Assembly (NCBI GenBank): GCA_944326565.1
Contig: CALVEL010000001.1
Span: 372,001 to 436,000 of the forward strand
DNA from: Candidatus Gastranaerophilales bacterium
GTDB taxonomy: Bacteria; Cyanobacteriota; Vampirovibrionia; Gastranaerophilales; Gastranaerophilaceae
Reading direction: 5' to 3'
Length of the DNA stretch: 64,000 nt
The position numbers and the translations under genes are program-made. The notes below the pieces were generated by a model. The model was given only the letters and a program-made list of their open reading frames with translations. It was not told the DNA's origin and ran no database searches. This document shows, piece by piece, positions 1 to 64,000 of this stretch (position 1 is the first letter of the stretch; each line of letters begins with the position of its first letter).

Positions 1-39
1 CTTGGAAGGCAGGGACTCTAGCCATTGAGTTACTTCCGC
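1..39 (-). tRNA. tRNA-Gly (anticodon UCC), 5' part, cut by window edge
   Basis: Read on the minus strand from 39 down to 1, the sequence folds as the first half of a tRNA: acceptor strand GCGGAAG, then TA, a D-arm with ACTC/GAGT stem, and an anticodon arm whose 5' stem is CCTGC and whose loop is CTTCCAA, putting TCC at positions 34-36. UCC decodes GGA, glycine, and a GCGG start is usual for tRNA-Gly. The anticodon 3' stem, variable loop, T-arm and acceptor 3' strand lie beyond the window, so the fold cannot be completed here. Confidence 0.85.
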
Positions 40-147
40 AAATATTTAATTATCAGTACATGACGATTTTATCTCAAACATATTTTTTTTGCAATATTTT
101 TATTTTTTATGTTATTCTTTTGATAAGATTTTAAAGAGGATATTGTT

Positions 148-1017
148 ATGGATTTTATTGACAGCATAATAGAACATTTGGAAAAAATAAATAAACTGCT
201 TGAGTCTACTCATTTTGATTTGATTGTTGGTGCAATCGTCAATCTTATCATAATGATTCTTTTGTTTAAGGCTGTAGATATTTTGGACAGAAGACTAAGA
301 GAGAGAATGCTGAATAAAGACCATAACAGTCAGCTAGTTCAGTTTATTCCGATTTTAGGCAAGATTTTTAAGTTTTTGATAGTATTTTTTATTTTGGCCT
401 CATTCTTGCAAAGTCATGGTTATTCTGTGACATCTTTAATTACAGGTTTCGGTATTACCGGTTTGGCTGTAGGTTTTGCTGCAAATGCCACGATTTCTAA
501 TATTTTTGGTACTTTAGCAATTTTTAGTGACAAAGCTTATAGAATTGGCGATTATGTGAAAATAAACGGTATCGAAGGAACGGTTGAAGATGTAAATATA
601 AGATCAACTAAAATAAGAACTTTGGATAATTTTTTGTATATTGTCCCTAACAGCAGTGTTGCAACGGGTAATATTTGTAATGTTACAGCTGCTAAAAAAA
701 GAAGAATTGCCGAAGTATTTACTCTTACATATGATACTCCAGCAGAAAAACTTGAGCGCGCAATAAAAATAGTCGAAAATATTTTGAAAGAAAATGAAAA
801 TATTCATGATGATTATGTAGTTTTTATAGACACTCTTGCTGATAGCTCAATTAATGTAAAATGTATTGCTTATACGAAAACAGGATCTTATAATGAGTGG
901 AAAATAATTCAATCAGGTTTTATTTTGGAAGTAATAAAACAATTTAGAGCAGAAGGACTTGATTTTGCATTCCCATCAACATCTTTGTATATCGAAAAAG
1001 CCGGCGATGTTTTATGA
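148..1017 (+). CDS. MscS-family mechanosensitive ion channel
   Basis: A 289-residue small-conductance mechanosensitive channel of the inner membrane, which opens under membrane tension to release solutes during osmotic downshock. Three membrane segments are visible at about residues 23-45, 66-88 and 94-122. The third is the Gly/Ala-rich pore helix (FGITGLAVGFAANATISNIF) that defines MscS, and it is followed by the beta-rich domain (YRIGDYVKINGIEGTVEDV) and a soluble C-terminal domain. The length matches E. coli MscS (286). An AGAGGA ribosome site lies 7 bases before the ATG. The TGA stop overlaps the ATG of rlmH (ATGA), so the two genes are probably translationally coupled. Confidence 0.9.
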   Translation: MDFIDSIIEHLEKINKLLESTHFDLIVGAIVNLIIMILLFKAVDILDRRLRERMLNKDHNSQLVQFIPILGKIFKFLIVFFILASFLQSHGYSVTSLITGFGITGLAVGFAANATISNIFGTLAIFSDKAYRIGDYVKINGIEGTVEDVNIRSTKIRTLDNFLYIVPNSSVATGNICNVTAAKKRRIAEVFTLTYDTPAEKLERAIKIVENILKENENIHDDYVVFIDTLADSSINVKCIAYTKTGSYNEWKIIQSGFILEVIKQFRAEGLDFAFPSTSLYIEKAGDVL

Positions 1018-1484
1018 ATATAAAAATAATTGCATTAGGAAAATTAAAAGAAAAGTTTTTAAAAGAAGGCATTTGTGAATTTCAAAAACGTCTGACGCCT
1101 TATACTAATTTAGAGATTATTGAATTGCAGCCTATTGAAATTAAAGATGAGCATTTGGTGGAAAAAATACTTGACGAAGAAGCTGATAAGATTTTAGCTT
1201 TTATAAAGCCGCAGTCTTATGTAATATCATTGGAGATTAAAGGTAAGCTGGTGACTTCTGAAGAATTTGCTGAAAAAATATCAAATGTAATGAATGATGG
1301 TATTAGTGAAATAATATTTGTAATAGGCTCATCATGCGGACTTTCTGATAAAATATCCAAACGTGCCGATTATAGGCTTAGTTTATCAAAAATGACTTTT
1401 TTGCACCAATTTACTAGATTGATTTTAATAGAGCAGATATACCGGGCTTTTAAAATTATGAAAGGGGAGACCTACCATAAATAA
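1014..1484 (+). CDS. rlmH: 23S rRNA (pseudouridine-1915 N3)-methyltransferase RlmH
   Basis: RlmH is a small SPOUT methyltransferase that methylates pseudouridine 1915 in helix 69 of 23S rRNA, using SAM, on assembled ribosomes. At 156 residues it has the normal family length. The SAM-binding knot is seen as FVIGSSCGL at residues 102-110, followed by the diagnostic C-terminal block LSLSKMTFLHQFTRLILIEQ and the terminal YHK. It starts inside the stop of the mscS gene (4-base overlap), so it is co-transcribed with it. No odd features. Confidence 0.93.
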   Translation: MNIKIIALGKLKEKFLKEGICEFQKRLTPYTNLEIIELQPIEIKDEHLVEKILDEEADKILAFIKPQSYVISLEIKGKLVTSEEFAEKISNVMNDGISEIIFVIGSSCGLSDKISKRADYRLSLSKMTFLHQFTRLILIEQIYRAFKIMKGETYHK

Positions 1485-1513
1485 TTTACAATTATCAGAA
1501 AAAATGATATAAT
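1485..1513 (+). promoter_or_regulatory. sigma-70-type promoter for the M49-like peptidase gene
   Basis: TTTACA at 1485-1490 and TATAAT at 1508-1513 are separated by exactly 17 bases. They sit in the 59-base gap between rlmH and the next gene, about 30 bases before its ATG. The -10 is a perfect consensus and the -35 matches at five of six positions. Confidence 0.6.
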
Positions 1514-1543
1514 TTGCCTATATAAATTTTAACGGAGAGAGAA

Positions 1544-3271
1544 ATGGAAAATTTTGAAATTAATTATTCGCTTGAAGAGTTAAAAAAGCGAACACATAAA
1601 GATTATTTATCAACAAAAAAAATGCTTGATATAGATGCCCCTGAATATCAAAATTTGGCTGATGGTGATAAAAAAGCTTTAAAAAATCTTGTAAAAGCTG
1701 CGTTTTTTATAGAAAAAATTTATCATCAACTTGATAATAGAAAAAATATTGAATTTAAGGAGTTTTTAAGAAAAGAGATTTTAAAAGGAAATGAGAGAGC
1801 TGAACTTACAAAAATTTTATTTGATGCACAAAAAGGTATGTGTGCTATAGATAGAGAATCTACAAAAATTAACTTAGCAAAAGGGATAACAGAATTGCCT
1901 GGAAAAGGACTTTATCCTGAAGATTTGACAAAAGAGGAATTTCATAAAATTCTAATAAAAATGCTTAAAGCAGGTAAAAACGAAGAGGTTCGAAAAATCT
2001 TAAATCAACGTTCTATAGTTGAAAGAAAAGATGATGAATTAATAGCAATTGATTATGTGGATTATTTCAGTGATGATTTTAGGAAGGCTGCTGAAAAACT
2101 AGAGCTTGCGGCTGATACTTCTACAAATAGTCAATTTAATGAATATTTAAGACTTCAGGCTGTTGCAATAAGAGAAGCAGATCCTATGTTGGATGCTTAT
2201 GCTGATAAAAAGTGGGCAGAGTTGCAGGATACACCATTGGAATTTACAATTACTCGCGAAAATTACGCTGATGAGATGACAGAAAGCGTGATAGAAAATG
2301 AAGAATTGAAAAAGCTTTTAGATGAATATAATATTCCAGTTATTTCAAAGGATTTTCTTGGCGCACGTGTTGGGATAGTTAATAAAGAAGGTACTCAAGC
2401 TCTTTTAAAAATAAAAGAATATCTTCCTCTTTTAGCAGCAAATATGCCATATCATGAAGAATATGAGCAGAATATTTCAAAAGATGAAGATGCCAAACAG
2501 ACAATGATTGATGCAGATATTGTAGTCCTAGCAGGAGATGTTGGAGCTTATAGAGCAGGTATTACATTAGCTGAAAATCTTCCAAATGATGATAAGTTGT
2601 CATTGACAATTGGCGGTGGTCGTAGAAATGTATATCATAGACAAATCCGGTTTATTTCAGATCGCGAAAAGTTGCAAAAACGTCTTGATGCAACTTTAGA
2701 TAAAGAACAGCATCAATATTATCTTGATGAAGCCGATCATTGGTTTACTATTGGGCATGAAAACACACATTCTCTCGGACCTAATAGAGGTACAGATGCT
2801 TTAGGAAAGTATAAGAGCATAATAGAAGAAAATAAAGCTGATATGGGTAGTCTTGCATTTTTGGATATTTTAGAGGAAAAAGGAATGTATACCCATGAAC
2901 AGGTATTACAGATACTGGTTTCTTTTGCAGCAGACAATTTCTTAAAGTCTAAACCTACATTATCTCAGGCTCATAGAGTAAGATCTGTTATGCAGAATAA
3001 ATATTTTCTTGAAAACGGCGCAATTGAGCTGACTAAAGATAATAAAATTCATGTAAATATTGATAAAATGATTCCTACAGCAAAGAAAATGCTCGCAGAA
3101 ATTATTAGAATTCAACTGGATGCAGATTTTGAAAAAGGTGAGAAATATGTCCTAGATAATTTCATTTGGACAAATGAAATGGAAATAATTTCTCAAAAGC
3201 TTAAAGAAATTGACAAAAATCTAAACGGCAGAACAGATTCACCTCTTGCGAGAATGCTTTTAAAAAGTTAA
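1544..3271 (+). CDS. M49-like (dipeptidyl-peptidase III family) zinc metallopeptidase
   Basis: A 575-residue protein with a zinc-peptidase core: HENTH at residues 405-409 (an HExxH motif, followed by SLGP) and, 19 residues later, EENKAD at about 428-433. This two-part pattern (HExxGH or HExxH, then EExxAD/E) is that of peptidase family M49, whose members release dipeptides from the N-terminus of peptides. Bacterial and plant members with a five-residue HExxH are known, and this protein resembles that branch. No signal peptide is seen, so it is probably cytosolic. The ribosome site GGAGAGAG precedes the ATG. The gene ends convergently with folE2, the two stops overlapping by 4 bases. Family assignment rests on the two motifs; substrate is unknown. 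Confidence 0.7.
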   Translation: MENFEINYSLEELKKRTHKDYLSTKKMLDIDAPEYQNLADGDKKALKNLVKAAFFIEKIYHQLDNRKNIEFKEFLRKEILKGNERAELTKILFDAQKGMCAIDRESTKINLAKGITELPGKGLYPEDLTKEEFHKILIKMLKAGKNEEVRKILNQRSIVERKDDELIAIDYVDYFSDDFRKAAEKLELAADTSTNSQFNEYLRLQAVAIREADPMLDAYADKKWAELQDTPLEFTITRENYADEMTESVIENEELKKLLDEYNIPVISKDFLGARVGIVNKEGTQALLKIKEYLPLLAANMPYHEEYEQNISKDEDAKQTMIDADIVVLAGDVGAYRAGITLAENLPNDDKLSLTIGGGRRNVYHRQIRFISDREKLQKRLDATLDKEQHQYYLDEADHWFTIGHENTHSLGPNRGTDALGKYKSIIEENKADMGSLAFLDILEEKGMYTHEQVLQILVSFAADNFLKSKPTLSQAHRVRSVMQNKYFLENGAIELTKDNKIHVNIDKMIPTAKKMLAEIIRIQLDADFEKGEKYVLDNFIWTNEMEIISQKLKEIDKNLNGRTDSPLARMLLKS

Positions 3272-4050
3272 ACATTACTCTCTTGTTGATAAGCCCAAGC
3301 AGAATGATTATGAATACTTTCAAATGCTTCGCATTCTACTTCAAAATCATTTACTGTTTTGTTGTTGCGTAATTTTACAACAACATCACGCAGTACATCC
3401 TCTACAAATTTGGGATTATCCCAGGCTTTTTCTGTTACAAATTTTTCGTCTTCTCTTTTTAAAAGCGGGTATACAGGACAGCTTGCGCAGGATTCAATTG
3501 TATCGATTAAATCTTCTATCCAAATATGTTTGTCCTCATCATATGATACTCTGACCCTTATAAAGGCCCTTTGATTATGAGCTCCGTTATCGGAAATCTC
3601 TTTAGAACAAGGACAAAGTGTCGTGACAGGGACTTCCACTCCTAATATAAATTTATATCCAGCATCATCTATTTGACCTTTAAAAAGGCAATCAAAACTC
3701 ATAGGTGAAGAAAGATTTGTTACAGGAGATTTTTTTTCTATAAAGTATTTGAAAGTAAATTCCAAATCTCCGCTTTTAGCTTCAAGACGTTGTATAATTT
3801 CTTCTAAACAACCTTTTATGTCTACGCCTAAAAGATTCTTATTGCGCCATTCAGTCAAAACTTCAACAAACCTTGACATATGAGTCCCTTTATAATCTCT
3901 TGGTAATGATACGTTTACTTTTGCTTTTGCGCATACTACCTGATTTGAACTATTTTTCCTTTGTATTATAAGCGGCAGTTCAAGGTGTTTTATACCGACT
4001 TTTTGGATGTCTACGTTTCTTTCGTCTTTTAAATTTTGAATGTCTTTCAT
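3268..4050 (-). CDS. folE2: GTP cyclohydrolase FolE2 (type IB)
   Basis: FolE2 converts GTP to 7,8-dihydroneopterin triphosphate, the first step of folate (and often queuosine) synthesis, and replaces the zinc enzyme FolE in many bacteria. The 260-residue protein has the family landmarks: LPLIIQ near residue 25, the active-site block TLCPCSKEISDNGAHNQRA at about 143-161 with Cys146/Cys148, and the late CASCPVYPLLKREDEKFVTE segment. Length is normal. It stands alone; folC lies in the window at 36825. The stop overlaps that of the convergent M49-like gene. Confidence 0.93.
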   Translation of the reverse strand: MKDIQNLKDERNVDIQKVGIKHLELPLIIQRKNSSNQVVCAKAKVNVSLPRDYKGTHMSRFVEVLTEWRNKNLLGVDIKGCLEEIIQRLEAKSGDLEFTFKYFIEKKSPVTNLSSPMSFDCLFKGQIDDAGYKFILGVEVPVTTLCPCSKEISDNGAHNQRAFIRVRVSYDEDKHIWIEDLIDTIESCASCPVYPLLKREDEKFVTEKAWDNPKFVEDVLRDVVVKLRNNKTVNDFEVECEAFESIHNHSAWAYQQESNV

Positions 4051-4163
4051 GTTTTTCTTTCTAATGTTAATTTTTGTTAACTGAAATAATAAAAAGTAGC
4101 AACTTTTTGGGAATAAGATACTTATTATAAATATAAAGCTCTCTCTTCTTATTTAAACGGATA

Positions 4164-4192
4164 GGCCTTGAAAGATATATCAAGGTCTTTTT
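4164..4192 (+). terminator. plus-strand intrinsic terminator without an obvious gene
   Basis: The stem GGCCTTGA (4164-4171) pairs with TCAAGGTC (4180-4187) with one G-U pair and an 8-base loop, and is followed directly by a run of T (4188-4195). It faces the plus direction, but the only genes on either side (folE2, thioredoxin-fold protein) are on the minus strand. It may end a small unannotated RNA starting somewhere between 4051 and 4150. Confidence 0.6.
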
Positions 4193-4202
4193 TTTATTCT
4201 TA

Positions 4203-4236
4203 TTTATAAAACAAGCGGGTTTATATTAAACCCGCT
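4203..4236 (-). terminator. intrinsic terminator of the thioredoxin-fold gene
   Basis: On the minus strand AGCGGGTTT and AAACCCGCT form a 9-bp stem (4228-4236 with 4214-4222) with a 5-base loop, followed by TTGTTTTATA. It begins 8 bases after the stop of the gene at 4244-4714. Confidence 0.75.
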
Positions 4237-4243
4237 ATAAAAA

Positions 4244-4714
4244 TTATTTTTTATCAGCTTTATCAAGTAATCCTCTGATTCTTAAATATCTGTTTAATTC
4301 AACTTTGAATTTTGGAAGATTTTGGTAAAGAGCATTGTTAATTAAAAATCTGTTATCATATTTCGGGTCTATGATATATACAGTTGGAAACCCTGTTAAA
4401 ACAACATCTTCAATTAATTCTTTGTTGGCTGGATCTTCTGCATTTAACATAACAAAGTTATATTTGGTCATATAAAGCATACTCAAAACTTTGAATTTAG
4501 GCATAAACCTTAAACAGTATCCGCACCAATCTACATAAAGCAGTGCTACCATTGGTTTGTCACTTTCAAGAGCTTGCTCGTAGCTTATACCTACTTTATA
4601 ATCTGACGGCTTTTCTTTTTTATCTAACGCTCCTGTTGCTAGTGCAAAACCAGCTGCAGATGTTAATAATACAACAAATAATACTGCTAAAGTAATTATA
4701 ATTTTCTTTTTCAT
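4244..4714 (-). CDS. membrane-anchored thioredoxin-fold protein
   Basis: A 156-residue protein with an N-terminal signal or anchor (KKKIIITLAVLFVVLLTSAA, residues 2-21) followed by a thioredoxin fold. The redox motif is CGYC at residues 64-67 in the context YVDWCGYCLRF, with the cis-proline region GFPTVYIID near residue 115. It therefore probably acts outside the cytoplasmic membrane in disulfide reduction or exchange. No partner gene is adjacent, so the client is unknown. A strong ribosome site (AGGAGG) lies just upstream of the ATG. It is a single-gene unit with its own terminator. Confidence 0.8.
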   Translation of the reverse strand: MKKKIIITLAVLFVVLLTSAAGFALATGALDKKEKPSDYKVGISYEQALESDKPMVALLYVDWCGYCLRFMPKFKVLSMLYMTKYNFVMLNAEDPANKELIEDVVLTGFPTVYIIDPKYDNRFLINNALYQNLPKFKVELNRYLRIRGLLDKADKK

Positions 4715-4786
4715 AATATCCTCCTGTTCTTTAATTATACTATAAATATTATATATGAGACAATTTTACAAAACTTAATAAAACAC

Positions 4787-4815
4787 TTGAAAAAGTATAT
4801 ACTATGATATATACT
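4787..4815 (+). promoter_or_regulatory. promoter for the divergent sigma-70 gene
   Basis: TTGAAA (4787-4792) and TATACT (4810-4815) are separated by 17 bases and lie 79 bases upstream of the sigma-factor ATG. The region 4796-4830 is rich in TATATACT-like repeats and short palindromes, which could bind a regulator but could also be simple AT-rich sequence. Confidence 0.5.
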
Positions 4816-4893
4816 AAGTATATATCAATTAATTTGAAACCAGTGTAATGTTGTTCTCGTGTAACAAAATTAAATAAGGAGTTTAAACGGATT

Positions 4894-5799
4894 ATGAGCA
4901 AGAATTTGCCTGTGAAAATGAAGAAGGTTAAATCAAATCCTGCGAAAAACGAGGTTTTGATGTATGGTAACGGAGAGTTTACTGATTATTTAAGAGAGAT
5001 TTCCAATTATCCCGCGCTTACATTATCAGAAGAAATTGAACTTGCTAAGCGAGCAAAAGAAGGTGATTCTGAGGCAAAGAAGAAATTAGTTCAATCTAAT
5101 CTCAGGGTAGTTGTAACTATTGCCAAAAAAGTTATTCATAATACAAGTTTACCATTAACAGATTTGATACAAGAAGGTAATTTAGGTTTGATGATAGCTG
5201 TGGAAAAGTTTAATTATAAATTGGGCTACAAATTTTCTACTTATGCAAGCTGGTGGATAAAGCAATCTATGTTTAAAGCCATCTCGGAGCAATCTCATTG
5301 CATGAAAATACCTGTATATATCCAAGAAACATTATCAAAATTTTCAAAAGTAAAATCAGAAATGGAAAAAGAATACAACTGCCAGGTAAAAAATCAGGAT
5401 GTAGCTAAAAAAATGAATATAGAACCTGATAAAATTGAGACATTTTTATCTGCATATACCAAAACAATATCAATAGAACGCGGTCTTGAGAGAATGGACG
5501 GTAAAGAACTCAATGTAGCAGACATCTTAGAGGATGAAAAAGCTTCAGTATCAGCAAATGTCGAATATGAAAATTTAAAAAATGATATTGAGCTTGTAAT
5601 TTCTACATTGAAAGAACGAGAGCAGGATGTCGTAAAAATGCGCTACGGACTTGGAAATGCTGCAAGGCTTACATTAGAAGAAATTGGAAATATCTATGGT
5701 GTAACTAAAGAATGTATCAGACAAACTGAATTGAGAGCATTGCAAAAAATGAGATTATCAGCGTTATCTCAGGAAATTTTGTCAGGTTATATAGGGTAA
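4894..5799 (+). CDS. sigma-70 family RNA polymerase sigma factor, RpoD-like but divergent
   Basis: A 301-residue sigma factor with regions 1.2 (YLREISNYPALTLSEEIELA, 32-51), 2 (NLRVVVTIAKKV to FSTYASWWIKQSMFKAI, 69-130), 3 and 4 (HTH near 260-285). It lacks the long region 1.1 of a primary RpoD. Region 2.4 to 3.0 reads SEQSHCMKIPVYIQE, where primary factors usually have DQARTIRIPVHMIE-like sequence, and the region 4 helix reads YGVTKECIRQTE instead of the usual FGVTRERIRQIE. These are promoter-contact positions, so this is better called a group-2-like alternative factor than RpoD. It has its own promoter and terminator. Which genes it serves cannot be read from the sequence. Confidence 0.82.
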   Translation: MSKNLPVKMKKVKSNPAKNEVLMYGNGEFTDYLREISNYPALTLSEEIELAKRAKEGDSEAKKKLVQSNLRVVVTIAKKVIHNTSLPLTDLIQEGNLGLMIAVEKFNYKLGYKFSTYASWWIKQSMFKAISEQSHCMKIPVYIQETLSKFSKVKSEMEKEYNCQVKNQDVAKKMNIEPDKIETFLSAYTKTISIERGLERMDGKELNVADILEDEKASVSANVEYENLKNDIELVISTLKEREQDVVKMRYGLGNAARLTLEEIGNIYGVTKECIRQTELRALQKMRLSALSQEILSGYIG

Positions 5800-5851
5800 A
5801 AATTAATACTCGTGTGTGTTTCTATATGTCTCGTGTTTAGTAACAAATTTT

Positions 5852-5870
5852 CCGCCTATAAGGCGGTTTT
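5852..5870 (+). terminator. intrinsic terminator of the sigma gene
   Basis: CCGCC (5852-5856) and GGCGG (5862-5866) form a short GC stem around TATAA, followed by TTTTATTTTAT. It lies about 50 bases after the stop of the sigma gene. Confidence 0.65.
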
Positions 5871-5944
5871 ATTTTATATTTAGAATTTTCTCATCCTATA
5901 AAAAGAGGTTTTACTTTAGCTAAAAAATCCTTATCATATAAAAT

Positions 5945-6484
5945 ATGAGAAAGCTTTTTTTTATATTGTTTGTATTTTTATTATTCAGCACAAATTTAAG
6001 CTATGCTGAAGGAGATTTGTGGGATAATTTTGGTGATACAAATGTATATGGACAAAAACCTGTTACTGATGAAGAGTTTGAAAAAGCATTGGAGAGTAAG
6101 AAAGGAAAGCCTAAAAAACCTAAAGACCGGCTTCTAAGAAATGGAGAAGCCTATCAGCAGAGTAACGAGACACAATTTTTGAATAAAATGCCCAAAGAAC
6201 TTCCAATACTTTTAATTCCCTTAAATCTTGAGTTACAAGAAGATGCTATTTTACCGGTTGGTCATTATCAAGTTTCAGGAGAAAAAATAGACGGGAATAT
6301 ATATATGAAGTTTTATCAGGCGCATAATTTGCTTGCTAATATAAAAGCAACTGAGACTAACAGTGATTTTAATGAAGAAGAAATTAATTTTGTAAAGTTG
6401 CTGCCAGAGAATGATTCCCAAGTGAAAATTATATATGGGTCTGTAGATTTTAATGCGTATGCTCTTGTAAATATAGCTCGATGA
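5945..6484 (+). CDS. secreted protein of unknown function
   Basis: A 179-residue protein with a clear signal peptide (KLFFILFVFLLFSTNLSYA, about residues 3-21, cleavage after SYA). The mature part begins acidic (EGDLWDNFGD), has a Lys/Pro-rich stretch (KKGKPKKPKDR, about 52-63), and ends in a predicted beta-rich region. No domain is recognised. No good ribosome site precedes the ATG at 5945, so translation may be weak. It lies between the sigma terminator and deoB, 41 bases before deoB. Confidence 0.65.
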   Translation: MRKLFFILFVFLLFSTNLSYAEGDLWDNFGDTNVYGQKPVTDEEFEKALESKKGKPKKPKDRLLRNGEAYQQSNETQFLNKMPKELPILLIPLNLELQEDAILPVGHYQVSGEKIDGNIYMKFYQAHNLLANIKATETNSDFNEEEINFVKLLPENDSQVKIIYGSVDFNAYALVNIAR

Positions 6485-6525
6485 TTTATAATAATTAATA
6501 TAATAGTGTAGCAGGAGTAAATAAA

Positions 6526-7698
6526 TTGAAAAGAGCGATTGTAATTGTAATAGATAGTATGGGTATAGGAGCAATGCCTGATTGCAGAGATTTTGGCGAT
6601 GTTCCTGAATGTAATACCCTTAAAAATGTATGTGAATTTAATAATGGACTAAAAGTCCCAGTAATGGAGAGCATGGGATTAGGAAATATTCAGGATTTTA
6701 GAGGTATAAAAAGAGTTAATAATCCTATTGCCCAGTATGGAACATTAATTGAAAAATCTAAAGGTAAAGATACTACAACCGGTCACTGGGAAATTGCAGG
6801 GCTGATATCTGAGGAGCCTTTTGCTACTTTTCCAAAAGGATTTCCTGATGAATTGATAGAAAAGTTTGTATCATCAACTGAATGCGGTGGCGTTTTGGCT
6901 AATTGTCCTGCAAGCGGTACTGCTATTATTGAAAAATTGAATTATGAGCATCAAAGAACAAAATTTCCGATAATTTATACAAGTGCAGACAGTGTTTTTC
7001 AAATTGCACTGGATACTGATTTAATACCGCTTGAAACGCTTTATGACTGGTGTGAAAAAGCAAGAAAAATACTGGATGAAGGGAATTATAACGTATCAAG
7101 AGTAATTGCTCGTCCGTATAAAATAATTGATGGTAAACCGACAAGAATTTCAAAAGATAGAAGAGATTATTCAATGGTGCCCAAAAGGACTTTGTTGAAT
7201 GAAATAAAAGAAAACAACGGCAGAGTTATTGGTATTGGAAAAATTGAAGATATTTTTTCAAAATCAGGTATTACCCATGCTATTCATACAGGCTCGAACA
7301 AAGAAGGACTTGAGTTGACTTTGAAGGCTGTTAAAAATGAGTTGGATTTGGAAAAAATTACTTACCCTGATTATAAAGGCGGAGAAAATTTTACATTAAT
7401 CTTTACTAACCTTGTAGATACTGATATGCTTTATGGGCATAGAAATGATGCAAAAGGTTATGGAAAAGCTATAGAAGAAATTGATAACTACCTTGAAAAA
7501 ATTATATCAAATATGAAGGATGATGATGTATTATTTATCACTGCCGACCATGGATGTGACCCGACAGTTCTGGGTACTGATCATACACGAGAAATGGTGC
7601 CGTTGTTAGTTTACGGTAAAAACATCATCCCCAGAAATCTTGGTAAAATTCAAGGTTTTGACTACATAGCTAATCGTATCAGAGATATTGCAAAGTAA
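6526..7698 (+). CDS. deoB: phosphopentomutase DeoB
   Basis: DeoB interconverts ribose or deoxyribose 1-phosphate and 5-phosphate in nucleoside salvage, with two Mn ions. The 390-residue protein carries the alkaline-phosphatase-superfamily signatures: N-terminal VIVIDSMGIGAMPD with the metal Asp, GKDTTTGHWE with the phosphorylated Thr region (about residues 80-89), and ADHGCDPT...TDHTRE (340-352) with late metal ligands. Length matches the family. The start is TTG at 6526, chosen because AGGAG lies just upstream and the protein then begins KRAIVIVIDS as in the family. The ferredoxin promoter lies inside its 3' end. Confidence 0.95.
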   Translation: MKRAIVIVIDSMGIGAMPDCRDFGDVPECNTLKNVCEFNNGLKVPVMESMGLGNIQDFRGIKRVNNPIAQYGTLIEKSKGKDTTTGHWEIAGLISEEPFATFPKGFPDELIEKFVSSTECGGVLANCPASGTAIIEKLNYEHQRTKFPIIYTSADSVFQIALDTDLIPLETLYDWCEKARKILDEGNYNVSRVIARPYKIIDGKPTRISKDRRDYSMVPKRTLLNEIKENNGRVIGIGKIEDIFSKSGITHAIHTGSNKEGLELTLKAVKNELDLEKITYPDYKGGENFTLIFTNLVDTDMLYGHRNDAKGYGKAIEEIDNYLEKIISNMKDDDVLFITADHGCDPTVLGTDHTREMVPLLVYGKNIIPRNLGKIQGFDYIANRIRDIAK

Positions 7699-7738
7699 AA
7701 TTTTTATTATATAATATGGATGTGAAATTTATTTCACA
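7688..7738 (+). promoter_or_regulatory. ferredoxin promoter with an 18-bp palindrome over the start site
   Basis: TTGCAA (7688-7693) and TATAAT (7710-7715) are spaced 16 bases apart, the -35 lying within the end of deoB. Immediately downstream, at 7721-7738, is the perfect palindrome TGTGAAATTTATTTCACA (8-bp arms, 2-base centre), which would cover the transcription start. TGTGA...TCACA is the kind of site bound by CRP/FNR-family proteins, but here the half-sites are 8 bases apart and not 6. It could equally be a short 5' mRNA hairpin. Confidence 0.5.
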
Positions 7739-7766
7739 AAGTCGAAATAAGATAAGGAGAAAACAA

Positions 7767-7943
7767 ATGGACGTAAAAGTTAATGATTCATGTATAGCAT
7801 GCGGCGCTTGCGAATCTATTTGCGGTGATGTATTCAAAGTAGAAGATGTAGCTGTAGTAGATCAATCAGCAGTTGCAGCAAATGAAGATTGCGTAAAAGA
7901 AGCAGCTGATGCTTGCCCTGTAGGCGCTATCGAAGTTGCATAA
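7767..7943 (+). CDS. ferredoxin with one [4Fe-4S] cluster
   Basis: A 58-residue soluble electron carrier. Cys9, Cys12, Cys15 (CxxCxxC) and Cys50 (in CPVGAI) are the cluster ligands. Cys19 and Cys42 sit where Thermotoga-type monocluster ferredoxins carry a disulfide in place of the second cluster. The frame is open back to 7716, but I choose the ATG at 7767 because AAGGAG lies 7-12 bases before it and the protein then begins like other ferredoxins (MDVKVNDSCIACGAC). It is a single-gene unit between a promoter with a palindrome and a terminator. Redox partners are not adjacent. Confidence 0.92.
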   Translation: MDVKVNDSCIACGACESICGDVFKVEDVAVVDQSAVAANEDCVKEAADACPVGAIEVA

Positions 7944-7973
7944 GTATAAGAAAATTAATAGTAAATAATAAAA

Positions 7974-8006
7974 AAGGTTTTGTGAAATATCACAGAGCCT
8001 TTTTTA
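7974..8006 (+). terminator. intrinsic terminator of the ferredoxin gene
   Basis: AAGGTTTTGTGA (7974-7985) pairs with TCACAGAGCCTT (7990-8001) with two G-U pairs and a 4-base loop, and runs into TTTTT. It starts 30 bases after the ferredoxin stop. Confidence 0.75.
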
Positions 8007-8072
8007 TTATTTGAAAAACCTGTTTTTTTTTGATAAACTAAAATGTTGTACAGAGATTATAGGAGTTAAAAA

Positions 8073-8351
8073 ATGACATCAGAAGTAAGAGCAAGTCATA
8101 TTCTTGTAAAAACAGAAGATCAAGTGAAAACTTTGTTGGAGGAGTTGAAAAAGGGTGAATCTTTTGAAGATTTGGCAAAAAAATATTCATTATGTCCATC
8201 AAATCAAAAAGGTGGTGATTTAGGATATTTTGGTCGAGGAGAGATGGTCAAAGAATTTGAGGATGCATGCTTTGATACAGATGTTGATGAAATAACAACC
8301 GTTGAGACACAGTTTGGTTGGCATCTTATTAAAGTGACAGGTAAAATGTAA
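8073..8351 (+). CDS. parvulin-type peptidyl-prolyl cis-trans isomerase (single domain)
   Basis: A 92-residue protein made of one parvulin (PpiC) rotamase domain: RASHILVKT at the start, FEDLAKKYSLCPSNQKGGDL with the conserved S/GGDLG loop in the middle, and TQFGWHLIKV at the end. It catalyses proline isomerisation during folding. There is no signal peptide or anchor, so it should be cytosolic, as E. coli PpiC. Its TAA overlaps the ATG of the next gene by one base (TAATG), which indicates translational coupling with the M24 peptidase, possibly linking proline isomerisation and proline peptide cleavage. Confidence 0.9.
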   Translation: MTSEVRASHILVKTEDQVKTLLEELKKGESFEDLAKKYSLCPSNQKGGDLGYFGRGEMVKEFEDACFDTDVDEITTVETQFGWHLIKVTGKM

Positions 8352-9907
8352 TGATAGATTTTTTATCAAAAGCTCGAGAATATATGAAGTCAGAAAAAAT
8401 AGATTTTCTGATTGTAAATTCAACAAATGAATTTCTTGTGGAGTACAATGATTTAGCAGAGAATGCTAGATATTTATTGACAGGATTTTCTGGGTCTACT
8501 GGAGATGTTCTTTTGGGCTTTGATAAATTATATCTTTTTGTCGATGGCAGATACCACATTCAAGCTGATATTGAAACTGATTCTAGTATAGTATCTGTGG
8601 TAAAGTTATTTGGGGGGCAATCAGTTTTATCAGAGATGGCAAAAAGAATTCCTCAAAATGTTTTAGTGGGTGTCTGTTCAAAAAAGAATTCTCAAAAACG
8701 TATTGAGGAAATGGAAAAACATTTTAAAATAAAATTACTGTCAAGTGATGGTATAGAAACCGCGCCTGTAAATTATGGCGAGATTACAGATGTTATAGAA
8801 GATTATACGGGCATAACTTCAGATGAAAAAATTTCCAAAATCCAAAAGACACTTGCTGTAAATGAAAGTATATTATTTACCAATTTGGAAGATGTGTCTT
8901 ACTTGTATAATAAAAGGGATTTTTCTAAGCCTTATTCTTCTAAAATTACAGCTAAAGCTATAGTTACAAAGTGTTCTGATATATTGTTTATCGAAGATAA
9001 AATAAAAGATTTTGACAAATACATAACCTCAGATGTAGTGTATGTCGATAACTCGACAATTACAGGCTATGACTATGCTTTACTTGGGAAAAAGGCTCGG
9101 CAGATAAAAGAAAATCCGATAACATTAATGAGAACGGTTAAAACTGACGCTGAAATTAATCATATGAAATCGGCTTTTGAAAACACTGATAAAACAATGT
9201 ATGAAATAAGAGAATACATTGAAAAAAATGATAATATTTCAGAATTTGATATTGATAGAAAATTAGAAGAATTATTTTACAAATATGGAGCCAAAAATTT
9301 AAGTTTCAAATCGATAGTGGCTCATAACAAAAATTCAGCTCTTGCGCATTATTCAAAATCATCAAAAGATGAAATTATAAAAAATGGAAGTTTAGTATTG
9401 ATTGATTGCGGAGCTTATTATGATGGCGGACTCGCTACAGATATTACAAGGGTATTTGTAAAAGGAGAGCCTGATGAGTTGCAAAAAAGAGTATATACAA
9501 TTGTTTTAAAAGCGTTTTTGAATGCTTTTAATTATTCTGTAAAATCAGGTACAACAGGTTTTGAAATAGATGAAAAAGTAAGAGAGCTATTTTCCGAAAA
9601 TAAAATTGAAGGATTTGAATTTAATCATGGACTGGGACATGGGCTTGGTATTAATGTCCATGAGGCCCCACCTAATTTAAGTTGTAGTGAAATCGCAAAA
9701 ACAGAAATAAAAGAAAATATGTGTTTTACAATAGAGCCAGGACTTTATAATTCAGAATATTTTGGTGTAAGACTTGAAAATTCTTGTTATTTGCAAAATG
9801 GTAAGATAAATTCTTTTACTAATATGTGCTATGAGAAAAAATTAATAGATTACAATTTGCTTATAGGACAGGAAAAAACATGGCTAACTGCATTCGAGGT
9901 CAGATAA
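8351..9907 (+). CDS. Xaa-Pro aminopeptidase (M24B family)
   Basis: A 518-residue metallopeptidase that removes N-terminal residues preceding proline. The first half is the creatinase-type N-terminal domain (starting about YLLTGFSGSTGDVLL). The second half is the pita-bread fold with the five metal ligands: IDCG (Asp352) and TDITRVF (Asp364), GLGHGLGINVHEAPP (His), TIEPGLY (Glu) and VRLENSCYL (Glu). The spacing between the two Asp is one residue longer than in E. coli PepP. It is overlapped by one base at each end with its neighbours (TAATG junctions), so it is the middle gene of a three-gene operon. Confidence 0.9.
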   Translation: MIDFLSKAREYMKSEKIDFLIVNSTNEFLVEYNDLAENARYLLTGFSGSTGDVLLGFDKLYLFVDGRYHIQADIETDSSIVSVVKLFGGQSVLSEMAKRIPQNVLVGVCSKKNSQKRIEEMEKHFKIKLLSSDGIETAPVNYGEITDVIEDYTGITSDEKISKIQKTLAVNESILFTNLEDVSYLYNKRDFSKPYSSKITAKAIVTKCSDILFIEDKIKDFDKYITSDVVYVDNSTITGYDYALLGKKARQIKENPITLMRTVKTDAEINHMKSAFENTDKTMYEIREYIEKNDNISEFDIDRKLEELFYKYGAKNLSFKSIVAHNKNSALAHYSKSSKDEIIKNGSLVLIDCGAYYDGGLATDITRVFVKGEPDELQKRVYTIVLKAFLNAFNYSVKSGTTGFEIDEKVRELFSENKIEGFEFNHGLGHGLGINVHEAPPNLSCSEIAKTEIKENMCFTIEPGLYNSEYFGVRLENSCYLQNGKINSFTNMCYEKKLIDYNLLIGQEKTWLTAFEVR

Positions 9908-10659
9908 TGGAAAAAATTACAAGTGTTTCAAATAATCTTGTCAAAGAGACTGCTAAATTAAAACAAAGAAAATATCGCGAAGAAACAAATAAATTTCTTC
10001 TTGAAGGATTTAAATCGATAAAGGAATCTTTTGATTATGGTATTGATATAAAATATGTATTTGTAAAAGAAAATAAAGTTTCAGATTATAAATTCTTAGA
10101 AAATAATATAATAATTACCAATAATGAGGTATTGAAGAAAATTTCAACAACAGATACTCCGCCTGATTGTGTTGGAGTTGCCGAGCAAAAGCATTTTGAT
10201 ATTTCAGAAGCTAAGGAAAAGTCGAAGATTCTATTGTTAGAAAGTATAAAAGATGCAGGTAATTTAGGTACAATTTTAAGAACATCAGCAGCTTTTGGTG
10301 TCGATTTTATATTTTTATACGGTGATTGCGTTGATTTGTATAATCCGAAAGTTGTAAGAGCCTCAGTAGGGTCACTTTGGAAAGTGCCTATTGCTTATAT
10401 AAAAAGTATTGATAGTTTAAAAGAAAATTTTAAGGATTATCAAAAAATAGCGACACTTCCAAGGTCTAAAAATCTTTTGAAAAATTTTGAGGCTAATAAA
10501 AAATTTATCTTGATGTTTGGCAGTGAAGCAGATGGATTAAGTGATGAATTAATTAATTTTGCAAATGCTGATGTGAAGATTGAAATGAAGGAAAATGTTG
10601 AATCTTTAAATTTAAGTATTTCATGCGGAATTATTTTGTACAAATTGCTTATAAACTAG
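9907..10659 (+). CDS. TrmH/SpoU-family RNA 2'-O-methyltransferase
   Basis: A 250-residue SPOUT-class enzyme that methylates a ribose 2'-OH in tRNA or rRNA using SAM. The N-terminal part is the substrate-binding domain (NNLVKETAKLKQRKYREE...FLLEG). The methyltransferase motifs follow: LLESIKDAGNLGTILRTSAA (motif 1), VVRASVGSLWKVPI (motif 2) and LNLSISCGIILY (motif 3). I choose ATG 9907, which overlaps the preceding TAA by one base, over an in-frame ATG at 9880. The domain order resembles RlmB/TsnR-type enzymes; the exact target is not determinable here. Confidence 0.9.
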   Translation: MEKITSVSNNLVKETAKLKQRKYREETNKFLLEGFKSIKESFDYGIDIKYVFVKENKVSDYKFLENNIIITNNEVLKKISTTDTPPDCVGVAEQKHFDISEAKEKSKILLLESIKDAGNLGTILRTSAAFGVDFIFLYGDCVDLYNPKVVRASVGSLWKVPIAYIKSIDSLKENFKDYQKIATLPRSKNLLKNFEANKKFILMFGSEADGLSDELINFANADVKIEMKENVESLNLSISCGIILYKLLIN

Positions 10660-10715
10660 CAAAAAATATTTTTTTTGAATTTTAAAATATTAGCGAAGCT
10701 ATAAAGGGGAATAAA

Positions 10716-11240
10716 TTGACAATAGGTACATTCAACAATAATACAGTGTTTCCGAGGTTAGTGAGCCAAGATTCTGGCATGTTAATGACTCAAATTTCGA
10801 CTGTAAAAAATGAGCCGGTTGTCCAAAGTAACATAAAAAATAAAGATTCTAAAGATAATACGTTTGATATGATATCTGATAAGAATAAATATATGCTAGG
10901 AGCTTCAGCATTAGCAGTTTCAGCTGTAGCAGGGCTTTTAATTGCAAAATCCGGTAAGTTTAAAAAAGGTTATGAAAAATTGAAAGATACCGATTCGATT
11001 AAAAATTATATAGAAAATATGCAGCCTGATTTCGATCTTGAAAATAAAATTGAAAATATATATTCAAAAGGTTTTAAAAGAATAGATGAAGTTATATACC
11101 CTGCTGGTATAAATCATTCGGAATTTTTTAATAAAAAAGGTAATTCAATAGCTTCTGTTTTTTGGGATTTGGATAATAAAATTGTCAGCTATGTAATCAA
11201 AGATGAAAACGGTCATATCTTAAAAAAATATGATGCGTGA
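10716..11240 (+). CDS. unknown protein with one membrane segment
   Basis: A 174-residue protein starting at TTG 10716, chosen because AAGGGG lies 8-13 bases upstream and no ATG fits better. The first 55 residues are polar (Thr/Asn/Lys rich), then comes one hydrophobic helix (MLGASALAVSAVAGLLIA, about 56-73) and a soluble C-terminal half ending KKYDA. No domain is recognised. A polar N-terminus followed by an Ala/Gly-rich helix also occurs in the unknown protein at 40649, so the two may share a targeting mode. It is isolated between the SpoU gene and dnaA. Confidence 0.6.
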   Translation: MTIGTFNNNTVFPRLVSQDSGMLMTQISTVKNEPVVQSNIKNKDSKDNTFDMISDKNKYMLGASALAVSAVAGLLIAKSGKFKKGYEKLKDTDSIKNYIENMQPDFDLENKIENIYSKGFKRIDEVIYPAGINHSEFFNKKGNSIASVFWDLDNKIVSYVIKDENGHILKKYDA

Positions 11241-11314
11241 TATCTTTGTGTTTAGAAAGAAAAATTTACAAATATATAGAAACGTAAGATAAACTTTTGT
11301 AGTAAAATATTTTT

Positions 11315-12712
11315 ATGGATATTTTGGAAGTCAAAAAAAAATGGAGTGAAATTAAAACAGATTTAAGAGACATCATTCCGGCACATGCTTATTATTCCTG
11401 GTTTGATGCAATTGAACCAGCGGGATTTGAGGATGATGTATTGTCTTTGATTACTGTGCATCAGCTTGCTCCTCAAATCGTAAGACAAAATTATTATAAA
11501 CAAATAAGTTCTGCATTGAAAAATCATTTTGGTCGGGATATTGATTTTAATATTCAATATGATGCAGCACTTGCAGAAAAATATGTTAAAGAAAAAAAGA
11601 AAGAAAGTGCAAAGCCTAAATCAATTCATGCCGATGAAGATGAAGAACAGAAAAAAGTTTTGGATAATCTTGCCAAAATGCAGTCTTTTTCAAATCTAAA
11701 TTTAAAATATAAATTTGAAAATTATGTAGTAGGCGAAAACAATCGTTTTGCACATGCAGTAGCTATGGCAGTTGCTAAAAATCCTGCCAAAAAATATAAT
11801 CCGCTTTTTATATATGGAGCCTCTGGACTTGGTAAGACGCACCTTATGCAAGCAATAGGACATTATATAATTTTTAATAAACCAAAATTACGAGTAAGAT
11901 ATATTAAAACAGAAGATTATTTTAATGAAGTAATAAAAAATATTCAATGTAATGACAGAATTTCGCGAATGGATAAATTTCGTCAAAAATACAGAAACAT
12001 AGATGTATTGTTAATAGATGATATTCAGTTTTTGGAGTCTAAAAAAGCGACAATGGATGAAATTTTCCATACGTTTGACAGTCTTCATAATAATAATAAG
12101 CAAATAGTAATTACATCAGACCGACAGCCTAAGGATATTCCGACCCTTCCGGATCGACTTCGTACAAGATTTGAAATGGGAATAATGGTTGATATAACCC
12201 CTCCTGATTTCGAGACAAGAGTTGCTATATTGAAAAATCTTGCAGAACAATCAGGTATTAATATCCCTTTTGAAGTCTATGAATATATTGCTAATAATTA
12301 TGTGTCAAATGTAAGGGAATTAGAAGGAGCATTTAATAAGGTAAGTGCTTTTGCTGAAATAGAAGAAATTCCAATAACAATTGAGTTTGCCAGAAAAGTT
12401 TTGAATTGTGAAGCTTTAAGAAAAGAATTGTCAATAGAAGAGCTAGCAAAAGTGGTCTCTGAATATTTCGGCGTTACAATAAACGATTTTAAAAGTTCTT
12501 CTCGTAATCAGAAAATTTCAAGTGCAAGACATATCGCTGTATATCTTGCACGTGAGTTGACTGAAAAAAGTTTTGAGAATATAGCTGAATTTTTTAATAA
12601 AAAGCATACAACTATGCTATATTCATACGAAAAAATAAAAGAAGAAATTAAATTAAATAAAGAACTAGAATCTACTATATCTGAACTAAAGGCTAAATTA
12701 AAGGAACTATAA
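11315..12712 (+). CDS. dnaA: chromosomal replication initiator DnaA
   Basis: A 465-residue AAA+ initiator that binds DnaA boxes and opens the origin. Domain I covers about residues 1-80. The AAA+ core has Walker A GASGLGKT at 168-175 and Walker B LLIDDIQF near 231, with sensor region ITSDRQPKDI. Domain IV has the DNA-binding signature SSARHIAVYLARELTEKSFE and the DnaA-box motif KKHTTMLYS. I see no TTATNCACA-type box cluster in the gaps on either side and dnaN is not next to it, so the origin is probably not here. ruvA follows after 2 bases with AAGGA inside the end of dnaA. Confidence 0.96.
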   Translation: MDILEVKKKWSEIKTDLRDIIPAHAYYSWFDAIEPAGFEDDVLSLITVHQLAPQIVRQNYYKQISSALKNHFGRDIDFNIQYDAALAEKYVKEKKKESAKPKSIHADEDEEQKKVLDNLAKMQSFSNLNLKYKFENYVVGENNRFAHAVAMAVAKNPAKKYNPLFIYGASGLGKTHLMQAIGHYIIFNKPKLRVRYIKTEDYFNEVIKNIQCNDRISRMDKFRQKYRNIDVLLIDDIQFLESKKATMDEIFHTFDSLHNNNKQIVITSDRQPKDIPTLPDRLRTRFEMGIMVDITPPDFETRVAILKNLAEQSGINIPFEVYEYIANNYVSNVRELEGAFNKVSAFAEIEEIPITIEFARKVLNCEALRKELSIEELAKVVSEYFGVTINDFKSSSRNQKISSARHIAVYLARELTEKSFENIAEFFNKKHTTMLYSYEKIKEEIKLNKELESTISELKAKLKEL

Positions 12713-12714
12713 TA

Positions 12715-13332
12715 ATGTATGATTATATAAAAGGGGTATATACATCTAAAACATCTTCATCTAAAGGCTGTTTTCTGACAATAGAAAATAACGGTATCGG
12801 CTATGTTACAGAAGTTATGCCGAGAGATTACGCTAATATTGAAAAGACAGGCGAAGAGGGAAAGTTGTATACAGTTCTGCTTCATAGAGAAGATAAAATG
12901 TCATTATGCGGTTTTTTGCATAAAGAAGAACGTGATATTTTCCTTATCCTTACATCTGTTTCTGGTGTAGGAAGTAAAATGGCTCTAGTTTTGTTGAATG
13001 AATTTCAATCTTCCGAATTAATAGGTTTGGTAATTTCAGGCAATTATAAAGAATTAACAAGGGCAAAAGGTGTGGGACCAAAGTTAGCACAAAAAATTAT
13101 TTTGGAATTGAAAGATAAACTTATGAATTATAATAATACTGCACCTATAAATGTAGAAAAATCGGTTATTCAAAATACTCAAGCTATGGAAGATGCCCAG
13201 ACAGTTCTTATTTCTTTAGGTTATGAAAGAGAAGAAATCAAAAACGCATTTTCTAAGGCTATGTCAGTTTTAAAAAGTGATGCCTCTGCTGAAGATATAT
13301 TAAAAGAGTCGCTCAAAATACTCTCTGTTTAA
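12715..13332 (+). CDS. ruvA: Holliday junction helicase subunit RuvA
   Basis: RuvA (205 residues) binds four-way DNA junctions as a tetramer and loads RuvB for branch migration. The three domains are visible: the N-terminal OB fold (MYDYIKGVYTSK...NGIGYVTEV), the helix-hairpin-helix region with VSGVGSKMALVLL and AKGVGPKLAQKIILELKDK (about 83-137), and the flexible C-terminal domain III that contacts RuvB (ALISLGYE-type segment VLISLGYEREEIKNAFSKA). It lies 2 bases after dnaA and is surely co-transcribed. ruvB and ruvC are not in the window. Confidence 0.95.
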   Translation: MYDYIKGVYTSKTSSSKGCFLTIENNGIGYVTEVMPRDYANIEKTGEEGKLYTVLLHREDKMSLCGFLHKEERDIFLILTSVSGVGSKMALVLLNEFQSSELIGLVISGNYKELTRAKGVGPKLAQKIILELKDKLMNYNNTAPINVEKSVIQNTQAMEDAQTVLISLGYEREEIKNAFSKAMSVLKSDASAEDILKESLKILSV

Positions 13333-13358
13333 GATTTCTTTTTTACGACTCTTTTTTA
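13304..13358 (+). terminator. possible terminator of dnaA-ruvA, overlapping the end of ruvA
   Basis: AAGAGTCG (13304-13311, inside the last codons of ruvA) is perfectly complementary to CGACTCTT (13346-13353), which runs into TTTTTT. The 34-base loop is long for an intrinsic terminator, so this is a weak call. Confidence 0.4.
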
Positions 13359-13388
13359 TAAATTGGATTGTGTTAATTCTATTATAAA

Positions 13389-14381
13389 TTATAATAATAC
13401 GAATAGAAGTAATAATGTTGCAATTGCCATTGCAGGACCAAATGGTAAAATAGATATATCTCCTTCGTTTTTAATTCCTTTAATGATTCTTACACAAGCA
13501 TATATACCTATTACTAATAGAATTATTGAAGCGACTACACAAATCGCAAAGTTTTCTATCATACCATAGTAATTTGCAAGTGAAAATCCAACAGCAGCAA
13601 GTAAAAATAAAATTATAGAAAAAATAGTCTTGTTATCTTTTCTTTCTCTAAGTTTTCTGAAAAATCCAGGTAATACAATTGCAACTTGAATTGCAATGCT
13701 TATAGCTATTGTGTTTAAAACAGCCATCCAGCCGAAAAATGCTCCCAATCCAGCAGCTATAAATGTATCTCCTGTTCCAAAAGCACGTTTTCCTATAATT
13801 AAATTACCTATTCTTGCAAGAATTTCCATAGCAACAACACCAGCAATAAGGCCGAAAATTGATGTAGTAATCGGAAGGTGTAAGAAGTTTTGAGCTTTAA
13901 ATAAAAAATATCCTTTTGTCGCTAATTGTTGATTAACATAAAAGTGAGTTAATACTACATTATAGATTAGACCCATAATAATCAAAAACCAAGCGTGACC
14001 TGCACAAATAACTTTTTCTTTAATATCAGTAATAGACATTACAAGTAATGTACAGCAAGCGATAAAAACAAAAAGAGTATTAAATGTAAAACTGTACTTT
14101 AATAGACATCCAACAAGTAATATTCCAGTTAAAAATTCTACGATTGGATACTGAATACTAATTTTTTCATTACAGTAAGCACATTTGCCTTTTAAAAATA
14201 TATAAGAAAGAATAGGTATATTATGCCAAGGTTTAATTCTTTCTCCACATTTTGGACACTTAGAAGGTGGTAGGACAATAGATTCACCGGTTAAGCCTCT
14301 TAGAGCTACTACATTCAAGAAACTTCCTATGATTGTTCCTAGTGCAAAAGTCAAAAGTAAAATACAAATAAATAGTTCCAT
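13389..14381 (-). CDS. pilD: prepilin peptidase (A24 family, PilD-like)
   Basis: The bifunctional membrane enzyme that cleaves the leader of type IV prepilins and pseudopilins and methylates the new N-terminus. The 330-residue protein has the N-terminal zinc domain with CPKC (42-45) and CAYC (67-70) around WHNIPILSYIFLKGK, then about eight membrane helices. The catalytic aspartates are Asp119 (SITDIKEK) and Asp205 in FGTGDTFIAAGLGAFFGW (the GxGD motif). It is longer than many family members because of a C-terminal membrane extension of about 100 residues. It starts 2 bases after the stop of the SigF-like gene, so the two are one operon. Its likely substrates in this window are the prepilin-like proteins at 22205, 24298, 36091 and 59206. 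Confidence 0.93.
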   Translation of the reverse strand: MELFICILLLTFALGTIIGSFLNVVALRGLTGESIVLPPSKCPKCGERIKPWHNIPILSYIFLKGKCAYCNEKISIQYPIVEFLTGILLVGCLLKYSFTFNTLFVFIACCTLLVMSITDIKEKVICAGHAWFLIIMGLIYNVVLTHFYVNQQLATKGYFLFKAQNFLHLPITTSIFGLIAGVVAMEILARIGNLIIGKRAFGTGDTFIAAGLGAFFGWMAVLNTIAISIAIQVAIVLPGFFRKLRERKDNKTIFSIILFLLAAVGFSLANYYGMIENFAICVVASIILLVIGIYACVRIIKGIKNEGDISILPFGPAMAIATLLLLFVLL

Positions 14382-14383
14382 TT

Positions 14384-15166
14384 TTAATCTCCATTATTCT
14401 TGATTAATTCATACATTTTGCTTAATGCTTTTTTTAATCTTCTTGATACTTGCATTTGTGACATATTCATCTTTTCTGAAATTTCTCTTTGGTTTAGGTC
14501 TTGATAATAACTTAATTCAATTATTTCTCGAAGATCAGGTGGAAGCCTTTTTATTGTGCTGGCAAGCATAATTTTATTTTCGTAAGAATTCATGAATTCC
14601 TGATAATCATTTGCAGGAATTTTATCTAATAACGATATGTCCTCATCTTCTTGCATAAACGATTGATCAAGGGATAATGTGCTTTTACATCTTTCAATCT
14701 CTATCACTTCATTTATTTTGCTAACAGGTAAATCCAAATATTCTGCGATTTGCTCAGGAGCAGGATCTTCATTTCCGGTTTCATAAAGTTTTTTCTTTGC
14801 GTTGTTAATTTTAAACATCAACTCTTGCAATTCTCTTGGAGCTTTGATTATAGATGCTTTATCTCTTAAATAGTGTTTGATTTCACCTTTGATAAAATAA
14901 GTTGCATAAGTTTTGAATTTTGTATTCATATCAAGTCTATAAAATTCAATAGCTTTAATTAGCCCCAACGATCCTACCTGAATTAAATCTTCATTAGAAA
15001 TCCCCGATTGAAGTGCAATTGTGTTGGCAATCTTTTTAACAAGCTCCATAGACTCTTCAACTATTTTAAGATGCAGCATTCTTTTCTTTTTTTCGTCTTT
15101 TGTGTTTTTGAATGAAACTAATAAAGCATCTAACTCTTCAAATTGTTTTTCTTTGGTATCCAACAA
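14384..15166 (-). CDS. SigF/SigB/FliA-type (group 3) sigma factor
   Basis: A 260-residue sigma-70 family protein without region 1. Region 2 is NEDLIQVGSLGLIKAIEFYR...FKTYATYFIKGEIKHYLRDK (about residues 56-107), region 3 begins with IKAPRELQELM, and region 4 is the HTH YQDLNQREISEKMNMSQMQVSRRLKKAL near the C-terminus. Length and motifs fit group 3 factors such as cyanobacterial SigF or Bacillus SigB. It is followed after 2 bases by the prepilin peptidase gene. Cyanobacterial SigF is known to control pilin expression, so a pilus role is a reasonable inference. No anti-sigma gene is adjacent. Confidence 0.88.
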   Translation of the reverse strand: MLDTKEKQFEELDALLVSFKNTKDEKKKRMLHLKIVEESMELVKKIANTIALQSGISNEDLIQVGSLGLIKAIEFYRLDMNTKFKTYATYFIKGEIKHYLRDKASIIKAPRELQELMFKINNAKKKLYETGNEDPAPEQIAEYLDLPVSKINEVIEIERCKSTLSLDQSFMQEDEDISLLDKIPANDYQEFMNSYENKIMLASTIKRLPPDLREIIELSYYQDLNQREISEKMNMSQMQVSRRLKKALSKMYELIKNNGD

Positions 15167-15307
15167 TAAATCTCCACTTCTTTTTTAAATTATAGCATAA
15201 CTTTTGAAAAATGGGAAATTTTAATTTAATTTAATAATTAGTTTTTGAAAAATATTATTTGTGTTAGGATAAAATAAGTTGTTAATTCAGTTAAATGGAG
15301 AGTGAAA

Positions 15308-15589
15308 ATGATTACTATAAAAGATGTAGAGCATGTAGCAAAACTTGCAAGATTAGAACTTACTGAAGAAGAAAAAGAATTATATACAAAACAATTGGGA
15401 GATGTTTTAAAATACGTTGATCAAATGAATGAGGTAGACACTTCAAATGTAAAGCCTATGACACAAGTTATTGATTTCGTAAATGTTATGCGAGAAGATA
15501 AAGTCGTGTATGAACAGTCAAAAGAAGAGTTAATGGCAAATGCGCCCGATGAAGAGAACGGATTTTTTAAAGTGCCAAAAATTAATTAA
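15308..15589 (+). CDS. gatC: Asp/Glu-tRNA amidotransferase subunit C
   Basis: GatC (93 residues) stabilises the GatAB transamidase that makes Gln-tRNA(Gln) and Asn-tRNA(Asn). The family pattern is clear: DVEHVAKLARLELTEEE at the start, then LGDVLKYVDQMNEVDTSNVKPM and the late NAPDEENGFFKVPKI. I choose ATG 15308 over GTG 15302 because the ribosome site GGAG (15297-15300) is 7 bases from the ATG but only 1 from the GTG. gatA and gatB are not in the window. The stop lies in a six-unit TTAA tandem repeat. Confidence 0.92.
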   Translation: MITIKDVEHVAKLARLELTEEEKELYTKQLGDVLKYVDQMNEVDTSNVKPMTQVIDFVNVMREDKVVYEQSKEELMANAPDEENGFFKVPKIN

Positions 15590-15605
15590 TTAATTAATTA
15601 ATTAT
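15581..15605 (+). repeat. tetranucleotide tandem repeat (ATTA)6
   Basis: The unit ATTA is repeated six times from 15581, spanning the gatC stop codon and continuing into the gap before pyrG. Slippage here would not change gatC beyond its last codons. It is probably neutral but is a potential length polymorphism. Confidence 0.6.
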
Positions 15606-15628
15606 ATTTAATTGTGACTTAGTAGTAG

Positions 15629-17248
<1,620 letters not shown>

Positions 17249-17376
17249 TATTTTGGGATTTATTTGAATACTATTTTAAGCTTTTTTAAAGGTTAGTAAG
17301 CCCTAAAAAGCTTGACGAGGCATTGTGTTCGTTGTATTTTAGTTATACTGAATTAGTTTTTATTGGGGAGAAATTG

Positions 17377-18765
17377 ATGGAAGATAGTAATTTAAAAAAA
17401 TTTACAGCGGTGCAATTTTTAAATTTTGCACTTGGATTTTTTGGTCTTCAGTTTGCCTGGCAGATGAGAATTATTTTATCAGGACCAGTAACTGAAAGTC
17501 TTGGGGCTTCACCCTTAATATATGGTCTAATATGGCTTGCAGGACCATTTACAGGGATGGTTGTACAGCCTTTGGTCGGAGCAATTTCAGATAAAACGGT
17601 TTCTCCTTTTGGAAGAAGAAGACCTTATTTATTAGGGGGTGCCTTGATTGCGTCTTTAGCATTGTGGATATTTCCTAATTCTTCCAATGTAGTTGAACTT
17701 TTACAGCATATTACAGGGGTTAATTTCCCAGCTCTTACGGCGTTGTTTATTGCCGCCATTATGATTTGGGTTATTGATGCCTGTATAAATATAGCTCAAG
17801 GTCCTTATCGTGCTCTTATTCCTGACGTTGTGCCGCAAGAACAGCATTCTATTGCTAATTCTTTCATATCTTTGGCTATAGGTCTAGGGTCTGTTGTAGC
17901 AGCAGGTACTGCTCCGTTTTTGAAATGGGCCTTTAATTATCAGATGTCTATCAATGCACAATTTATTATGGCGGCAGTTGCTTTTACATTAGCAATGCTT
18001 TGGACTTGTATTACAATAAAAGAACATTCAATAAGAAAAGAAGTTGAATTGGCTCATGAGGCTGAGAAAAAAGAAGATTCTTTTTGGGATGCGATGAAAA
18101 ACTTTTTTGCAATGTCCCCAGAGGTTTCTAAAATATGTCTAATGCAATTTTTCACATGGATTGGTACAATGTGTCTATTGATTAATTTTACACAATATGC
18201 AATCCATACAATTTATAATGTGCCAGATTTGTCAAACGCTGATTTTACGACAAAAATTCATTATCTTGACGCTGTCACAAATGGTACAAATTTTTCATCA
18301 ATATGTTTTGCTATATTTAATTTGATATGTTTTGTTGTTGCTATACCAATAGGTATGCTCTCTGCCAAGTTTGGGAATAAAAAGGTACATATAATATCTT
18401 TAATATCTATGGTATTTGCATATTTAGGTATGGCATTTACAAAGTCACCTATTGCAGTTGCAGTTTTAATGGGATTGGCAGGTATCGGCTGGGCAAGTAT
18501 TTGTGCTTTGCCTTTTGCTATGCTTTCTCAATATATTAAAAAAGGTACAGAAGGTTCTGTAATGGGTATATTTAATATATTTATAGCTGGACCGCAGGTG
18601 TTTGTTTGTACTTTAGTTGCTTGGTTTATTTCTAAATGTTCATTTATGATAAAAGATACTGTCTATATAAATCACCATTGGGAATATGTATTTATTATTG
18701 GTGCTTTATGTCTTTTACTTTCAGCTTTCATAGCTGCAAAAGTTAAAGACATAAATAATAATTAA
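17377..18765 (+). CDS. GPH/SLC45-like sugar:cation symporter (MFS superfamily)
   Basis: A 462-residue transporter of the inner membrane with about 12 hydrophobic segments. The block GPFTGMVVQPLVGAISDKTV followed by SPFGRRRPYLLGG (about residues 52-85) is typical of the glycoside-pentoside-hexuronide and SLC45/sucrose-transporter group, suggesting a sugar or glycoside substrate. The open frame extends back to 17323, but ATG 17377 is preceded by GGGGAG at a 6-base distance and is preferred. It stands alone before a very strong terminator, with no sugar-metabolism genes next to it, so the substrate is unknown. Confidence 0.85.
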   Translation: MEDSNLKKFTAVQFLNFALGFFGLQFAWQMRIILSGPVTESLGASPLIYGLIWLAGPFTGMVVQPLVGAISDKTVSPFGRRRPYLLGGALIASLALWIFPNSSNVVELLQHITGVNFPALTALFIAAIMIWVIDACINIAQGPYRALIPDVVPQEQHSIANSFISLAIGLGSVVAAGTAPFLKWAFNYQMSINAQFIMAAVAFTLAMLWTCITIKEHSIRKEVELAHEAEKKEDSFWDAMKNFFAMSPEVSKICLMQFFTWIGTMCLLINFTQYAIHTIYNVPDLSNADFTTKIHYLDAVTNGTNFSSICFAIFNLICFVVAIPIGMLSAKFGNKKVHIISLISMVFAYLGMAFTKSPIAVAVLMGLAGIGWASICALPFAMLSQYIKKGTEGSVMGIFNIFIAGPQVFVCTLVAWFISKCSFMIKDTVYINHHWEYVFIIGALCLLLSAFIAAKVKDINNN

Positions 18766-18779
18766 GCCTTATGGTCAAT

Positions 18780-18819
18780 AACAAAAAACACCGAATTTTT
18801 TAATTCGGTGTTTTTTGTT
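18780..18819. terminator. strong bidirectional terminator
   Basis: An 18-bp perfect stem (18780-18797 with 18802-18819) around a TTTT loop, with core CACCGAATT/AATTCGGTG and A-tract/T-tract flanks. It serves the symporter gene from the left and the winged-helix gene (minus strand, stop at 18839) from the right. Confidence 0.9.
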
Positions 18820-18838
18820 ATTGTTTGTTATTGCTATC

Positions 18839-19519
18839 TTATACGTTTAAAATAAACCCGCCTTTATCAGCATTTTTAAGTTTGTCACCATCAATTTTAG
18901 CACGCAGATTTTTAATATATTTATAAACATAATCTCTTGGCAATTCTAAAAGATTTGCAAGGTCTTTTGCATATACGATTTTGTTATTGTTTTCCAAAAA
19001 ATAGTCAAATACTTTTTGTTCTCTATCTGTCAGAGCTTTTTTAAATACAATTCTGACTTCTTCTCTTAAAATATCTTTTGTTTCACTAACAGCGGCTTTT
19101 GTAGTTTTAGAGCCTGTAGCTTTTTTTATAGGTTTGACAATTTGAGTTTTATGTTCTTTTCCTGTGGTATTTTTAATAGATTTAGATGTTTTTGCAGGTG
19201 TCTTTTTTTCAATTTTTGTTTTAGCAGCATCACTTGTATCTACTTTAAGATTTGAGACAGAAAAAGGTGATGGAGAAATTTCTCTTTCTCTTTCGTAGGC
19301 TCTGTCTGCAATGGTACTTAATCTTTCTGCTTTTGAGGGCATCCAGTCATCAGCTGTTGAAATTACAGGTTGTCCTTTTAATACTATATCTACCAAATCA
19401 TTTGTCGGCTTTGATTCTTCAATTTTTTTGCCTAGTCTTGCCGCAAATTCTTCTAATGTAATCTTTTCTAATGAGCTTCTCCATTGTTTGATCTCTTCTT
19501 TGCTCAAGTATTCAGACAT
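18839..19519 (-). CDS. DNA-binding protein with C-terminal winged helix and Lys/Thr-rich linker
   Basis: A 226-residue protein. The last 65 residues (KALTDREQKVFDYFLENN... to KGGFILNV) read as an OmpR-like winged helix-turn-helix, with the recognition-helix region DYVYKYIKNLRAKID and a wing ending in GGFIL. The N-terminal 80 residues are helical and acidic (LSKEEIKQWRSSLEKITLEE). Between them is a low-complexity Lys/Thr/Ser linker (about 95-145). There is no receiver domain, so it is not a classical response regulator. A good AAGGAG site precedes the ATG. Function is probably transcriptional control; targets are unknown. Confidence 0.65.
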   Translation of the reverse strand: MSEYLSKEEIKQWRSSLEKITLEEFAARLGKKIEESKPTNDLVDIVLKGQPVISTADDWMPSKAERLSTIADRAYEREREISPSPFSVSNLKVDTSDAAKTKIEKKTPAKTSKSIKNTTGKEHKTQIVKPIKKATGSKTTKAAVSETKDILREEVRIVFKKALTDREQKVFDYFLENNNKIVYAKDLANLLELPRDYVYKYIKNLRAKIDGDKLKNADKGGFILNV

Positions 19520-19670
19520 TCATTAATCTCCTTAAACTGTGTATTTATCCTACTTGTTATTCTTAATGTATCATGAATTTTGAGTAATGACTCAAAATGT
19601 TTCAGTACGTAAATTTTTATGTTTATTGCTTTACAAAACCTTGAAAAACTTTTAGAACAGTTTTTGTTTT

Positions 19671-20342
19671 TTAGTACATAACTCCAGAATCAAGAATTTT
19701 TTGTACTTCAGATTTCATAATTTTATGTATTTCATTTATTGGTTTTGTGCCATCTATACTTATGAAATTATACTCAGATTTCATATCATTATATTGCTCG
19801 AGACATTTTTTCTGATAGATTTCAAAGCTTTTATAAAAGTCTGTAGAAAATCCTACATCGCGTCCGCTTTCATAAAAATCTAATCCTGTTGTACCTATAA
19901 TCCTTTTTAAAAGAACATCTACAGGCATATCAAGGTAAAATACCAAATCAGGTTCGGGTGCATATTCATATAAATTTTTCACCCATTCAATATTTTGACC
20001 TCTTACGACATCTCTAGCAAGAGCAGTGTAATAATATCTGTCTAAAAGTACTATAAAACCGGATTTTAAAGCCGGAATAATCGTATTTTCAAGTCTGTCT
20101 GCAAAATCAGCTGCATATAAAAGACTATATGTTGTTGCATTTAACAAATTTCTGTCTTTGGCATCATCAATTACATTTGCAATCAATCTTGAAGTCTTCC
20201 ATTCTGATACCATAACTCCATAAGACTGATCTTCGATTGCTCGTTTCAAAAGTTCCAGCTGAGTTGATTTTCCGCTGCCGTCAGTTCCTTCAATTACAAT
20301 CAGAAGTCCTTCATAATTATGTTTCTTTTTAAATTTTTCCAT
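19671..20342 (-). CDS. thymidylate-kinase-like P-loop kinase, copy 2
   Basis: A 223-residue nucleoside-monophosphate kinase of the thymidylate-kinase superfamily. The P-loop is IEGTDGSGKSTQ (18-28), and the substrate-side DR motif is LLDRYYYTALARDVVRG. In place of the usual TREPGGT after the P-loop strand it has VSEWKTSRLI, as does its neighbour in modified form. It overlaps the upstream copy by one base (TAATG) and is clearly a tandem duplicate. Because the substrate loop differs from canonical Tmk, dTMP specificity is not certain. No other tmk is in the window. Confidence 0.8.
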   Translation of the reverse strand: MEKFKKKHNYEGLLIVIEGTDGSGKSTQLELLKRAIEDQSYGVMVSEWKTSRLIANVIDDAKDRNLLNATTYSLLYAADFADRLENTIIPALKSGFIVLLDRYYYTALARDVVRGQNIEWVKNLYEYAPEPDLVFYLDMPVDVLLKRIIGTTGLDFYESGRDVGFSTDFYKSFEIYQKKCLEQYNDMKSEYNFISIDGTKPINEIHKIMKSEVQKILDSGVMY

Positions 20343-21016
20343 TATATAACAACTCCTTTTGCTTCAAGAACTTTTTTAAGCATTTCTCTTATTTCGACTT
20401 GTTTTTTATGTATTGAATCCATTGCATCAATTTTTACAAGACCAAATTCTTTTACCATTTTTTGGTATTCTTTTATTACACGTGTTTGGAATATCATATA
20501 ACTTTCATAAGGGTCGTTGCTTAATTTTAAATCCATTCCCGCTTCATAGAATTTGGGAGCACGATTTGAGCAAATTCTTTCCATTGAAACTTTTGGGTTG
20601 ATATCAAAATAAATTGCCAAATCAGGTTTTATTGCAAAATCATATACTTTTCTGACCCATTGAGGATCAACTCCTCTTGCTACGTCTCTTGCAAAAGCTG
20701 TATAAGCATATCTGTCTGCAAGTACAATAAAACCGGCTTTTAGTGCTGGATCTATTACTTGTTTAAGTCTGTCAGCGAAATCTACTGCGTGTAGTAAAGA
20801 AAAAGTCCTTGGCGACAGCATATTTTTCTTTTTAGCTAATTTAGTTGTCTGGCTTATTAATTCAGATGAATTCCACTCAGTAAAAATTACATCTTGTCCT
20901 ATAGATTTAAGCCAATCTCTAAGAAGTGCTAATTGAGTTGATTTACCACTGCCATCAATTCCTTCTACACAGATTAGTGTACCTTTCAAATTATGTTTTT
21001 CAGTTAATTTAGACAA
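20342..21016 (-). CDS. thymidylate-kinase-like P-loop kinase, copy 1
   Basis: A 224-residue kinase, first gene of the tandem pair. The P-loop is VEGIDGSGKSTQ (17-28), the DR motif is LADRYAYTAFARDVARGVD, and both proteins share the FADRL segment and the block before it (SLLHAVDFADRL versus SLLYAADFADRL). The TREPGGT position reads FTEWNSSELI. It ends in a TAATG junction with copy 2, so the products are made together and might form a heterodimer (thymidylate kinases are dimers). One copy may be dTMP kinase and the other act on another nucleotide. Confidence 0.8.
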   Translation of the reverse strand: MSKLTEKHNLKGTLICVEGIDGSGKSTQLALLRDWLKSIGQDVIFTEWNSSELISQTTKLAKKKNMLSPRTFSLLHAVDFADRLKQVIDPALKAGFIVLADRYAYTAFARDVARGVDPQWVRKVYDFAIKPDLAIYFDINPKVSMERICSNRAPKFYEAGMDLKLSNDPYESYMIFQTRVIKEYQKMVKEFGLVKIDAMDSIHKKQVEIREMLKKVLEAKGVVI

Positions 21017-21060
21017 ATTTTTAACCTCTTTCTTGTATTTTAGAAGTGTTGTTTATTGAA

Positions 21061-21894
21061 TTATATTTCAAGCATTGCTGTATTTATTTTACCGAATTTT
21101 GCAGACATATTATCAATTAAATGAATCAGATATAGCTCAGGTTCAAGATCTCTTTCATTTAAATCTATAATTGCACCCCATTCAGTACGTCCATGGTGGG
21201 CTGCAATCATCTTGGCTACTTCTTTGAACCCTTGAGTCATACAGATTGAAAATCCGTATTGGGAATGAGTTATCCATTCTTTTCTGAAATCTTCATCATA
21301 GTCAATAAGTCCTGTTTCTAAATCAATTTTATATTCGAAAATTTTTCCTATATCATGCAAAATGCAGGCAGCGTAGATGTTGTCTCTATTGGGTTTATAA
21401 TCCATTGCATTCATATTAATTTCGGCAAATTTAAGACATTCTACTGTATGTACAAGCAATCCGCCAATATAGTTGTGATGCATAAGCTTTGCTGCTGGGG
21501 CAATTTTAATTAATTCTTTATGTGTTTCAAAATAGTCTTTAAGAAAGCATTTGAGTTTTTCATTTTCAATTTTGTCAAAGTATGATACTAATTCTTTAAA
21601 ATATACTTCTCTTTCTGTTTCATTAAGTCCCATTTTGGCTTCTTTAATAAGTTCTAGAGAATTGACAAGACAGTTGTTAAATTTTTCATTAAAAGATCCT
21701 GATACTATTCGCAAAAGATTTCCGCATCTGAATAATTTGCTGTCCATTCTATTAAGTGCTTCTTCCCAGAGAATACAGTTTAAAAGGGTATCATCTTCTG
21801 TATTACGAAGCTGCAACTTACCCATTTTGGTTCCAGCTTTTGTATCTCCTACTGAAAAAATTACTACTTCATATATTACATCAGTACTGAACAT
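21061..21894 (-). CDS. YhaM-like 3'-5' exoribonuclease (OB fold plus HD domain)
   Basis: A 277-residue protein with an N-terminal OB-type nucleic-acid-binding region (VGDTKAGTKMGKLQLRNTED, about 16-35) and a C-terminal HD metal-binding hydrolase domain: HHNYIGGLLVHTVEC (first His), ILHDIGKIFEY (HD), ITHSQYG, and AAHHGRTEWG. This architecture and the motif HNYxGGLLxHT are those of Bacillus YhaM, an exonuclease acting on RNA and short DNA. It lies upstream of the tandem kinases on the same strand, 45 bases away, so it may be co-transcribed with them. Confidence 0.85.
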   Translation of the reverse strand: MFSTDVIYEVVIFSVGDTKAGTKMGKLQLRNTEDDTLLNCILWEEALNRMDSKLFRCGNLLRIVSGSFNEKFNNCLVNSLELIKEAKMGLNETEREVYFKELVSYFDKIENEKLKCFLKDYFETHKELIKIAPAAKLMHHNYIGGLLVHTVECLKFAEINMNAMDYKPNRDNIYAACILHDIGKIFEYKIDLETGLIDYDEDFRKEWITHSQYGFSICMTQGFKEVAKMIAAHHGRTEWGAIIDLNERDLEPELYLIHLIDNMSAKFGKINTAMLEI

Positions 21895-21997
21895 AAACTC
21901 ATCCTTAATAAAATTCTTTTATACCTAATTCTATCATAAAGAATTGATATTAAAATATGATGTTAAAATTTATATAGTTCGACTGTAATAAATAAAC

Positions 21998-22026
21998 TTG
22001 TAAAAAGTAAAAAATTAATATATACT
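21998..22026 (+). promoter_or_regulatory. promoter P1 upstream of the poly-G leader (locus A)
   Basis: TTGTAA (21998-22003) and TATACT (22021-22026) are 17 bases apart. The start site would be near 22033, about 30 bases before the ATG of the poly-G leader at 22062. Confidence 0.55.
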
Positions 22027-22061
22027 AATAACGTAAAATTGAAAACCAAAGGAGATGGAGT

Positions 22062-22115
22062 ATGAAAAAGTGCACTATGACTAAGTTTCAGGGGGGGGGG
22101 GGCACCCGAGAATAA
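22062..22115 (+). CDS. 17-codon leader ORF containing a G12 tract (locus A)
   Basis: A ribosome site (GGAGATGGAG) precedes an ATG at 22062. In the given sequence the frame encodes 17 residues, MKKCTMTKFQGGGGTRE, and stops at TAA 22113. The GGGG comes from a run of twelve G at 22091-22102. The leader is strongly similar to that at 24279 and to the broken copy at 28629. If the run held 13 (or 10) G, the ATG would be in frame with the pilin ORF starting at 22205, with no stop between (about 34 further codons). It may be a contingency leader, a true micropeptide, or the remnant of a pilin gene. Confidence 0.5.
   Translation: MKKCTMTKFQGGGGTRE
22091..22102 (+). repeat. poly-G tract, 12 G, locus A
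   Basis: Twelve consecutive G follow TTTCA and precede CACCCGAGAATAAGCTCCTG. Apart from the identical tract at 24308, the longest G runs I noticed elsewhere in this AT-rich window are 6. Such runs mutate in length by slipped-strand mispairing. Confidence 0.95.
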
Positions 22116-22144
22116 GCTCCTGGTTGGTTACAAAAATAAACCGA

Positions 22145-22173
22145 TTGCATGCTGACTATAAAAATGATAAAAT
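22145..22173 (+). promoter_or_regulatory. promoter P2 between the poly-G leader and the pilin ATG (locus A)
   Basis: TTGCAT (22145-22150) and TAAAAT (22168-22173) are 17 bases apart. A transcript from here would start near 22180 and carry the pilin ATG at 22205, bypassing the poly-G leader. The -35 is identical to that of the locus B promoter. Confidence 0.45.
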
Positions 22174-22204
22174 GAATATTATATTAGGTAGCAAAGAGGT
22201 CAGT

Positions 22205-23011
22205 ATGAAAAAAGCATTTACAATGGCTGAAGTATTGATAACATTAGGTGTTATAGGCATCGTTGTCGCAATGACTCTACCGTCATTAATAAATAGAATG
22301 AATGATAAGCAGAATATAGCAAAATGGAAGAAGGAATATTCTGTCCTGAGTAATGCATTTAATATTATTCTTGCTGAGGATATTCCAATATGTATGTATT
22401 ATTCTGCCAATGGTGATTGTACTTATGGTGATAAAGGATATCTTGATTTTTCTGCTGAATTTATGGAAAAGATAAAAAATACCTTACAAGTAGTGAGTTT
22501 TTGTTCTAAACCAGGGAAAGTTGATCGTAATTATGAATGTGATAATTACAATAGTGATTATTGGAAAAAGAATTCAAAATATAAATGGTCTGGTACTGCC
22601 AATATATATAGTCAATATAAAGCACTTGGCGTAAGTAAAATGTCTAATCCAAATTCATATTCACCTTATGGTTTGAATGCGTATAATTTTTATACAATGG
22701 CATATCTTTTGAATGACGGTGCAGCAGTTTATTTTGGTGGGTTGTGGGATGGGCCATGGATAGTTGTAGATGTAAATAATTTTCAAAACGGTCCGAATGA
22801 AGTAGGTCGTGATGTCTTTATCATAAAAGTATATTCTAATTACAGAAAACGAGAACACTGGATGCGTCCAGCAGGAGCTAAAGACACACCTGGGTATAAT
22901 AAAGCAGAATCAGGCAGTTATGGTTGCTCTAGTAAAATCGGACTTCAAACATCTAATACAATTTATGATGCTGCAGGTGCTGGGTGTTCTGCTAAGTATT
23001 TATTGGAATAA
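22205..23011 (+). CDS. type IV prepilin-like / pseudopilin protein (locus A)
   Basis: A 268-residue protein with a class III (prepilin) signal: MKKA, then FTMAEVLITLGVIGIVVAMT, with Glu at +5 of the mature protein and a hydrophobic helix of about 20 residues. The residue before the cleavage site is Ala and not the usual Gly, which prepilin peptidases tolerate less well. The globular part has many Cys and aromatic residues and ends GAGCSAKYLLE, like the protein at 36091. I choose ATG 22205 (AAAGAGGT upstream), although the frame is open back to the G12 tract. It is probably matured by the peptidase encoded at 13389 and assembled into a pilus or pseudopilus. Confidence 0.82.
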   Translation: MKKAFTMAEVLITLGVIGIVVAMTLPSLINRMNDKQNIAKWKKEYSVLSNAFNIILAEDIPICMYYSANGDCTYGDKGYLDFSAEFMEKIKNTLQVVSFCSKPGKVDRNYECDNYNSDYWKKNSKYKWSGTANIYSQYKALGVSKMSNPNSYSPYGLNAYNFYTMAYLLNDGAAVYFGGLWDGPWIVVDVNNFQNGPNEVGRDVFIIKVYSNYRKREHWMRPAGAKDTPGYNKAESGSYGCSSKIGLQTSNTIYDAAGAGCSAKYLLE

Positions 23012-23068
23012 AATAAATTTAATTTGTTAGTAAAGAAATTATATTTTGAGTTTATTTTTGAGTTTAAA

Positions 23069-23100
23069 AAAGTGCATCAATTTGATGCACTTTAGTTTTT
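23069..23100. terminator. terminator between locus A pilin and ilvC
   Basis: AAAGTGCATCAA and TTGATGCACTTT are perfect complements (23069-23080, 23082-23093), with T-rich sequence on both sides (TTTTT at 23096-23100, A6 before the stem). It can end both the pilin transcript and the convergent ilvC transcript. Confidence 0.75.
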
Positions 23101-23121
23101 TAGACATAAAATTGTTAATTT

Positions 23122-24147
<1,026 letters not shown>

Positions 24148-24182
24148 CTAATACACTTCTTTCTTTTATACTCCCTATACAA

Positions 24183-24210
24183 ATTCTAGCACAAAGTCGA
24201 AAAGATACAA
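24183..24210 (-). promoter_or_regulatory. promoter for ilvC
   Basis: On the minus strand TTGTAT (24210-24205) and TAGAAT (24188-24183) are 16 bases apart, about 36 bases before the ilvC ATG. It is back to back with the locus B pilin promoter (its -35 is 10 bases away). Confidence 0.45.
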
Positions 24211-24220
24211 ATCAGAAATG

Positions 24221-24249
24221 TTGCATAATTTTTGAAAGTATAATATACT
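24221..24249 (+). promoter_or_regulatory. promoter for the poly-G pilin gene (locus B)
   Basis: TTGCAT (24221-24226) and TATACT (24244-24249) are 17 bases apart and 29 bases before the leader ATG at 24279. The same -10 and spacing occur at locus A (P1). Confidence 0.55.
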
Positions 24250-24278
24250 TTTAACTGTAAAAACGACAGGAGGAAAAT

Positions 24279-24332
24279 ATGAAAAAGCACGCTATGAGTG
24301 GATTTACGGGGGGGGGGGGCACCCGAAAATAA
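24279..24332 (+). CDS. 17-codon leader ORF containing a G12 tract (locus B)
   Basis: ACAGGAGGAAAAT is an excellent ribosome site before ATG 24279. With twelve G the frame reads MKKHAMSGFTGGGGTRK and stops at TAA 24330. With eleven (or fourteen) G it reads through GGGAPENNAPVREKEKFLG into FTLAEVLITLG of the pilin, giving one 243-residue prepilin. The given sequence thus appears to be an OFF version of a single gene. The alternative is a real 17-residue peptide, supported only by the equal length of the two G12 leaders. Confidence 0.6.
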   Translation: MKKHAMSGFTGGGGTRK

Positions 24333-25011
24333 CGCTCCTGTAAGAGAAAAAGAAAAATTTTTAGGATTTACTTTAGCTGAAGTATTAATAACATTGGGGA
24401 TTATTGGTATAGTCGCCGCGATGACGATACCAGGTTTAATCAAGAATTATCAGGAAAGACAATTCAAGACAGCGTATAAAAAAGTATATTCAGAAATATC
24501 CCAAGCATTCCAAGAAGCATTGCTAAATCAGGAGTTTAATCGTAATGGCTATAGAGATATGCAAGCTACGACAGAAGAATTTAATATATTAAAATCCAAA
24601 TTCAAAGTAATGCTAGATTGTGGCTCTGAAGACATATACCGTTGCTGGGAAAAAGGTGATACCTTGTGCGGTGGATCATGTTCATCAGGCAATTCCTCGG
24701 ATGGTATTGATATGGAAGATGGTGCACCTAGAGAAAATGATTCGCAATGTTTTATTGATGCTGGTGGGCAAAGTTGGTGTACATATCATAATGATGAAAA
24801 TATATTTTTAGTCGATACAAACGGATTTTCAAATCCGAACAGATTTGGTCGTGATAGATGGATTTTTACATTTGCTGATATAAATAACAGTAGAGCAGAT
24901 TATGCTAAAGATTATAAAAAAGTTATTCCTTATTTGAATCAAGATATATTAACACAAGAAGCTTTTTGCAAACGTCCGCCTTGCTATTATCAATCCTGGC
25001 TTTTGAAGTAA
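24298..25011 (+). CDS. type IV prepilin-like protein, out of frame with its start in this sequence (locus B)
   Basis: The pilin frame is open from a GTG at 24298 (237 codons) but has no ATG before the hydrophobic helix. The only well-placed start, ATG 24279, is one frame away because of the G12 tract at 24308-24319. The protein has FLG then FTLAEVLITLGIIGIVAAMT (Gly at -1, Glu at +5), followed by a globular domain with Cys pairs (LDCGSEDIYRCWEK, TLCGGSCSSG) and the family block VDTNGFSNPNRFGRD. In the joined form the leader would be about 34 residues, long for a prepilin. The peptidase at 13389 is the likely processing enzyme. Confidence 0.78.
   Translation: MDLRGGGAPENNAPVREKEKFLGFTLAEVLITLGIIGIVAAMTIPGLIKNYQERQFKTAYKKVYSEISQAFQEALLNQEFNRNGYRDMQATTEEFNILKSKFKVMLDCGSEDIYRCWEKGDTLCGGSCSSGNSSDGIDMEDGAPRENDSQCFIDAGGQSWCTYHNDENIFLVDTNGFSNPNRFGRDRWIFTFADINNSRADYAKDYKKVIPYLNQDILTQEAFCKRPPCYYQSWLLK
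24308..24319 (+). repeat. poly-G tract, 12 G, locus B
   Basis: Twelve G follow GGATTTAC and precede CACCCGAAAATAACGCTCCTG, nearly the same flanks as at 22091. It sits 10 codons after the ATG. Its length decides whether the ATG is joined to the pilin. Confidence 0.95.
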
Positions 25012-25022
25012 AATGTAAAAAT

Positions 25023-25053
25023 GTTATGGTGTGTTGTTTTAATACACCATAAC
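25023..25053 (+). terminator. terminator of the locus B pilin
   Basis: GTTATGGTGT (25023-25032) pairs with ACACCATAAC (25044-25053) around an 11-base loop, followed by TTTAATAAAATTTT. The T run is broken, so termination strength is uncertain. Confidence 0.5.
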
Positions 25054-25131
25054 TTTAATAAAATTTTAAACAAGGATTTAGTAAAAAAGCCAAAATGGTA
25101 TTGCTAAAAAATGTACTATATTTTTACTTGA

Positions 25132-26121
25132 TTAATTGGTTACAATTTTGCTGTTTTCACCGAATAAAAACACTTGTATTGCATTTTCTGCTGTCTTTAC
25201 AGGACGGTAAAAATGTTTTACTAAAATAATTTGGTTTTGTATCGGAATATAATTTTTGTTCCTCAAATATTCACCTAATTTTTCAGTTGTTTTGGTATAA
25301 TTTTTCTGCTTGATAAATGTGTAAAAAACACTTCTTCTGCGTGCAATTTCAGAAATTGCATATTTTAAAATATCGTCATAAGAAATTTCGTATCCGTCAC
25401 TGGTCATAAAATCAATAATAAAATTGTTATTGTCGCTTGTTGTAATGGACAGATATGCAATAATTCTTTTGTGAATGGGTTCTTCTAATACATACCTGTT
25501 TTTGTAAAATTGAGTGTAACCTCCAAGTATCGGGTCTTCAAATTCTTGTCTGATACGCTCAAGTGAAGCTTTATAAATAGTTTCAATTTCACCATTGTAG
25601 AGTTTGCATACGGATTTAGCGTCACTGTTATTGAAAGGTCTGAACCCGCAGGGAATTTCAGTAGGCTTTTCAAAATTTTCGACTTTCCATAACGTTTCAC
25701 TAGCGCATTGTCTGAATCCGCAGCCCTCAGTAAAAAGTTTTAAAAGTTCATCATGGCATTCATCAACAGCCACAATGAACGAAGTTGCGCCTTTTGCCGA
25801 GTACTTTGATGTGACAAAGTCAATCAACTGTTTTCCAGCATCATAAAGATTGTTTTGAAACACAAGTCGGGTAATATTAATTTTATAAGGGTTCCCTATA
25901 GCCGGTTCAATGGTGATTATTCCAAGAATTTCTTTGCCATCCAACAGAATATATGATTCATTTAGAAACTTGTATTTTAACGGCAATATTGAGCTGATAA
26001 TCCCTAAAGGTTCATTTAAAAGAGCTTTGTAAAAAAACTCCCCTTCAGCAGAGCCCAGATAAGAGATCATCTTTTTTATTTTAGGATAGTCAAAACAAGT
26101 TAACTTTCGGATACGTGTCAT
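25132..26121 (-). CDS. GNAT-like N-acetyltransferase-type protein
   Basis: A 329-residue protein that starts MTRIRKLTCFDYPKIKKMIS, a common opening of GNAT proteins, and has predicted alternating strands and helices consistent with one GNAT fold in the N-terminal half (to about residue 150) and a second, weaker one in the C-terminal half (from CGFRPFNNSDAKSVCKLY). The acetyl-CoA loop (Q/RxxGxG/A) is not clearly seen, so catalytic activity is doubtful. No substrate can be proposed. It is a single gene divergent from the dehydrogenase pair at 26190, with about 68 bases between. Confidence 0.5.
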   Translation of the reverse strand: MTRIRKLTCFDYPKIKKMISYLGSAEGEFFYKALLNEPLGIISSILPLKYKFLNESYILLDGKEILGIITIEPAIGNPYKINITRLVFQNNLYDAGKQLIDFVTSKYSAKGATSFIVAVDECHDELLKLFTEGCGFRQCASETLWKVENFEKPTEIPCGFRPFNNSDAKSVCKLYNGEIETIYKASLERIRQEFEDPILGGYTQFYKNRYVLEEPIHKRIIAYLSITTSDNNNFIIDFMTSDGYEISYDDILKYAISEIARRRSVFYTFIKQKNYTKTTEKLGEYLRNKNYIPIQNQIILVKHFYRPVKTAENAIQVFLFGENSKIVTN

Positions 26122-26189
26122 ATTCTTATTATATATTCTATTAAGCAGTTTCGCAAGTTTGTGTTAAAATTTTTGTGAAGAGGGATAAT

Positions 26190-27200
26190 ATGAAAATTGC
26201 AGTTATAGATGATGAAAAAATTACGATTAAAAGTTCAGATGATATAAAGCTAAACGGGCAAAAAGGAGCGGTTGTAAAAGTTTTAGGATGTGGGCTTTGC
26301 GGATCTGATATAGTTAAGTTCAAAGAAAAAATTTCACCTAATGGTACAGTACTTGGACATGAAATAGTTGCGGAAATTGTCGAAATTAATTCTTCGACTG
26401 GCTTTAAAGCGGGGGATAAAATTGTTACTTCACATCATATTCCTTGCGGAAAGTGTATATTCTGCATGTCTGGCAATGTCTCAATGTGTAAGCATTTTAA
26501 AAATACAAATATAATTCCCGGCGGATTCAGCGAGTATGTCTTTTTATCAGAAGAACATTTGGAAAATGTGGCACACTTGCTGCCTGAGAATATGGATGAA
26601 ATAGAGGGATCTTTTTATGAACCTTTAGGGTGTTGCGTAAGGGCAGTGCATCGGGCAAATTTAGTTAAAAATTCAACTGTTTTAGTAGTAGGACTCGGCT
26701 CTATCGGTATTCTTATGGCACAAGCTTTGAAAGCTCATGGAATGAATGTGATAGGATGTGATTTGATTGATGAACGGGTCGAATTACTGAAATCTTTAGG
26801 TCTTGAGGCGATAAATTCTTCTGATTTTGATAAAACTAAAAAGTATATCTTTAATAAAACAGATAACTACGGTGTAGATGCAGTATTTATGACTTCTGGT
26901 GCTGACAGAGCAATAGACTTTGCGTTAAAAATGGTACGAAACGGCGGTAAAATTTTGGTGTTTGCAAGTACGCCAAAAAATTTCGGCTATCCTAATAACG
27001 AGATATATTATAGAGAATTGACAATTCTTGGAAGTTATTCTCCTGCACCTTCAGATTTAGCAGAATCTTTGGAGCTGCTTAAAACAGGCCGAGTTAAAGT
27101 TAAAGGTTTGTCAACTGTATATGATTTTGATATGATTGATAAGGCTTTTGATGATACGATTTCTAATAAAATTTTGAAAGCATATATAAAAATTTCATAA
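26190..27200 (+). CDS. zinc-dependent medium-chain dehydrogenase, copy 1
   Basis: A 336-residue MDR-family oxidoreductase acting on an alcohol or polyol with NAD(P). The catalytic zinc site is GCGLCGSDIVKFK with LGHEIVAE; the structural zinc site is CGKCIFCMSGNVSMC. The Rossmann motif is GLGSIGILMAQ. I choose ATG 26190 (AGAGGG upstream) over the in-frame GTG at 26175. It is followed after 12 bases by a second MDR gene, so both form an operon. The pattern is close to sorbitol/threonine dehydrogenase-like enzymes, but the substrate cannot be named. Confidence 0.85.
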   Translation: MKIAVIDDEKITIKSSDDIKLNGQKGAVVKVLGCGLCGSDIVKFKEKISPNGTVLGHEIVAEIVEINSSTGFKAGDKIVTSHHIPCGKCIFCMSGNVSMCKHFKNTNIIPGGFSEYVFLSEEHLENVAHLLPENMDEIEGSFYEPLGCCVRAVHRANLVKNSTVLVVGLGSIGILMAQALKAHGMNVIGCDLIDERVELLKSLGLEAINSSDFDKTKKYIFNKTDNYGVDAVFMTSGADRAIDFALKMVRNGGKILVFASTPKNFGYPNNEIYYRELTILGSYSPAPSDLAESLELLKTGRVKVKGLSTVYDFDMIDKAFDDTISNKILKAYIKIS

Positions 27201-27212
27201 AAGGATTGAAAA

Positions 27213-28250
27213 ATGAAAGCAATACAGTATTACGGACCTCAAAATATAAAGTATGAAGAAGTCATGGTAAAACCGCCTGAAGAAGGTGAAATTGTTGTAA
27301 AAATAATGTCGGCTCTTACTTGTGGCACTGATGTAAAAACTTATAGACGCGGTCATCCTGTGCTTATAAAAAATATCCCCTCAGGTTTCGGGCATGAATT
27401 TTCGGGAATTGTTGAACGCATAGGACATGGCGTCAGCAAATTCAAAGTAGGAGACAGAGTTGTATGTGCAAATTCAGCTCCGTGCGGGGAATGCTTTTAT
27501 TGCAGACGAGGGGAATACAATCTTTGTGAAAATCTCGACTTATTAAACGGTGCTTATGCACAGTACATTACAGTTCCAGCAAGGATTGTCGAAAAAAACA
27601 CACTTATTTTACCTGACAATTTGAGTTTTGATAAAGCAGCGTTTTGTGAGCCGCTCGCAAATGTAGTGCATGGTGTCGAAAGGACAGGAATTTCTAAAGG
27701 GAAGACTGTAGGTATTATTGGCATAGGTCCGATAGGTTTGATGTTTGCAAGGCTTGCAAAGCTAAAGGGTGCAAAAGTAATTGTAGCAGGGCGAAATCCG
27801 ATAAAACTAAAACTTGCAGAAGACTTTGCACATGCTGATGATATTGTTGATTTGACAAGGTATCCGAATCCTGAAAAGATATTTATGGATTTTACAGAAG
27901 AACATAAAGGTTTGGATGTCGCTGTAGAATGTGTTGGACTTCCTGAAATTTGGGAAAGAATTTTTTCATTTGTACGACCCGGCGGTACAGTGCACTTTTT
28001 TGGCGGATGTAAATCAGGTTCTACTGTTACTTTTGATACTACCAAAATGCACTATGGCGATATTCGTTTGATGAGTGTATTCCATCATACTCCTCAATAT
28101 TTTAGAAAAGCACTCGAATATATAGCATCCGGTGAAGTAGAAGTCGAAAAACTTATTACGAAAACACTCGGGCTAAAAGATGTTGAATATGCTATGCTAG
28201 AACATATTGCAGGGCGAGCAGTCAAATTTTTAATTAAACCTTGGTTATAG
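27213..28250 (+). CDS. zinc-dependent medium-chain dehydrogenase, copy 2
   Basis: A 345-residue MDR dehydrogenase. The catalytic zinc site is LTCGTDVKTYRRGH and GFGHEFSGIVERIGHG, the structural zinc site CGECFYCRRGEYNLC, and the cofactor motif GIGPIGLMFARLA. AAAGGA lies 8 bases before the ATG. It is the second gene of a pair with 26190-27200 and ends at a strong terminator. Similarity to the first copy is family-level only, so these may be sequential steps of a sugar-alcohol or aminosugar pathway and not a recent duplication. Confidence 0.85.
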   Translation: MKAIQYYGPQNIKYEEVMVKPPEEGEIVVKIMSALTCGTDVKTYRRGHPVLIKNIPSGFGHEFSGIVERIGHGVSKFKVGDRVVCANSAPCGECFYCRRGEYNLCENLDLLNGAYAQYITVPARIVEKNTLILPDNLSFDKAAFCEPLANVVHGVERTGISKGKTVGIIGIGPIGLMFARLAKLKGAKVIVAGRNPIKLKLAEDFAHADDIVDLTRYPNPEKIFMDFTEEHKGLDVAVECVGLPEIWERIFSFVRPGGTVHFFGGCKSGSTVTFDTTKMHYGDIRLMSVFHHTPQYFRKALEYIASGEVEVEKLITKTLGLKDVEYAMLEHIAGRAVKFLIKPWL

Positions 28251-28260
28251 TTTTTATACA

Positions 28261-28293
28261 AAAAGCGGATTGAAATTATTTCAATCCGCTTTT
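28261..28293. terminator. strong terminator after the dehydrogenase pair
   Basis: A 15-bp perfect stem, AAAAGCGGATTGAAA (28261-28275) with its complement at 28279-28293, and a 3-base loop. It can serve the dehydrogenase operon and the small minus-strand gene whose stop is at 28332. Confidence 0.85.
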
Positions 28294-28331
28294 CAATGCT
28301 CCCAACTTCTTAAAATTCTTGCTGTATACAC

Positions 28332-28487
28332 TTATTTAACGACAGCAAGTTTTGGTTTAATACCAGACTCCATATTAATATTTCTGGCATTAGCTACCGC
28401 CATAGAACGGCGTTTCTTTGCTCCTCTTAATATATATTCAACACTGCCGTTTACATTACACGCAGGTTTTACTATCTTTTTTAACAT
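28332..28487 (-). CDS. small basic protein, unknown
   Basis: A 51-residue frame on the minus strand: MLKKIVKPACNVNGSVEYI at the start, then RGAKKRRSMAVANARNINME and the end KPKLAVVK. GGAG lies about 10 bases before the ATG and a strong terminator follows about 40 bases after the stop, so it has the parts of a real gene. It is rich in Lys and Arg, suggesting nucleic-acid or ribosome binding, but I recognise no family. An 88-codon frame on the opposite strand (28270-28536) overlaps it; the minus-strand frame has the better ribosome site and composition. Confidence 0.5.
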   Translation of the reverse strand: MLKKIVKPACNVNGSVEYILRGAKKRRSMAVANARNINMESGIKPKLAVVK

Positions 28488-28561
28488 ATTTGGGGTTCTC
28501 CAATTATCTGATTACAAATTTTTAATCGACAATTAGTGGATTAAACTTTAATTTTTAAAGC

Positions 28562-28596
28562 TTAATCTTTACAAAGATTAACAAATTATGTATAAT
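28562..28596 (+). promoter_or_regulatory. promoter of the dead pilin copy, with an inverted repeat (locus C)
   Basis: TTTACA (28568-28573) and TATAAT (28591-28596) are 17 bases apart. The -35 lies inside the inverted repeat TTAATCTTT/AAAGATTAA (28562-28570, 28573-28581). The element is intact although the gene it serves is broken. Confidence 0.5.
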
Positions 28597-28628
28597 AATT
28601 TGCGTGAGATGAAACAAGAAAATGTAGT

Positions 28629-28916
28629 ATGAAAAAGTAAGCTATGAGTGGATTTACGGGGTGACGTTCCTGCAAGTTTTATAGGAAAATTTTTAGGATT
28701 TACTTTAGCTGAAGTATTGATAACATTGGGGATTATCGGAGTTGTTGTAGCGATTACACTGCCTGTATTGATAGGAAAGTATCAGAAAAAACAGTGAAAA
28801 GTAGCTTATAAAAGGCATATTCGTGGGTTTTCGCAAGCATTTTTACAGTTGCAAGAAAATGGAGAATTACTCTTATTATGGTGCCAGAAAGTAATATTGA
28901 AGGTGAAATTTTTATC
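28629..28916 (+). pseudogene. decayed prepilin-like gene (locus C)
   Basis: The sequence from ATG 28629 is closely similar to the leader and N-terminus of locus B: ATGAAAAAG, GCTATGAGTGGATTTACGGGG, then FLGFTLAEVLITLGIIGVVV in another frame. It is broken several ways: TAA at codon 4, the G12 tract and CACCCGA flank reduced to GGGG followed by TGA, an in-frame TGA after KYQKKQ (about 28796), and truncation of the globular domain before a terminator. It shows that the leader and pilin were once one unit that has been duplicated. Confidence 0.85.
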
Positions 28917-28924
28917 AATATGAA

Positions 28925-28956
28925 AAAAGCAGTTCTTTTTAAGAACTGCTTTTTAT
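28925..28956. terminator. bidirectional terminator between the dead pilin and rpmA
   Basis: AAAAGCAGTTCTT (28925-28937) and AAGAACTGCTTTT (28941-28953) form a 13-bp perfect stem with a TTT loop and A/T flanks. It ends rpmA transcripts from the right and any locus C transcript from the left. Confidence 0.85.
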
Positions 28957-28975
28957 ATTTCTATTGAATTTAAAT

Positions 28976-29230
28976 CTACACTGCATATACGCTGACTTGT
29001 TTTCTGTCACGTCTGTGTGGTTCAAATTTAACCTGACCGTCAATCAATGCAAATAATGTATCATCTGATCCTATACCTACATTGTTGCCAGGGTGAATTT
29101 TTGTTCCGCGTTGACGAACAAGTATGTTACCAGCTTTAACAACTTCGCCGCCGAATTTTTTAACGCCGAGTCGTTTCGCTTCTGAATCACGTCCGTTACG
29201 GGTAGATCCCATACCTTTTTTATGTGCCAT
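28976..29230 (-). CDS. rpmA: ribosomal protein bL27
   Basis: L27 of the 50S subunit (84 residues), whose N-terminus reaches the peptidyl-transferase centre. The family signature is exact: [20 protein letters not shown] at the start and then [19 protein letters not shown]. It begins directly with AHKKG and lacks the cleavable N-terminal extension found in Firmicutes, which argues against a Firmicute host. It follows rplU by 44 bases, the usual L21-L27 operon order. Confidence 0.98.
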
Positions 29231-29274
29231 TTTTATATCTCCTGTTGTATTTTAGTATCACTTAGTTTGTTTAA

Positions 29275-29625
29275 TTATGCTTCTTCTGTTGTTTCAGCAG
29301 CTTTTTTCTGAGCTGAAGTTCTGATTTTGTTAATCATTACTCTTGTGAAACCTTGTCTGTGTCCTTGTTTTTTTCTGTAACCTTTTTTAGGTCTTTGTTT
29401 GAACACGATAATTTTCTTTGCTTTATCTTCTTTAACGACAACGCCTTCTACAGATGCTCCTTTTACGTAAGGTTGACCAACTTTTGATTTTTTGCCGTTT
29501 ACAATCATTACGATGTTGTCAAAAACAACTTTTGAATCTTTTTCTTCGTTAAGTAATTCGATGTCTACATAACGACCTTCTTCTACTTGATACTGTTTTC
29601 CGCCAGTTTCTACTATTGCGTACAT
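29275..29625 (-). CDS. rplU: ribosomal protein bL21
   Basis: L21 of the 50S subunit binds 23S rRNA. The 116-residue protein begins MYAIVETGGKQYQVEEGRYV and carries the signature block IVFKQRPKKGYRKKQGHRQG (about 74-93). A short C-terminal tail rich in Lys and Ala follows (TSAQKKAAETTEEA). AAAGGA precedes the ATG. It is the first gene of the rplU-rpmA operon, with a near-consensus promoter 94 bases upstream and a leader of about 85 bases. Confidence 0.98.
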   Translation of the reverse strand: MYAIVETGGKQYQVEEGRYVDIELLNEEKDSKVVFDNIVMIVNGKKSKVGQPYVKGASVEGVVVKEDKAKKIIVFKQRPKKGYRKKQGHRQGFTRVMINKIRTSAQKKAAETTEEA

Positions 29626-29718
29626 TTTTTAGTCCTTTCTAATTTAGGTTTCGTAACCCTATACAGCTAGTGTTTTGGGGTTTTATAAACGATTTACCTG
29701 TAGTATACACGTATAATT

Positions 29719-29747
29719 ATTATCTGATACTCAAATCCGAATGTCAA
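29719..29747 (-). promoter_or_regulatory. promoter of rplU-rpmA
   Basis: On the minus strand TTGACA (29747-29742) and GATAAT (29724-29719) are 17 bases apart. The -35 is perfect and the -10 matches five of six. The transcript would have a leader of about 85 bases, in which an L21 autoregulatory element could lie; I cannot verify one by eye. Confidence 0.75.
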
Positions 29748-29807
29748 GCAGTATTAATATTTATTAACTTTATGTTTCAAGCTTTTTGTTTGGAGTAAAA
29801 TTAGGAT

Positions 29808-31139
29808 ATGAAGTTTAATGAGAAAGAAATTTTATCAGCCTGTGGTGCTGATGTTTTAAAAAGCTTGGGATGTGATGATAGATTCGGGATTTCTACAGAT
29901 ACCCGAACAATAAAAGAGGGTGAAATATATTTGCCTTTAAAGGGTGAGACTTTTGATGGTGAAAAGTTTATTTCACAAGCACTAGAAAAAGGTGCAATAG
30001 GTTATTTCACAACAACAGGCGAAATATTTGAAGATGCAAAAGTGATTTTCAAAGTAGAAAATACCCTTGTTGCGTATTTGAGTATTGCCAGATACTGCAG
30101 AAGAAAAATTAATCCAATAACAGTAGCTATTACAGGAAGCTCAGGTAAGACTACCACAAAGGAAATGGTATATTCTGTATTAAGTGAAAAATTTAAAACA
30201 CATAAGACTTTTTCAAATCATAACAACGAAGTCGGACTTTGTCAGACGATTTTGGGTATGCCGGATGATACACAGGCGCTTATTTTAGAGATGGGAATGA
30301 GAGGGTTTGGTGAAATTGAACTTTTGTCAAAGTATTCAGAGCCTGATTATGCAATTATTACAAATGCCGGATCCGCCCATATCGGACGTCTTGGTAGTCT
30401 TGACAATATTGCAAAAGCAAAATCCGAGATCGTAACTAAGCTCAATACAAATGGTGCATTAATTGCTAATGATAATGATCGGTTAAAAAAGTTTGTGACT
30501 TTTAGCGGTGAAAAAATTTGGTATTCAATAGATCAAGTAAAAGTTTTAGAGCAAAGACGCGGATATTCAAAATTCTTATATAAAGGAAAAGAAATTGAGC
30601 TTAATGTAGAAGGAAATTATAATATTGAAAATTCTCTTTCTGCTATTGAATTAGGATATAAGCTCGGAATGAATACTGATGAGATAAAATGCGGATTATT
30701 AAAATATCATCCTATAGAAAAGCGTTGGGAAGAACAAAAAATTTCAGGTTATACGTTGATTAATGACAGTTACAATGCAAATCCCGAGTCAATGAAAGCG
30801 TCAGTATCAACTTTCATAGATTTATATGAAAAGCCGGTAGTTGTGCTTGGTAATATGGGTGAATTGGGTGAAAAGGAAGAAGAACTTCATAGGGCTGTTG
30901 GAATAACTCTTGCTAAAACTGCTAAAAAAGAGACTAAATTTTTAACGGTCGGGATATTGGCTGAAAAAATTGGAGAAGAACTTTCCAGATCAGGATTTTT
31001 TGTAAAGAATTTTGACAATAACAAGGCGGTTTCTGACTATATTATTGATTACATAGATGTAGGCTGTACAATATTTTTGAAGGCATCAAGATCAATGAAA
31101 TTTGAAGAAATACTTGAATACCTAAAGGGGAGAAAATAA
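29808..31139 (+). CDS. murF: UDP-MurNAc-tripeptide-D-Ala-D-Ala ligase MurF
   Basis: MurF adds D-Ala-D-Ala to the UDP-MurNAc tripeptide, the last cytoplasmic step of the peptidoglycan precursor. The 443-residue ligase has the N-terminal substrate domain (FGISTDTRTIKEGEIYLPLK), the ATP loop AITGSSGKTTTKEM (about 107-120), NHNNEVGLCQT, and the C-terminal domain with LINDSYNANPESMKASV. It is the first gene of a five-gene block, murF-mraY-murD-ftsW-murG, with 2-base gaps or overlaps throughout. murE is not upstream. Confidence 0.95.
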   Translation: MKFNEKEILSACGADVLKSLGCDDRFGISTDTRTIKEGEIYLPLKGETFDGEKFISQALEKGAIGYFTTTGEIFEDAKVIFKVENTLVAYLSIARYCRRKINPITVAITGSSGKTTTKEMVYSVLSEKFKTHKTFSNHNNEVGLCQTILGMPDDTQALILEMGMRGFGEIELLSKYSEPDYAIITNAGSAHIGRLGSLDNIAKAKSEIVTKLNTNGALIANDNDRLKKFVTFSGEKIWYSIDQVKVLEQRRGYSKFLYKGKEIELNVEGNYNIENSLSAIELGYKLGMNTDEIKCGLLKYHPIEKRWEEQKISGYTLINDSYNANPESMKASVSTFIDLYEKPVVVLGNMGELGEKEEELHRAVGITLAKTAKKETKFLTVGILAEKIGEELSRSGFFVKNFDNNKAVSDYIIDYIDVGCTIFLKASRSMKFEEILEYLKGRK

Positions 31140-31141
31140 TT

Positions 31142-32122
31142 ATGATAATGATAACAGTGGCATTTTTACTCGGTATGATATTATGCCTATTATTCGGAGT
31201 TCCATATATTTCTTTTTTGAAAAAGAAAATGATAGGACAATATGTGAAAGATGTTGCCCCCGAAGCTCATCAAAAGAAAGAAGGGACACCTACAACCGGC
31301 GGCGTTTTTATAGTTTTAGCTGCTATTATTGCATCTGTTATTGCCCTTGCGCTTGCGCAAAGCCTGTCTGAAGAAGCTTTTATTATATTAATTACTTTTA
31401 TTTTTTACACATTTGCAGGGTTCCAGGATGATTATCTTAAATTAAAAGGTAAGCACAATGATGGTCTGAGTGCAAAAGGAAAGCTTTTAAGACAGATTGC
31501 AATTGCGCTTTTACCTACAATATATGTTATGATGAGCAATACTTTTGGTACGTTTTTTTCAATAGGAAGTTTTGAATTTGATTTGGGTTGGATATATCCG
31601 ATTTTTGCAGTTTTTGTAATTACAGGGGCATCAAATGCATATAATTTAACAGATGGACTGGATGGACTTGCAGCATCTACTGGTATTTTTGCATTTGCTA
31701 CATGTGCTTTAATTTTACTTATGACAGGTCATTCAAGTGCTGCTATAATTTCAGCGACTGTTGCAGGTGCATTATTTGGATTTTTAAGATATAACAAGCC
31801 TAAGGCACAGGTATTTATGGGAGATACAGGTTCTCTTGCTATTGGGGGACTTTTAGGAACCCTTGCGGTTATCGGTAAATTTGAATTTTTATTAATTTTT
31901 ATAGGTGTGGTTTTTGTCATGGAAACATTGTCTGTTATTTTACAAGTTTTGAGTTTTAAAACTACTGGTAAAAGAATTTTTAAAATGTCTCCTATCCACC
32001 ATCATTTTGAGCTTTGTGGATGGAGTGAAAAGAAGATTGTGGTAGTCTTTGCTCTTACATCAGCTATATTTGGAGCATTGGCGCTTGTATTATTTTATTT
32101 GACTCAGCAGGGAGTTATTTAG
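31142..32122 (+). CDS. mraY: phospho-MurNAc-pentapeptide transferase MraY
   Basis: MraY moves phospho-MurNAc-pentapeptide onto undecaprenyl phosphate to make lipid I in the inner membrane. The 326-residue protein has about ten membrane helices and the family motifs: KKEGTPTTGGVFIVLAA (38-ish), FQDDYLKLKGKHNDGLSAKGK with the catalytic Asp pair, NLTDGLDGLA with the Mg-binding Asp, FMGDTGSLAIGG, and MSPIHHHFELCGW near the end. It begins 2 bases after murF and ends 1 base before murD. Confidence 0.96.
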   Translation: MIMITVAFLLGMILCLLFGVPYISFLKKKMIGQYVKDVAPEAHQKKEGTPTTGGVFIVLAAIIASVIALALAQSLSEEAFIILITFIFYTFAGFQDDYLKLKGKHNDGLSAKGKLLRQIAIALLPTIYVMMSNTFGTFFSIGSFEFDLGWIYPIFAVFVITGASNAYNLTDGLDGLAASTGIFAFATCALILLMTGHSSAAIISATVAGALFGFLRYNKPKAQVFMGDTGSLAIGGLLGTLAVIGKFEFLLIFIGVVFVMETLSVILQVLSFKTTGKRIFKMSPIHHHFELCGWSEKKIVVVFALTSAIFGALALVLFYLTQQGVI

Positions 32123-32123
32123 T

Positions 32124-33473
32124 ATGAAAACAAATTGGTTTGATAAAAAAGTTTTAGTATTAGGATTATCAAAAAGCGGTATTTCAGCAGCAAAATATCT
32201 TAATCGTCATGGTGCAGATGTATATATAACGGAAAGCAGGGCAAGAGAAGATAAGGATAATGAAAATATTTTCGAGCTTGAAAAACTCGGCATAAAAATT
32301 GAAATGGGCGCTCATAGTGACGATTTTATAAATGATTCTTATATTGCAGTGACAAGTCCGGGTATACCTCCAGAGTCTGAAATTATCCAAAAATTAAAGG
32401 CTCAAAATATTCAGATAATTTCAGAAATTGAGTTGGCATATTCTCAGACCTCAAGACCTTTTGTTGCAATAACAGGCACTAACGGAAAGACAACTACGAC
32501 AGCTTTGACTGCGCATATTTTGAGTGAGGAATATAAGGCTTATCCTTGTGGTAATTATGGAGTTCCTCCTTGTGACTTACTCGATGGTGATGTTGAAATT
32601 TTTGTATGTGAATGCAGTTCATTCCAACTTGAATACAGTGATGCATTCCAGCCTCAGATTTCTGTTTGGACTAATTTTACTCCTGATCATATAAGCTGGC
32701 ATGGAAATTTAGAAAATTACTTTAATGCGAAGGCTAAAATTTTTAAATCGCCTACTGAGCCCGCTTTTTCTGTTTTGAATGCTAAAGATGAAAAATTGAG
32801 AGAATTTTCTAAAGTTTGCGGCGGAACTGTATTTATGTTTGGGGACAATATCGGTGAAAATTGTTGTTATGTAAAGAATGAAGCTATTTATTTTAAAAGA
32901 AACAATAAAGAAGAGCATATAATTGATTTGAAAGATTGTCCTTTAATTGGGGAGCATAATTACCAGAATGTTGAATGTTCTGTTATTGTTGCAAAATTAG
33001 AAGGTGTTTCTAATGAGCATATAAAAAATGCAATAATGAGTTTTAAAGTTCCTGAGCATAGGCTTGAAAAATTTGCGCAAAAAGATGGAATTGTTTTTTA
33101 TAATGATTCAAAAGCTACAAATCCAGAAGCTTCTTTAGTTGCAATAAGATCTTTTGCTGATAAAGATGTTGTGCTGATTGCAGGGGGACGTGATAAAAAT
33201 ACTGATTTAAAAGAGTTTGATGAAGCTTGTAAAGAGCATATAAAAACGATCATACTAATAGGTGAAGCAGCAGACAGATTTGAAGAAAATTTACGTTCTG
33301 ACGGGTTTGAAAATATTTTTAGGGAAAATACAATGCAAAAAGCAATAGATAAAGCAATTTCTCTAAATCCTGATGTGGTGCTTTTATCACCGGCATGTGC
33401 AAGTTTTGATATGTTTAGCGGTTATGAGGAGAGAGGAAAGGTCTTTAAAGAATATGTCTTATCGAGATTATGA
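32124..33473 (+). CDS. murD: UDP-MurNAc-L-Ala-D-Glu ligase MurD
   Basis: MurD adds D-glutamate to UDP-MurNAc-L-Ala in the cytoplasm. The 449-residue enzyme has the N-terminal Rossmann domain (KKVLVLGLSKSGISAAKYL), ATP loop AITGTNGKTTTTAL (about 113-126), the central FTPDHISWHGNLENYFNAK, and the C-terminal PEHRLEKFAQKDGIVFYNDS and LSPACASFDMFSGYEERG. The ftsW start lies 20 bases inside its end, so the two are coupled. Confidence 0.95.
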   Translation: MKTNWFDKKVLVLGLSKSGISAAKYLNRHGADVYITESRAREDKDNENIFELEKLGIKIEMGAHSDDFINDSYIAVTSPGIPPESEIIQKLKAQNIQIISEIELAYSQTSRPFVAITGTNGKTTTTALTAHILSEEYKAYPCGNYGVPPCDLLDGDVEIFVCECSSFQLEYSDAFQPQISVWTNFTPDHISWHGNLENYFNAKAKIFKSPTEPAFSVLNAKDEKLREFSKVCGGTVFMFGDNIGENCCYVKNEAIYFKRNNKEEHIIDLKDCPLIGEHNYQNVECSVIVAKLEGVSNEHIKNAIMSFKVPEHRLEKFAQKDGIVFYNDSKATNPEASLVAIRSFADKDVVLIAGGRDKNTDLKEFDEACKEHIKTIILIGEAADRFEENLRSDGFENIFRENTMQKAIDKAISLNPDVVLLSPACASFDMFSGYEERGKVFKEYVLSRL

Positions 33474-34656
33474 TAGAGGCGGCTACGACCGTGAAAGAAT
33501 GAGAATGAATCGTCAACAGCAAATACAGAGTGTTATAATTTCATCTCCTGATAAAACTCTGTTAGTTGTTGTGACTTTTCTTGTCATAATAGGTTTTATG
33601 GCTATTTTTTCTGCTTCCGCTCCAAAATGTCTTGATGAAGGGGTAAATCCGGCTCAATTTTTAATTAAGCAAGTTATATGTTTTATTGTCGGGTTTATAG
33701 GACTCAAGTTTTTTACAAATTATGATTATAAGAAATTAGCGCAGTGGAATACGATTTTTGCCGCTGCAATTATAATTTCTCTTTTGCTCGTTGATTTTAC
33801 ACCTTTAGGTGTCACAGTAAACGGAGCAAAAAGATGGATAAATCTTTTAGGCTTCCAATTACAGCCGTCTGAATTTGCAAAGCCTGCGGTTGTACTTTTA
33901 TTAGCTTCAGCTTTTAAAGATAATGCAAACCTTTTTGATGAGACTAAGTGGATTAAATATTTTATACCTATTCTTGTTATGCTTGCGTTTATTTTTATGC
34001 AGCCGAATTTAAGTATGGTAATTTTGCTTTTATCTGTATCGGTTGTAGTGTTTTTGTGCGGAGGCGGCTCATTAAAGTTATTTTTCAGTTGTCTCGCAGC
34101 AGGTGTTACAACGGTTATTCTTGCTTTAACAACTATTATCAAACCTTATCAATTGCAGAGATTGAGAATATGGAGACATCCTGAGACGGATCCGCAGGGG
34201 GCTGGATATAATATTATACAATCTTTAATAGCTTTTGCTTCAGGAGGCTTTAAAGGAGTCGGATATGGCGGATCTATTCAAAAACTTTCTTATTTACCTG
34301 AATGTCATACTGACTTTATTTTTGCAATCATAGCAGAAGAAGTCGGTTGGGTTGGCTGTGTATTAATTATTGGATTATTTTGGACATTTGTTCACAGAGG
34401 TTTTATAGTTGCATCCAGATGTCCTGATATGTATGGAAGATTGTTGGCGGTTGGCATTACTTTTTCAATAGGATTCCAAGCTTTTCTGAATATTAGCGTT
34501 GCTAGTTCATTTTTACCGACAACCGGTGTCCCTTTGCCGTTTATAAGTTATGGAGGTTCATCTTTAATAGTTTCTTTATGGATGGTTGGAATTTTATTGA
34601 ATATATCTAAAAAAAGAATTAAGAAAATAAGGAACCAGGAAAATGACAGAGTCTGA
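33454..34656 (+). CDS. ftsW: lipid II polymerase FtsW (SEDS family)
   Basis: FtsW is the septal peptidoglycan polymerase of the divisome. The 400-residue protein has a charged, Arg/Tyr/Gln-rich N-terminal tail (SYRDYDRGGYDRERMRM) and about ten membrane helices. Family motifs include NGAKRWINLLGFQLQPSEFAKPA, RLRIWRHPETDPQGAGYNI, the catalytic-loop region SYLPECHTDFIFAIIAEEVG and PFISYGGSSL. The frame extends back to 33373 inside murD, but ATG 33454 lies after GAGAGGAAAGG and gives a normal length. It overlaps murD by 20 bases and murG by 14. Identity as FtsW and not RodA rests on the murD-murG context. Confidence 0.92.
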   Translation: MSYRDYDRGGYDRERMRMNRQQQIQSVIISSPDKTLLVVVTFLVIIGFMAIFSASAPKCLDEGVNPAQFLIKQVICFIVGFIGLKFFTNYDYKKLAQWNTIFAAAIIISLLLVDFTPLGVTVNGAKRWINLLGFQLQPSEFAKPAVVLLLASAFKDNANLFDETKWIKYFIPILVMLAFIFMQPNLSMVILLLSVSVVVFLCGGGSLKLFFSCLAAGVTTVILALTTIIKPYQLQRLRIWRHPETDPQGAGYNIIQSLIAFASGGFKGVGYGGSIQKLSYLPECHTDFIFAIIAEEVGWVGCVLIIGLFWTFVHRGFIVASRCPDMYGRLLAVGITFSIGFQAFLNISVASSFLPTTGVPLPFISYGGSSLIVSLWMVGILLNISKKRIKKIRNQENDRV

Positions 34657-35764
34657 TAAAAAACATAATATTTATTTTATAACAGGAGGAGGTACAGGAG
34701 GTCATATATATCCTGCTATGGCTGTAGCTGACGAGCTGAGTAATAGAGGTGAAAAAGTATATTATGTTGGGAATCCTAAAAATCTCGAGTTTGATATTGT
34801 CTCTAAAAAAGGATTTGAGTTTTTGCCTGTTATGGTGCATGGAATGCCGAGAAAAGCTGGTTTCTCATTGGTAAAATGGTTTATAGAATTGGGACTTGCT
34901 GTTGTTCAGAGTATAATTTACATTTTAAAATACAAGCCTAATGCTGTATTTGGTACTGGAGGATATGTATCTGCACCGGCTTTGATTGCGGCAAAACTAA
35001 CAAAGACGCCTTTTATGCTCCATGATTGTGATGCAAATCCCGGGCTCGTGACCAGAAAATTGGCTCCATATGCTGGTTGTGTATCTTTGGCTTTTGATTG
35101 TGCAAAGGATAAAATTAAAAACAATTATTGTTTAATTGCGGGTAATCCGATAAGAAAAACTTTTAAGACACTTTTAAAATCTGAAGCAAGAGAGAAATTA
35201 GGTCTTCAGGATAAAACAACTCTTTGTATAATGGGAGGCTCGCAAGGTGCAAGAGCTATAAATGACGGGGCTGTTGAAATATTAAAAAAATTCTCCAAGA
35301 ATAATGATCTGCAGATTATTTTTCAGACCGGTAAGAAGAATTTTGAGCGGGTAATTGAACAGCTTATTAAAATATATCCAGAATATGAAGCAGATAAGAA
35401 TTTGATTATAAAGCCCTATTTTGATGATATGGTAACGGTTTTGAAAGCATCGGATATTGCTATCTCCAGAGCAGGTTCTTTAAGTTTATCCGAGCTTTGC
35501 GCCTCAGGAGCGGCATCAATACTTGTGCCTTATCCTTTTGCTGCTGCGGATCATCAACGTAAAAATGCTAAGTATATGGAAGAAAAAGGTGCAGCTATTT
35601 ACCTTGAAGATGAGGATGTTAATGAGGATACACTTTCTGATTTAATTAATATGTTATTATCCGATTCTGAAAAATTAGGGGGAATTCAGAATAATGCACT
35701 TGCTCTTGCTAAATATGACAGTGTTGATTTAATTTGTGACAGACTTATTGAAATTGCTGTGTAA
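34643..35764 (+). CDS. murG: undecaprenyl-diphospho-MurNAc-pentapeptide GlcNAc transferase MurG
   Basis: MurG turns lipid I into lipid II at the inner face of the membrane. The 373-residue GT28 enzyme has the first glycine loop TGGGTGGHIYPAMAVADEL (about 13-31), FGTGGYVSAPALIAAK, IMGGSQGARAIND, and the UDP-GlcNAc-binding C-terminal block AISRAGSLSLSELCASG with PYPFAAADHQRKNA. It overlaps ftsW by 14 bases. Normally murC, murB and ftsQ would follow; here the next gene is a regulator on the other strand, so the cluster is cut short. Confidence 0.96.
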   Translation: MTESDKKHNIYFITGGGTGGHIYPAMAVADELSNRGEKVYYVGNPKNLEFDIVSKKGFEFLPVMVHGMPRKAGFSLVKWFIELGLAVVQSIIYILKYKPNAVFGTGGYVSAPALIAAKLTKTPFMLHDCDANPGLVTRKLAPYAGCVSLAFDCAKDKIKNNYCLIAGNPIRKTFKTLLKSEAREKLGLQDKTTLCIMGGSQGARAINDGAVEILKKFSKNNDLQIIFQTGKKNFERVIEQLIKIYPEYEADKNLIIKPYFDDMVTVLKASDIAISRAGSLSLSELCASGAASILVPYPFAAADHQRKNAKYMEEKGAAIYLEDEDVNEDTLSDLINMLLSDSEKLGGIQNNALALAKYDSVDLICDRLIEIAV

Positions 35765-35783
35765 GGTATTAAAAAATCTATTT

Positions 35784-35999
35784 CTAAATTTTTAATAAAG
35801 TATTTATATCAACATCCAAATAGTTAGCAAAATCATTAATTTTACCTATAGATAGGTTAAGTATTCCCGATTCAATTTTGGCAACATAGCTCCAAGATAC
35901 ATTCATTAATTCTGAAAAAGACTCCTGAGTATAGCCTTTTTCTTTTCTTGCAATTTGGATATTTTTACCTATTTTTTTAAGAAGTTCTTTCTTGTTCAT
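35784..35999 (-). CDS. XRE-family HTH regulator (Cro/C1 type), paired with a pilin
   Basis: A 71-residue protein that is almost only a Cro/C1 helix-turn-helix: IGKNIQIARKEKGYTQESFS, then ELMNVSWSYVAKIESGILNL with the recognition helix, and ending DVDINTLLKI. The frame is open up to 36194, but ATG at 35999 gives the normal compact protein. It is divergent from the pilin gene at 36091, with 91 bases between that contain the inverted repeat ATTCAA/TTGAAT. A second such pair occurs at 59206-60328. It probably represses itself and the pilin, by inference from arrangement only. Confidence 0.82.
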   Translation of the reverse strand: MNKKELLKKIGKNIQIARKEKGYTQESFSELMNVSWSYVAKIESGILNLSIGKINDFANYLDVDINTLLKI

Positions 36000-36050
36000 A
36001 AAAACATTATGAACTAGTATTGACTTATTTTTGTATTGATATATAATTGT

Positions 36051-36068
36051 ATTCAAATATAATTGAAT
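36051..36068. promoter_or_regulatory. inverted repeat between XRE regulator and pilin
   Basis: ATTCAA (36051-36056) and TTGAAT (36063-36068) flank ATATAA; the centre overlaps the TATAAT at 36058-36063 that could be the pilin -10 (with TTGATA 16 bases upstream at 36036-36041). A dimeric regulator bound here would block the pilin promoter. Confidence 0.4.
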
Positions 36069-36090
36069 AATTAGCAAATTGGAGGTTGAA

Positions 36091-36777
36091 ATGCAAAAAG
36101 GGTTTACGTTGTCTGAAATACTTATTACTTTGGGGATAATCGGGGTTGTGGCAGCAATGACTCTGCCTACAGTAATCAACAACAGCAGAAACAAGGCGCT
36201 TGAAACGGCATTAAAGAAAAATTATTCGGTAATTGAGCAGGCTCTTAATATGTATCAAGCGCAAAACGGAGAACGATTTTTGGTTGAAAATGCCGAACGT
36301 GGTAGTGTAAAGTCTATGTTAATGAATTATATGAAATCTGTTCAAGATTGTGGAATGGGGTCTAATGACCCGCAAGCTTGTATTCCTAATTATGGGATTG
36401 GTAATGAAAATAATTCTAAAGTTTATAAAACTTTTAACGGAAAAACCGAATTGGGTTTATCAAAATTTGATGATGGTCAGTTTGTTATTAATGATGGAAG
36501 TCTTATTTTGATTGAAAATGTTGAGAGTAGCGGTGTAGTATATATTTCAGTAGATGTGAATGGGTATAATAAAAATCCTAACCGATTCGGACAGGATTTG
36601 TTTATGTTTCAGTTAATGAAAAAGACAGGGTATTTGTTACCTATGGGAGCTAAAGGAACTGATTATTACAGTGACACAGATGAATATTGTTCCCCGACTT
36701 CTACAAATAACATGAATGGTGCAGGTTGTACTTATAAGGCATTGACTGATAATAAATATTTTACTAAATTAAGATAA
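36091..36777 (+). CDS. type IV prepilin-like / pseudopilin protein (locus D)
   Basis: A 228-residue prepilin-like protein: leader MQKG, cleavage site Gly/Phe, mature start FTLSEILITLGIIGVVAAMT with Glu at +5. The globular domain has DVNGYNKNPNRFGQDLFMFQ, the block shared with the other pilins of the window, and a Cys-containing end (GAGCTYKALTDNKYF). I choose ATG 36091 (GGAGGT upstream) and not the in-frame TTG at 36079. It is divergent from an XRE regulator. There is no poly-G leader here. Confidence 0.88.
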   Translation: MQKGFTLSEILITLGIIGVVAAMTLPTVINNSRNKALETALKKNYSVIEQALNMYQAQNGERFLVENAERGSVKSMLMNYMKSVQDCGMGSNDPQACIPNYGIGNENNSKVYKTFNGKTELGLSKFDDGQFVINDGSLILIENVESSGVVYISVDVNGYNKNPNRFGQDLFMFQLMKKTGYLLPMGAKGTDYYSDTDEYCSPTSTNNMNGAGCTYKALTDNKYFTKLR

Positions 36778-36824
36778 AAATTATTCCTCTTGCTATCAGT
36801 TTGGTTTTGATTTACTTTAGTTAT

Positions 36825-37997
36825 ATGGAAAAGAAAACTTATAATGATGCAAAAGAGCTTTTGACAAGTCAGGGAAAGTTTTATATAAATTTGGGTTTGG
36901 ATAGAATTTCTGCAATTCTTGAGATTTTAGGGAATCCGCAGGATAGACTAAAGTGCATTCATGTCGCAGGAACGAATGGGAAGGGCAGTGTATGCGCTAT
37001 TCTTGCAGAAATTTTAAAAGAGGCAGGTAAAAAAACAGGCTTATATACAAGTCCGCATATTTTTAAATATAACGAACGGATTAAAATTAACGGCATCGAT
37101 ATTTCTGATGATGATTTCGCAAGGTTAGTTTTTGAAATTTGTGAATCTGCTGACAAAAATAATATTCATTTAACCGAATTTGAAATTTTGACTGCTGCGG
37201 CGTTTAAGTATTTTGCAGATAATGATGTAGATGTTGTTGTTTTGGAGACAGGACTTGGGGGAAAATTTGATGCGACAAATGTTATTAAAAATAATCTTTG
37301 TGCTGTGATTACTCATATAGACCTTGACCATACTGAAAGATTAGGTGATACAAAGGATAAAATTGCTTTTGAAAAAGCGGGTATTATCAAGCCGAATTGT
37401 CCTGTGGTGACTTCAGAAGGCTATGAAGCTATTAAAGATGCTGCTGATGAAAATGATTCGCTTCTAATGATGATTGCACCTTTTGAAAATAGTGAAAATC
37501 TTTCTTTGAAAGGACTTTATCAGCAGGAAAATCTTTCACTTGCACTTGCTGTAATAAGGCTTGTATTTCCTCAAATTTCTAATGAATTAATTCAAAATGC
37601 ACTCAAAAAAGTAAAGCATCCTGCAAGATTTCAGTTCATTGCAGGAAAAAATATTATTATTGACGGCGCTCATAATCCTAATGGAATAACAGTATTAAAA
37701 GAAAGTTTGGACTATTATTATCCTGACAAAAAAAGACGTTTTATATTCGGTTGTCTAAGAAATAAAAATTATAAAAAAATGATGGATTTATTATTTGATA
37801 AAAATGATGAAATATACTTTTATCACTTCAATAACAAAAATTCTTGTACAATTTCAGAGTTGCAATCAGTTTGTGAATATGAAGCAAAAGAGTTAAAATC
37901 TTTCAATGATTTAGATTTTAACTCTGATACTTTGACAATTATTTGCGGATCTTTTTATATGATTAATGAGCTTGTTAGTCCTGATTGCTTTCTTTAA
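36825..37997 (+). CDS. folC: folylpolyglutamate synthase / dihydrofolate synthase
   Basis: FolC adds glutamate to dihydropteroate and to folates. The 390-residue Mur-ligase-like enzyme has the ATP loop HVAGTNGKGSVCAILAEIL (about 45-63), TSPHIFKYNERIKING, the central DHTERLGDTKDKIAFEKAGI and the C-terminal ligase domain with IIDGAHNPNGI. The frame reaches back to 36801; neither start has a good ribosome site, and ATG 36825 is chosen because the family normally begins near YNDAKELL. Its end overlaps the convergent glycosyltransferase by 23 bases. folE2 at 3268 belongs to the same pathway. Confidence 0.93.
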   Translation: MEKKTYNDAKELLTSQGKFYINLGLDRISAILEILGNPQDRLKCIHVAGTNGKGSVCAILAEILKEAGKKTGLYTSPHIFKYNERIKINGIDISDDDFARLVFEICESADKNNIHLTEFEILTAAAFKYFADNDVDVVVLETGLGGKFDATNVIKNNLCAVITHIDLDHTERLGDTKDKIAFEKAGIIKPNCPVVTSEGYEAIKDAADENDSLLMMIAPFENSENLSLKGLYQQENLSLALAVIRLVFPQISNELIQNALKKVKHPARFQFIAGKNIIIDGAHNPNGITVLKESLDYYYPDKKRRFIFGCLRNKNYKKMMDLLFDKNDEIYFYHFNNKNSCTISELQSVCEYEAKELKSFNDLDFNSDTLTIICGSFYMINELVSPDCFL

Positions 37998-39537
37998 CCA
38001 TTTCTGCAATTAGACTATTTAGTTCAGCAGGACAAAAGTCGTTGCAGGTATTCCATATGAGAGTTGGTTTTGGCTCTTTAATTGATGGTGATGGATAGTC
38101 ACTGTTACAGAATCCTTTTAACATATTTGTAGACCCATCAAAATTCGGAGTGAAATGTGTACAGCAACTGCATATTTTTAATATAAACCCATAATCATCA
38201 AGTTTTGTCTTTAATTCATTTAAAGCATCAATCATTCTCAGATGAGTAGCTGTAGTGAATTTTTTGTTTTTGTAGAAAAATCTTATTTTTGCAAGTCCGT
38301 TATCTGAAATAAATTGCATTCTGCAATTAAGATTGTTACCTCTATTTGTTGTAACAACAATATCTACATCAAACTTTTGAACATTTTCAGAGGAGTCTTC
38401 TTTATTCTTAATTTTGTTTATTAGCTTTCTAATTGGAGGCAAGTTTTTCATTATATGCCCCAGAGAATATGCAGGATACATAAATAGTCTGAGAATTTCA
38501 ATTTTGTTTAGTTTTGATTCGATAAGACTGAGTGCGAATCCTACAATTAACAGTATAAATGTGAATAAAACAAACTTGAAATCCAAGAAGAAATATGAAC
38601 TGTAAGAATGTTTCAAAACAATAATGTAAATTATTAATAATGTCCAAATATTCGGATATATAAGAGAAAGAACATGTTCAGAAAATACAAAGTTCTTTGA
38701 AAATATTTGAGTAAAAGCATTTTTGAACAATTCCAATCTTTTTGAAAGTCTAGGTTTTCTGAATACATAGTTAGTATTATCTACTATTGTTTGAATATTA
38801 GGATTATAAGTACATTTATATTTGATTTTTGAAAGTAATAAGCTGTATTTCAGCTCGGAATTTATATCTTTAAAATCCACATCGCCGATTTGATTTACAA
38901 TATCTTTTTTGATAATAAATACTCCGCTGTCAGCCTGAGATGCAAGTCCAAATAAAGACCTTGCCCGTCTTATAAAATTCATATGATATTTTTGGTAAGC
39001 TGCTTTAATTTTATCAAGCGGTCCAAAATTTTCGACATCAATAATAGTCTCACCGCTCAATACGCTGTTTCTTGTAAGAGCAGCATTAATCGTTGATAAA
39101 AAATCAGGAGCGATACTTCTGTCAGCGTCAATAAACACAAAAGAATCAATATAATCGTCTTGAGAAAGTTGTTCCAATAAAATAGAAATAGCCTGATCCT
39201 TTCCGATTGTACCAACTTCTTTTATGTTGATAGTGTTTATAAAAGGATCATTACTAAAGAAGTTTTGGGATCCATCTGTGCAATTGTCTAATATTAAATA
39301 AACTTTGAAATTTCCGATAGGGTAATCTTGAGCTTTTAATTCGCTTACAAGTTTTTCTAAAGACTCATAATTGTTGTGAGAATATATTACAACTGCAAGA
39401 TTTTCTTTATCCTCATATTGTGAATATCTTTTCTCAATTTTAAATTTCCTGTCATTTAAATTGCGGATTGCAAGCGCAAGAAAAAATATTGTATATATTG
39501 CAGCATAAATGTATAAAATATCTATAATAAATTCCAT
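37975..39537 (-). CDS. membrane-associated family 2 glycosyltransferase with Cys-rich tail
   Basis: A 520-residue protein: an N-terminal membrane helix (about 3-25), a GT-A glycosyltransferase domain from about residue 48 (AVVIYSHNNYESLEKLVSEL, KVYLILDNCTDGS) with the metal motif as FIDADRS, then two to three membrane helices (about 295-355). This is the layout of processive or lipid-linked sugar transferases. The last 130 residues are soluble and contain CSCCTHFTP, GFCNSDYPS and NTCNDFCPAE, a Cys pattern that could bind metal; I do not recognise it as a known domain. Substrate and product are unknown. Confidence 0.75.
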   Translation of the reverse strand: MEFIIDILYIYAAIYTIFFLALAIRNLNDRKFKIEKRYSQYEDKENLAVVIYSHNNYESLEKLVSELKAQDYPIGNFKVYLILDNCTDGSQNFFSNDPFINTINIKEVGTIGKDQAISILLEQLSQDDYIDSFVFIDADRSIAPDFLSTINAALTRNSVLSGETIIDVENFGPLDKIKAAYQKYHMNFIRRARSLFGLASQADSGVFIIKKDIVNQIGDVDFKDINSELKYSLLLSKIKYKCTYNPNIQTIVDNTNYVFRKPRLSKRLELFKNAFTQIFSKNFVFSEHVLSLIYPNIWTLLIIYIIVLKHSYSSYFFLDFKFVLFTFILLIVGFALSLIESKLNKIEILRLFMYPAYSLGHIMKNLPPIRKLINKIKNKEDSSENVQKFDVDIVVTTNRGNNLNCRMQFISDNGLAKIRFFYKNKKFTTATHLRMIDALNELKTKLDDYGFILKICSCCTHFTPNFDGSTNMLKGFCNSDYPSPSIKEPKPTLIWNTCNDFCPAELNSLIAEMVKESNQD

Positions 39538-39787
39538 AATATCCCTCTTAATTCTATAAAAACATTGTAATTAAAACCTTTTAAAATTTCCATTTAATGT
39601 AAATAATTGTGAAAATCAGCTCTTGAAAATGTGTGAATATTTACCTTGAGCATAAAGTTTTAATATAAATTTTACCAAGTTTTAAAATTATAATTTTAAT
39701 AATTAAGATAACTAACCATTGTATATGACATTGACTGAATGCAAATAATCAGAATTTAGTCATAATAAAATCAAGAGGTGCTTTATT

Positions 39788-40465
39788 ATGTTGAAAAAAA
39801 TATTTACGATATTAACAGTTTTATTTATAACTTTTGCTGGTGTTAATTATACATACGCAAAAAATTACGAACCTGATGAGCAGATAAATATTTCAGTATA
39901 CGAAAAAATTAATCCGGCAATAGTAGCAATAGATGCTCAAACATCAGATGGTATATCAGCAGGTACTGGATGTATAGTAAAATCTGACGGGCTTATTTTA
40001 ACAGGATCTCATGTGGTAGAAGACTGTAAAAGTGTTGAAGTTACGATGTATAACGGTCAAGTATATAAAGCTCAGGTGGTATCCAAAATGGGCAAAAACA
40101 AAGACCTTGCTCTTTTGAAGATTACCCCTAAAACTCCACTGCATACAATTAAATTTGGGGATTCCGAGGATATAAAAGTTGGGCAAAAAGTTCTGGCTAT
40201 AGGCAATCCTTTCGGCTTTTCAGGTACACTTACTCAAGGAATTATTTCCCGTATTGATTATACAAAAAATAAAATACAAACAGATGCAGCAATAAATCCT
40301 GGATGCTCAGGCGGACCACTATTAAATTCATCAGGTGAGGTCATAGGTATTAACCAGTCAATTTATAATCCTGATAATAATATTTCCAATATTGGTATAG
40401 GTTTTGCAATTCCTATAAACGATGCAAAAAGTTTTATTGAATCTGCAAAGATTACTAAAAAATAA
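39788..40465 (+). CDS. secreted trypsin-like serine protease (S1C, DegP-like, no PDZ)
   Basis: A 225-residue exported protease. A signal peptide (LKKIFTILTVLFITFAGVNY, cleavage near TYAK) precedes the chymotrypsin fold with the triad His in LILTGSHVVED (about 77), Asp in KNKDLALLKI (about 107), and Ser in INPGCSGGPLLNSSGEVIGI (about 180). The usual GNSGGP reads GCSGGP and TNxHVV reads GSHVV. HtrA proteins normally add one or two PDZ domains; this one ends right after the protease domain. It probably works in envelope protein quality control. The gene stands alone, with a clear AGAGGTG ribosome site. Confidence 0.85.
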   Translation: MLKKIFTILTVLFITFAGVNYTYAKNYEPDEQINISVYEKINPAIVAIDAQTSDGISAGTGCIVKSDGLILTGSHVVEDCKSVEVTMYNGQVYKAQVVSKMGKNKDLALLKITPKTPLHTIKFGDSEDIKVGQKVLAIGNPFGFSGTLTQGIISRIDYTKNKIQTDAAINPGCSGGPLLNSSGEVIGINQSIYNPDNNISNIGIGFAIPINDAKSFIESAKITKK

Positions 40466-40648
40466 ATTTGTAAACTTATGTTAATTCTCCTATTCCGCTG
40501 TAAAATAAGAGTTTTAGGACGCTTTTTGTGATTGTATATAAACGTTTAGGAAAAAAACAGGCAATTTTTTATAAGAAAAAAACTTTATCAAATTATAAGT
40601 GGAAACACTATGGGGAAAATATTTAAACTTGGGAAAAGGAGTTAAGAC

Positions 40649-41992
40649 ATGGGATTACAAAACGTATCAAAAGTATCTGTTACAGATACTAAACAGACTG
40701 AAAAAACGCAAAAAGCAGATCCAAAATTAAAGGATGAGCAGTCTTCAAAATCTGAATTATCAGAAGCATTATCAAAAGGTAAAACTTCTAAAGAAAGTCA
40801 AAAACCTGTATTAGAAAAGTTACCTGCAAAATTACAAAAGAAAAAAGAACTTTCAACTACTCAAAAACTTTTAACAGGTACAGGAATTTTAGCAGCAGCA
40901 GCAACAGCTTTGTCCTTAATTAAACCTTCAGCTGGTAAAGCTTTAAAAGGCGTAGCTAAATTAGCACAACATGCTCCTCAAGCTTCTAAAGGGCTAAAAG
41001 CGAGCCATGCATTAGGTACAGTAGGAGCTTTAGCTGGGGCTTCTGTTTTAGCAGCTTGTTCTGATGATATTTTGGATGAGGTTCATAACCATTATGTAGA
41101 TATTCCAACAGATACAGTAACAGAAACAGAATATGTTGAAAAAATTATTGAAAAGCCTGTATATATTAAAGATACAATATTTCAAAGGGATACAACCTAT
41201 TTGCCAGGAGATACTGTATATATGCCAGGTGATACAGTTGTAATGCCGGGAGATACAATATATATGCCAGGAGACACAATTGTAATGCCAGGAGACACAA
41301 TTGTAATGCCAGGTGATACAATATATATGCCAGGTGATACAATTGTTAATCATGATACTATATACATAGATAAACCGATACCTATGCCACCTGAGACAAT
41401 ATATGTAAATAAAAAATTCTATTCAGAAGTGCCAGAAAAAATCAAGGAAATAATCCATGATTTAGGGGTTGATACAACAGGTGTAGGATCATTTGTCTAC
41501 GGTGTTGACTGGCAGGATGAAAAGAATAATGTTGTTCACAGAACTCTATGGGATGGAGGCAGAACTAGTCGTGATGGTGATGTATATTTGATGAATGATA
41601 TCGGAACAAAATGGTCAGATCCAGATGAAGATTATGTATTCGGTAAAAATGAAGATTTTAGTCGACACGAATTATACTTGGACGGTGCAAAAAACTTAAA
41701 TGACTGTGAAAATACGCCAAAATCAGAAATTAATGTCTCAAATGGTAATGGAGCACCAAACTGGTTCATTTTTGACCCTGATCAAGTAACTGCACAGCCT
41801 GGTAACTGGGTAAGGAATACCCCGAAATCATTTACGAAAATTGGTGATGGTAAATGGCAATCAAGTGATGGTTTCACATATGAAAAAGGTCCTATCCCTA
41901 ACTCTGTAAGAAAAATAAATCAATTCGGTTCAGAGTGGTTGTTAAAGAATATAAGTATCATCGGCGGAGAAGATGCTAAAGACCCTCAATAA
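40649..41992 (+). CDS. unknown surface-type protein with PGDT heptad-like repeats and an internal lipobox
   Basis: A 447-residue protein with a good AAAAGGAG site. Residues 1-70 are Lys/Ser/Thr-rich and polar; about 72-90 and 118-136 are Ala/Gly/Leu-rich hydrophobic segments. The second ends SVLAAC with Cys137, which looks like a lipobox but lies far from the N-terminus. Residues 185-233 are seven tandem 7-residue units (L/M)PGDT(V/I)(Y/V), followed by DTIYIDKPIP. PGDT/DTIY repeats are common as stalks in lipoproteins of several diderm phyla. The C-terminal 170 residues form a Trp/Asp/Gly-rich globular domain I do not recognise. An N-terminal cytoplasmic or otherwise secreted segment before the lipobox is unusual. 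Confidence 0.6.
   Translation: MGLQNVSKVSVTDTKQTEKTQKADPKLKDEQSSKSELSEALSKGKTSKESQKPVLEKLPAKLQKKKELSTTQKLLTGTGILAAAATALSLIKPSAGKALKGVAKLAQHAPQASKGLKASHALGTVGALAGASVLAACSDDILDEVHNHYVDIPTDTVTETEYVEKIIEKPVYIKDTIFQRDTTYLPGDTVYMPGDTVVMPGDTIYMPGDTIVMPGDTIVMPGDTIYMPGDTIVNHDTIYIDKPIPMPPETIYVNKKFYSEVPEKIKEIIHDLGVDTTGVGSFVYGVDWQDEKNNVVHRTLWDGGRTSRDGDVYLMNDIGTKWSDPDEDYVFGKNEDFSRHELYLDGAKNLNDCENTPKSEINVSNGNGAPNWFIFDPDQVTAQPGNWVRNTPKSFTKIGDGKWQSSDGFTYEKGPIPNSVRKINQFGSEWLLKNISIIGGEDAKDPQ
41201..41347 (+). repeat. seven tandem 21-bp units coding (L/M)PGDT(V/I)(Y/V)
   Basis: Seven in-frame copies of a 21-base unit like ATGCCAGGAGATACAATT plus one codon, with mostly synonymous differences. Units 4 and 5 are nearly identical in sequence, pointing to recent unit duplication. 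Copy number is likely to vary among strains. Confidence 0.9.
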
Positions 41993-42011
41993 AATTCAAT
42001 TTAGATACTTT

Positions 42012-42043
42012 AAAAGCGGACATTTTATATGTCCGTTTTTTTT
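42012..42043 (+). terminator. terminator of the PGDT-repeat gene
   Basis: GCGGACAT (42016-42023) pairs with ATGTCCGT (42029-42036; outer pair G-U), loop TTTAT region, followed by a long T tract (42036-42043). It starts about 20 bases after the stop. Confidence 0.8.
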
Positions 42044-42120
42044 GTTTTTTTTTTAATACTGTAAAAACTTGTAATTTCGTGATATATTAAATTCGTAGGT
42101 TAGGAAATAAGGAGGATTAT

Positions 42121-43035
42121 ATGACAGAGTACGTTTATTTAAATGGGGACTATGTCGATATTGCAAAAGCTTCAATTCCTGTCCGTACACATGCTTTTTT
42201 GTATGGAACGGCAGTATTTGAAGGTATTAGGGCATATTGGAATGAAGAAGAAAAACAATTATATGCTTTCAGAGTGCCTGAACACTATGAAAGATTAATT
42301 CGCAGTGCAAAAATAATGCATATGGATCCATTACATACTGTAGATGAATATTGTGAAATTACAAAAAGTTTACTGAAAAAAAATAATTATAAAGAAGATG
42401 CCTATATGCGTCCTACTTTGTATAAATCAGCGCAAAAAGTAGGTCCCGGATTATATGATAACCCAGACTCTTTTATGATAATTGCAAACAAAATGGGGGA
42501 TTACATTGATACTTCAAAAGGATTAAAAGTATGTGTATCCAGCTGGAGAAGAAACAGTGATAATGCTATACCACCTCGTGCGAAAGTCGCAGGTTCTTAT
42601 GCAAATGCAGCTTTAATTAAAACAGATGCTCATAATGCAGGGTTTGATGATGCAATTGTGTTAGATGAACAAGGACAGGTTACAGAAGGATCTGCTATGA
42701 ATTTATTCCTTGTCCAAAACGGAAAACTTGTGACTACAATGAAAACAGATAATATTTTGGTTGGTATCACAAGAAATACAATAATGGAATTAGCAAAAGA
42801 TGTATTAGGCCTTGAAGTTGAAGAAAGAGCTATTGACAGAACAGAGCTATATATTTCTGATGAAGCATTCTATTGCGGTACTGGTGCTCAGGTCAGTCCG
42901 ATTGTAAGTATAGATGGTAGAAAATTAGGCAATGGACAGGTCGGACCTATAGCGAAAGATCTTCAAAAGTTATATTTTGATGTCGTAAAAGGACGTGTGC
43001 CAAAATATAAAAAATGGTGTATGCCTATTTACTAA
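42121..43035 (+). CDS. ilvE: branched-chain amino acid aminotransferase
   Basis: IlvE carries out the last step of Val, Leu and Ile synthesis, using PLP. The 304-residue fold-type IV enzyme has HAFLYGTAVFEGIRAYWNEE near the start, the PLP lysine in PPRAKVAGSYANAAL (about 156), and DEQGQVTEGSAMNLFLV with TDNILVGITRNTIMELA that bind the phosphate. An AAGGAGG ribosome site precedes ATG 42121. ilvC is far away at 23122, so the pathway is not in one operon here. It is followed by a strong hairpin and then mlaE. Confidence 0.95.
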   Translation: MTEYVYLNGDYVDIAKASIPVRTHAFLYGTAVFEGIRAYWNEEEKQLYAFRVPEHYERLIRSAKIMHMDPLHTVDEYCEITKSLLKKNNYKEDAYMRPTLYKSAQKVGPGLYDNPDSFMIIANKMGDYIDTSKGLKVCVSSWRRNSDNAIPPRAKVAGSYANAALIKTDAHNAGFDDAIVLDEQGQVTEGSAMNLFLVQNGKLVTTMKTDNILVGITRNTIMELAKDVLGLEVEERAIDRTELYISDEAFYCGTGAQVSPIVSIDGRKLGNGQVGPIAKDLQKLYFDVVKGRVPKYKKWCMPIY

Positions 43036-43042
43036 GTTGATA

Positions 43043-43073
43043 TAGCGTACTCTGATAATCTCAGAGTACGCTA
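43043..43073 (+). other. 13-bp perfect hairpin between ilvE and mlaE
   Basis: TAGCGTACTCTGA (43043-43055) and TCAGAGTACGCTA (43061-43073) are perfectly complementary around TAATC. No T run follows on the plus strand, and it lies 24 bases before the mlaE start. It may stabilise the 3' end of ilvE mRNA, or act as a partial terminator or processing site. Confidence 0.7.
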
Positions 43074-43096
43074 ATTTAAAATAATGGTGATTTATT

Positions 43097-43831
43097 TTGA
43101 TTGAATTTTTAGGTCTGTGTGTACAAAATTTAATAAAAAGTTTCAAATATCTGATAACAGGTCAGTTGAGGTTTTCAGATGTAATCTCAAAAGCTGCTGC
43201 TATAAGTTATGATTCCTTGCCTATTTCTTTGATTATAACGTTTATCACTGCCGCAGTTATGACAATTCAGGTAGCTAAACAATTTTTGATGTCAGGAGCT
43301 GAAAGCTATATAGGCGGGACAATAGCAATAGTTTTGATAAGAGAAATAGCACCTGGATTTGTTGCTTTAGCAATAGGTGCAAGAGCAGGTACGGCGATTT
43401 CAGCTGAAATCGCTAATATGCAGGTAACAAGTCAGGTGGATGCAATGAAGACATTAAAAGTTGATCCTGTGGGTCATTATTTTACTCCAAGAATCGTAGC
43501 TGCCGCTATTACAGTTCCTATGGTGGTTCTGCTCGCTGAATTTATTGGTACGGTAGGCGGTATGTTTGTATCTCAAGCTACGATAAACTTACATCCTGCA
43601 AGGTATATGCATTCCGTATGGGCCTGGCTTAGTACAAGAGATATTTATATAAGTCTTTTGAAAGCCTCAATTTTTGGAGCCTTAATTGCTCTTGTGTGTG
43701 CAACACAAGGCTATGAGACGAAAGGTGGAGCTAAGGAAGTCGGAATTTCTACTACTCAGGCTGCAATTCTTTCGACTGTATATATGCTTGTAGCCGATTT
43801 CCTTGTTAATTTAGTGTTTTATATTAAATGA
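43097..43831 (+). CDS. mlaE: MlaE-family lipid ABC-transporter permease
   Basis: A 244-residue inner-membrane permease of the MlaE/TrgD1 group, which moves phospholipids between the membranes of diderm bacteria or chloroplasts. The family block is SLIITFITAAVMTIQVAKQF, then GGTIAIVLIREIAPGFVALA and GARAGTAISAEIANMQVTSQ, and the conserved GVDPxxYFTPRI region as DPVGHYFTPRIVAAAI. The start is TTG 43097 with GGTGA 7 bases upstream. The ATPase (MlaF) and substrate-binding MlaD partners are not adjacent, so they must be elsewhere. It supports an outer membrane in this organism. Confidence 0.9.
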   Translation: MIEFLGLCVQNLIKSFKYLITGQLRFSDVISKAAAISYDSLPISLIITFITAAVMTIQVAKQFLMSGAESYIGGTIAIVLIREIAPGFVALAIGARAGTAISAEIANMQVTSQVDAMKTLKVDPVGHYFTPRIVAAAITVPMVVLLAEFIGTVGGMFVSQATINLHPARYMHSVWAWLSTRDIYISLLKASIFGALIALVCATQGYETKGGAKEVGISTTQAAILSTVYMLVADFLVNLVFYIK

Positions 43832-43931
43832 TTTATTCAATAAAACTACAGTCTTTGGGTAGTTCATAAGTATCAATATAAAAAATTCAGATGAATGGGT
43901 GGAAAATTCCTAAAAATTATTTTAATAAATT

Positions 43932-45317
43932 TTAAGCTAAATATTTTTGCGCTGTTTCTTTATCAAAGACTTCAATACTGTTTTTGGAATGTATGAAAAT
44001 AATACATCCGATAATAGATTTTAATGTCTCAAAATCAGAAATTGACATTTTATTTCGCAAATCTTCCATATTATTTGCCATAAATTCCATTATTATAGTT
44101 TTGTTGTCGTAAACAAGGCTTGAAAAATAATCGAAAGCCTCTTTATTTTTAATTCCTTCAAGATATATTATGTCAGGAGATTGAAATTCAATAAATCTTG
44201 AAGCTTTGTCCATATTAAATCCGACATTTTCATTCAGTTCACATTGATTTACATTTTTAAGATTGTATTTTGCAATACTTTCTAAAGTCATAAGATTTTT
44301 TTTACCTTTAGAGGCTGTCTCAAGTAATATTGAATATATTACATGTGTCTTGCCGCTGAGGGGGGATCCGCATACAAGTATAACCCCTGGAGTATCTAAT
44401 GCATCCTTTAGAATTTTTAGCTGAGCAGAATTATTAATTATATTACTCAAAAGTTTTGGCTGTTTGTATATCTTCAAGAAAATTCTTTCTCCCATAATGG
44501 TCGGGAATGTAGAGATACTAGCTACTACAGATATATCATCTACCTTAAAATTAAGTTTCCCTAGTTGAGGTACTTCACTTACAGAAGGATCAAGGTCTGC
44601 AAGAATTTTTAATTTTGCGATAAATGAAAGCGTTAAAGCATTAGGGATTGTTCCTTTGTTAATAATTTCAACATTTTTCTTGAAATTTACGCCAAGTCCG
44701 CTATCTTCTCTTTGAAATAGGACTTCATGGGTATCTTCAAGTATTGCTTGTTTTAAAATGGCTCTTATAATTTTTTGGATATGTGTATCAGATAAATCTT
44801 CACTGTGAAGCTCATCTCTCCAGTCAAAATTTATACTTGAGCTTTCTGTATAAATTTCTCCTACACTTATGTCATTCGGGTAATATTCATCAATTTTTTT
44901 TAATATTACAGATTCAGAGGCTAATACAGGCTCAATTGAGCAAGCTGCACTTTCTACTATTTTATCAATAGCAAACAAATCTAAAGGATCTGCCATTGCG
45001 ACAGTCAAAGTATCTTCAATTTTAAAAAGCGGCAAAATTTTAAATTTTTTCGCATCTGTATAATTTATATATTTCAGACATTTTGTATCAAGGCTGTAAT
45101 CATCAAGATTTACGAATGGTGTATGTAGTTTGTTCTCTAAAAACTTTATAAGAACTTCTTCAGTCAGCATTCCTGAATTTATCAGAGCTTGACCAATATT
45201 AATATTTTGGGCATTAGCAATCTCCTGAGCTTGTTCAAGAGTCTCATATGGGACTAATCCGGCTCTTACAAGGTCATATTTTAATTTTTCAAGCGTTTTG
45301 TTTGTTACGGTTTCCAT
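43932..45317 (-). CDS. degenerate PilB/GspE-like secretion ATPase
   Basis: A 461-residue protein. The N-terminal 150 residues are an MshEN domain (GLVPYETLEQAQEIANAQNI, INIGQALINSGMLTEEVL) as in type II secretion and type IV pilus assembly ATPases, where it can bind c-di-GMP. The ATPase part has a Walker A GSPLSGKTH near residue 307 in place of GPTGSGKTTT, and a Walker B region PDIIYLEGI in place of PDIILVGEIRD. The Asp and His boxes and the C-terminal zinc Cys motif are not evident, and the protein is about 100 residues shorter than PilB. It may be weakly active or regulatory. It overlaps the upstream response regulator by 29 bases. Confidence 0.72.
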   Translation of the reverse strand: METVTNKTLEKLKYDLVRAGLVPYETLEQAQEIANAQNINIGQALINSGMLTEEVLIKFLENKLHTPFVNLDDYSLDTKCLKYINYTDAKKFKILPLFKIEDTLTVAMADPLDLFAIDKIVESAACSIEPVLASESVILKKIDEYYPNDISVGEIYTESSSINFDWRDELHSEDLSDTHIQKIIRAILKQAILEDTHEVLFQREDSGLGVNFKKNVEIINKGTIPNALTLSFIAKLKILADLDPSVSEVPQLGKLNFKVDDISVVASISTFPTIMGERIFLKIYKQPKLLSNIINNSAQLKILKDALDTPGVILVCGSPLSGKTHVIYSILLETASKGKKNLMTLESIAKYNLKNVNQCELNENVGFNMDKASRFIEFQSPDIIYLEGIKNKEAFDYFSSLVYDNKTIIMEFMANNMEDLRNKMSISDFETLKSIIGCIIFIHSKNSIEVFDKETAQKYLA

Positions 45318-45687
45318 CAATTTCCCTGCTTAAATGTTTTTCGACCAGTCTTAGTACTTCTTCTAAATCAAAAGGTTTTGTGACATATTCATCAGCTCCG
45401 GTCTCTTCTCCTATTAGTTTGTCTTCTTCCTGAGATCTCGCGGTTATCATCAAAATAGGTATATTTTTGTATTTGTTGTCATATTTTAGTAATCTGCTGA
45501 TTTTATATCCGTTAATTTTAGGCATCATTACATCAAGAATAATTAAATCAGGAATCAATTCTTTTGCAAGTTTCAGTCCGTCTTCTCCGTTGAGAGCTGT
45601 ATAGCAGGAGTATCCTGATGTTTCCAATACAAATTTGAGACTTTCAACTATGTCCAATTCATCATCTACAATTAGTATTTTTTTCAT
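45289..45687 (-). CDS. CheY-like response regulator receiver protein
   Basis: A 132-residue stand-alone receiver domain. The acid pocket is VDDE (7-10), the phospho-acceptor Asp is in LIILDVMMPKINGYK (about 52), the switch Thr is in MITARS (about 82) and the Lys in VTKPFDLEE (about 104). There is no output domain. Its end overlaps the start of the PilB-like ATPase, so the two are co-translated, which suggests two-component control of pilus assembly. The hybrid kinase at 47502-49214, also minus strand, is a possible partner but is separated by two plus-strand genes. Confidence 0.92.
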   Translation of the reverse strand: MKKILIVDDELDIVESLKFVLETSGYSCYTALNGEDGLKLAKELIPDLIILDVMMPKINGYKISRLLKYDNKYKNIPILMITARSQEEDKLIGEETGADEYVTKPFDLEEVLRLVEKHLSREIDGNRNKQNA

Positions 45688-45832
45688 ATTTCCCTAATCC
45701 TTTACGGATATTATAGCATATTAAAACCTATCTTCTACATTGTTAAATTTTGTTAATTACTAAAGTAAAAAGCGACAAAAAAATATATCTTCAGCTTTAA
45801 AGTAAAAAACTATAAAAATATAGGAGAAAAGA

Positions 45833-46684
45833 ATGATAAAGTTATTAAATCCAATATTACGTTTTACAGAATTCGAGTCAATGGGGACTTGTAAAAGACT
45901 ACCTGATACAAGAACTACAGAACAGTTAAGAGAATCAATCCATGCTTGGGCAAGACAAATACCAGAAGTAAAACAGATTTTGCCTAAATTAGATAATATG
46001 AATCCGAAACACTTTGGCTTGATTGCAGATACAATAGAATTATCCCAAAAGCCCGCAACTACTTATTTAGACGTTGATATGCTTCATCCGGAAAAAAATA
46101 CTCCGTTTTTCGCTCCTTTAGATAAGCTAATGGCTGTATTTCCGATGATAGGAGATAAAAATCCACATGCATTGGATTTTTCAAAAGAAGTTATTGAAAA
46201 TGCAGGGAAATTAACTTCTAAATTTTTCTTAAAATCAGCTGCAGATTTAGATTTTTTATTGGATAGTGGTGTTGATAAAAATTATGAGCTTGGAACTAAA
46301 GTAGTAGAGCCTCTGGCTAAAAAAATCATTGACGGTCCAAAAGGAAATGAGCCATTGTCTCGTCAGAAAGTTTTTGTAGGGCATGTCCTTTCTCTTATTG
46401 ACAAAGATGCGGATTTGGACAAAATTTCTTTGCTTGAAGAATTATATGGCGTAATGAGAAAGCGTTCAGCGTATGTGTTTGATATGGAAAGCTTTATTAT
46501 GAGCAAAGCTCCTGTAGATGTCATAAAAGAAAATATAAAAACATTAGATGATGATTTGGCCTGGTGTTATTCATTCGGCAAGTGTCTTGATGCAAATGAA
46601 TATTTAATAAGAAATCTGGATGATAAGCGTATTCCTTATTATGGAAAAATAGATGGCAATTTACAATATACATTCAGAAAATAG
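45833..46684 (+). CDS. unknown protein, tandem paralogue 1
   Basis: A 283-residue, soluble protein with no signal peptide. It is clearly paralogous to the next gene: both begin (I)KL..P(I/L)(L)RF..F...G..KR, then have DTRT, WA, EVK, LP, LD.MNPKH, GL.ADTIEL in the same order (conserved block about residues 20-75). The middle is helical. I recognise no domain. GGAG precedes the ATG. Tandem duplication with divergence at the C-terminus suggests paired or diversified roles, perhaps as lineage-specific structural or effector proteins. Confidence 0.65.
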   Translation: MIKLLNPILRFTEFESMGTCKRLPDTRTTEQLRESIHAWARQIPEVKQILPKLDNMNPKHFGLIADTIELSQKPATTYLDVDMLHPEKNTPFFAPLDKLMAVFPMIGDKNPHALDFSKEVIENAGKLTSKFFLKSAADLDFLLDSGVDKNYELGTKVVEPLAKKIIDGPKGNEPLSRQKVFVGHVLSLIDKDADLDKISLLEELYGVMRKRSAYVFDMESFIMSKAPVDVIKENIKTLDDDLAWCYSFGKCLDANEYLIRNLDDKRIPYYGKIDGNLQYTFRK

Positions 46685-46732
46685 TGCGTTATATAAGATA
46701 AATAATTTTAAAAGTAAGAAAAGGAAAATATT

Positions 46733-47515
46733 ATGGCAATTAAATTAACAAGACCTTTGACAAGGTTTGATGGATTTCAAAACTTAGGTGCGTTTAAAAG
46801 ACCAAATGATACAAGAACTGTAGATGAATTAAAAGCGACTATTGAGTTATGGGCAAAGGCTAGTTCTGAGGTAAAAGAATTTTTGCCACAGTTAGACAAA
46901 ATGAATCCTAAACATTTAGGTCTAGTTGCAGATACAATAGAATTAGCTAATAGAAAAGCTTTATTGCCAAATGATATAAATTTAAAATCTCAGACAAGTG
47001 CAGGAAAAACATTATTAGGAGTTTTACTGGATATTTTTCCAAGAGCATCAAAAAACAATCCGAATTCTCTTGATTTTGCACAAGAAGTTATAAATAATAC
47101 AGATGCAATTACATCAAAATTCTTTTTATGGCAAACAACAGGCGGCGTTTTAGAAAATGCGAAAGTTGCTGAACATTTTAAAGTGGCTAAACCTCTTGTT
47201 GAAATTTTTGCAAAAAAAACTTTGGAGCCTCCAAAAATTTATACATTTGAAAATCAAGAAAATTTCATGACACTTGTAAAAAGTGTGATAGATGAAGATG
47301 CAGATCCCAAGAAAGTTTCACTTGTAAAAGATATATATGATAAAATGAATGAAAACGGATTTTTGTATCTTTGGGACTTTGTCTCAGGTAAAGCTCCAAT
47401 CGCAAAGATTGAGGATAATCTTTCAACACTTAATAAAATATCTGAAATGTTTACCAAAACTAGAGAACGCCTTGATGTAGGTGAATATTTGACAAAAAAT
47501 ACTAACTTATACTAA
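46733..47515 (+). CDS. unknown protein, tandem paralogue 2
   Basis: A 260-residue protein, second of the pair. The N-terminal half aligns with 45833-46684 (LTRPLTRFDGF..LGAFKRPNDTRTVDELK..WAKASSEVKEFLPQLDKMNPKHLGLVADTIELA). The C-terminal half is also alignable at SLVKDIYDKMNENGFLYLWD versus SLLEELYGVMRKRSAYVFDM and at the late DVGEYL / DANEYL. AAAAGGAAAAT precedes the ATG. Its stop overlaps the end of the convergent histidine kinase by 14 bases. Function unknown. Confidence 0.65.
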   Translation: MAIKLTRPLTRFDGFQNLGAFKRPNDTRTVDELKATIELWAKASSEVKEFLPQLDKMNPKHLGLVADTIELANRKALLPNDINLKSQTSAGKTLLGVLLDIFPRASKNNPNSLDFAQEVINNTDAITSKFFLWQTTGGVLENAKVAEHFKVAKPLVEIFAKKTLEPPKIYTFENQENFMTLVKSVIDEDADPKKVSLVKDIYDKMNENGFLYLWDFVSGKAPIAKIEDNLSTLNKISEMFTKTRERLDVGEYLTKNTNLY

Positions 47516-49214
47516 TCAAATTTTCTTTAACAGCAGAGGATGCTATCGGTAAAGCAAAGTGAAATTTAGAGCCTTTATTTAATTCACTATCACACCAGAT
47601 AGCTCCTTTGTGTGCTTCCAATAACTGTTTTGCAATTGGCAGGCCTAGACCTGAGCCGCCCACTTTTCTTGAAAGCGAATTCTCAATTTGTGCAAACTTA
47701 TCAAATACATGCAACAGCTCATTTTCGGCAATACCTATTCCTTCGTCTTCAACTGATACGATAATATAATCTCCGCTTAGTTTCTTCATATCATCAAAAA
47801 AGCAAGGATGATATTGTATTTGTGAGGTGTTTTTAAATTCTGTGCTTATTGTTATTTTTTTACCATCAGGAGTGAATTTTATAGCATTTGATAATAAATT
47901 TGTAAGAACTTGTTCAAGTCGCTGAGAATCAGCCATAATTTCAGGAAGGTCAGCTGTCTCATTTACTAAAATTTCAATATTTTTTTCTTTTGCAAGCCCG
48001 GATAAAGCTGATTTTACGTAATCAACAACAGAATGTATATTAACAGGTTTGAAATGGAAATCCATTTTCCCTGCCTCTATTTTGGAAATATCAAGAAGAT
48101 CATTTATTATGCCTGAAAGTCTTGATACATTTTGTTTTGCCATTGATAAAAATTTTTCTGCAGACTGTGAATTCTCTCCACATCTTCCGCTTAGTAAGAT
48201 ATCAATAGAGTTTTTAATTGATGTTAAAGGGGTTCTTAATTCATGGGATACTATTGAAATGAATTCAGATTTTAGTTTTTCAAGTTTTTCAAGTTTTTTG
48301 TTAGTTTCTATGATTTCTTGATATAAAGTTGCACTTTTTAGTGGCAATGAGACTTGTTGCGCTATAGTCTGAAAGCATTTTGCATCTTCTGATGTAAAAT
48401 GCTTTTCTTTAAAAATTTCAATACAACCGTAAAAATTCTCGCCAAGAGCAATTGGTGCAAACATATTATCAAATTGAAATAGAGTAAAATTGAATCTGTT
48501 TGCTGGGTATTTGACGTATTTTATGACTTTTAAAGAATTTTCGTCTATATTATAAGGAATATTTTTGCCCTCAAATAAAGATTTGTAATTCAATACGGTT
48601 CTTAGTTTAATTGCATTCATAAGCTCATCTGATATTTCATAGAGTGAATTTAAAATTAGTACAGGCTCATTATAATTACAAAAAGATAATGTGCAGGTAA
48701 GAGAAAAACTTAGGGATTTATCAAGTCCTTCAATCATATAATCAATCAACTTTTCTTTATCTAAAGTGCCTGCAAATTGTGAACTTGTATTGTACAAAGT
48801 GTTTAGTCGATATAAGCTATCAGCTAAATCTTTGTTTGTATCAGAGAGTTTTTGTAAAGAATTTCTCATTCTCAAATTTATATTAAGTGTAGTTAATATT
48901 AAATCCTCATCAAAATCTTCGGTTATGAACCCATTGATATTTTTAGAAATATCTTTATCAAAAATATCTTTTTCTATAAGTAGAATAATTATAATATTAT
49001 CTTTTATAGATTTGATTTTTTTAATTACTGATATAGCACTTGAAAATTTAATTTTGTTATCAATTAGCACCAAATCATAGTTTTCACTATTAAGCATATC
49101 CTCAATTATGCTAATATCAGCAGAATTACTAAAAATATGAGAATTCTCTAAACATAATTTCTCGTACTTTTTAACTACACTATCTCTATCAGTAATAAGA
49201 AAAATATTAGCCAT
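47502..49214 (-). CDS. hybrid-like sensor histidine kinase (receiver-like, GAF, HisKA, HATPase)
   Basis: A 570-residue soluble kinase. The first 115 residues resemble a receiver domain (NIFLITDRD..DLVLIDNKIK) but the usual pair of acidic residues is only ITDRD, so it may not be phosphorylated. Residues of about 140-300 read as a GAF sensor domain. Then come the dimerisation helix with SIVSHELRTPLTSIKNSIDI (phospho-His near 325) and the ATPase with the N box LTNLLSNAIKFTP and G boxes SVEDEGIGIAENEL and KVGGSGLGLPIAKQLLEAHK. No membrane segment is seen. A stand-alone response regulator lies on the same strand at 45289-45687. Confidence 0.88.
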   Translation of the reverse strand: MANIFLITDRDSVVKKYEKLCLENSHIFSNSADISIIEDMLNSENYDLVLIDNKIKFSSAISVIKKIKSIKDNIIIILLIEKDIFDKDISKNINGFITEDFDEDLILTTLNINLRMRNSLQKLSDTNKDLADSLYRLNTLYNTSSQFAGTLDKEKLIDYMIEGLDKSLSFSLTCTLSFCNYNEPVLILNSLYEISDELMNAIKLRTVLNYKSLFEGKNIPYNIDENSLKVIKYVKYPANRFNFTLFQFDNMFAPIALGENFYGCIEIFKEKHFTSEDAKCFQTIAQQVSLPLKSATLYQEIIETNKKLEKLEKLKSEFISIVSHELRTPLTSIKNSIDILLSGRCGENSQSAEKFLSMAKQNVSRLSGIINDLLDISKIEAGKMDFHFKPVNIHSVVDYVKSALSGLAKEKNIEILVNETADLPEIMADSQRLEQVLTNLLSNAIKFTPDGKKITISTEFKNTSQIQYHPCFFDDMKKLSGDYIIVSVEDEGIGIAENELLHVFDKFAQIENSLSRKVGGSGLGLPIAKQLLEAHKGAIWCDSELNKGSKFHFALPIASSAVKENLISIS

Positions 49215-49379
49215 AATACCATAGTATCAATAAATTTGTATATTGCAAATTCGTAAAAAAATGTTATTTGTGAAAATATTAATTTTTGTAAAAAAATAGA
49301 TCAATATTATAGAATAAATTAAAGAAAACCCAAAAAAGACCGTAAAAGAAGATAAGTATAAAAATAGGAAAGGCACAAA

Positions 49380-51062
49380 ATGGGATTGTCAGCATCACAA
49401 GCAAGATTATTAAGTATAACTTCAAGGTTATCTGATAATGAATTGCGTTCACAGACAATAACTACAGCTAAGATGTCGCTTTCAAGCAGAACGACTGAAG
49501 CTAGTGCTGCCTATATGGATGCTTTAAGTTCAACAAATCTTCTTTTTACGACTTATGACAGTGCTGGTAATAAAGTAACAGAAAAATTAACGGGTACATC
49601 ATTAAGTCAATATGCGCCATTGAAAAACCAATATGGACTTATAAATCAAAATAATCAAATTCTTGTAAGTGAATTAGATGCTACAAATTATGAAAACAGT
49701 GCAAATTTGGAAGAGTTTTTGGATAAATATGGAGTTCTACAGCCTGAAGGTTCAGGGTCTATAGTAGAAGTTAAAAACCCTGAATATGATGTCGCTTGGG
49801 AAGAATATAATAAAGAGTACGGCGAATGGAAAGCCAAAGAGCCCAATAAATACGATGAAAAATATTGGTATGAAACAACAAGTACAGACGATGAGTTATA
49901 TAGAAAATTCAGAGCTGCGTCTCAAAGTTGTTATAATAATGCATTAGGCGGTTCTGCAGGTTGTTATTTGCATGTACTTGCTCATTTAATAGACTTGGAG
50001 TGTGATGGAGACGATGCTCTTGCATCAGCATATCCTAAAAATTATAAAACTACACTGGACCAAGATATAACTATTAATGCTTTTCATATTAATGGCTCAG
50101 CTATTAATGGAGCAGGTATGAGTGATGATATGGTAGAAGTCTCACAAGCTGTATGTGATACCTCAGATGTTATATATGCTGCTGAAAATGATGAAATTAA
50201 GCAAAAACTTATTGATATATTAAATGATCCTGATGCTACTCAAGAAGATATAAATAATGAAATATTAATGAATAACTATTATGTTGATGATTCTGGTGAA
50301 ATTCAATTAAAGACATTGAAACAAAAATGTATTGATATGTTTTATGTATTGTCAAACTACAATACATTAGGACTTGACTATGATAGTGTATTGATACCAC
50401 TTTTAGAAACATTTCAAGATGATATGGAACAAGCATTTACTAAAGAAGTTTTTGACAAAGATTTGTATGAAGATGATTATAATGCATGGCTAGAAGAGGA
50501 ACCTGACAAGCCTGATGTTGCATATTACATAGAGAAAGAAGTACGTGAAATAATTGACAAAGATAAAGGTCAATGGTATGTCAACTTGTGGCACAGAATG
50601 AATGGTGAAAGTGATATAAAAGTTGGTACGACAGATGAAAATGGAAATGTTGTAACTGATGATAAGACAAGTAGTGGCTTGCCACGCTATAAAGTTCTTG
50701 AAGACGGGCTTATGAACAGTCCTGAATGGCTTCAATATGCATTAAATAACGGTACTATTACTCTTGAAAGAGTTGACTTTACAGATCCTACAGAAGAGGG
50801 GACAGGTTTAGCTGATTGTACTTGGAATTCTATAATTTGGACAAGTTCTACAGATATTACTGAAGAAGAAAATGAGGCTGCCGTTGCAGCAGCAGAAGTG
50901 CAATATGAACAAGCCTTGAGAGATATTGAAGCAAAAGATAAACAGTATGATAATCAGTTGAAAATTTTGGATACAGAGCACAATGCACTTCAAACAGAAT
51001 ATGATAGTGTAAAAAGTGTTATAGAAAAGACTATAGAACGTAACTTGAAATTGTATTCATAA
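49380..51062 (+). CDS. large unknown protein with polar-helix ends (flagellin-like layout)
   Basis: A 560-residue protein. It starts MGLSASQARLLSITSRLSDN, then ELRSQTITTAKMSLSSRT, an amphipathic, Ser/Thr-rich helix with no signal peptide. It ends in a coiled-coil stretch (EEENEAAVAAAEVQYEQALR, KQLKILDTEHNALQTEYDSV, KSVIEKTIERNLKLYS). The middle is acidic, Tyr/Asn/Asp-rich, with few Cys. Helical ends with a variable centre are the layout of flagellins, hook-associated and some type III-exported proteins, but I can show no sequence relation. Lineage members of this kind are unassigned to my knowledge. GGAAAGG lies before the ATG. The next gene may be co-transcribed. Confidence 0.6.
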   Translation: MGLSASQARLLSITSRLSDNELRSQTITTAKMSLSSRTTEASAAYMDALSSTNLLFTTYDSAGNKVTEKLTGTSLSQYAPLKNQYGLINQNNQILVSELDATNYENSANLEEFLDKYGVLQPEGSGSIVEVKNPEYDVAWEEYNKEYGEWKAKEPNKYDEKYWYETTSTDDELYRKFRAASQSCYNNALGGSAGCYLHVLAHLIDLECDGDDALASAYPKNYKTTLDQDITINAFHINGSAINGAGMSDDMVEVSQAVCDTSDVIYAAENDEIKQKLIDILNDPDATQEDINNEILMNNYYVDDSGEIQLKTLKQKCIDMFYVLSNYNTLGLDYDSVLIPLLETFQDDMEQAFTKEVFDKDLYEDDYNAWLEEEPDKPDVAYYIEKEVREIIDKDKGQWYVNLWHRMNGESDIKVGTTDENGNVVTDDKTSSGLPRYKVLEDGLMNSPEWLQYALNNGTITLERVDFTDPTEEGTGLADCTWNSIIWTSSTDITEEENEAAVAAAEVQYEQALRDIEAKDKQYDNQLKILDTEHNALQTEYDSVKSVIEKTIERNLKLYS

Positions 51063-51123
51063 CTTTAGGTCATATATTTTCTTAAAAAAATAAAAATAAG
51101 AAGTGTAGTATAAGGAGAATAAA

Positions 51124-52128
51124 ATGGACAAATTTAAAATTAGTCAGTTAAAAGATTACTTTTTAAAGACAAATGAGACAAATGTAAGTTATAAAAATTT
51201 ATCAAAAGAGGATTTATTAAGTCTTGCAATATTATCAGTATTTGACAAAAAAGGCAAAGAAATAAAAGGAAAAAATTATTCATATGAGCGCCCTGATGGT
51301 GTTATAGATGAAAAAGAGCTTAATATAACACAAAAGGAATACGAAAAAGCTATAAAACAAATTTATAAAGAGCTCAAAAAAGAGACCGGCAATGAAATAA
51401 GTTCATTAAAAATGCCCTCATATGCTGATTTACAAGCAATGATGGCGAATGATAAAAAAATAGATCTTAAAGAGCTAAAGATATTTGCTTCAAATGGCAT
51501 AGTAAAAAAAGATGGAGCCGAAAAACCGAGACCGGTATTGATTCCTGAAAAAACAGGCAACAATAACCTATCTGATGATGAAAAAGTGAATTTTATAAAT
51601 AATGCAATGATTAATCACGAAGATGAAATTTATCGTATTCAAGATATGGTTGAGGCAGCAGAAAAAAGAGGTGAAACACTTTCATTTGTTGCTCTTGCGC
51701 AAATAAAAGATTTACAGAGTAAAATTGATGAGTTTACACCAGACGATAATGTAGCTTTTAATCTGCAAGACGGTCTTGATGGAAAACAGTTTAATGAAAA
51801 TGGGCAAATGATTACAAGAATTAATAATCATGCTGGATTTTACGAAAAATACAAGTACGATACTCCCCAAGATAAAGAGTATTCAGAAATGATGCGCTAT
51901 AAAGGTAATGGCTATAAAGCCGAGTATTGGCGTATGGAAACTATACAGAATTCTAACGGACAATCTGTAAAAGGCAAAGTGCAATATATATTGGATGAAA
52001 ATGAAAAAATATATAAAATAGTGTTGCCTCCAAATGCTGAAAAAAATCAGGATATTGAAGATTTTAATGCATATATGTTGTATAATAGGGTTCTAAAATA
52101 TGATTCAGAGCTCCCTGAAGATGAATAA
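51124..52128 (+). CDS. unknown Lys/Glu-rich protein with an EF-hand-like segment
   Basis: A 334-residue soluble protein with AAGGAGA before the ATG, 61 bases after the previous gene. Residues about 35-65 (SVFDKKGKEIKG, then RPDGVIDEKEL) contain a DxxGxIDxxEL-like loop resembling a calcium-binding EF hand or dockerin half-site, but only one poor loop is visible. The C-terminal half has NGQMITRINNHAGFYEKYKY and a Tyr/Asp/Glu-rich end. No domain is firmly recognised. It may act with the protein at 49380. Convergent with rel, 6 bases apart. Confidence 0.6.
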   Translation: MDKFKISQLKDYFLKTNETNVSYKNLSKEDLLSLAILSVFDKKGKEIKGKNYSYERPDGVIDEKELNITQKEYEKAIKQIYKELKKETGNEISSLKMPSYADLQAMMANDKKIDLKELKIFASNGIVKKDGAEKPRPVLIPEKTGNNNLSDDEKVNFINNAMINHEDEIYRIQDMVEAAEKRGETLSFVALAQIKDLQSKIDEFTPDDNVAFNLQDGLDGKQFNENGQMITRINNHAGFYEKYKYDTPQDKEYSEMMRYKGNGYKAEYWRMETIQNSNGQSVKGKVQYILDENEKIYKIVLPPNAEKNQDIEDFNAYMLYNRVLKYDSELPEDE

Positions 52129-52134
52129 TAGATT

Positions 52135-54345
52135 TTAATTTTTCTTGCGATTTTTTGAATTACGTTTAGTTCCGTTTTGCGGTTTTCTTTGCTGATGTGT
52201 AGGAGTGTATGATGTTTGTACACGTTTTACGCTATACACATCAGGAATTGACTGAATACTGTTGATTACTTTTTTAAGTGTATCAATATTATTTAATTCA
52301 ATTCCTAATTCAATAATTCCTATTTTATTATTTTTTGATTTTACATTGGCGTAATTAATATTGGTATTATTATCGGAAACGGCTGCAATAATATCTTTTA
52401 AAAGCCCCATTTTTTCAGCTGTCTCAACACGAATTGTCGTACTGTATGTTTTTGTAGTATGATCTCCTGACCAGTGTATGTCCATCATTCTTTCAGGGGG
52501 GACATTTTCTAGTGTTTTGCAATCAATTCTATGAACAGATACTCCTTTTGAGCGTGTCACAACACCTACGATTGGTTCTCCTGGAATTGGGGAGCAGCAT
52601 CTTGCAAAAGAGTACATTAACCCTTCTAATCCAATAATATCTTTTTCTGATTTTTTACGTTTAGTTGTATGGAATGTATTTTCTATACTTTTCTTTTCAG
52701 GTTTTTTAAGTTTGTTAATAATTTTATTTAAAGTCGTCTCTCCATATCCGAGCGCTGCAAATAAATCATCAGCCGAAAGGTAATTCATTGTAACTGCGAC
52801 TTTGTCAAATTCTCCAGATTTAACATATTCATCAAATACGGCTTTAGTCAATTCATGTTCTAAATTAGCCTTTCCTACTTCTATATGGTCTTCTCTATTG
52901 TTTTTCTTAAACCATTGTTTAATTTTAGAAGATGCCTGTTTAGTAACTACAAAATTAAGCCAATCAAGACGCGGAGCTTGTGTTTTTGATGTTAGAATTT
53001 CAACTATATCACCATTATTTAGTTTTGTATCAAGCTGTGCAATTCTTCCGTTGATGAGTGCTCCAACAGTTCTATGACCGACATCAGAGTGAATTCTGTA
53101 TGCAAAGTCTACAGGGGTTGCGTTTATTGGCAAATCAAGAACATCACCATTAGGCGTGAATGCAAAGACTTGATCTGAAAATAAATCTAGTTTGACTGAA
53201 TTTACATAATCTTCTGCATTGGTCATATCTTTGTCATATTCAACCATTTTTCTCATCCAGCTGAATTGTAAATCAGCTGGGTTATTGGCTTTTTGAGAAC
53301 CTTTTTCCTTATAACGCCAGTGAGCTGCAACACCATATTCTGCAACTTCATGCATTTCCCAAGTACGGATTTGTACTTCAAGAGGCTTAGATCTTGGACC
53401 GATTACAGAAGTATGAAGCGATTGATACATATTGCCCTTAGGCATTGCGATATAATCCTTGAATCTTCCAGGAATAGGTTTAAATTGCGAGTGAATAAGC
53501 CCTAATACTTCATAGCATTCTTTTTCTGTGTCAACAATTACTCTAACGGCTGTTATGTCATATAAGTCGTGAAAAGCAATGTTAAGCCGTTTCATTTTAC
53601 TGTAAATGCTGTAGTAGTGTTTTGCCCTACCTGTAATTTGAGCGTTTATGCCGCTTTTTTTTACGTCTTGCGAAATTTTATCAATAAGTAATTGAACAGT
53701 CATTTCCCGTTCAGCTTTTGTTTGAGATACAAGCTGTGCTATTTCAAAATATTTGTCAGGCTCAAGATAGCGTAGCGCAAGATCCTCAAGTTCTGCTTTG
53801 ATTTTTCCGATACCGAGTCGGTTTGCGAGCGGGGCAAAAATATCGAGAGTCTCTTTTGCAATTTTTTGCTGTTTTGGTGCCGCCATAAAATTAAGCGTTC
53901 TCATATTATGCAATCTGTCTGCAAGTTTTAAAAATATAACTCTTATATCGTTTGCCATTGCAATAAAAAGACGTCTGAAATTTTCAGCTTGGCGTTCTTC
54001 TTTTGATTTGAATTGTAATTTGCTTAATTTTGTGACCCCTTGAACTAGAGTTAAAACATCATCTCCAAAAAGCTCTTTAATCTCTTCTGGTTTTGTGTCG
54101 GTATCTTCCAAAATATCATGCAAAAAAGCTGCTATAAGAGTATGGGTATCAACTTTTAAATCGACAAGAATTTTTGCAACTTCGACAGGATGGATTATAT
54201 AAGGTTCTTCTGAAATTCGGTATTGCCCTTCATGAAGTCTCTTAGCGAAAAGATATGCCTTTTCAATTTGTTGTATATCTTCATCTTCTCTGTTTTGTGC
54301 AATAAGCTTTTCTTTTATTTCATCAAATAACGGTTTTTCAGACAT
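52135..54345 (-). CDS. rel: bifunctional (p)ppGpp synthetase/hydrolase (Rel/SpoT)
   Basis: The 736-residue stringent-response enzyme makes and degrades (p)ppGpp. The hydrolase HD domain has His52 (YIIHPVEVAKIL) and HDILEDT (76-82), intact, so hydrolysis is expected. The synthetase domain has DLYDITAVRVIV and RFKDYIAMPKGNMYQSLHT. The TGS domain follows (VFAFTPNGDVLDLPINATPV), then the zinc-finger/helical region with RCCSPIPGEPIVGVVTRSKG and a C-terminal ACT domain. A basic tail (QQRKPQNGTKRNSKNRKKN) may add RNA or ribosome affinity. No good ribosome site is seen at the ATG, but the family start fits. Confidence 0.96.
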   Translation of the reverse strand: MSEKPLFDEIKEKLIAQNREDEDIQQIEKAYLFAKRLHEGQYRISEEPYIIHPVEVAKILVDLKVDTHTLIAAFLHDILEDTDTKPEEIKELFGDDVLTLVQGVTKLSKLQFKSKEERQAENFRRLFIAMANDIRVIFLKLADRLHNMRTLNFMAAPKQQKIAKETLDIFAPLANRLGIGKIKAELEDLALRYLEPDKYFEIAQLVSQTKAEREMTVQLLIDKISQDVKKSGINAQITGRAKHYYSIYSKMKRLNIAFHDLYDITAVRVIVDTEKECYEVLGLIHSQFKPIPGRFKDYIAMPKGNMYQSLHTSVIGPRSKPLEVQIRTWEMHEVAEYGVAAHWRYKEKGSQKANNPADLQFSWMRKMVEYDKDMTNAEDYVNSVKLDLFSDQVFAFTPNGDVLDLPINATPVDFAYRIHSDVGHRTVGALINGRIAQLDTKLNNGDIVEILTSKTQAPRLDWLNFVVTKQASSKIKQWFKKNNREDHIEVGKANLEHELTKAVFDEYVKSGEFDKVAVTMNYLSADDLFAALGYGETTLNKIINKLKKPEKKSIENTFHTTKRKKSEKDIIGLEGLMYSFARCCSPIPGEPIVGVVTRSKGVSVHRIDCKTLENVPPERMMDIHWSGDHTTKTYSTTIRVETAEKMGLLKDIIAAVSDNNTNINYANVKSKNNKIGIIELGIELNNIDTLKKVINSIQSIPDVYSVKRVQTSYTPTHQQRKPQNGTKRNSKNRKKN

Positions 54346-54436
54346 AATACAATTATAATACAGATTTTATTTCTATTTTTCAAGTAAAATCAATTAATTT
54401 CATCTATTTGTGCTAGCATATATAAAGGTATAAAAA

Positions 54437-54730
54437 ATGTTTAAAGAGACAAAAAATGGATACTTATTAAATTTAAGAATATCTCCAAATGCTTGTAAAA
54501 ATGAGTTTTTGGCAGATTCGTCCGGTATAAAAGTTAAAATAACGGCACAGCCTGTCGATGGAAAGGCAAATAAAGCATTAATTGAATATCTTTCAAAATT
54601 TTTGAAAATTCCTAAGTCATCATTTGAGATAGTCAAAGGAGAAACTTCTAAAGATAAAACTATTTTGATAAAGGTACAAAATGAAGAAAAGTTACAAAAA
54701 TTGAGAGATTTGATTAAATTCAGCAAATAA
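54437..54730 (+). CDS. DUF167 (YggU) family protein
   Basis: A 97-residue protein of the YggU/DUF167 family, an alpha/beta fold of unproven function found from bacteria to plants. The signature is visible: LNLRISPNACKNEF, IKVKITAQPVDGKANKALIEYL (split here as KVKITAQPVDGKANKALI), FLKIPKSSFEIVKGETSKDK and the final KTILI. AAAGG is 9 bases before the ATG. It is divergent from rel with about 90 bases between. Confidence 0.9.
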   Translation: MFKETKNGYLLNLRISPNACKNEFLADSSGIKVKITAQPVDGKANKALIEYLSKFLKIPKSSFEIVKGETSKDKTILIKVQNEEKLQKLRDLIKFSK

Positions 54731-54791
54731 TTTTTTTAGTTGTTTTAATAAAATTGAAATTTACCTCTAAAAAGTATCCAAAGGAGCAATA

Positions 54792-55349
54792 ATGCAAGTA
54801 AGTAAAATTAACTCAATTAATTATTCACGCCCTGCATTTCAGGCAAGGGTTTCAAAAGAATTACAAAATACAATATTACGTGAATCAGTAGAATTAGGAA
54901 CGGCAGGACTTAATAGGGCAAAAGCACAAATTGCGAAAATCCAAAATTGGGGTTCTCCAAATTCCATATTAGATTCAGCTCTTGATACATCAACTGGTAA
55001 AATGTATTTAGGGATAAGCAACTTTTCTATATCAAAAAATTATGGTGCTAATTTCGAAAAAGATAAAGGTAATATTTTAGATACTTTTATGTCATTAGAA
55101 AAGAATGATATTCTATTTGCGGAAAAACAAATTCAATCAGAAGTTGAAAATAATAAAGTAGCTTTAGCCATAAAAGCTTTGGAAAATAAAAAATTGTTAA
55201 AAAAAATAACAGGATCAGAAAGTCCTTCAAATGAAGATTTAGCTGCTGCAATCGATAAGTTGAGTGAAGATGATATAATTAATCTCCGATTTAACTTAGA
55301 TGAGCCTTCAAAATTTTCGGATGGCAAAATATTAGATTTTGATTTTTAA
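54792..55349 (+). CDS. unknown small soluble protein
   Basis: A 185-residue protein with AAAGGAG before the ATG. It begins MQVSKINSINYSRPAFQARV, an Asn/Ser-rich opening ending in FQA that resembles other short unassigned proteins of this lineage, and has no signal peptide. The rest is helical, with LESxxxxN-like repeats absent. No domain is recognised. It lies 61 bases after yggU and may share its transcript. The gap after it (55350-55594) holds the leader described separately. Confidence 0.6.
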   Translation: MQVSKINSINYSRPAFQARVSKELQNTILRESVELGTAGLNRAKAQIAKIQNWGSPNSILDSALDTSTGKMYLGISNFSISKNYGANFEKDKGNILDTFMSLEKNDILFAEKQIQSEVENNKVALAIKALENKKLLKKITGSESPSNEDLAAAIDKLSEDDIINLRFNLDEPSKFSDGKILDFDF

Positions 55350-55400
55350 GACTTGTTTTTTTCTTACTTTCTTGATAGTCTTATGGTTAAGGAAATATAT

Positions 55401-55457
55401 ATGGCAAACTTTGATTTAAAATTTCATTATTATCATCATCATAGTGTCCTGAGATAG
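55401..55457 (+). promoter_or_regulatory. 18-codon leader peptide with HYYHHH run, candidate attenuator
   Basis: TAAGGA (55388-55393) precedes ATG 55401, which opens a frame of 18 residues, MANFDLKFHYYHHHSVLR, ending at TAG 55455. Four His and two Tyr codons stand together, as in his-operon leader peptides. Three inverted repeats follow: IR1 55419-55430 / 55480-55491, IR2 55448-55460 / 55517-55529 (12 of 13 matched), IR3 55519-55524 / 55540-55545. IR2 and IR3 share a strand and exclude each other; IR1 and IR2 interleave. A ribosome stalled on the His codons would cover arms of IR1 and IR2. No clear terminator T run is present. Confidence 0.45.
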
Positions 55458-55594
55458 GCTATGAGTTGATGTTTTGCGCATAATGAAATTTTTATAAATC
55501 AATTCAATTCTTATAAAGCCTTTCTCAGGATAAAAGCGTGAAAGGTATGCGGATTTTAGTGAGTAAATTTATAAGAATCGGAATTGGAGAAAAA

Positions 55595-57001
55595 ATGACT
55601 TTTACAAATATAATATCGGCTATAGGAAATACAAGCAGTGTCTATCCATTAATATTAAGAGACTGTGGAGTTGAAATTCCTTCAAAAGTTTATTTGACAT
55701 ATAATGAAAATAAAGATGATAAAGAAGTTGCTTTTCTTGCGACCAGAGAGCGAATTATAGATGAGTATTCAACATCTGCTGTTTGGCTTGGTGGAATCCC
55801 GCTTGTCGAAAAAATTATTGATAAATTTGTAATAGCTAAAAAAGGTTTTAATCCGAATGTTAATTTGAAACTTTTTAACGAGAGCGATTGTCAGGGTATT
55901 GATTATAATATCAAATTGTTTGAAGAAAAAATTAAAAATAATGACCTTTCAGCCGAAATTAAAAATAATATTAAAAAAGCAATTGAGGATCTAAAAAAAG
56001 TAAAAAATAATAAAGGGTTATATGAAAAGCTTTTATCTTCAAAATTTCTTATCTCAACAGCTCTTCCAATAGCTTTTATGGGATTTATTATTCCGAAATT
56101 GGTCTTTTCCCTTACTGCCAAGACAAAGGCTGCAAAAGCTAAAAAACAAAATGAAATGAAAGATAAGAATCAATTTTCCAATATGTTTTATGGAAAGGCA
56201 TCTGGTGATGTGTTTGAAAAAGTAAGGTTTTCTAAAAAGAAAAATCCTGTATTTACCGGGAATTTTGCATCTTCAGTTGCTAATTTCTCAACTTATCAAA
56301 AAATGGCTGCAATTGATGGGGGATATGCTGTCGGAAGAGTTGTGACATCAAGAAAAAAGAATGAGGCTGTGGATTTAGGATTTAAAATGCTTGGAATGAT
56401 GTTTTTAAATTATGTAGCACCAAAGTATATTGAAAAAATTCTCGATACCACTGCAAATAAAGCTTTTAATATAGATGTAAAATTAGACCCGCTTATGCTT
56501 GCAGATAATGAATTTTTAGAACAAATATCAAACGGTTCTTTAAAATTGCCAAAAGGTGACGATGGTATCTCTCTTTTGAAATTTGTAGATGAAAATCCGA
56601 ATGAATTATTTACAAAATATGCTTTAAAATTTGAAAAAATCAACATGATTTTCGCTGATTCTAAAAATAAACAAAATGGTGTAAGAGATCCTAGAGCTTA
56701 TGTTGATATAGAAGGGCTAAGAAACTTTAAAAAATCAATTGAAGAGTTTTCCAAAAAAGCACTTGAAGGTACTATTAAAAATACCGATAATGAGATTATT
56801 TTTGAACAAGTTAAAAAATTTGCTAAAAAAGCAAAGGCTGTAAAGTCAATAAATATTATAACAAATGTAGGACTTAGCAGTTTTCTCTTAGCTTACTGCC
56901 TTCCTAAAGTACAATATTTATTTAGAGAATGGTATACAGGCTCAAAGTTGGAGCCTGGAATTGTAGATGATAATACAAAAAATACAAAAAAAGCGGGCTA
57001 A
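55595..57001 (+). CDS. unknown membrane protein behind the His-rich leader
   Basis: A 468-residue protein. I choose ATG 55595 (GGAGA 4-5 bases upstream) over in-frame starts at 55538 and 55547. Three hydrophobic stretches are visible: ISTALPIAFMGFIIPKLVF (about 150-170), a weaker one at MLGMMFLNYVAPKY (about 265), and IITNVGLSSFLLAYCLPKV near the C-terminus (about 430-450). The rest is Lys/Asn/Asp-rich. No domain is recognised and no histidine-related function is visible. The terminator at 56988-57014 overlaps its last codons. Confidence 0.6.
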   Translation: MTFTNIISAIGNTSSVYPLILRDCGVEIPSKVYLTYNENKDDKEVAFLATRERIIDEYSTSAVWLGGIPLVEKIIDKFVIAKKGFNPNVNLKLFNESDCQGIDYNIKLFEEKIKNNDLSAEIKNNIKKAIEDLKKVKNNKGLYEKLLSSKFLISTALPIAFMGFIIPKLVFSLTAKTKAAKAKKQNEMKDKNQFSNMFYGKASGDVFEKVRFSKKKNPVFTGNFASSVANFSTYQKMAAIDGGYAVGRVVTSRKKNEAVDLGFKMLGMMFLNYVAPKYIEKILDTTANKAFNIDVKLDPLMLADNEFLEQISNGSLKLPKGDDGISLLKFVDENPNELFTKYALKFEKINMIFADSKNKQNGVRDPRAYVDIEGLRNFKKSIEEFSKKALEGTIKNTDNEIIFEQVKKFAKKAKAVKSINIITNVGLSSFLLAYCLPKVQYLFREWYTGSKLEPGIVDDNTKNTKKAG

Positions 57002-57014
57002 TTACCCGCTTTTT
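56988..57014. terminator. bidirectional terminator between the membrane protein and UDG genes
   Basis: AAAAAGCGGG (56988-56997) pairs with CCCGCTTTTT (57005-57014) around a 7-base loop. A and T flanks on both sides allow it to act in both directions. It includes the last codons and stop of the upstream gene. Confidence 0.85.
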
Positions 57015-57034
57015 AAAATAAAGTTTTGATTTTT

Positions 57035-57691
57035 TTACACACAAGCAAATTCTTTATTGTCTACATTATCAACAACAGATTCACTAAATCTGTGTACATC
57101 ATTCAAGTATGTATTTTTAATTTCTCTCAAATCTTTTGCCATTAAAGTTCTTGGTGCATTTTCAGCCAATGAGTGGTTTCTTAATAGATATGACGGATGG
57201 AAAATTGTCATAGCAGGATATTCAACACCATCAACCGTAATTGTCATCCATTGACCTCTTATTTTAGAAATAGTTGTCTTTTTATCTAATTCTACAAAAG
57301 ATTTTAAAGCTGTAGCTCCGCAAAGGATAATAGCACGCGGTTTGATTACATCAATTTGTGCATTTAAAAATTTACGGCAAGCAGCTTTTTCTTCATCTGT
57401 CGGAACTCTGTTTTCTGGTGGTCTGCATTTAACAGTGTTTGTAATATATATATCTTCATCTCTGGAAATTCCTGCATTAGTTAAAAATTCATCCAAAAGC
57501 TGTCCTGCACGACCGACAAATGGCATTCCGCTTTCATCTTCCATTTCTCCTGGTGCTTCTCCGATAAATACAATTTTAGCTTTATCGGCATTTCCTGAAC
57601 CGAATACGATGTTGTTTCTTGTTTTTGCTAATGCACAGCCCTTGCATCCGCTACACTTTTGTCTCACAATTTCCAGACATTGTTCTTTCAT
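57035..57691 (-). CDS. family 4 uracil-DNA glycosylase (Fe-S)
   Basis: A 218-residue DNA-repair enzyme that removes uracil from DNA. Motif A is FIGEAPGEMEDESGMPFVGR (about 41-60), the DNA-contact block is TNTVKCRPPENR, and the late catalytic His is in IFHPSYLLR. Cys13 and Cys16 (CSGC) plus Cys residues around the middle (about 88 and 106) supply the [4Fe-4S] cluster of family 4. AAGGAGAGAG precedes the ATG. Its start overlaps the end of the upstream symporter gene by 41 bases, so the two may be co-transcribed. Confidence 0.92.
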   Translation of the reverse strand: MKEQCLEIVRQKCSGCKGCALAKTRNNIVFGSGNADKAKIVFIGEAPGEMEDESGMPFVGRAGQLLDEFLTNAGISRDEDIYITNTVKCRPPENRVPTDEEKAACRKFLNAQIDVIKPRAIILCGATALKSFVELDKKTTISKIRGQWMTITVDGVEYPAMTIFHPSYLLRNHSLAENAPRTLMAKDLREIKNTYLNDVHRFSESVVDNVDNKEFACV

Positions 57692-59174
57692 CTTTTCTCT
57701 CTCCTTGTTTATGTGTGTTATTTTTGAATAATCCTACATTATATTTTTTACAATATCGTTTCAAATCTTTCATGACAACCTCCGAAAGGATGAAAACTGC
57801 AAATAAATTCGGAACAGCAAGGAACAATGTAAAGGCATCCGAAAGATTTATGATACTTTTGAAGTTCATAGCAGAGCCTACTACTATGAATAAACAATAT
57901 ATAACTTGAAAAGTACGTGTTGTCAATTTAGAATTTCCAAAAAGGAAATTCCAGCTTTTTATTCCGTAATAAGAACCGCAAAGCATAGTAGAAAGCACAA
58001 AACAACTTGCCATAAATGTCAAAAGTATAGGGAAGAAAGGACATACCGATCCGAAAGCTTTAGATGTCAATTCTATCCCTGCAAGTCCTGTATTATCAAG
58101 ATATACACCTGAAATAACAATAACAAAAGCTGTAGCGCTTCCTACAATCACAGTATCTACAAAAGGCTGAAGCATGGCAATAAATGCTTGTACAACAGGC
58201 TTGCTGGTCTTAACAGCTGAAAAAGCAATAGGTGCAGTACCCAGACCTGATTCATTTGCAAACATTGCTCTTCTAAACCCCCAAAGCATGCATGCAAACA
58301 TTCCGCCTGCAAGTGCTTGAGGTTTAAATGCTTCTTTAATAATAAGAACAATTGTCTGAGGGAAATGATGTATATTAAAAATACAGATTACAAAAGCTGA
58401 AAGTACATAAAGACTGCACATAACAGGTGTAACTTTTGATGTAAATTTTCCGATAGCTTTAATCCCGCCGATAATAGTAAAGTATGTGATAACAGCAACT
58501 ATTAATCCTAAAAGCCAGCTTTGGTCTGCAAAAAAGCTTTTATCTCCGCCGGTTACTTCGGTAATTTGTGTAGTCATTGCATTTATTTGAAATAAATTCC
58601 AACCGCCGATCATTGCAAAGATACAGCAAAGTGCATAGATTTTTGACAAATATGGCGCAAATTTTCCGAAAACTTTATGATTTTTAAGCCCGTTTTGAAT
58701 ATAATACATAGGACCGCCGTCAACGGTACCGTCAGGGTGTACTTGCCTGAATTTAAGCCCAAGAAGTACTTCTGCAAATTTTAGTGCCATTGAAAAAAAT
58801 CCTGCTATAATCATCCAAAATATAACCCCAGGACCTCCTATAGAAACTGCTGCAGCTGAGCCTGCGACATTTCCTATTCCTGCAGAAGCGGAGATTGTTG
58901 CTGTGAGTGCCTGAAAAGAGGATACTTCACCTTTCTTTTTCCTTTTAATTGTGTCTTTGTGTTCGTAGTTTTTTGTAATGAGTTTTATTGCATGTTTAAA
59001 TCCCCAAATTCCTATAAATCCAGTTCTTATAGTAAAATAAATTGCAGCTGTCATTAAAAGTGCTACAAGCAGCTGAACTTCTACCCCGCAAATATTTACG
59101 GAGCAAAAAATTATCCCTGAAATTTTATCGGCTATTGGTGATAAAAAACTATCTATTAGATTATCTAAACTCAT
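57651..59174 (-). CDS. sodium:alanine (AGCS) symporter
   Basis: A 507-residue Na+-coupled amino acid importer (alanine/glycine) of the inner membrane with about 11 helices. The family block is ASAGIGNVAGSAAAVSIGGP (N1 unwound helix), then MALKFAEVLLGLKFR, GTVDGGPMYYIQNGL, and the late RRAMFANESGLGTAPIAFSA. The length is normal plus a polar tail (NNTHKQGERKDERTMSGN). The tail overlaps the start of the UDG gene, which uses a different frame. It is the first gene of a two-gene minus-strand unit. Confidence 0.92.
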   Translation of the reverse strand: MSLDNLIDSFLSPIADKISGIIFCSVNICGVEVQLLVALLMTAAIYFTIRTGFIGIWGFKHAIKLITKNYEHKDTIKRKKKGEVSSFQALTATISASAGIGNVAGSAAAVSIGGPGVIFWMIIAGFFSMALKFAEVLLGLKFRQVHPDGTVDGGPMYYIQNGLKNHKVFGKFAPYLSKIYALCCIFAMIGGWNLFQINAMTTQITEVTGGDKSFFADQSWLLGLIVAVITYFTIIGGIKAIGKFTSKVTPVMCSLYVLSAFVICIFNIHHFPQTIVLIIKEAFKPQALAGGMFACMLWGFRRAMFANESGLGTAPIAFSAVKTSKPVVQAFIAMLQPFVDTVIVGSATAFVIVISGVYLDNTGLAGIELTSKAFGSVCPFFPILLTFMASCFVLSTMLCGSYYGIKSWNFLFGNSKLTTRTFQVIYCLFIVVGSAMNFKSIINLSDAFTLFLAVPNLFAVFILSEVVMKDLKRYCKKYNVGLFKNNTHKQGERKDERTMSGNCETKV

Positions 59175-59205
59175 CTATTTAATTATAATATAAACATGTG
59201 AAATT

Positions 59206-59901
59206 TTACCAAGCATCTTTAGGATCAACAGTCCAGTTGTTTCTCATAATTTTAGAAAAACAATATCTTCCTGTTGTTTTGCATTCATCTTCAACTTCAT
59301 TGTCTGTTTTGTCGGAGCCTGCGGGCATAAGCCCTTTTTCAGATAACACAAAAACAAAAACGTCTTTTCCTATGACATTGGGGCTTTTCATACCGTTTGC
59401 ATCAACGTGGATTACTGCTATATGAGTTTTTCCTGTGACATTTACACCAAAATTATTTTTTACGGATTCCCAGTCTTTTGCATTCCAGGTATCAATAGAA
59501 AAATTGTATCCATCTGCGGTTACAAATGCTATTGTACCACTTCCGTATCCATGAGTATAGCTATAATTACTTTTACCATCAGTTTTTTTAGTTAAAGCCC
59601 AACATCCGTCTTCATCATTTTCAAGACATTCGTGGATTGTATTAAACTGTTTTTTTAAATAAAATTCATAGAAATTTTTTGCTCCAAGATATCCTCCATC
59701 TGCAATGGGTATGTTTTCGAAATCTCCTTCAGGAACTGCCTTTAACATTGCCTGTGAGGTTGCTGAATAAAGTTTTTTTAATTGTGTTGCAACAACCATA
59801 CTTTTATATTTTGCAATTGTTGTTGGTAGTGTCATTGCCGCAATAATTCCTATTATTCCTATTACAATCAACACTTCCGCCATAGTAAAACCTTTTTTCA
59901 T
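59206..59901 (-). CDS. type IV prepilin-like / pseudopilin protein (locus E)
   Basis: A 231-residue prepilin-like protein: leader MKKG, cleavage at Gly/Phe, mature FTMAEVLIVIGIIGIIAAMT with Glu at +5. The globular part has the shared block VDANGMKSPNVIGKDVFVFV and Cys pairs (HECLENDEDGCW, DECKTTGRYCFSK). GGAGGG lies before the ATG. It is divergent from an XRE regulator at 60008 with 106 bases between, the same arrangement as at 35784-36777. No poly-G leader is present. Confidence 0.88.
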   Translation of the reverse strand: MKKGFTMAEVLIVIGIIGIIAAMTLPTTIAKYKSMVVATQLKKLYSATSQAMLKAVPEGDFENIPIADGGYLGAKNFYEFYLKKQFNTIHECLENDEDGCWALTKKTDGKSNYSYTHGYGSGTIAFVTADGYNFSIDTWNAKDWESVKNNFGVNVTGKTHIAVIHVDANGMKSPNVIGKDVFVFVLSEKGLMPAGSDKTDNEVEDECKTTGRYCFSKIMRNNWTVDPKDAW

Positions 59902-59941
59902 AAATCCCTCCAGTATTTAATATTAGTATTTTAACATGCAA

Positions 59942-59976
59942 TTTAGTAATTGTAAATACGTTTAATAATTGCTAAA
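59942..59976. promoter_or_regulatory. inverted repeat between pilin (locus E) and XRE regulator
   Basis: TTTAGTAATT (59942-59951) and AATTGCTAAA (59967-59976) match at 9 of 10 positions as an inverted repeat, centred in the shared 106-base upstream region. It is a candidate operator for the XRE protein. It differs in sequence from the repeat at 36051-36068. Confidence 0.4.
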
Positions 59977-60007
59977 ACTAAAAGAAAATTAAGTTTAGGT
60001 TAGTTTT

Positions 60008-60328
60008 ATGAGTGAAATAAAAAAGAATTTAGGTAAAAAAATTAAATATTACCGAGAGCTAAAAGGGCTTACTCAGGAACAATTAGCAGAATTGCTTGAT
60101 TTTAATTGCAGATCTCTATCATTTATAGAGTGCGGTACCAATTTTGTAACTGCTGAAACTTTAGAAAAGTTGTGTAAACATCTTGATGTGACGCCAAAAC
60201 AGCTTTTTGATTTCGAATACTCTTTTAAAGAGCCTGTGGATATAAAAAACGAAATTATTTCACTAATTGATAAAAATAATGAGAAAATTATTGATGTGTA
60301 TAAAATTGTCAAAGGTTTTCTTAGTTAG
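60008..60328 (+). CDS. XRE-family HTH regulator paired with a pilin
   Basis: A 106-residue protein with an N-terminal Cro/C1 helix-turn-helix: KNLGKKIKYYRELKGLTQEQ, LAELLDFNCRSLSFIECGTN (recognition helix) and ETLEKLCKHLDVTPKQLFDF, followed by a 35-residue helical tail that may dimerise. It is divergent from the pilin at 59206 and is the second XRE/pilin pair of the window. No good ribosome site is seen upstream of ATG 60008, so it may be weakly translated. It is convergent with the HD-GYP gene. Confidence 0.85.
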   Translation: MSEIKKNLGKKIKYYRELKGLTQEQLAELLDFNCRSLSFIECGTNFVTAETLEKLCKHLDVTPKQLFDFEYSFKEPVDIKNEIISLIDKNNEKIIDVYKIVKGFLS

Positions 60329-60329
60329 T

Positions 60330-61112
60330 TTATACTGTTTGGGGATTTAATACTTTTATATTTTCGACATAGTTTACTAGTGCTTTGAATATAAAAGGAT
60401 GCAGTTTCCCGTCTTTAACGTCTGCATAAATTATAGTAAGTGCTTGTTTGGGAGTGTATGCCTCTTTATAAGCTCTTTTTTCAGTCAGAGCTGAATATTT
60501 GTCAGCCATTGTTAGAATTTGTAGGTCTAAATCAGCTCGAAAATCATTGCTTACAAACGGATATCCGCTTTTTTTAGCGTTTTGGTGGTGATTTCTTATT
60601 AAGTTTAAAGTTTTTTTATCAAGATTAGTATTTTTTAATATTTCATACCCCAGTTCTGAATGTTTATGCATTATTTTTGTTTCTAATTCATTTAGTTTAC
60701 CGTTTTTATTAAGAATTTCAGAAGGTATTAAAACTTTTCCGAGGTCATGAAGGTAGGAAGCATTATTTAATGCGGTTTTATCTACTTTTGTTTTAAGTGA
60801 AAAAGGCAGGTTATCAGCTATACCTTTTGCTATATCTTGTACATCTTTGCAATGACTTTCCAAAAGTCTGTCTAATTCATTTATATTAATTGAAATCGGG
60901 ATGTTAAATTCATTCAGAATTGATTTGATTTTTGGGTTTTCATAAATCAATTTAGTAAGAATTTTTTCATTTGTGTATTTTGAGGGAGAATTACTTTCAA
61001 AGCGGTCATTATCAAGCTGCTGTGAAAAGTGAATATTTTTTTTACAGCTAAAGTTTGGTATATTTGGAACTTTACCGCAAACCTGTATTGCGTTATTAAT
61101 ATCTAATAACAT
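60330..61112 (-). CDS. HD-GYP-type phosphohydrolase
   Basis: A 260-residue protein. After an unassigned N-terminal 90 residues, the HD-GYP domain shows NASYLHDLGKVLIPSEILNK (HD near residue 131 and the conserved G-K-I-x-IP pattern), KHSELGYEIL, IRNHHQNAKKSGYP (the HH and GYP signature, with HHQNAKKSGYP where the consensus is HHExxDGxGYP), and ILTMADKYSALTEKRAYKEA. Such domains hydrolyse cyclic-di-GMP or related dinucleotides. The GYP motif is preserved but the HHE Glu is Gln, so activity is plausible but not certain. It could act on a signal read by the MshEN domain of the PilB-like protein; that link is inference. Confidence 0.82.
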   Translation of the reverse strand: MLLDINNAIQVCGKVPNIPNFSCKKNIHFSQQLDNDRFESNSPSKYTNEKILTKLIYENPKIKSILNEFNIPISININELDRLLESHCKDVQDIAKGIADNLPFSLKTKVDKTALNNASYLHDLGKVLIPSEILNKNGKLNELETKIMHKHSELGYEILKNTNLDKKTLNLIRNHHQNAKKSGYPFVSNDFRADLDLQILTMADKYSALTEKRAYKEAYTPKQALTIIYADVKDGKLHPFIFKALVNYVENIKVLNPQTV

Positions 61113-61295
61113 TTGATTCTACACACCTTTTTTCTACACAACTATATGTATTTATAAAAAAATATGTTATTCATAAATTGCTTAAATTTGAAAAATATTA
61201 ATATTTTGTTACCCGATTGGGGAATATTCAAAAAAGTTTATTAATTTTATATTCAGATTATAAAAAGAAGTTTAATGAAGTGATAGAATAAAAAT

Positions 61296-62249
61296 ATGGA
61301 ACATGAAATAAAAAATATTTTGATATGCGGAATTGGTGCTGTCGGAAGTATTTATGCAAATAAAATACAAGCTTTCGATAGTAAAAATTTAAGAATACTT
61401 GTCGATAAGGACAGACTTATAAAATATACAAAAACTCCTATTATATTTAACGGTAAAGAATTACGATTTAATTATGTACTTCCTGATGAGAAAAATTTTA
61501 AGGCTGATTTAATAATAATTGCAACAAAATTTTCGGGACTATTGGATGCAAGGGATAATATAGAAAATTTTGTTAAAGAAGATACGATTATTTTATCTCT
61601 TTTAAATGGTGTCACAAGTGAGGAAATTTTAGCTGAAAAATACGGATGGAAAAAACTTTTACTTTCTTATTTTATTGGACATAGTGCTGTAAGAGAAGGA
61701 CGTAATATAGTTCATGATGATGTAAATACAATAGTTTTCGGAGATAGAGAAAATTCAATTTTATCAAATAATGTTAACATCGTTAAAATGTTTTTTGATA
61801 AAGTAGGTATAAACTATAAAATTCCAATAGATATGAAGTATTCATTATGGCTTAAATTTATGCTGAATGTCTCCGCTAACCAACCTACGGCAATTTTAAG
61901 AGCGACTTTTGGTGAGATGCTTGAGAATAAAAAATTTATGGAATTAGCAGTTAATATAATGAAAGAAGTGCAATTAATTGCAAAAGCTGAAGGGGTTAAA
62001 AATACTGAAGATATGATTGAAAAAACAATAGAGCATCTTCATACAATGATTCCTGAAGGAAAGACATCTATGCTTCAGGATGTAGAAGCAGGTAGAAAAA
62101 CAGAAGTTGACATGTTTGCAGGTACAATTGTACAACTGGGGGCAAAATATAACATTCCAACCCCATATAATAAAATTTTAAAAGAAATGATAGAAATTAT
62201 TCAAGAATCACAAGATATAAACCAGACAAAAGCTTCTGTACTTTGTTAA
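61296..62249 (+). CDS. 2-dehydropantoate 2-reductase family protein (PanE/ApbA)
   Basis: A 317-residue NAD(P)-dependent reductase. The Rossmann motif is ILICGIGAVGSIYANKI (8-24), followed by the family blocks IIIATKFSGLLDA, SLLNGVTSEEIL, the catalytic-Lys region YSLWLKFMLNVSANQPTAI and the C-terminal SMLQDVEAGRKTEVDMFAGT with the substrate Glu. It may make pantoate for coenzyme A, but many PanE homologues act on other ketoacids, so I leave out the symbol. It stands alone. Confidence 0.87.
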   Translation: MEHEIKNILICGIGAVGSIYANKIQAFDSKNLRILVDKDRLIKYTKTPIIFNGKELRFNYVLPDEKNFKADLIIIATKFSGLLDARDNIENFVKEDTIILSLLNGVTSEEILAEKYGWKKLLLSYFIGHSAVREGRNIVHDDVNTIVFGDRENSILSNNVNIVKMFFDKVGINYKIPIDMKYSLWLKFMLNVSANQPTAILRATFGEMLENKKFMELAVNIMKEVQLIAKAEGVKNTEDMIEKTIEHLHTMIPEGKTSMLQDVEAGRKTEVDMFAGTIVQLGAKYNIPTPYNKILKEMIEIIQESQDINQTKASVLC

Positions 62250-62327
62250 AAAATCTTAATAAGAAAAGCAATTTCTTTTATGAAAAAAACTTTATATTAA
62301 TAAAGGGAAAATTATAGGGGAAATTTT

Positions 62328-63023
62328 ATGGTTAATGGTATTTCAACAGAACAAGCAATAATTAATAATGTTTTTGCTGAGCTTCCAGAGGTAAAGTCAA
62401 AAAAAGAACATGTTTTAAAACATGGTGATTCATTGTGGAAGCTTGCGAAACGAGAGTTGGGCAATAAAAAACTTTCTAATAGAGAAATTAGAGATTATAT
62501 GTTTTTGATAGCAAAGCTAAATGGATTGGACACATTAGAAAAAATGAATAATCTTTTTGTTAATCAAAAAATTTATTTACCTGTAGATGTTGAAAAAACT
62601 CAAAAAAACAATCAGAAAAATTCAAATTCAAAATTCCAAAATTCTTTGCAATCAATTATAAACACATTAAAAAATGATAAAACGGTTTATGTAAATAAAG
62701 CGATTTTTGGTTCTCATAATTTTGGATTATACCATATATTCCATAGAAAAAAATATGAAAGTGGCTTTGTTTCAAACCAAAGTCCGGTTCTATCTTTTCA
62801 ATTAGATAAAAATGGAAAGATAAAAGATATAGTATTTGATGATAAAGAAAATATTTTACCTATTTCATTTGATTATAAAGTTGATAAAAATGGTAAAACG
62901 GTTATAAATAAATATCCATACGAATTGGTAGAAAACTTGAGTAATCAGGATAAAGAAGTTTTATTTGGAGAAATTTTAAAACACTACGAAAATTATCAAA
63001 AACAACATAAACGCCACTATTGA
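62328..63023 (+). CDS. LysM-domain protein
   Basis: A 231-residue protein with AGGGGAA before the ATG. Residues about 25-83 are a LysM domain (HVLKHGDSLWKLAKRELGNK, then IAKLNGLDTLEKMNNLFVNQ, KIYLP) with an insert of about ten residues; LysM binds GlcNAc-containing glycans such as peptidoglycan. There is no signal peptide, so it is cytoplasmic or leaves by a non-Sec route. The C-terminal 130 residues are unassigned. Its last 7 bases overlap the convergent gene at 63017. Confidence 0.72.
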   Translation: MVNGISTEQAIINNVFAELPEVKSKKEHVLKHGDSLWKLAKRELGNKKLSNREIRDYMFLIAKLNGLDTLEKMNNLFVNQKIYLPVDVEKTQKNNQKNSNSKFQNSLQSIINTLKNDKTVYVNKAIFGSHNFGLYHIFHRKKYESGFVSNQSPVLSFQLDKNGKIKDIVFDDKENILPISFDYKVDKNGKTVINKYPYELVENLSNQDKEVLFGEILKHYENYQKQHKRHY

Positions 63024-63241
63024 TTTTGTTCATTGTAATAATCAATTGATTGTTGTCTCATTTTTTCTATTTCTTTTACCATTTCATCAACTTGTTCTTC
63101 TATATTATCCTGTTTAATTGATGATTGTCCGAGTCCTGATGAAGAGGTTGATTTAAGCATAGGAATAGTCATCACAAATATTAATCCGACAATTAGTAAT
63201 GTCAAAAGCATTGATATTGTACCAAATGCAGGTTTCAGCAT
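63017..63241 (-). CDS. small single-pass membrane protein
   Basis: A 74-residue protein with one membrane helix near the N-terminus (ISMLLTLLIVGLIFVMTIPM, about 9-28), a Ser-rich stretch and a helical Glu/Lys/Gln tail (EEQVDEMVKEIEKMRQQSID). It starts just inside the end of the next upstream gene (7-base overlap), so it is translationally coupled with it. I do not recognise a family. Confidence 0.6.
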   Translation of the reverse strand: MLKPAFGTISMLLTLLIVGLIFVMTIPMLKSTSSSGLGQSSIKQDNIEEQVDEMVKEIEKMRQQSIDYYNEQNQ

Positions 63242-63579
63242 AATTTATTCCTTTTTATAAACAATGTGACTGCTTCATCAATAGTTTTAGGTGTATTTAA
63301 TATATCGTCAGGTCCATTATTTGGGAAAAGACTTTTATCAACAAAAAATTTATTGTATATAGTAAGTCCTAAAAATATAACAAAAGATGAAAGCATTACC
63401 CCACCCATAGCTATCAAAAATTTAATTATGGTATCGCTTTTACTTTCAACAGTGTTATTTTGTACATCTGGTAGTTGGGTTGCTAAATCTTCCACGCAGA
63501 AACCGCTTTTAGCCGCAATAATTACTATTAGTGCGGCTAAAACGATTATCGATAAAGTCTTAAAAATGTTTTTATTCAT
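63235..63579 (-). CDS. small protein with signal peptide and one membrane helix
   Basis: A 114-residue protein starting at ATG 63579 (the frame reaches GTG 63600 but a start there would overlap the upstream gene more). A signal sequence (FKTLSIIVLAALIVIIAAKS, cleavage near GFC or CVED) precedes a polar stretch and one membrane helix (KFLIAMGGVMLSSFVIFLGL, about 54-73), then a basic C-terminal tail (DEAVTLFIKRNKLC). It lies between two other small genes in an operon. Function unknown. Confidence 0.6.
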   Translation of the reverse strand: MNKNIFKTLSIIVLAALIVIIAAKSGFCVEDLATQLPDVQNNTVESKSDTIIKFLIAMGGVMLSSFVIFLGLTIYNKFFVDKSLFPNNGPDDILNTPKTIDEAVTLFIKRNKLC

Positions 63580-64000
63580 TAACTTCAACTTTTTCCTCAC
63601 TTACTGATTTTTTTGATTTACCTTTACGTGAAGATGAGCCTCTATTGGGGCGTCTTGTTTTTTTAGGAGCCTCAACATTAGTTGTAGGTTCTTTTATAGT
63701 GTCGACTTTTACATCTTCAACTGCCTCTGTTGTTTTTTCAGTTTGAGTAGGTAGAATATCTTCTTGTTTTTTGTTTCTTCTACTTCTTTTATTTTTTGTC
63801 TTTTTTTCAGGTTGTGTTTCTTGTAATTCAGGTGCTGAAGTCTCCATAACTGGCTGAGTTGATTCTATTATAGGTTTTAATTCCTCGATTGGCTTAATTA
63901 TTATATCAGCTGTTGGAATTTCTTCATTGGCTTTAATTTCAGCCTGAAGTTCTAATGCTTGTTCACGTTCCTGTCGATCAAATTTTTTACGTTTATTTTT
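63572..64000 (-). CDS. C-terminal end of a Lys/Glu-rich protein, cut by the window edge
   Basis: The frame is open on the minus strand from 64000 to the TAA at 63572 with no stop, so the Met at 63847 is internal and this is the 3' end of a longer gene. The visible 142 residues are low in hydrophobics: a basic start (KNKRKKFDRQEREQALELQA), an acidic Pro/Ile-rich stretch, and the basic tail KKTRRPNRGSSSRKGKSKKS before EEKVEVNE. Such tails occur on RNA-binding proteins, but the protein cannot be named from this part. It overlaps the next gene by 8 bases. Confidence 0.6.
   Translation of the reverse strand, partial: KNKRKKFDRQEREQALELQAEIKANEEIPTADIIIKPIEELKPIIESTQPVMETSAPELQETQPEKKTKNKRSRRNKKQEDILPTQTEKTTEAVEDVKVDTIKEPTTNVEAPKKTRRPNRGSSSRKGKSKKSVSEEKVEVNE

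Follow-up and report, generated by a model that had tools for sequence, protein, structure and literature searches.

A tract of 12 guanines ahead of a type IV pilin-like gene, in the 64,000-nucleotide stretch of Candidatus Gastranaerophilales DNA analyzed here (the window), probably serves as a slippage-prone translational ON/OFF switch within a cleavable prepilin leader, as one of about 31 such elements in the genome and with a resting state that is OFF. The tract (22091–22102, + strand) lies in a leader open reading frame that, as assembled, comprises 17 codons (22062–22115, + strand), runs from an ATG at 22062 to a TAA at 22113–22115, and reads MKKCTMTKFQGGGGTRE. The leader start is separated from the tract by 29 nt, and CACCCGAGAATAA follows directly on the 3' side of G12. 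The first-pass annotation had placed the leader ATG, its 17 codons, the G12 tract with the sequence that follows it, and the pilin ATG at 22205, and all of these coordinates are correct to the base. As it also proposed, one added G (G13), or alternatively G10, joins ATG 22062 to the pilin ORF through 34 stop-free codons (22103–22204, + strand), which in that frame read HPRISSWLVTKINRLHADYKNDKMNIILGSKEVS. Tract length sets the frame in the manner of a phase-variable homopolymer: at G10 and G13, leader and pilin are joined, and at other lengths the leader frame runs into a stop.

Ahead of the leader, a putative ribosome-binding site, AGGAG, is recognizable from the sequence at 22050–22054 (+ strand), and most leaders in the genus have the same site in front of them. 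A promoter-like pair 5' of the leader, TTGTAA-17-TATACT (21998–22026, + strand), reaches 9/12, the threshold of our promoter scan, and scores above an inner TTGCAT-17-TAAAAT pair that we describe below. Promoter-like pairs in the whole scanned region are no richer than in shuffled sequences; across the 31 leaders of this genome, the promoter-like score 5' of the leader averages 9.2/12, and that of a control region lying farther 5' averages 7.4. From shuffled sequences, 0.04 G9 tracts would be expected per 64 kb, whereas two G12 tracts are present in the window. The other one belongs to a second leader–pilin unit (24279–25011, + strand) with a leader ATG at 24279 and G12 at 24308–24319, in which the pilin frame is reached at G11 or G14. 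Elsewhere in the window, two tandem thymidylate-kinase-like genes (19671–20342 and 20342–21016, − strand, both matching PF02223) adjoin an HD-domain gene, a tandem pair within a small genome.

The gene that the leader can join (22205–23011, + strand) has its own ATG and matches TIGR02532 with 18.6 bits (cut-off 16.3), while its PF07963 score falls slightly under the cut-off of that model. Cleavage is predicted before the F encoded at 22217, where MKKA is followed by FTMAEVLITLG, such that the N-terminus reads MKKA and then FTMAEVLITLGVIGIVVAMT. A short or cleavable leader, a G or A before F-T-x-x-E, and a hydrophobic helix are all present, and on the basis of this N-terminal motif and the TIGR02532 match, the predicted product is type IV pilin-like. 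Using the pilin protein as a query against the genome contigs, we found no relatives. A terminator-like hairpin lies 3' of the gene (23069–23093, + strand). The window also encodes an A24-family prepilin peptidase (13389–14381, − strand; PF06750 and PF01478), the sole Peptidase_A24 match in the genome, that is predicted to remove the leader. This prediction bears on the earlier suggestion that the leader sets a long versus a short N-terminus. In the long form, about 50 residues would precede the predicted cleavage site, and since the peptidase should remove all residues before FTMAEV, the mature protein is unlikely to be affected by the difference.

The arrangement in the window is repeated throughout the host genome (G000; 1.87 Mb, 14 contigs, 99.9% complete), where 31 of the 33 tracts of at least eight Gs are found in leaders with a frame joinable to a type IV pilin-like ORF. 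At L063, a G tract sits in a leader 5' of a divergent pilin-like sequence, and at L062, a G tract is found without a leader. The leaders are short and usually carry a GGAG-type ribosome site, and the joined ORFs bear the prepilin motif FT(L/M)AEVLITLG. In the commonest form, the leader is fused directly to the pilin as MQTMIEIx-GGG-APENKLLVGKKIG followed by FTLAEVLITLG, and no second start intervenes ahead of the pilin. Searching for the DNA pattern of the leader gave matches in six contigs, mostly from Candidatus Gastranaerophilales, and none in viral contigs.

Tracts of at least eight Gs occur in 13 of the 14 genomes of the genus, and the leader–tract–pilin architecture is common to the genus and to one sister genus within the Gastranaerophilales, the latter sampled by a single genome (G014). 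The second leader of the window (ATG 24279) lies next to ilvC, and G003, G007, G008, and G012 each have a G12 leader at the equivalent site, in all four cases with one G too many to read into the pilin. The pilin frame is free of stops from tract to motif in 154 of 164 leaders in the genus, amounting to 8,696 codons over all 164, whereas the other two frames across the same joins contain 513 and 850 stops. The frame arithmetic of the first-pass annotation and, among the several ideas it offered, that of a switchable leader gain support from some 31 copies in this genome and over 150 across the genus.

The longest joins in the genus reach 235 codons. In G003 (L098–L137) and at L047, pilin leaders of up to about 190 codons contain dispersed repeat-like segments inserted in frame (for example, RHSDESQSLSMPVNSI and SELDSESINADRNRLRLGGRSDE) that are reminiscent of Rickettsia palindromic elements; such insertions would be tolerable because the leader would be cut off by the prepilin peptidase. 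Poly-G is very common elsewhere in the family as well, with up to 176 tracts of at least nine Gs per genome. In more distant genera, only 2 of about 30 sampled G tracts precede a pilin motif; therefore, the link to pilins is established only for the genus and one sister genus, and other gene families may carry poly-G further afield. A second type of tract, G9–G11 and mostly preceded by cttttc, is found at seven loci in G014 (L357, L358, L361, L362, L371, L373, and L375), at which the 3' sequence is unlike that of pilin leaders and the pilin motif is absent.

A second feature of these leaders is a pronounced bias in register. At their assembled lengths, the 31 leaders in the window's own genome divide into 23 with one G too many for the pilin frame, 5 in frame, and 3 lacking one G; in the genus, the corresponding numbers are 117, 23, and 13 of 153. 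Because related loci are not independent, we gave each leader cluster one vote, with the start codons of related leaders set by a simple ribosome-site rule, and 34 of 48 clusters fell in the class that is one G too long (p=2e-7). In the common OFF frame, a stop lies within five codons after the tract in 92% of leaders, compared with 11% in the other OFF frame. The modal length tracks the phase of the flanks, being G13, G12, or G11 when lead+f equals 0, 1, or 2 (mod 3), where lead is the number of bases from start codon to tract and f is the number from tract to the first complete codon of the pilin frame. The tract lengths could instead be consensus or assembly errors and therefore uninformative, since long G runs invite errors and many of the leaders are located at the ends of contigs. 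We regard this as extremely improbable, as errors would be blind to frame, whereas the lengths covary with flank phase even where the boundary base has become a G, and the modal lengths differ between the two genera.

Free random switching would give a less uniform register than the one seen. In G014, where G10 is the modal length, 19 of 21 leaders lack one G rather than having one too many, and a stop follows one or two codons past the tract. The common feature across both genera, as read from these sequences, is thus a resting length that would end translation at once and lie a single slip away from ON. The direction of the slip is not fixed, which speaks against a programmed frameshift site of the classical kind. 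We rejected a programmed frameshifting or slippage site for these reasons: the direction is reversed in the sister genus, registers flip between homologs, and no structure is found. A CTCCT motif after the tract, present in 109 of 153 leaders in the genus and missing in 44, raised the possibility that it sequesters the AGGAG ribosome site of the leader. We rejected this candidate as well, as the folds are no better than those of shuffles (mean z −0.3) and the motif is missing from those 44 leaders.

The resting register could instead be functional at the RNA level, with some mRNAs or ribosomes slipping on the G run such that pilin is made from all loci at once. Bacterial transcription slippage is known for runs of A or T (PMC1088944). 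That the mode follows register and not absolute length fits such a mechanism, as do the pilin frames that stay open at loci that are OFF in the DNA. Two of these, L325 and L333 of G002, have interrupted G tracts (GGGGGAGGGGGG and GGGGGAGGGAGG) and are nevertheless still in the OFF register with their pilin frames open, which is hard to explain by a purely DNA-level switch unless the interruptions are recent. However, the slip needed is opposite in direction in the sister genus, where leaders are too short and not too long, and also in the window copy; registers flip between close homologs; and no RNA structure is found beside the tract (mean z −0.3). Taken together, we consider expression by RNA-level slippage unlikely.

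When pilins at least 75% identical are paired, 8 of the 15 pairs drawn from two genomes and 9 of the 28 drawn from one genome are in different registers, all of them differences between assemblies and copies, with each genome represented by one assembly consensus. Tract length therefore does change between related genomes and copies, as is characteristic of phase-variable homopolymers. L044 (ON) and L054 (OFF), for example, differ in state, with pilins 96% identical. The leaders also change independently of the genes they precede, as L050 and L055, whose pilin DNA agrees at 99.8% over 642 nt, carry different leader types; therefore, leaders and pilins recombine as modules, and the pair offers sequence evidence of a recent leader exchange or gene conversion. 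The same GTG-started G12 leader is found at L033 of G000 and L204 of G011, where the pilin bodies are 96% identical; the ilvC proteins of these two genomes are 87% identical, and a recent transfer of the locus is possible.

The window copy belongs to a subfamily with two potential starts, represented by six copies in G000 and nine in G012. The module 3' of the tract in this subfamily consists of TTGCAT-17-TAAAAT-GAATATTATATTAGG, a GAGG site, and then ATGAAAAAAGC. In the window, the promoter-like pair lies within the join at 22145–22173 (+ strand) and the ribosome-binding site, identified from the sequence and the subfamily alignment, at 22196–22199 (+ strand), where the sequence before the pilin start reads AAAGAGGTCAGT-ATG. 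The inner ATG, ribosome site, and promoter-like pair had been pointed out before, and we find them to be a conserved feature of the subfamily in two species. The pair falls below the 9/12 threshold of the promoter scan because TTGCAT fits the −35 consensus at only three of six positions. Consensus differences between G000 and G012 spare both hexamers as well as the ribosome site and are spread over the codon positions as 4/5/5, and the variable columns of the module join as 9/12/13. No preference for third codon positions is seen; therefore, the leader-join peptide is not conserved, and protein-level constraint on the join is rejected as a candidate. Such a pattern is what constraint on regulation, not on coding, would be expected to give. 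An inner promoter in the window copy is thus plausible from its conservation, although its −35 hexamer is weak.

With such an inner start at hand, the leader of the window copy could be a bystander left by recombination, with transcription beginning at about 22180, translation at 22205, and the G12 leader a relic, as the first-pass annotation allowed. The inner pair, GAGG, and ATG conserved between G000 and G012, set beside a join peptide that is not, favor this reading. However, a leader that is cleaved off need not conserve its peptide, and among the 12 subfamily copies with a visible tract, the tract is uninterrupted and the join open in all 12, with 9 sharing the common OFF register of the other leaders. 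At L031, furthermore, ATA replaces the inner ATG, and thus only the leader start would be usable there. For the subfamily as a whole, these observations disfavor a relic.

The window copy (L039) stands apart from its siblings. Alignment of 12 subfamily copies reveals a 1-nt insertion at 22126–22131 (+ strand; GGTTAC for GGTAA) that is absent from the siblings and moves the ON length from G11/G14 to G10/G13. As a result, the window copy needs one more G to be ON, whereas its siblings need one fewer; at G12, it is OFF as they are, with the same early stop. The 5' half of its leader matches that of L034 at 23 of 29 nt, compared with 16 of 29 for its module siblings. Because of this L034-like half and the insertion, L039 looks recombinant from its sequence. 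The insertion departs from the usual relation between flanks and tract, and the leader there may be drifting. In the subfamily, the inner start and the promoter-like pair and ribosome site ahead of it may bypass the switch, and a bypass is possible for the window copy in particular because of its insertion, which the siblings lack. Overall, we consider it rather unlikely that the window leader is a bystander.

Two potential starts behind a short leader ORF with a variable repeat also recall attenuation, in which the position of the leader stop would govern either the inner start or a terminator further on; Pil1 of Streptococcus gallolyticus operates like this (PMC3894217). However, no + strand terminator-like site is found at 22103–22205, between the tract and the inner ATG, leader RNA folds no better than shuffles, and most siblings are direct fusions that lack an inner start. 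Control of this kind is very unlikely here.

We thus favor the translational switch and envisage the following course of events. The leader promoter and AGGAG site would start translation at 22062, and gain or loss of Gs would place this start in or out of the pilin frame. At G12, ribosomes would stop after 17 codons, and pilin would come only from the inner start, if active; following a slip to G13 or G10, leader ribosomes would read on into the pilin and output would rise. The long prepilin would be cut before FTMAEV, and since the prepilin peptidase would remove the leader, both starts would give the same mature pilin. In copies with two starts, the tract therefore probably sets high versus basal output and not a strict on or off state. 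The benefit would be a varied repertoire of surface pilins. More tentatively, it is possible that resting OFF has been selected across the lineage, with flank phase and tract length co-evolved such that a stop lies within a few codons and ON is one slip away. Tens of pilins would then form a silent but quickly reachable repertoire, a low level of RNA slippage would keep their frames under selection, and a subset including the window copy would retain an inner start for constant basal pilin.

Gastranaerophilales are common, uncultured gut relatives of the cyanobacteria. If our reading is correct, genomes in this group carry about 10–60 poly-G-switched pilin genes each, placing them among the bacteria richest in phase-variable pilins and extending large-scale surface variation to a gut commensal, outside the pathogens usually studied for such loci. 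The shared OFF register of unrelated leaders presents a testable puzzle of how slippage and selection together set contingency loci. In a full-text search of the open-licence literature, we found no description of a poly-G pilin system in Gastranaerophilales.

Several known systems share parts of this design. In Neisseria, antigenic variation of pilE/pilS involves many related pilin copies that exchange segments. Related pilin copies with apparent segment exchange are found here as well (L050/L055), but each comes with a promoter-like sequence, ribosome site, and start of its own, and no single expression locus was found. A variable repeat in a leader ORF 5' of pilus genes is shared with Pil1 of S. 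gallolyticus, in which most cells are low and some are high expressers (PMC3894217); Pil1 uses GCAGA repeats and a terminator, whereas here there is no terminator and most leaders are direct pilin fusions. In pilC1 and pilC2 of Neisseria, homopolymer phase variation occurs (Jonsson 1991, cited in PMC5953494), a G/C tract within the reading frame toggling a type IV pilus gene by frameshift. PilC is an assembly and retraction protein present in one or two copies, whereas dozens of pilin-like genes are found per genome here. Unlike in pilC, moreover, the tract is located in a leader expected to be cut off by prepilin peptidase, a pronounced shared OFF register is apparent, and the window copy has an inner start. 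The poly-G contingency genes of Campylobacter jejuni offer a further parallel, as numerous G tracts of comparable length lie within genes of one AT-rich genome there, held near a modal length of G9–G10 by length-dependent indel biases (PMC8355987). The C. jejuni tracts serve many types of genes, whereas 31 of 33 here serve one pilin-like family with a mobile leader, and in the system described here, unlike in C. jejuni, flank phase matches the modal length to the OFF state.

Follow-up and report, generated by a model that had tools for sequence, protein, structure and literature searches.

The locus

The window, that is, the whole stretch of 64,000 nucleotides of Candidatus Gastranaerophilales DNA analysed here, carries on its forward strand a short leader ORF (55401..55457, ATG at 55401 and TAG at 55455-55457) which reads MANFDLKFHYYHHHSVLR and whose end is separated by 137 nt from the start codon (ATG at 55595) of the regulated gene (55595..56998, stop codon 56999-57001), which encodes a helical membrane protein of 468 aa. 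The leader is preceded by a Shine-Dalgarno motif, TAAGGAA (55388..55394), and by a probable promoter, TTGTTT ... GATAGT (55353..55379), which we assigned by eye: this pair is not among the matches of a consensus promoter scan, and a TTGAAA ... TATAAT-like pair is found at the same place in relatives. The first-pass annotation had let the feature begin at 55388; this is indeed the start of the leader's Shine-Dalgarno sequence, while the leader itself starts at 55401. The regulated gene has a Shine-Dalgarno sequence of its own, GGAG, at 55586..55589. At its 3' end, a hairpin with a T-rich flank (56988..57014, listed by the scan on the reverse strand) is probably a terminator between convergent genes. 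As to the neighbours, a 185-aa ORF lies directly upstream (54792-55349, forward strand), without any Pfam match and with a PAFQA motif near its start, and three genes upstream of the element a 736-aa ORF (52135-54345, reverse strand) was judged by eye to resemble a (p)ppGpp enzyme of the RelA/SpoT kind.

Conservation of the histidine codons

The leader has histidine codons at 55425, 55434, 55437 and 55440. Of the 1496 small ORFs of the window, 36 contain at least four histidines, so that the run is not exceptional in a single sequence and the decision had to come from relatives. We collected 94 regions upstream of orthologs of the regulated gene in Candidatus Gastranaerophilales, 24 from a search of 59 relatives and 70 from a search of 288 genomes. 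An ORF of 9-45 aa with at least three histidines, situated at most 260 nt upstream, is present in all 94 of them, as against 2.3% of dinucleotide shuffles and 2/94 on the opposite strand; the ORF has at least four histidines in 85/94, and an SD-like motif accompanies the ATG in 68/94 leaders. The number of histidines is kept (3-7) while the neighbouring residues of the leader peptide vary, and the length of the run differs by whole codons. In a tally which precedes the setting by hand of two leaders (L109 and L116), the 418 histidine codons are divided into 389 CAT and 29 CAC. The His-rich leader ORF which the first-pass annotation had described is thus a conserved one. The alternative named there, a simple ATC/ATT repeat, and likewise an ATC/CAT repeat, are ruled out because CAC codons are present, because the run changes length in whole-codon steps, and because the ORF has been conserved. 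That the CAT repeat and the inverted repeats described below arose by chance, as the 36 ORFs of the window might lead one to think, is refuted by conservation and covariation in the relatives, and we give this explanation a negligible probability.

The element appears to be single in its own genome: a pattern scan for a Shine-Dalgarno sequence, an ATG and a histidine run returned six matches, among which the site of the window is the sole recognised leader (the others were judged by eye), and a DNA search of the same genome gave just weak AT-rich matches and no second copy. No His-rich leader adjoining hisD was recognised in the eight stretches examined.

One might also suppose that the signal is not charged tRNA-His, and that it is the peptide, rich in histidine, which arrests the ribosome or responds to a metal. 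His-rich peptides bind metals, and a hydrophobic-basic stretch ahead of the histidine run is retained in many leaders. However, the residues around the histidines vary while their count is kept, and the histidine-free product together with the loss of HisD and HisG (see below) indicate histidine and not a metal. We consider this explanation improbable, and histidine supply remains for us the more likely signal.

Two covarying helices that share one strand

In and downstream of the leader lie three inverted repeats, all on the forward strand, whose positions as given by the first-pass annotation were recovered by an inverted-repeat search. IR1 is a perfect repeat of 13 nt, the 5' strand of which (55418..55430) lies in the leader before and into the histidine codons and the 3' strand at 55480..55492; it forms (helix P0) in the fold predicted without a ribosome. 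IR2 has its core at 55447-55460 / 55517-55530 (93%) and extends to 55445-55460 / 55517-55532: arm 1 (55445..55460), which starts 2 nt past the last histidine codon, and arm 2 (55517..55532) make the antiterminator stem P1. This stem is continued, in the predicted fold, by P2 (55463..55470 with 55498..55505, ATCAATTC). IR3, a terminator-like stem, has its 5' strand inside arm 2 (55518..55524) and its 3' strand, arm 3, at 55540..55546; it consists of CCTTTC 55519-55524 / GAAAGG 55540-55545, or of 7 pairs when written as GCCTTTC/GAAAGGT, and is followed in this copy by a degenerate tail, ATGCGGAT, instead of a good U tract. The fold of the window RNA has z = -2.76, only 2 of 200 shuffles being equally stable.

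In the relatives, IR1 exceeds the 95th percentile of shuffles in just 26/94 upstream regions, and is therefore mainly a feature of the genus of the window. The P1 helix exceeds it in 87% of the 94. A common register accounts for 78/94 P1 helices (59 distinct), with several Watson-Crick pair types at nearly every position, and 16/94 fall outside this register; in the register count the helices were chosen as the best per sequence, which favours pairing. Covariation was measured on an alignment (A4) of 23 chosen sequences in one register, the genus of the window being left out. For P1, 93.8% of cells are paired, 9/14 pairs are changed on both sides, and covariation is 0.466 as against at most 0.203 in slid controls (n=23). 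For the terminator made with the same arm 2, the corresponding values are 91.9%, 6/9, and 0.500 as against at most 0.220 (n=23). When the partner is displaced by 1-3 columns, both helices collapse. This shows that arm 2 covaries with arm 1 as well as with arm 3, and hence that IR2 and IR3 are mutually exclusive folds of a common strand, as had been proposed; the comparative check which had been suggested for the leader in relatives thus returned both conserved histidine codons and covarying helices. An automatic alignment (A2) gave with RNAalifold a weak consensus of 7 pairs at -0.57 kcal/mol, a consequence of the length of arm 1, which is 15 nt for most members of the genus of the window and 14 elsewhere; anchored counting and the single-register subset A4 were used in its place.

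The arm 3 helix is above the 95th percentile of shuffles in 70/94 sequences, and a stem score of at least 15 with a T-rich tail (at least 5 T of 8) is found in 60/94, as against 9.2% of shuffles. This looser rule supersedes an earlier terminator scan whose tail rule was over-strict and which gave 19% above the 95th percentile of controls. A good T tail is absent from the copy of the window and from two others of its genus (L024 and L034). Finally, a strand of the antiterminator loop (55472..55479, TTTTGCGC) can pair with a downstream strand (55536..55543, GCGTGAAA) which overlaps arm 3. Pairing of the loop strand with the linker ahead of arm 3 is above the 95th percentile in 22/76 sequences, and the antiterminator probably contains this pseudoknot.

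Predicted control of the start site

A further helix involves the region between the two arms of P1. A strand at 55499..55517 (TCAATTC followed by ATTCTTATAAA) is predicted to bind, in the OFF fold, the strand 55568..55587, which extends into the GGAG sequence of the regulated gene and covers its first two bases. This anti-Shine-Dalgarno strand, of consensus CAATTCT, is conserved, and its pairing with the Shine-Dalgarno region exceeds the 95th percentile in 35/78 sequences, with compensated changes such as CCGATT/AATCGG and CTCCTT/AAGGAG. We therefore find, by prediction and by conservation, a helix which hides the Shine-Dalgarno sequence and which is exclusive of the alternative fold, and this is what characterises a translational attenuator. 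The SD-sequestering helix, the probable loop pseudoknot and the degenerate U tract of IR3 in the window copy had all been overlooked by the first-pass annotation.

We calculated the openness of the Shine-Dalgarno sequence in a model where the RNA is free from 12 nt past the start of the A site. With the A site on histidine codons 1-3, the predicted openness in the window is 0.61, 0.86 and 0.76 respectively, and at the leader stop codon it falls to 0.0015. When the offset is varied over 9-16 nt, the value at the stop codon stays below 0.004 and the value at the first histidine codon lies within 0.35-0.86. With no ribosome, openness is predicted to be 0.12, IR1 being formed. A stall on the fourth histidine codon of the window copy is predicted to leave the Shine-Dalgarno sequence closed (0.0018), contrary to the simple model. 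Among the 94 sequences, the stalled state is predicted to be the more open one in 69, more than twofold in 51; in the 25 others the Shine-Dalgarno sequence is not more open when the ribosome is stalled, and in 14 it is more than twofold more closed. Since the terminator of the window copy is degenerate, the start-site switch probably dominates there, and control in this species is probably mainly translational.

Covarying helices, a probable pseudoknot and a conserved CAATTC are also what one would expect of a ligand-binding riboswitch in which the ORF is incidental. Yet the ORF and its histidine run are kept in 94/94 sequences, the pairing persists despite great variation in the sequence of the arms, and Rfam has no match to offer: searches of the window and of the region gave sub-threshold chance matches only, with the T-box family not among them, and the His leader family RF00514 had no match at E<=10 in 55340-55660, nor did it reach the gathering score anywhere in the window. 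We regard a riboswitch as very improbable, and keep to an attenuator that is read by the translating ribosome.

Distribution across genomes and histidine auxotrophy

We found the relatives through the downstream protein, and they are MAGs of Candidatus Gastranaerophilales, an order in Candidatus Melainabacteria. The protein has matches in 43/59 relatives at E<=1e-5 and in 167/288 genomes of the family at E<=1e-40. The covariance model R1, built from the element, matches once per genome in 23/59 relatives, always just upstream of the regulated gene; of the 24 genomes in which the ortholog is strong (E<=1e-80), it misses one (G022), its filters being strict.

HisD was found in 0/14 genomes of the genus of the window, as against 20/40 relatives; HisG was not found in the genome or genus of the window either, and among the 40 relatives it is present in the same 20 as HisD. 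Over the 288 genomes, 5 have both the gene and HisD, 162 the gene only, 76 HisD only and 45 neither (Fisher 3.5e-31, uncorrected for phylogeny). Counted by genus, 18 have the gene only, 12 HisD only, and 5 are otherwise. One of the HisD sequences (G197:C10:29542-30756) scores 601 bits, as against about 437-510 in other members of the family; it is the only HisD of its genus in the sample, and may have been acquired horizontally or be a contamination. The exclusion is thus incomplete, given the 5 genomes with both and the 45 that have neither. TrpA (38 strong matches) and ArgG (22 strong) likewise anticorrelate with the gene, so that lineage effects contribute. Nevertheless, the effect of HisD stays when the TrpA-positive genomes are removed (5, 161, 40 and 44 in the same order). 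A polar amino acid ABC permease family, TIGR01726, which we take to include HisQM, is found in 0/14 genomes of the genus of the window and in 12/40 relatives.

The regulated protein and its paralog

The first-pass annotation had described the regulated gene as one for a membrane protein outside the his genes, and this description holds throughout the orthologs. The protein of the window contains no histidine among its 468 residues. In 41 orthologs (21 from alignment A1 and 20 fetched), histidine makes up 0.08% of residues, is absent from 31 and never exceeds two residues. In comparison, the 36 other proteins of the window of at least 250 aa have on average 1.70% histidine and 26 paralogs 1.15%, none of either group being at zero.

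The protein resembles nothing that we could recognise. Its AlphaFold model (pLDDT 79.7, pTM 0.72) is almost wholly helical, and only two to three segments are clearly hydrophobic. Searches of Pfam and NCBIfam with 26 members gave weak matches only, none of them to a transporter family; no usable relative was found by sequence in the PDB, and no match in the plasmids searched. The best Foldseek E was 0.36, and the best VIA-align Z was 5.7 (rmsd 7.1 over 203 residues), which is within noise for helical models, while the absence of a family from VIA-align results does not rule that family out. By eye, four helices carry a similar short proline motif (GGIPL, GFIIPK, YVAPK, YCLPK), which hints at internal repeats. 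Hence, of the proposal that the product is a histidine- or starvation-related transporter-like protein, the first part is favoured by the near-zero histidine content and the exclusion with HisD, while for the second the searches gave no match to a known family or fold of transporters.

The family has a second member, the paralog (G000:C9:4289-5740), which carries other leaders. An upstream ORF ending in (M/A)NLxWGL, or in something close, with synonymous codon changes, is found in 34/35 of its upstream regions, and a further upstream ORF with at least three arginines in 28/34, as against 6.9% of shuffles. The (M/A)NLxWGL ORF lies directly 5' of the paralogs (L147 = G000:C9:4000-6400, L121-L129, L154-L172, L045-L050) and has the look of a nascent arrest peptide; the Arg-rich ORF lies further upstream, and a T run comes after it. 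In the 300 nt upstream of paralogs from other families of the order (L045-L049), the leader reads MRIR(K/S)YQ(R/K)RCF..., and then comes what appears by eye to be a strong antiterminator/terminator pair. We looked for arginine depletion in the paralogs with an Arg leader and did not find it (ratio 0.93). The paralog is present in 211/288 genomes and in 1/22 ArgG-positive genomes, and among the 60 genomes with HisD and without ArgG it is present in 37, the His-leader gene in 5. This near double dissociation, although confounded with lineage, favours amino-acid-specific roles of the gene and its paralog.

Since no known family or fold is available, the function of the protein has to be deduced from its regulation, composition and distribution. 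We see about an even chance that its role is the acquisition of histidine. Somewhat less probable is a reading in which the attenuator senses histidine yet controls a protein that serves in starvation or in the envelope generally and takes no part in histidine acquisition. The lack of a transporter family, solved relative or fold, the small number of hydrophobic segments, the parallel behaviour of TrpA and ArgG and the other leaders of the paralogs all speak for such a protein; against it, the exclusion between gene and HisD persists within the mixed genera g6, g21 and g57 (both 3, gene only 19, HisD only 33, n=55), and the Arg-leader paralog and the His-leader gene are unequally shared among the 60 genomes just mentioned.

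Proposed mechanism

We conclude that the element is very probably a ribosome-mediated attenuator ahead of a lineage-specific membrane protein, and that it would respond to histidine. The conservation, the exclusive covarying helices, the histidine depletion, the inverse distribution of HisD and the lack of HisD, HisG and the HisQM-type permease family in the genus of the window, which are computational observations, support histidine sensing. In the proposed mechanism, a ribosome translates the leader and, when charged tRNA-His is plentiful, would reach the stop codon and cover arm 1. Arm 2 would then be free for arm 3, a pairing which in most relatives makes a terminator; in any full-length RNA the CAATTCT region would pair with the Shine-Dalgarno region, so that the gene is off. 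When charged tRNA-His is short, the ribosome would stall on the histidine codons and leave arm 1 free to pair with arm 2, together with P2 and probably the loop pseudoknot; this would block both the terminator and the sequestration of the Shine-Dalgarno sequence, and the gene would be on. If the leader is not translated, IR1 would compete and the Shine-Dalgarno sequence would be mostly closed.

The protein, being almost free of histidine, can be made during histidine starvation, and most likely it helps histidine auxotrophs to obtain or conserve histidine. A broader reading, which we put forward as possible though at less than even chances, is that the protein belongs to a new family of membrane proteins, specific to this lineage, by which gut Gastranaerophilales obtain the amino acids that they cannot make. 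The leader of each subfamily would set the one amino acid to which that subfamily answers, histidine in the case of the gene of the window and arginine in that of the paralog, whose second, conserved NLxWGL leader is maybe a sensor of the nascent peptide; the histidine subfamily would have been purged of histidine for synthesis under starvation. A candidate histidine-acquisition gene is in this way named in uncultured gut bacteria from its cis-regulation, with an independent signature in amino acid composition. It is a possible hint for the cultivation of Gastranaerophilales, and a general search principle follows from it, which is to look for proteins free of the amino acid sensed by their leader.

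Comparison with known systems

The element shares with the enterobacterial his operon leader (RF00514) a leader peptide with histidine codons and a contest of antiterminator and terminator for one strand. It differs in that it precedes a single membrane protein and not histidine biosynthesis, in that it adds the sequestration of a Shine-Dalgarno sequence, and in that its host is without HisD and HisG. In the leader-peptide translational attenuators, for example those of erm genes, the position of the ribosome on the leader likewise frees or hides the Shine-Dalgarno sequence; here, however, the signal would be the supply of an amino acid and not an antibiotic, and most relatives have a terminator too. 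A search of the literature on Gastranaerophilales or Melainabacteria with histidine, auxotrophy or leader peptides did not, within its range, bring up the element.

PMC9413887 describes, in some Firmicutes, His-leader attenuators before his operons, with 3-5 histidine codons and alternative hairpins; unlike those, the leader of the window precedes a gene which is not a his gene, in a histidine auxotroph. The same paper describes histidine auxotrophs in which the histidine transporters HisXYZ and YuiF are under T-box or HisR control. As in those systems, a membrane protein related to histidine would here be controlled, in an auxotroph, by a system responsive to histidine, but the sensor is a leader peptide and the protein has no detectable relation to the transporters described there. 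Low cognate bias, the tendency of proteins needed in starvation to avoid the missing amino acid, is described for amino acid pathways in PMC4209129; compared with the cases given there, the depletion seen here is near-total and concerns a membrane protein, not a known biosynthetic enzyme. Set beside all these systems, the attenuator is a conserved new form of His-leader attenuation, which would govern both the start of translation and the termination of transcription.
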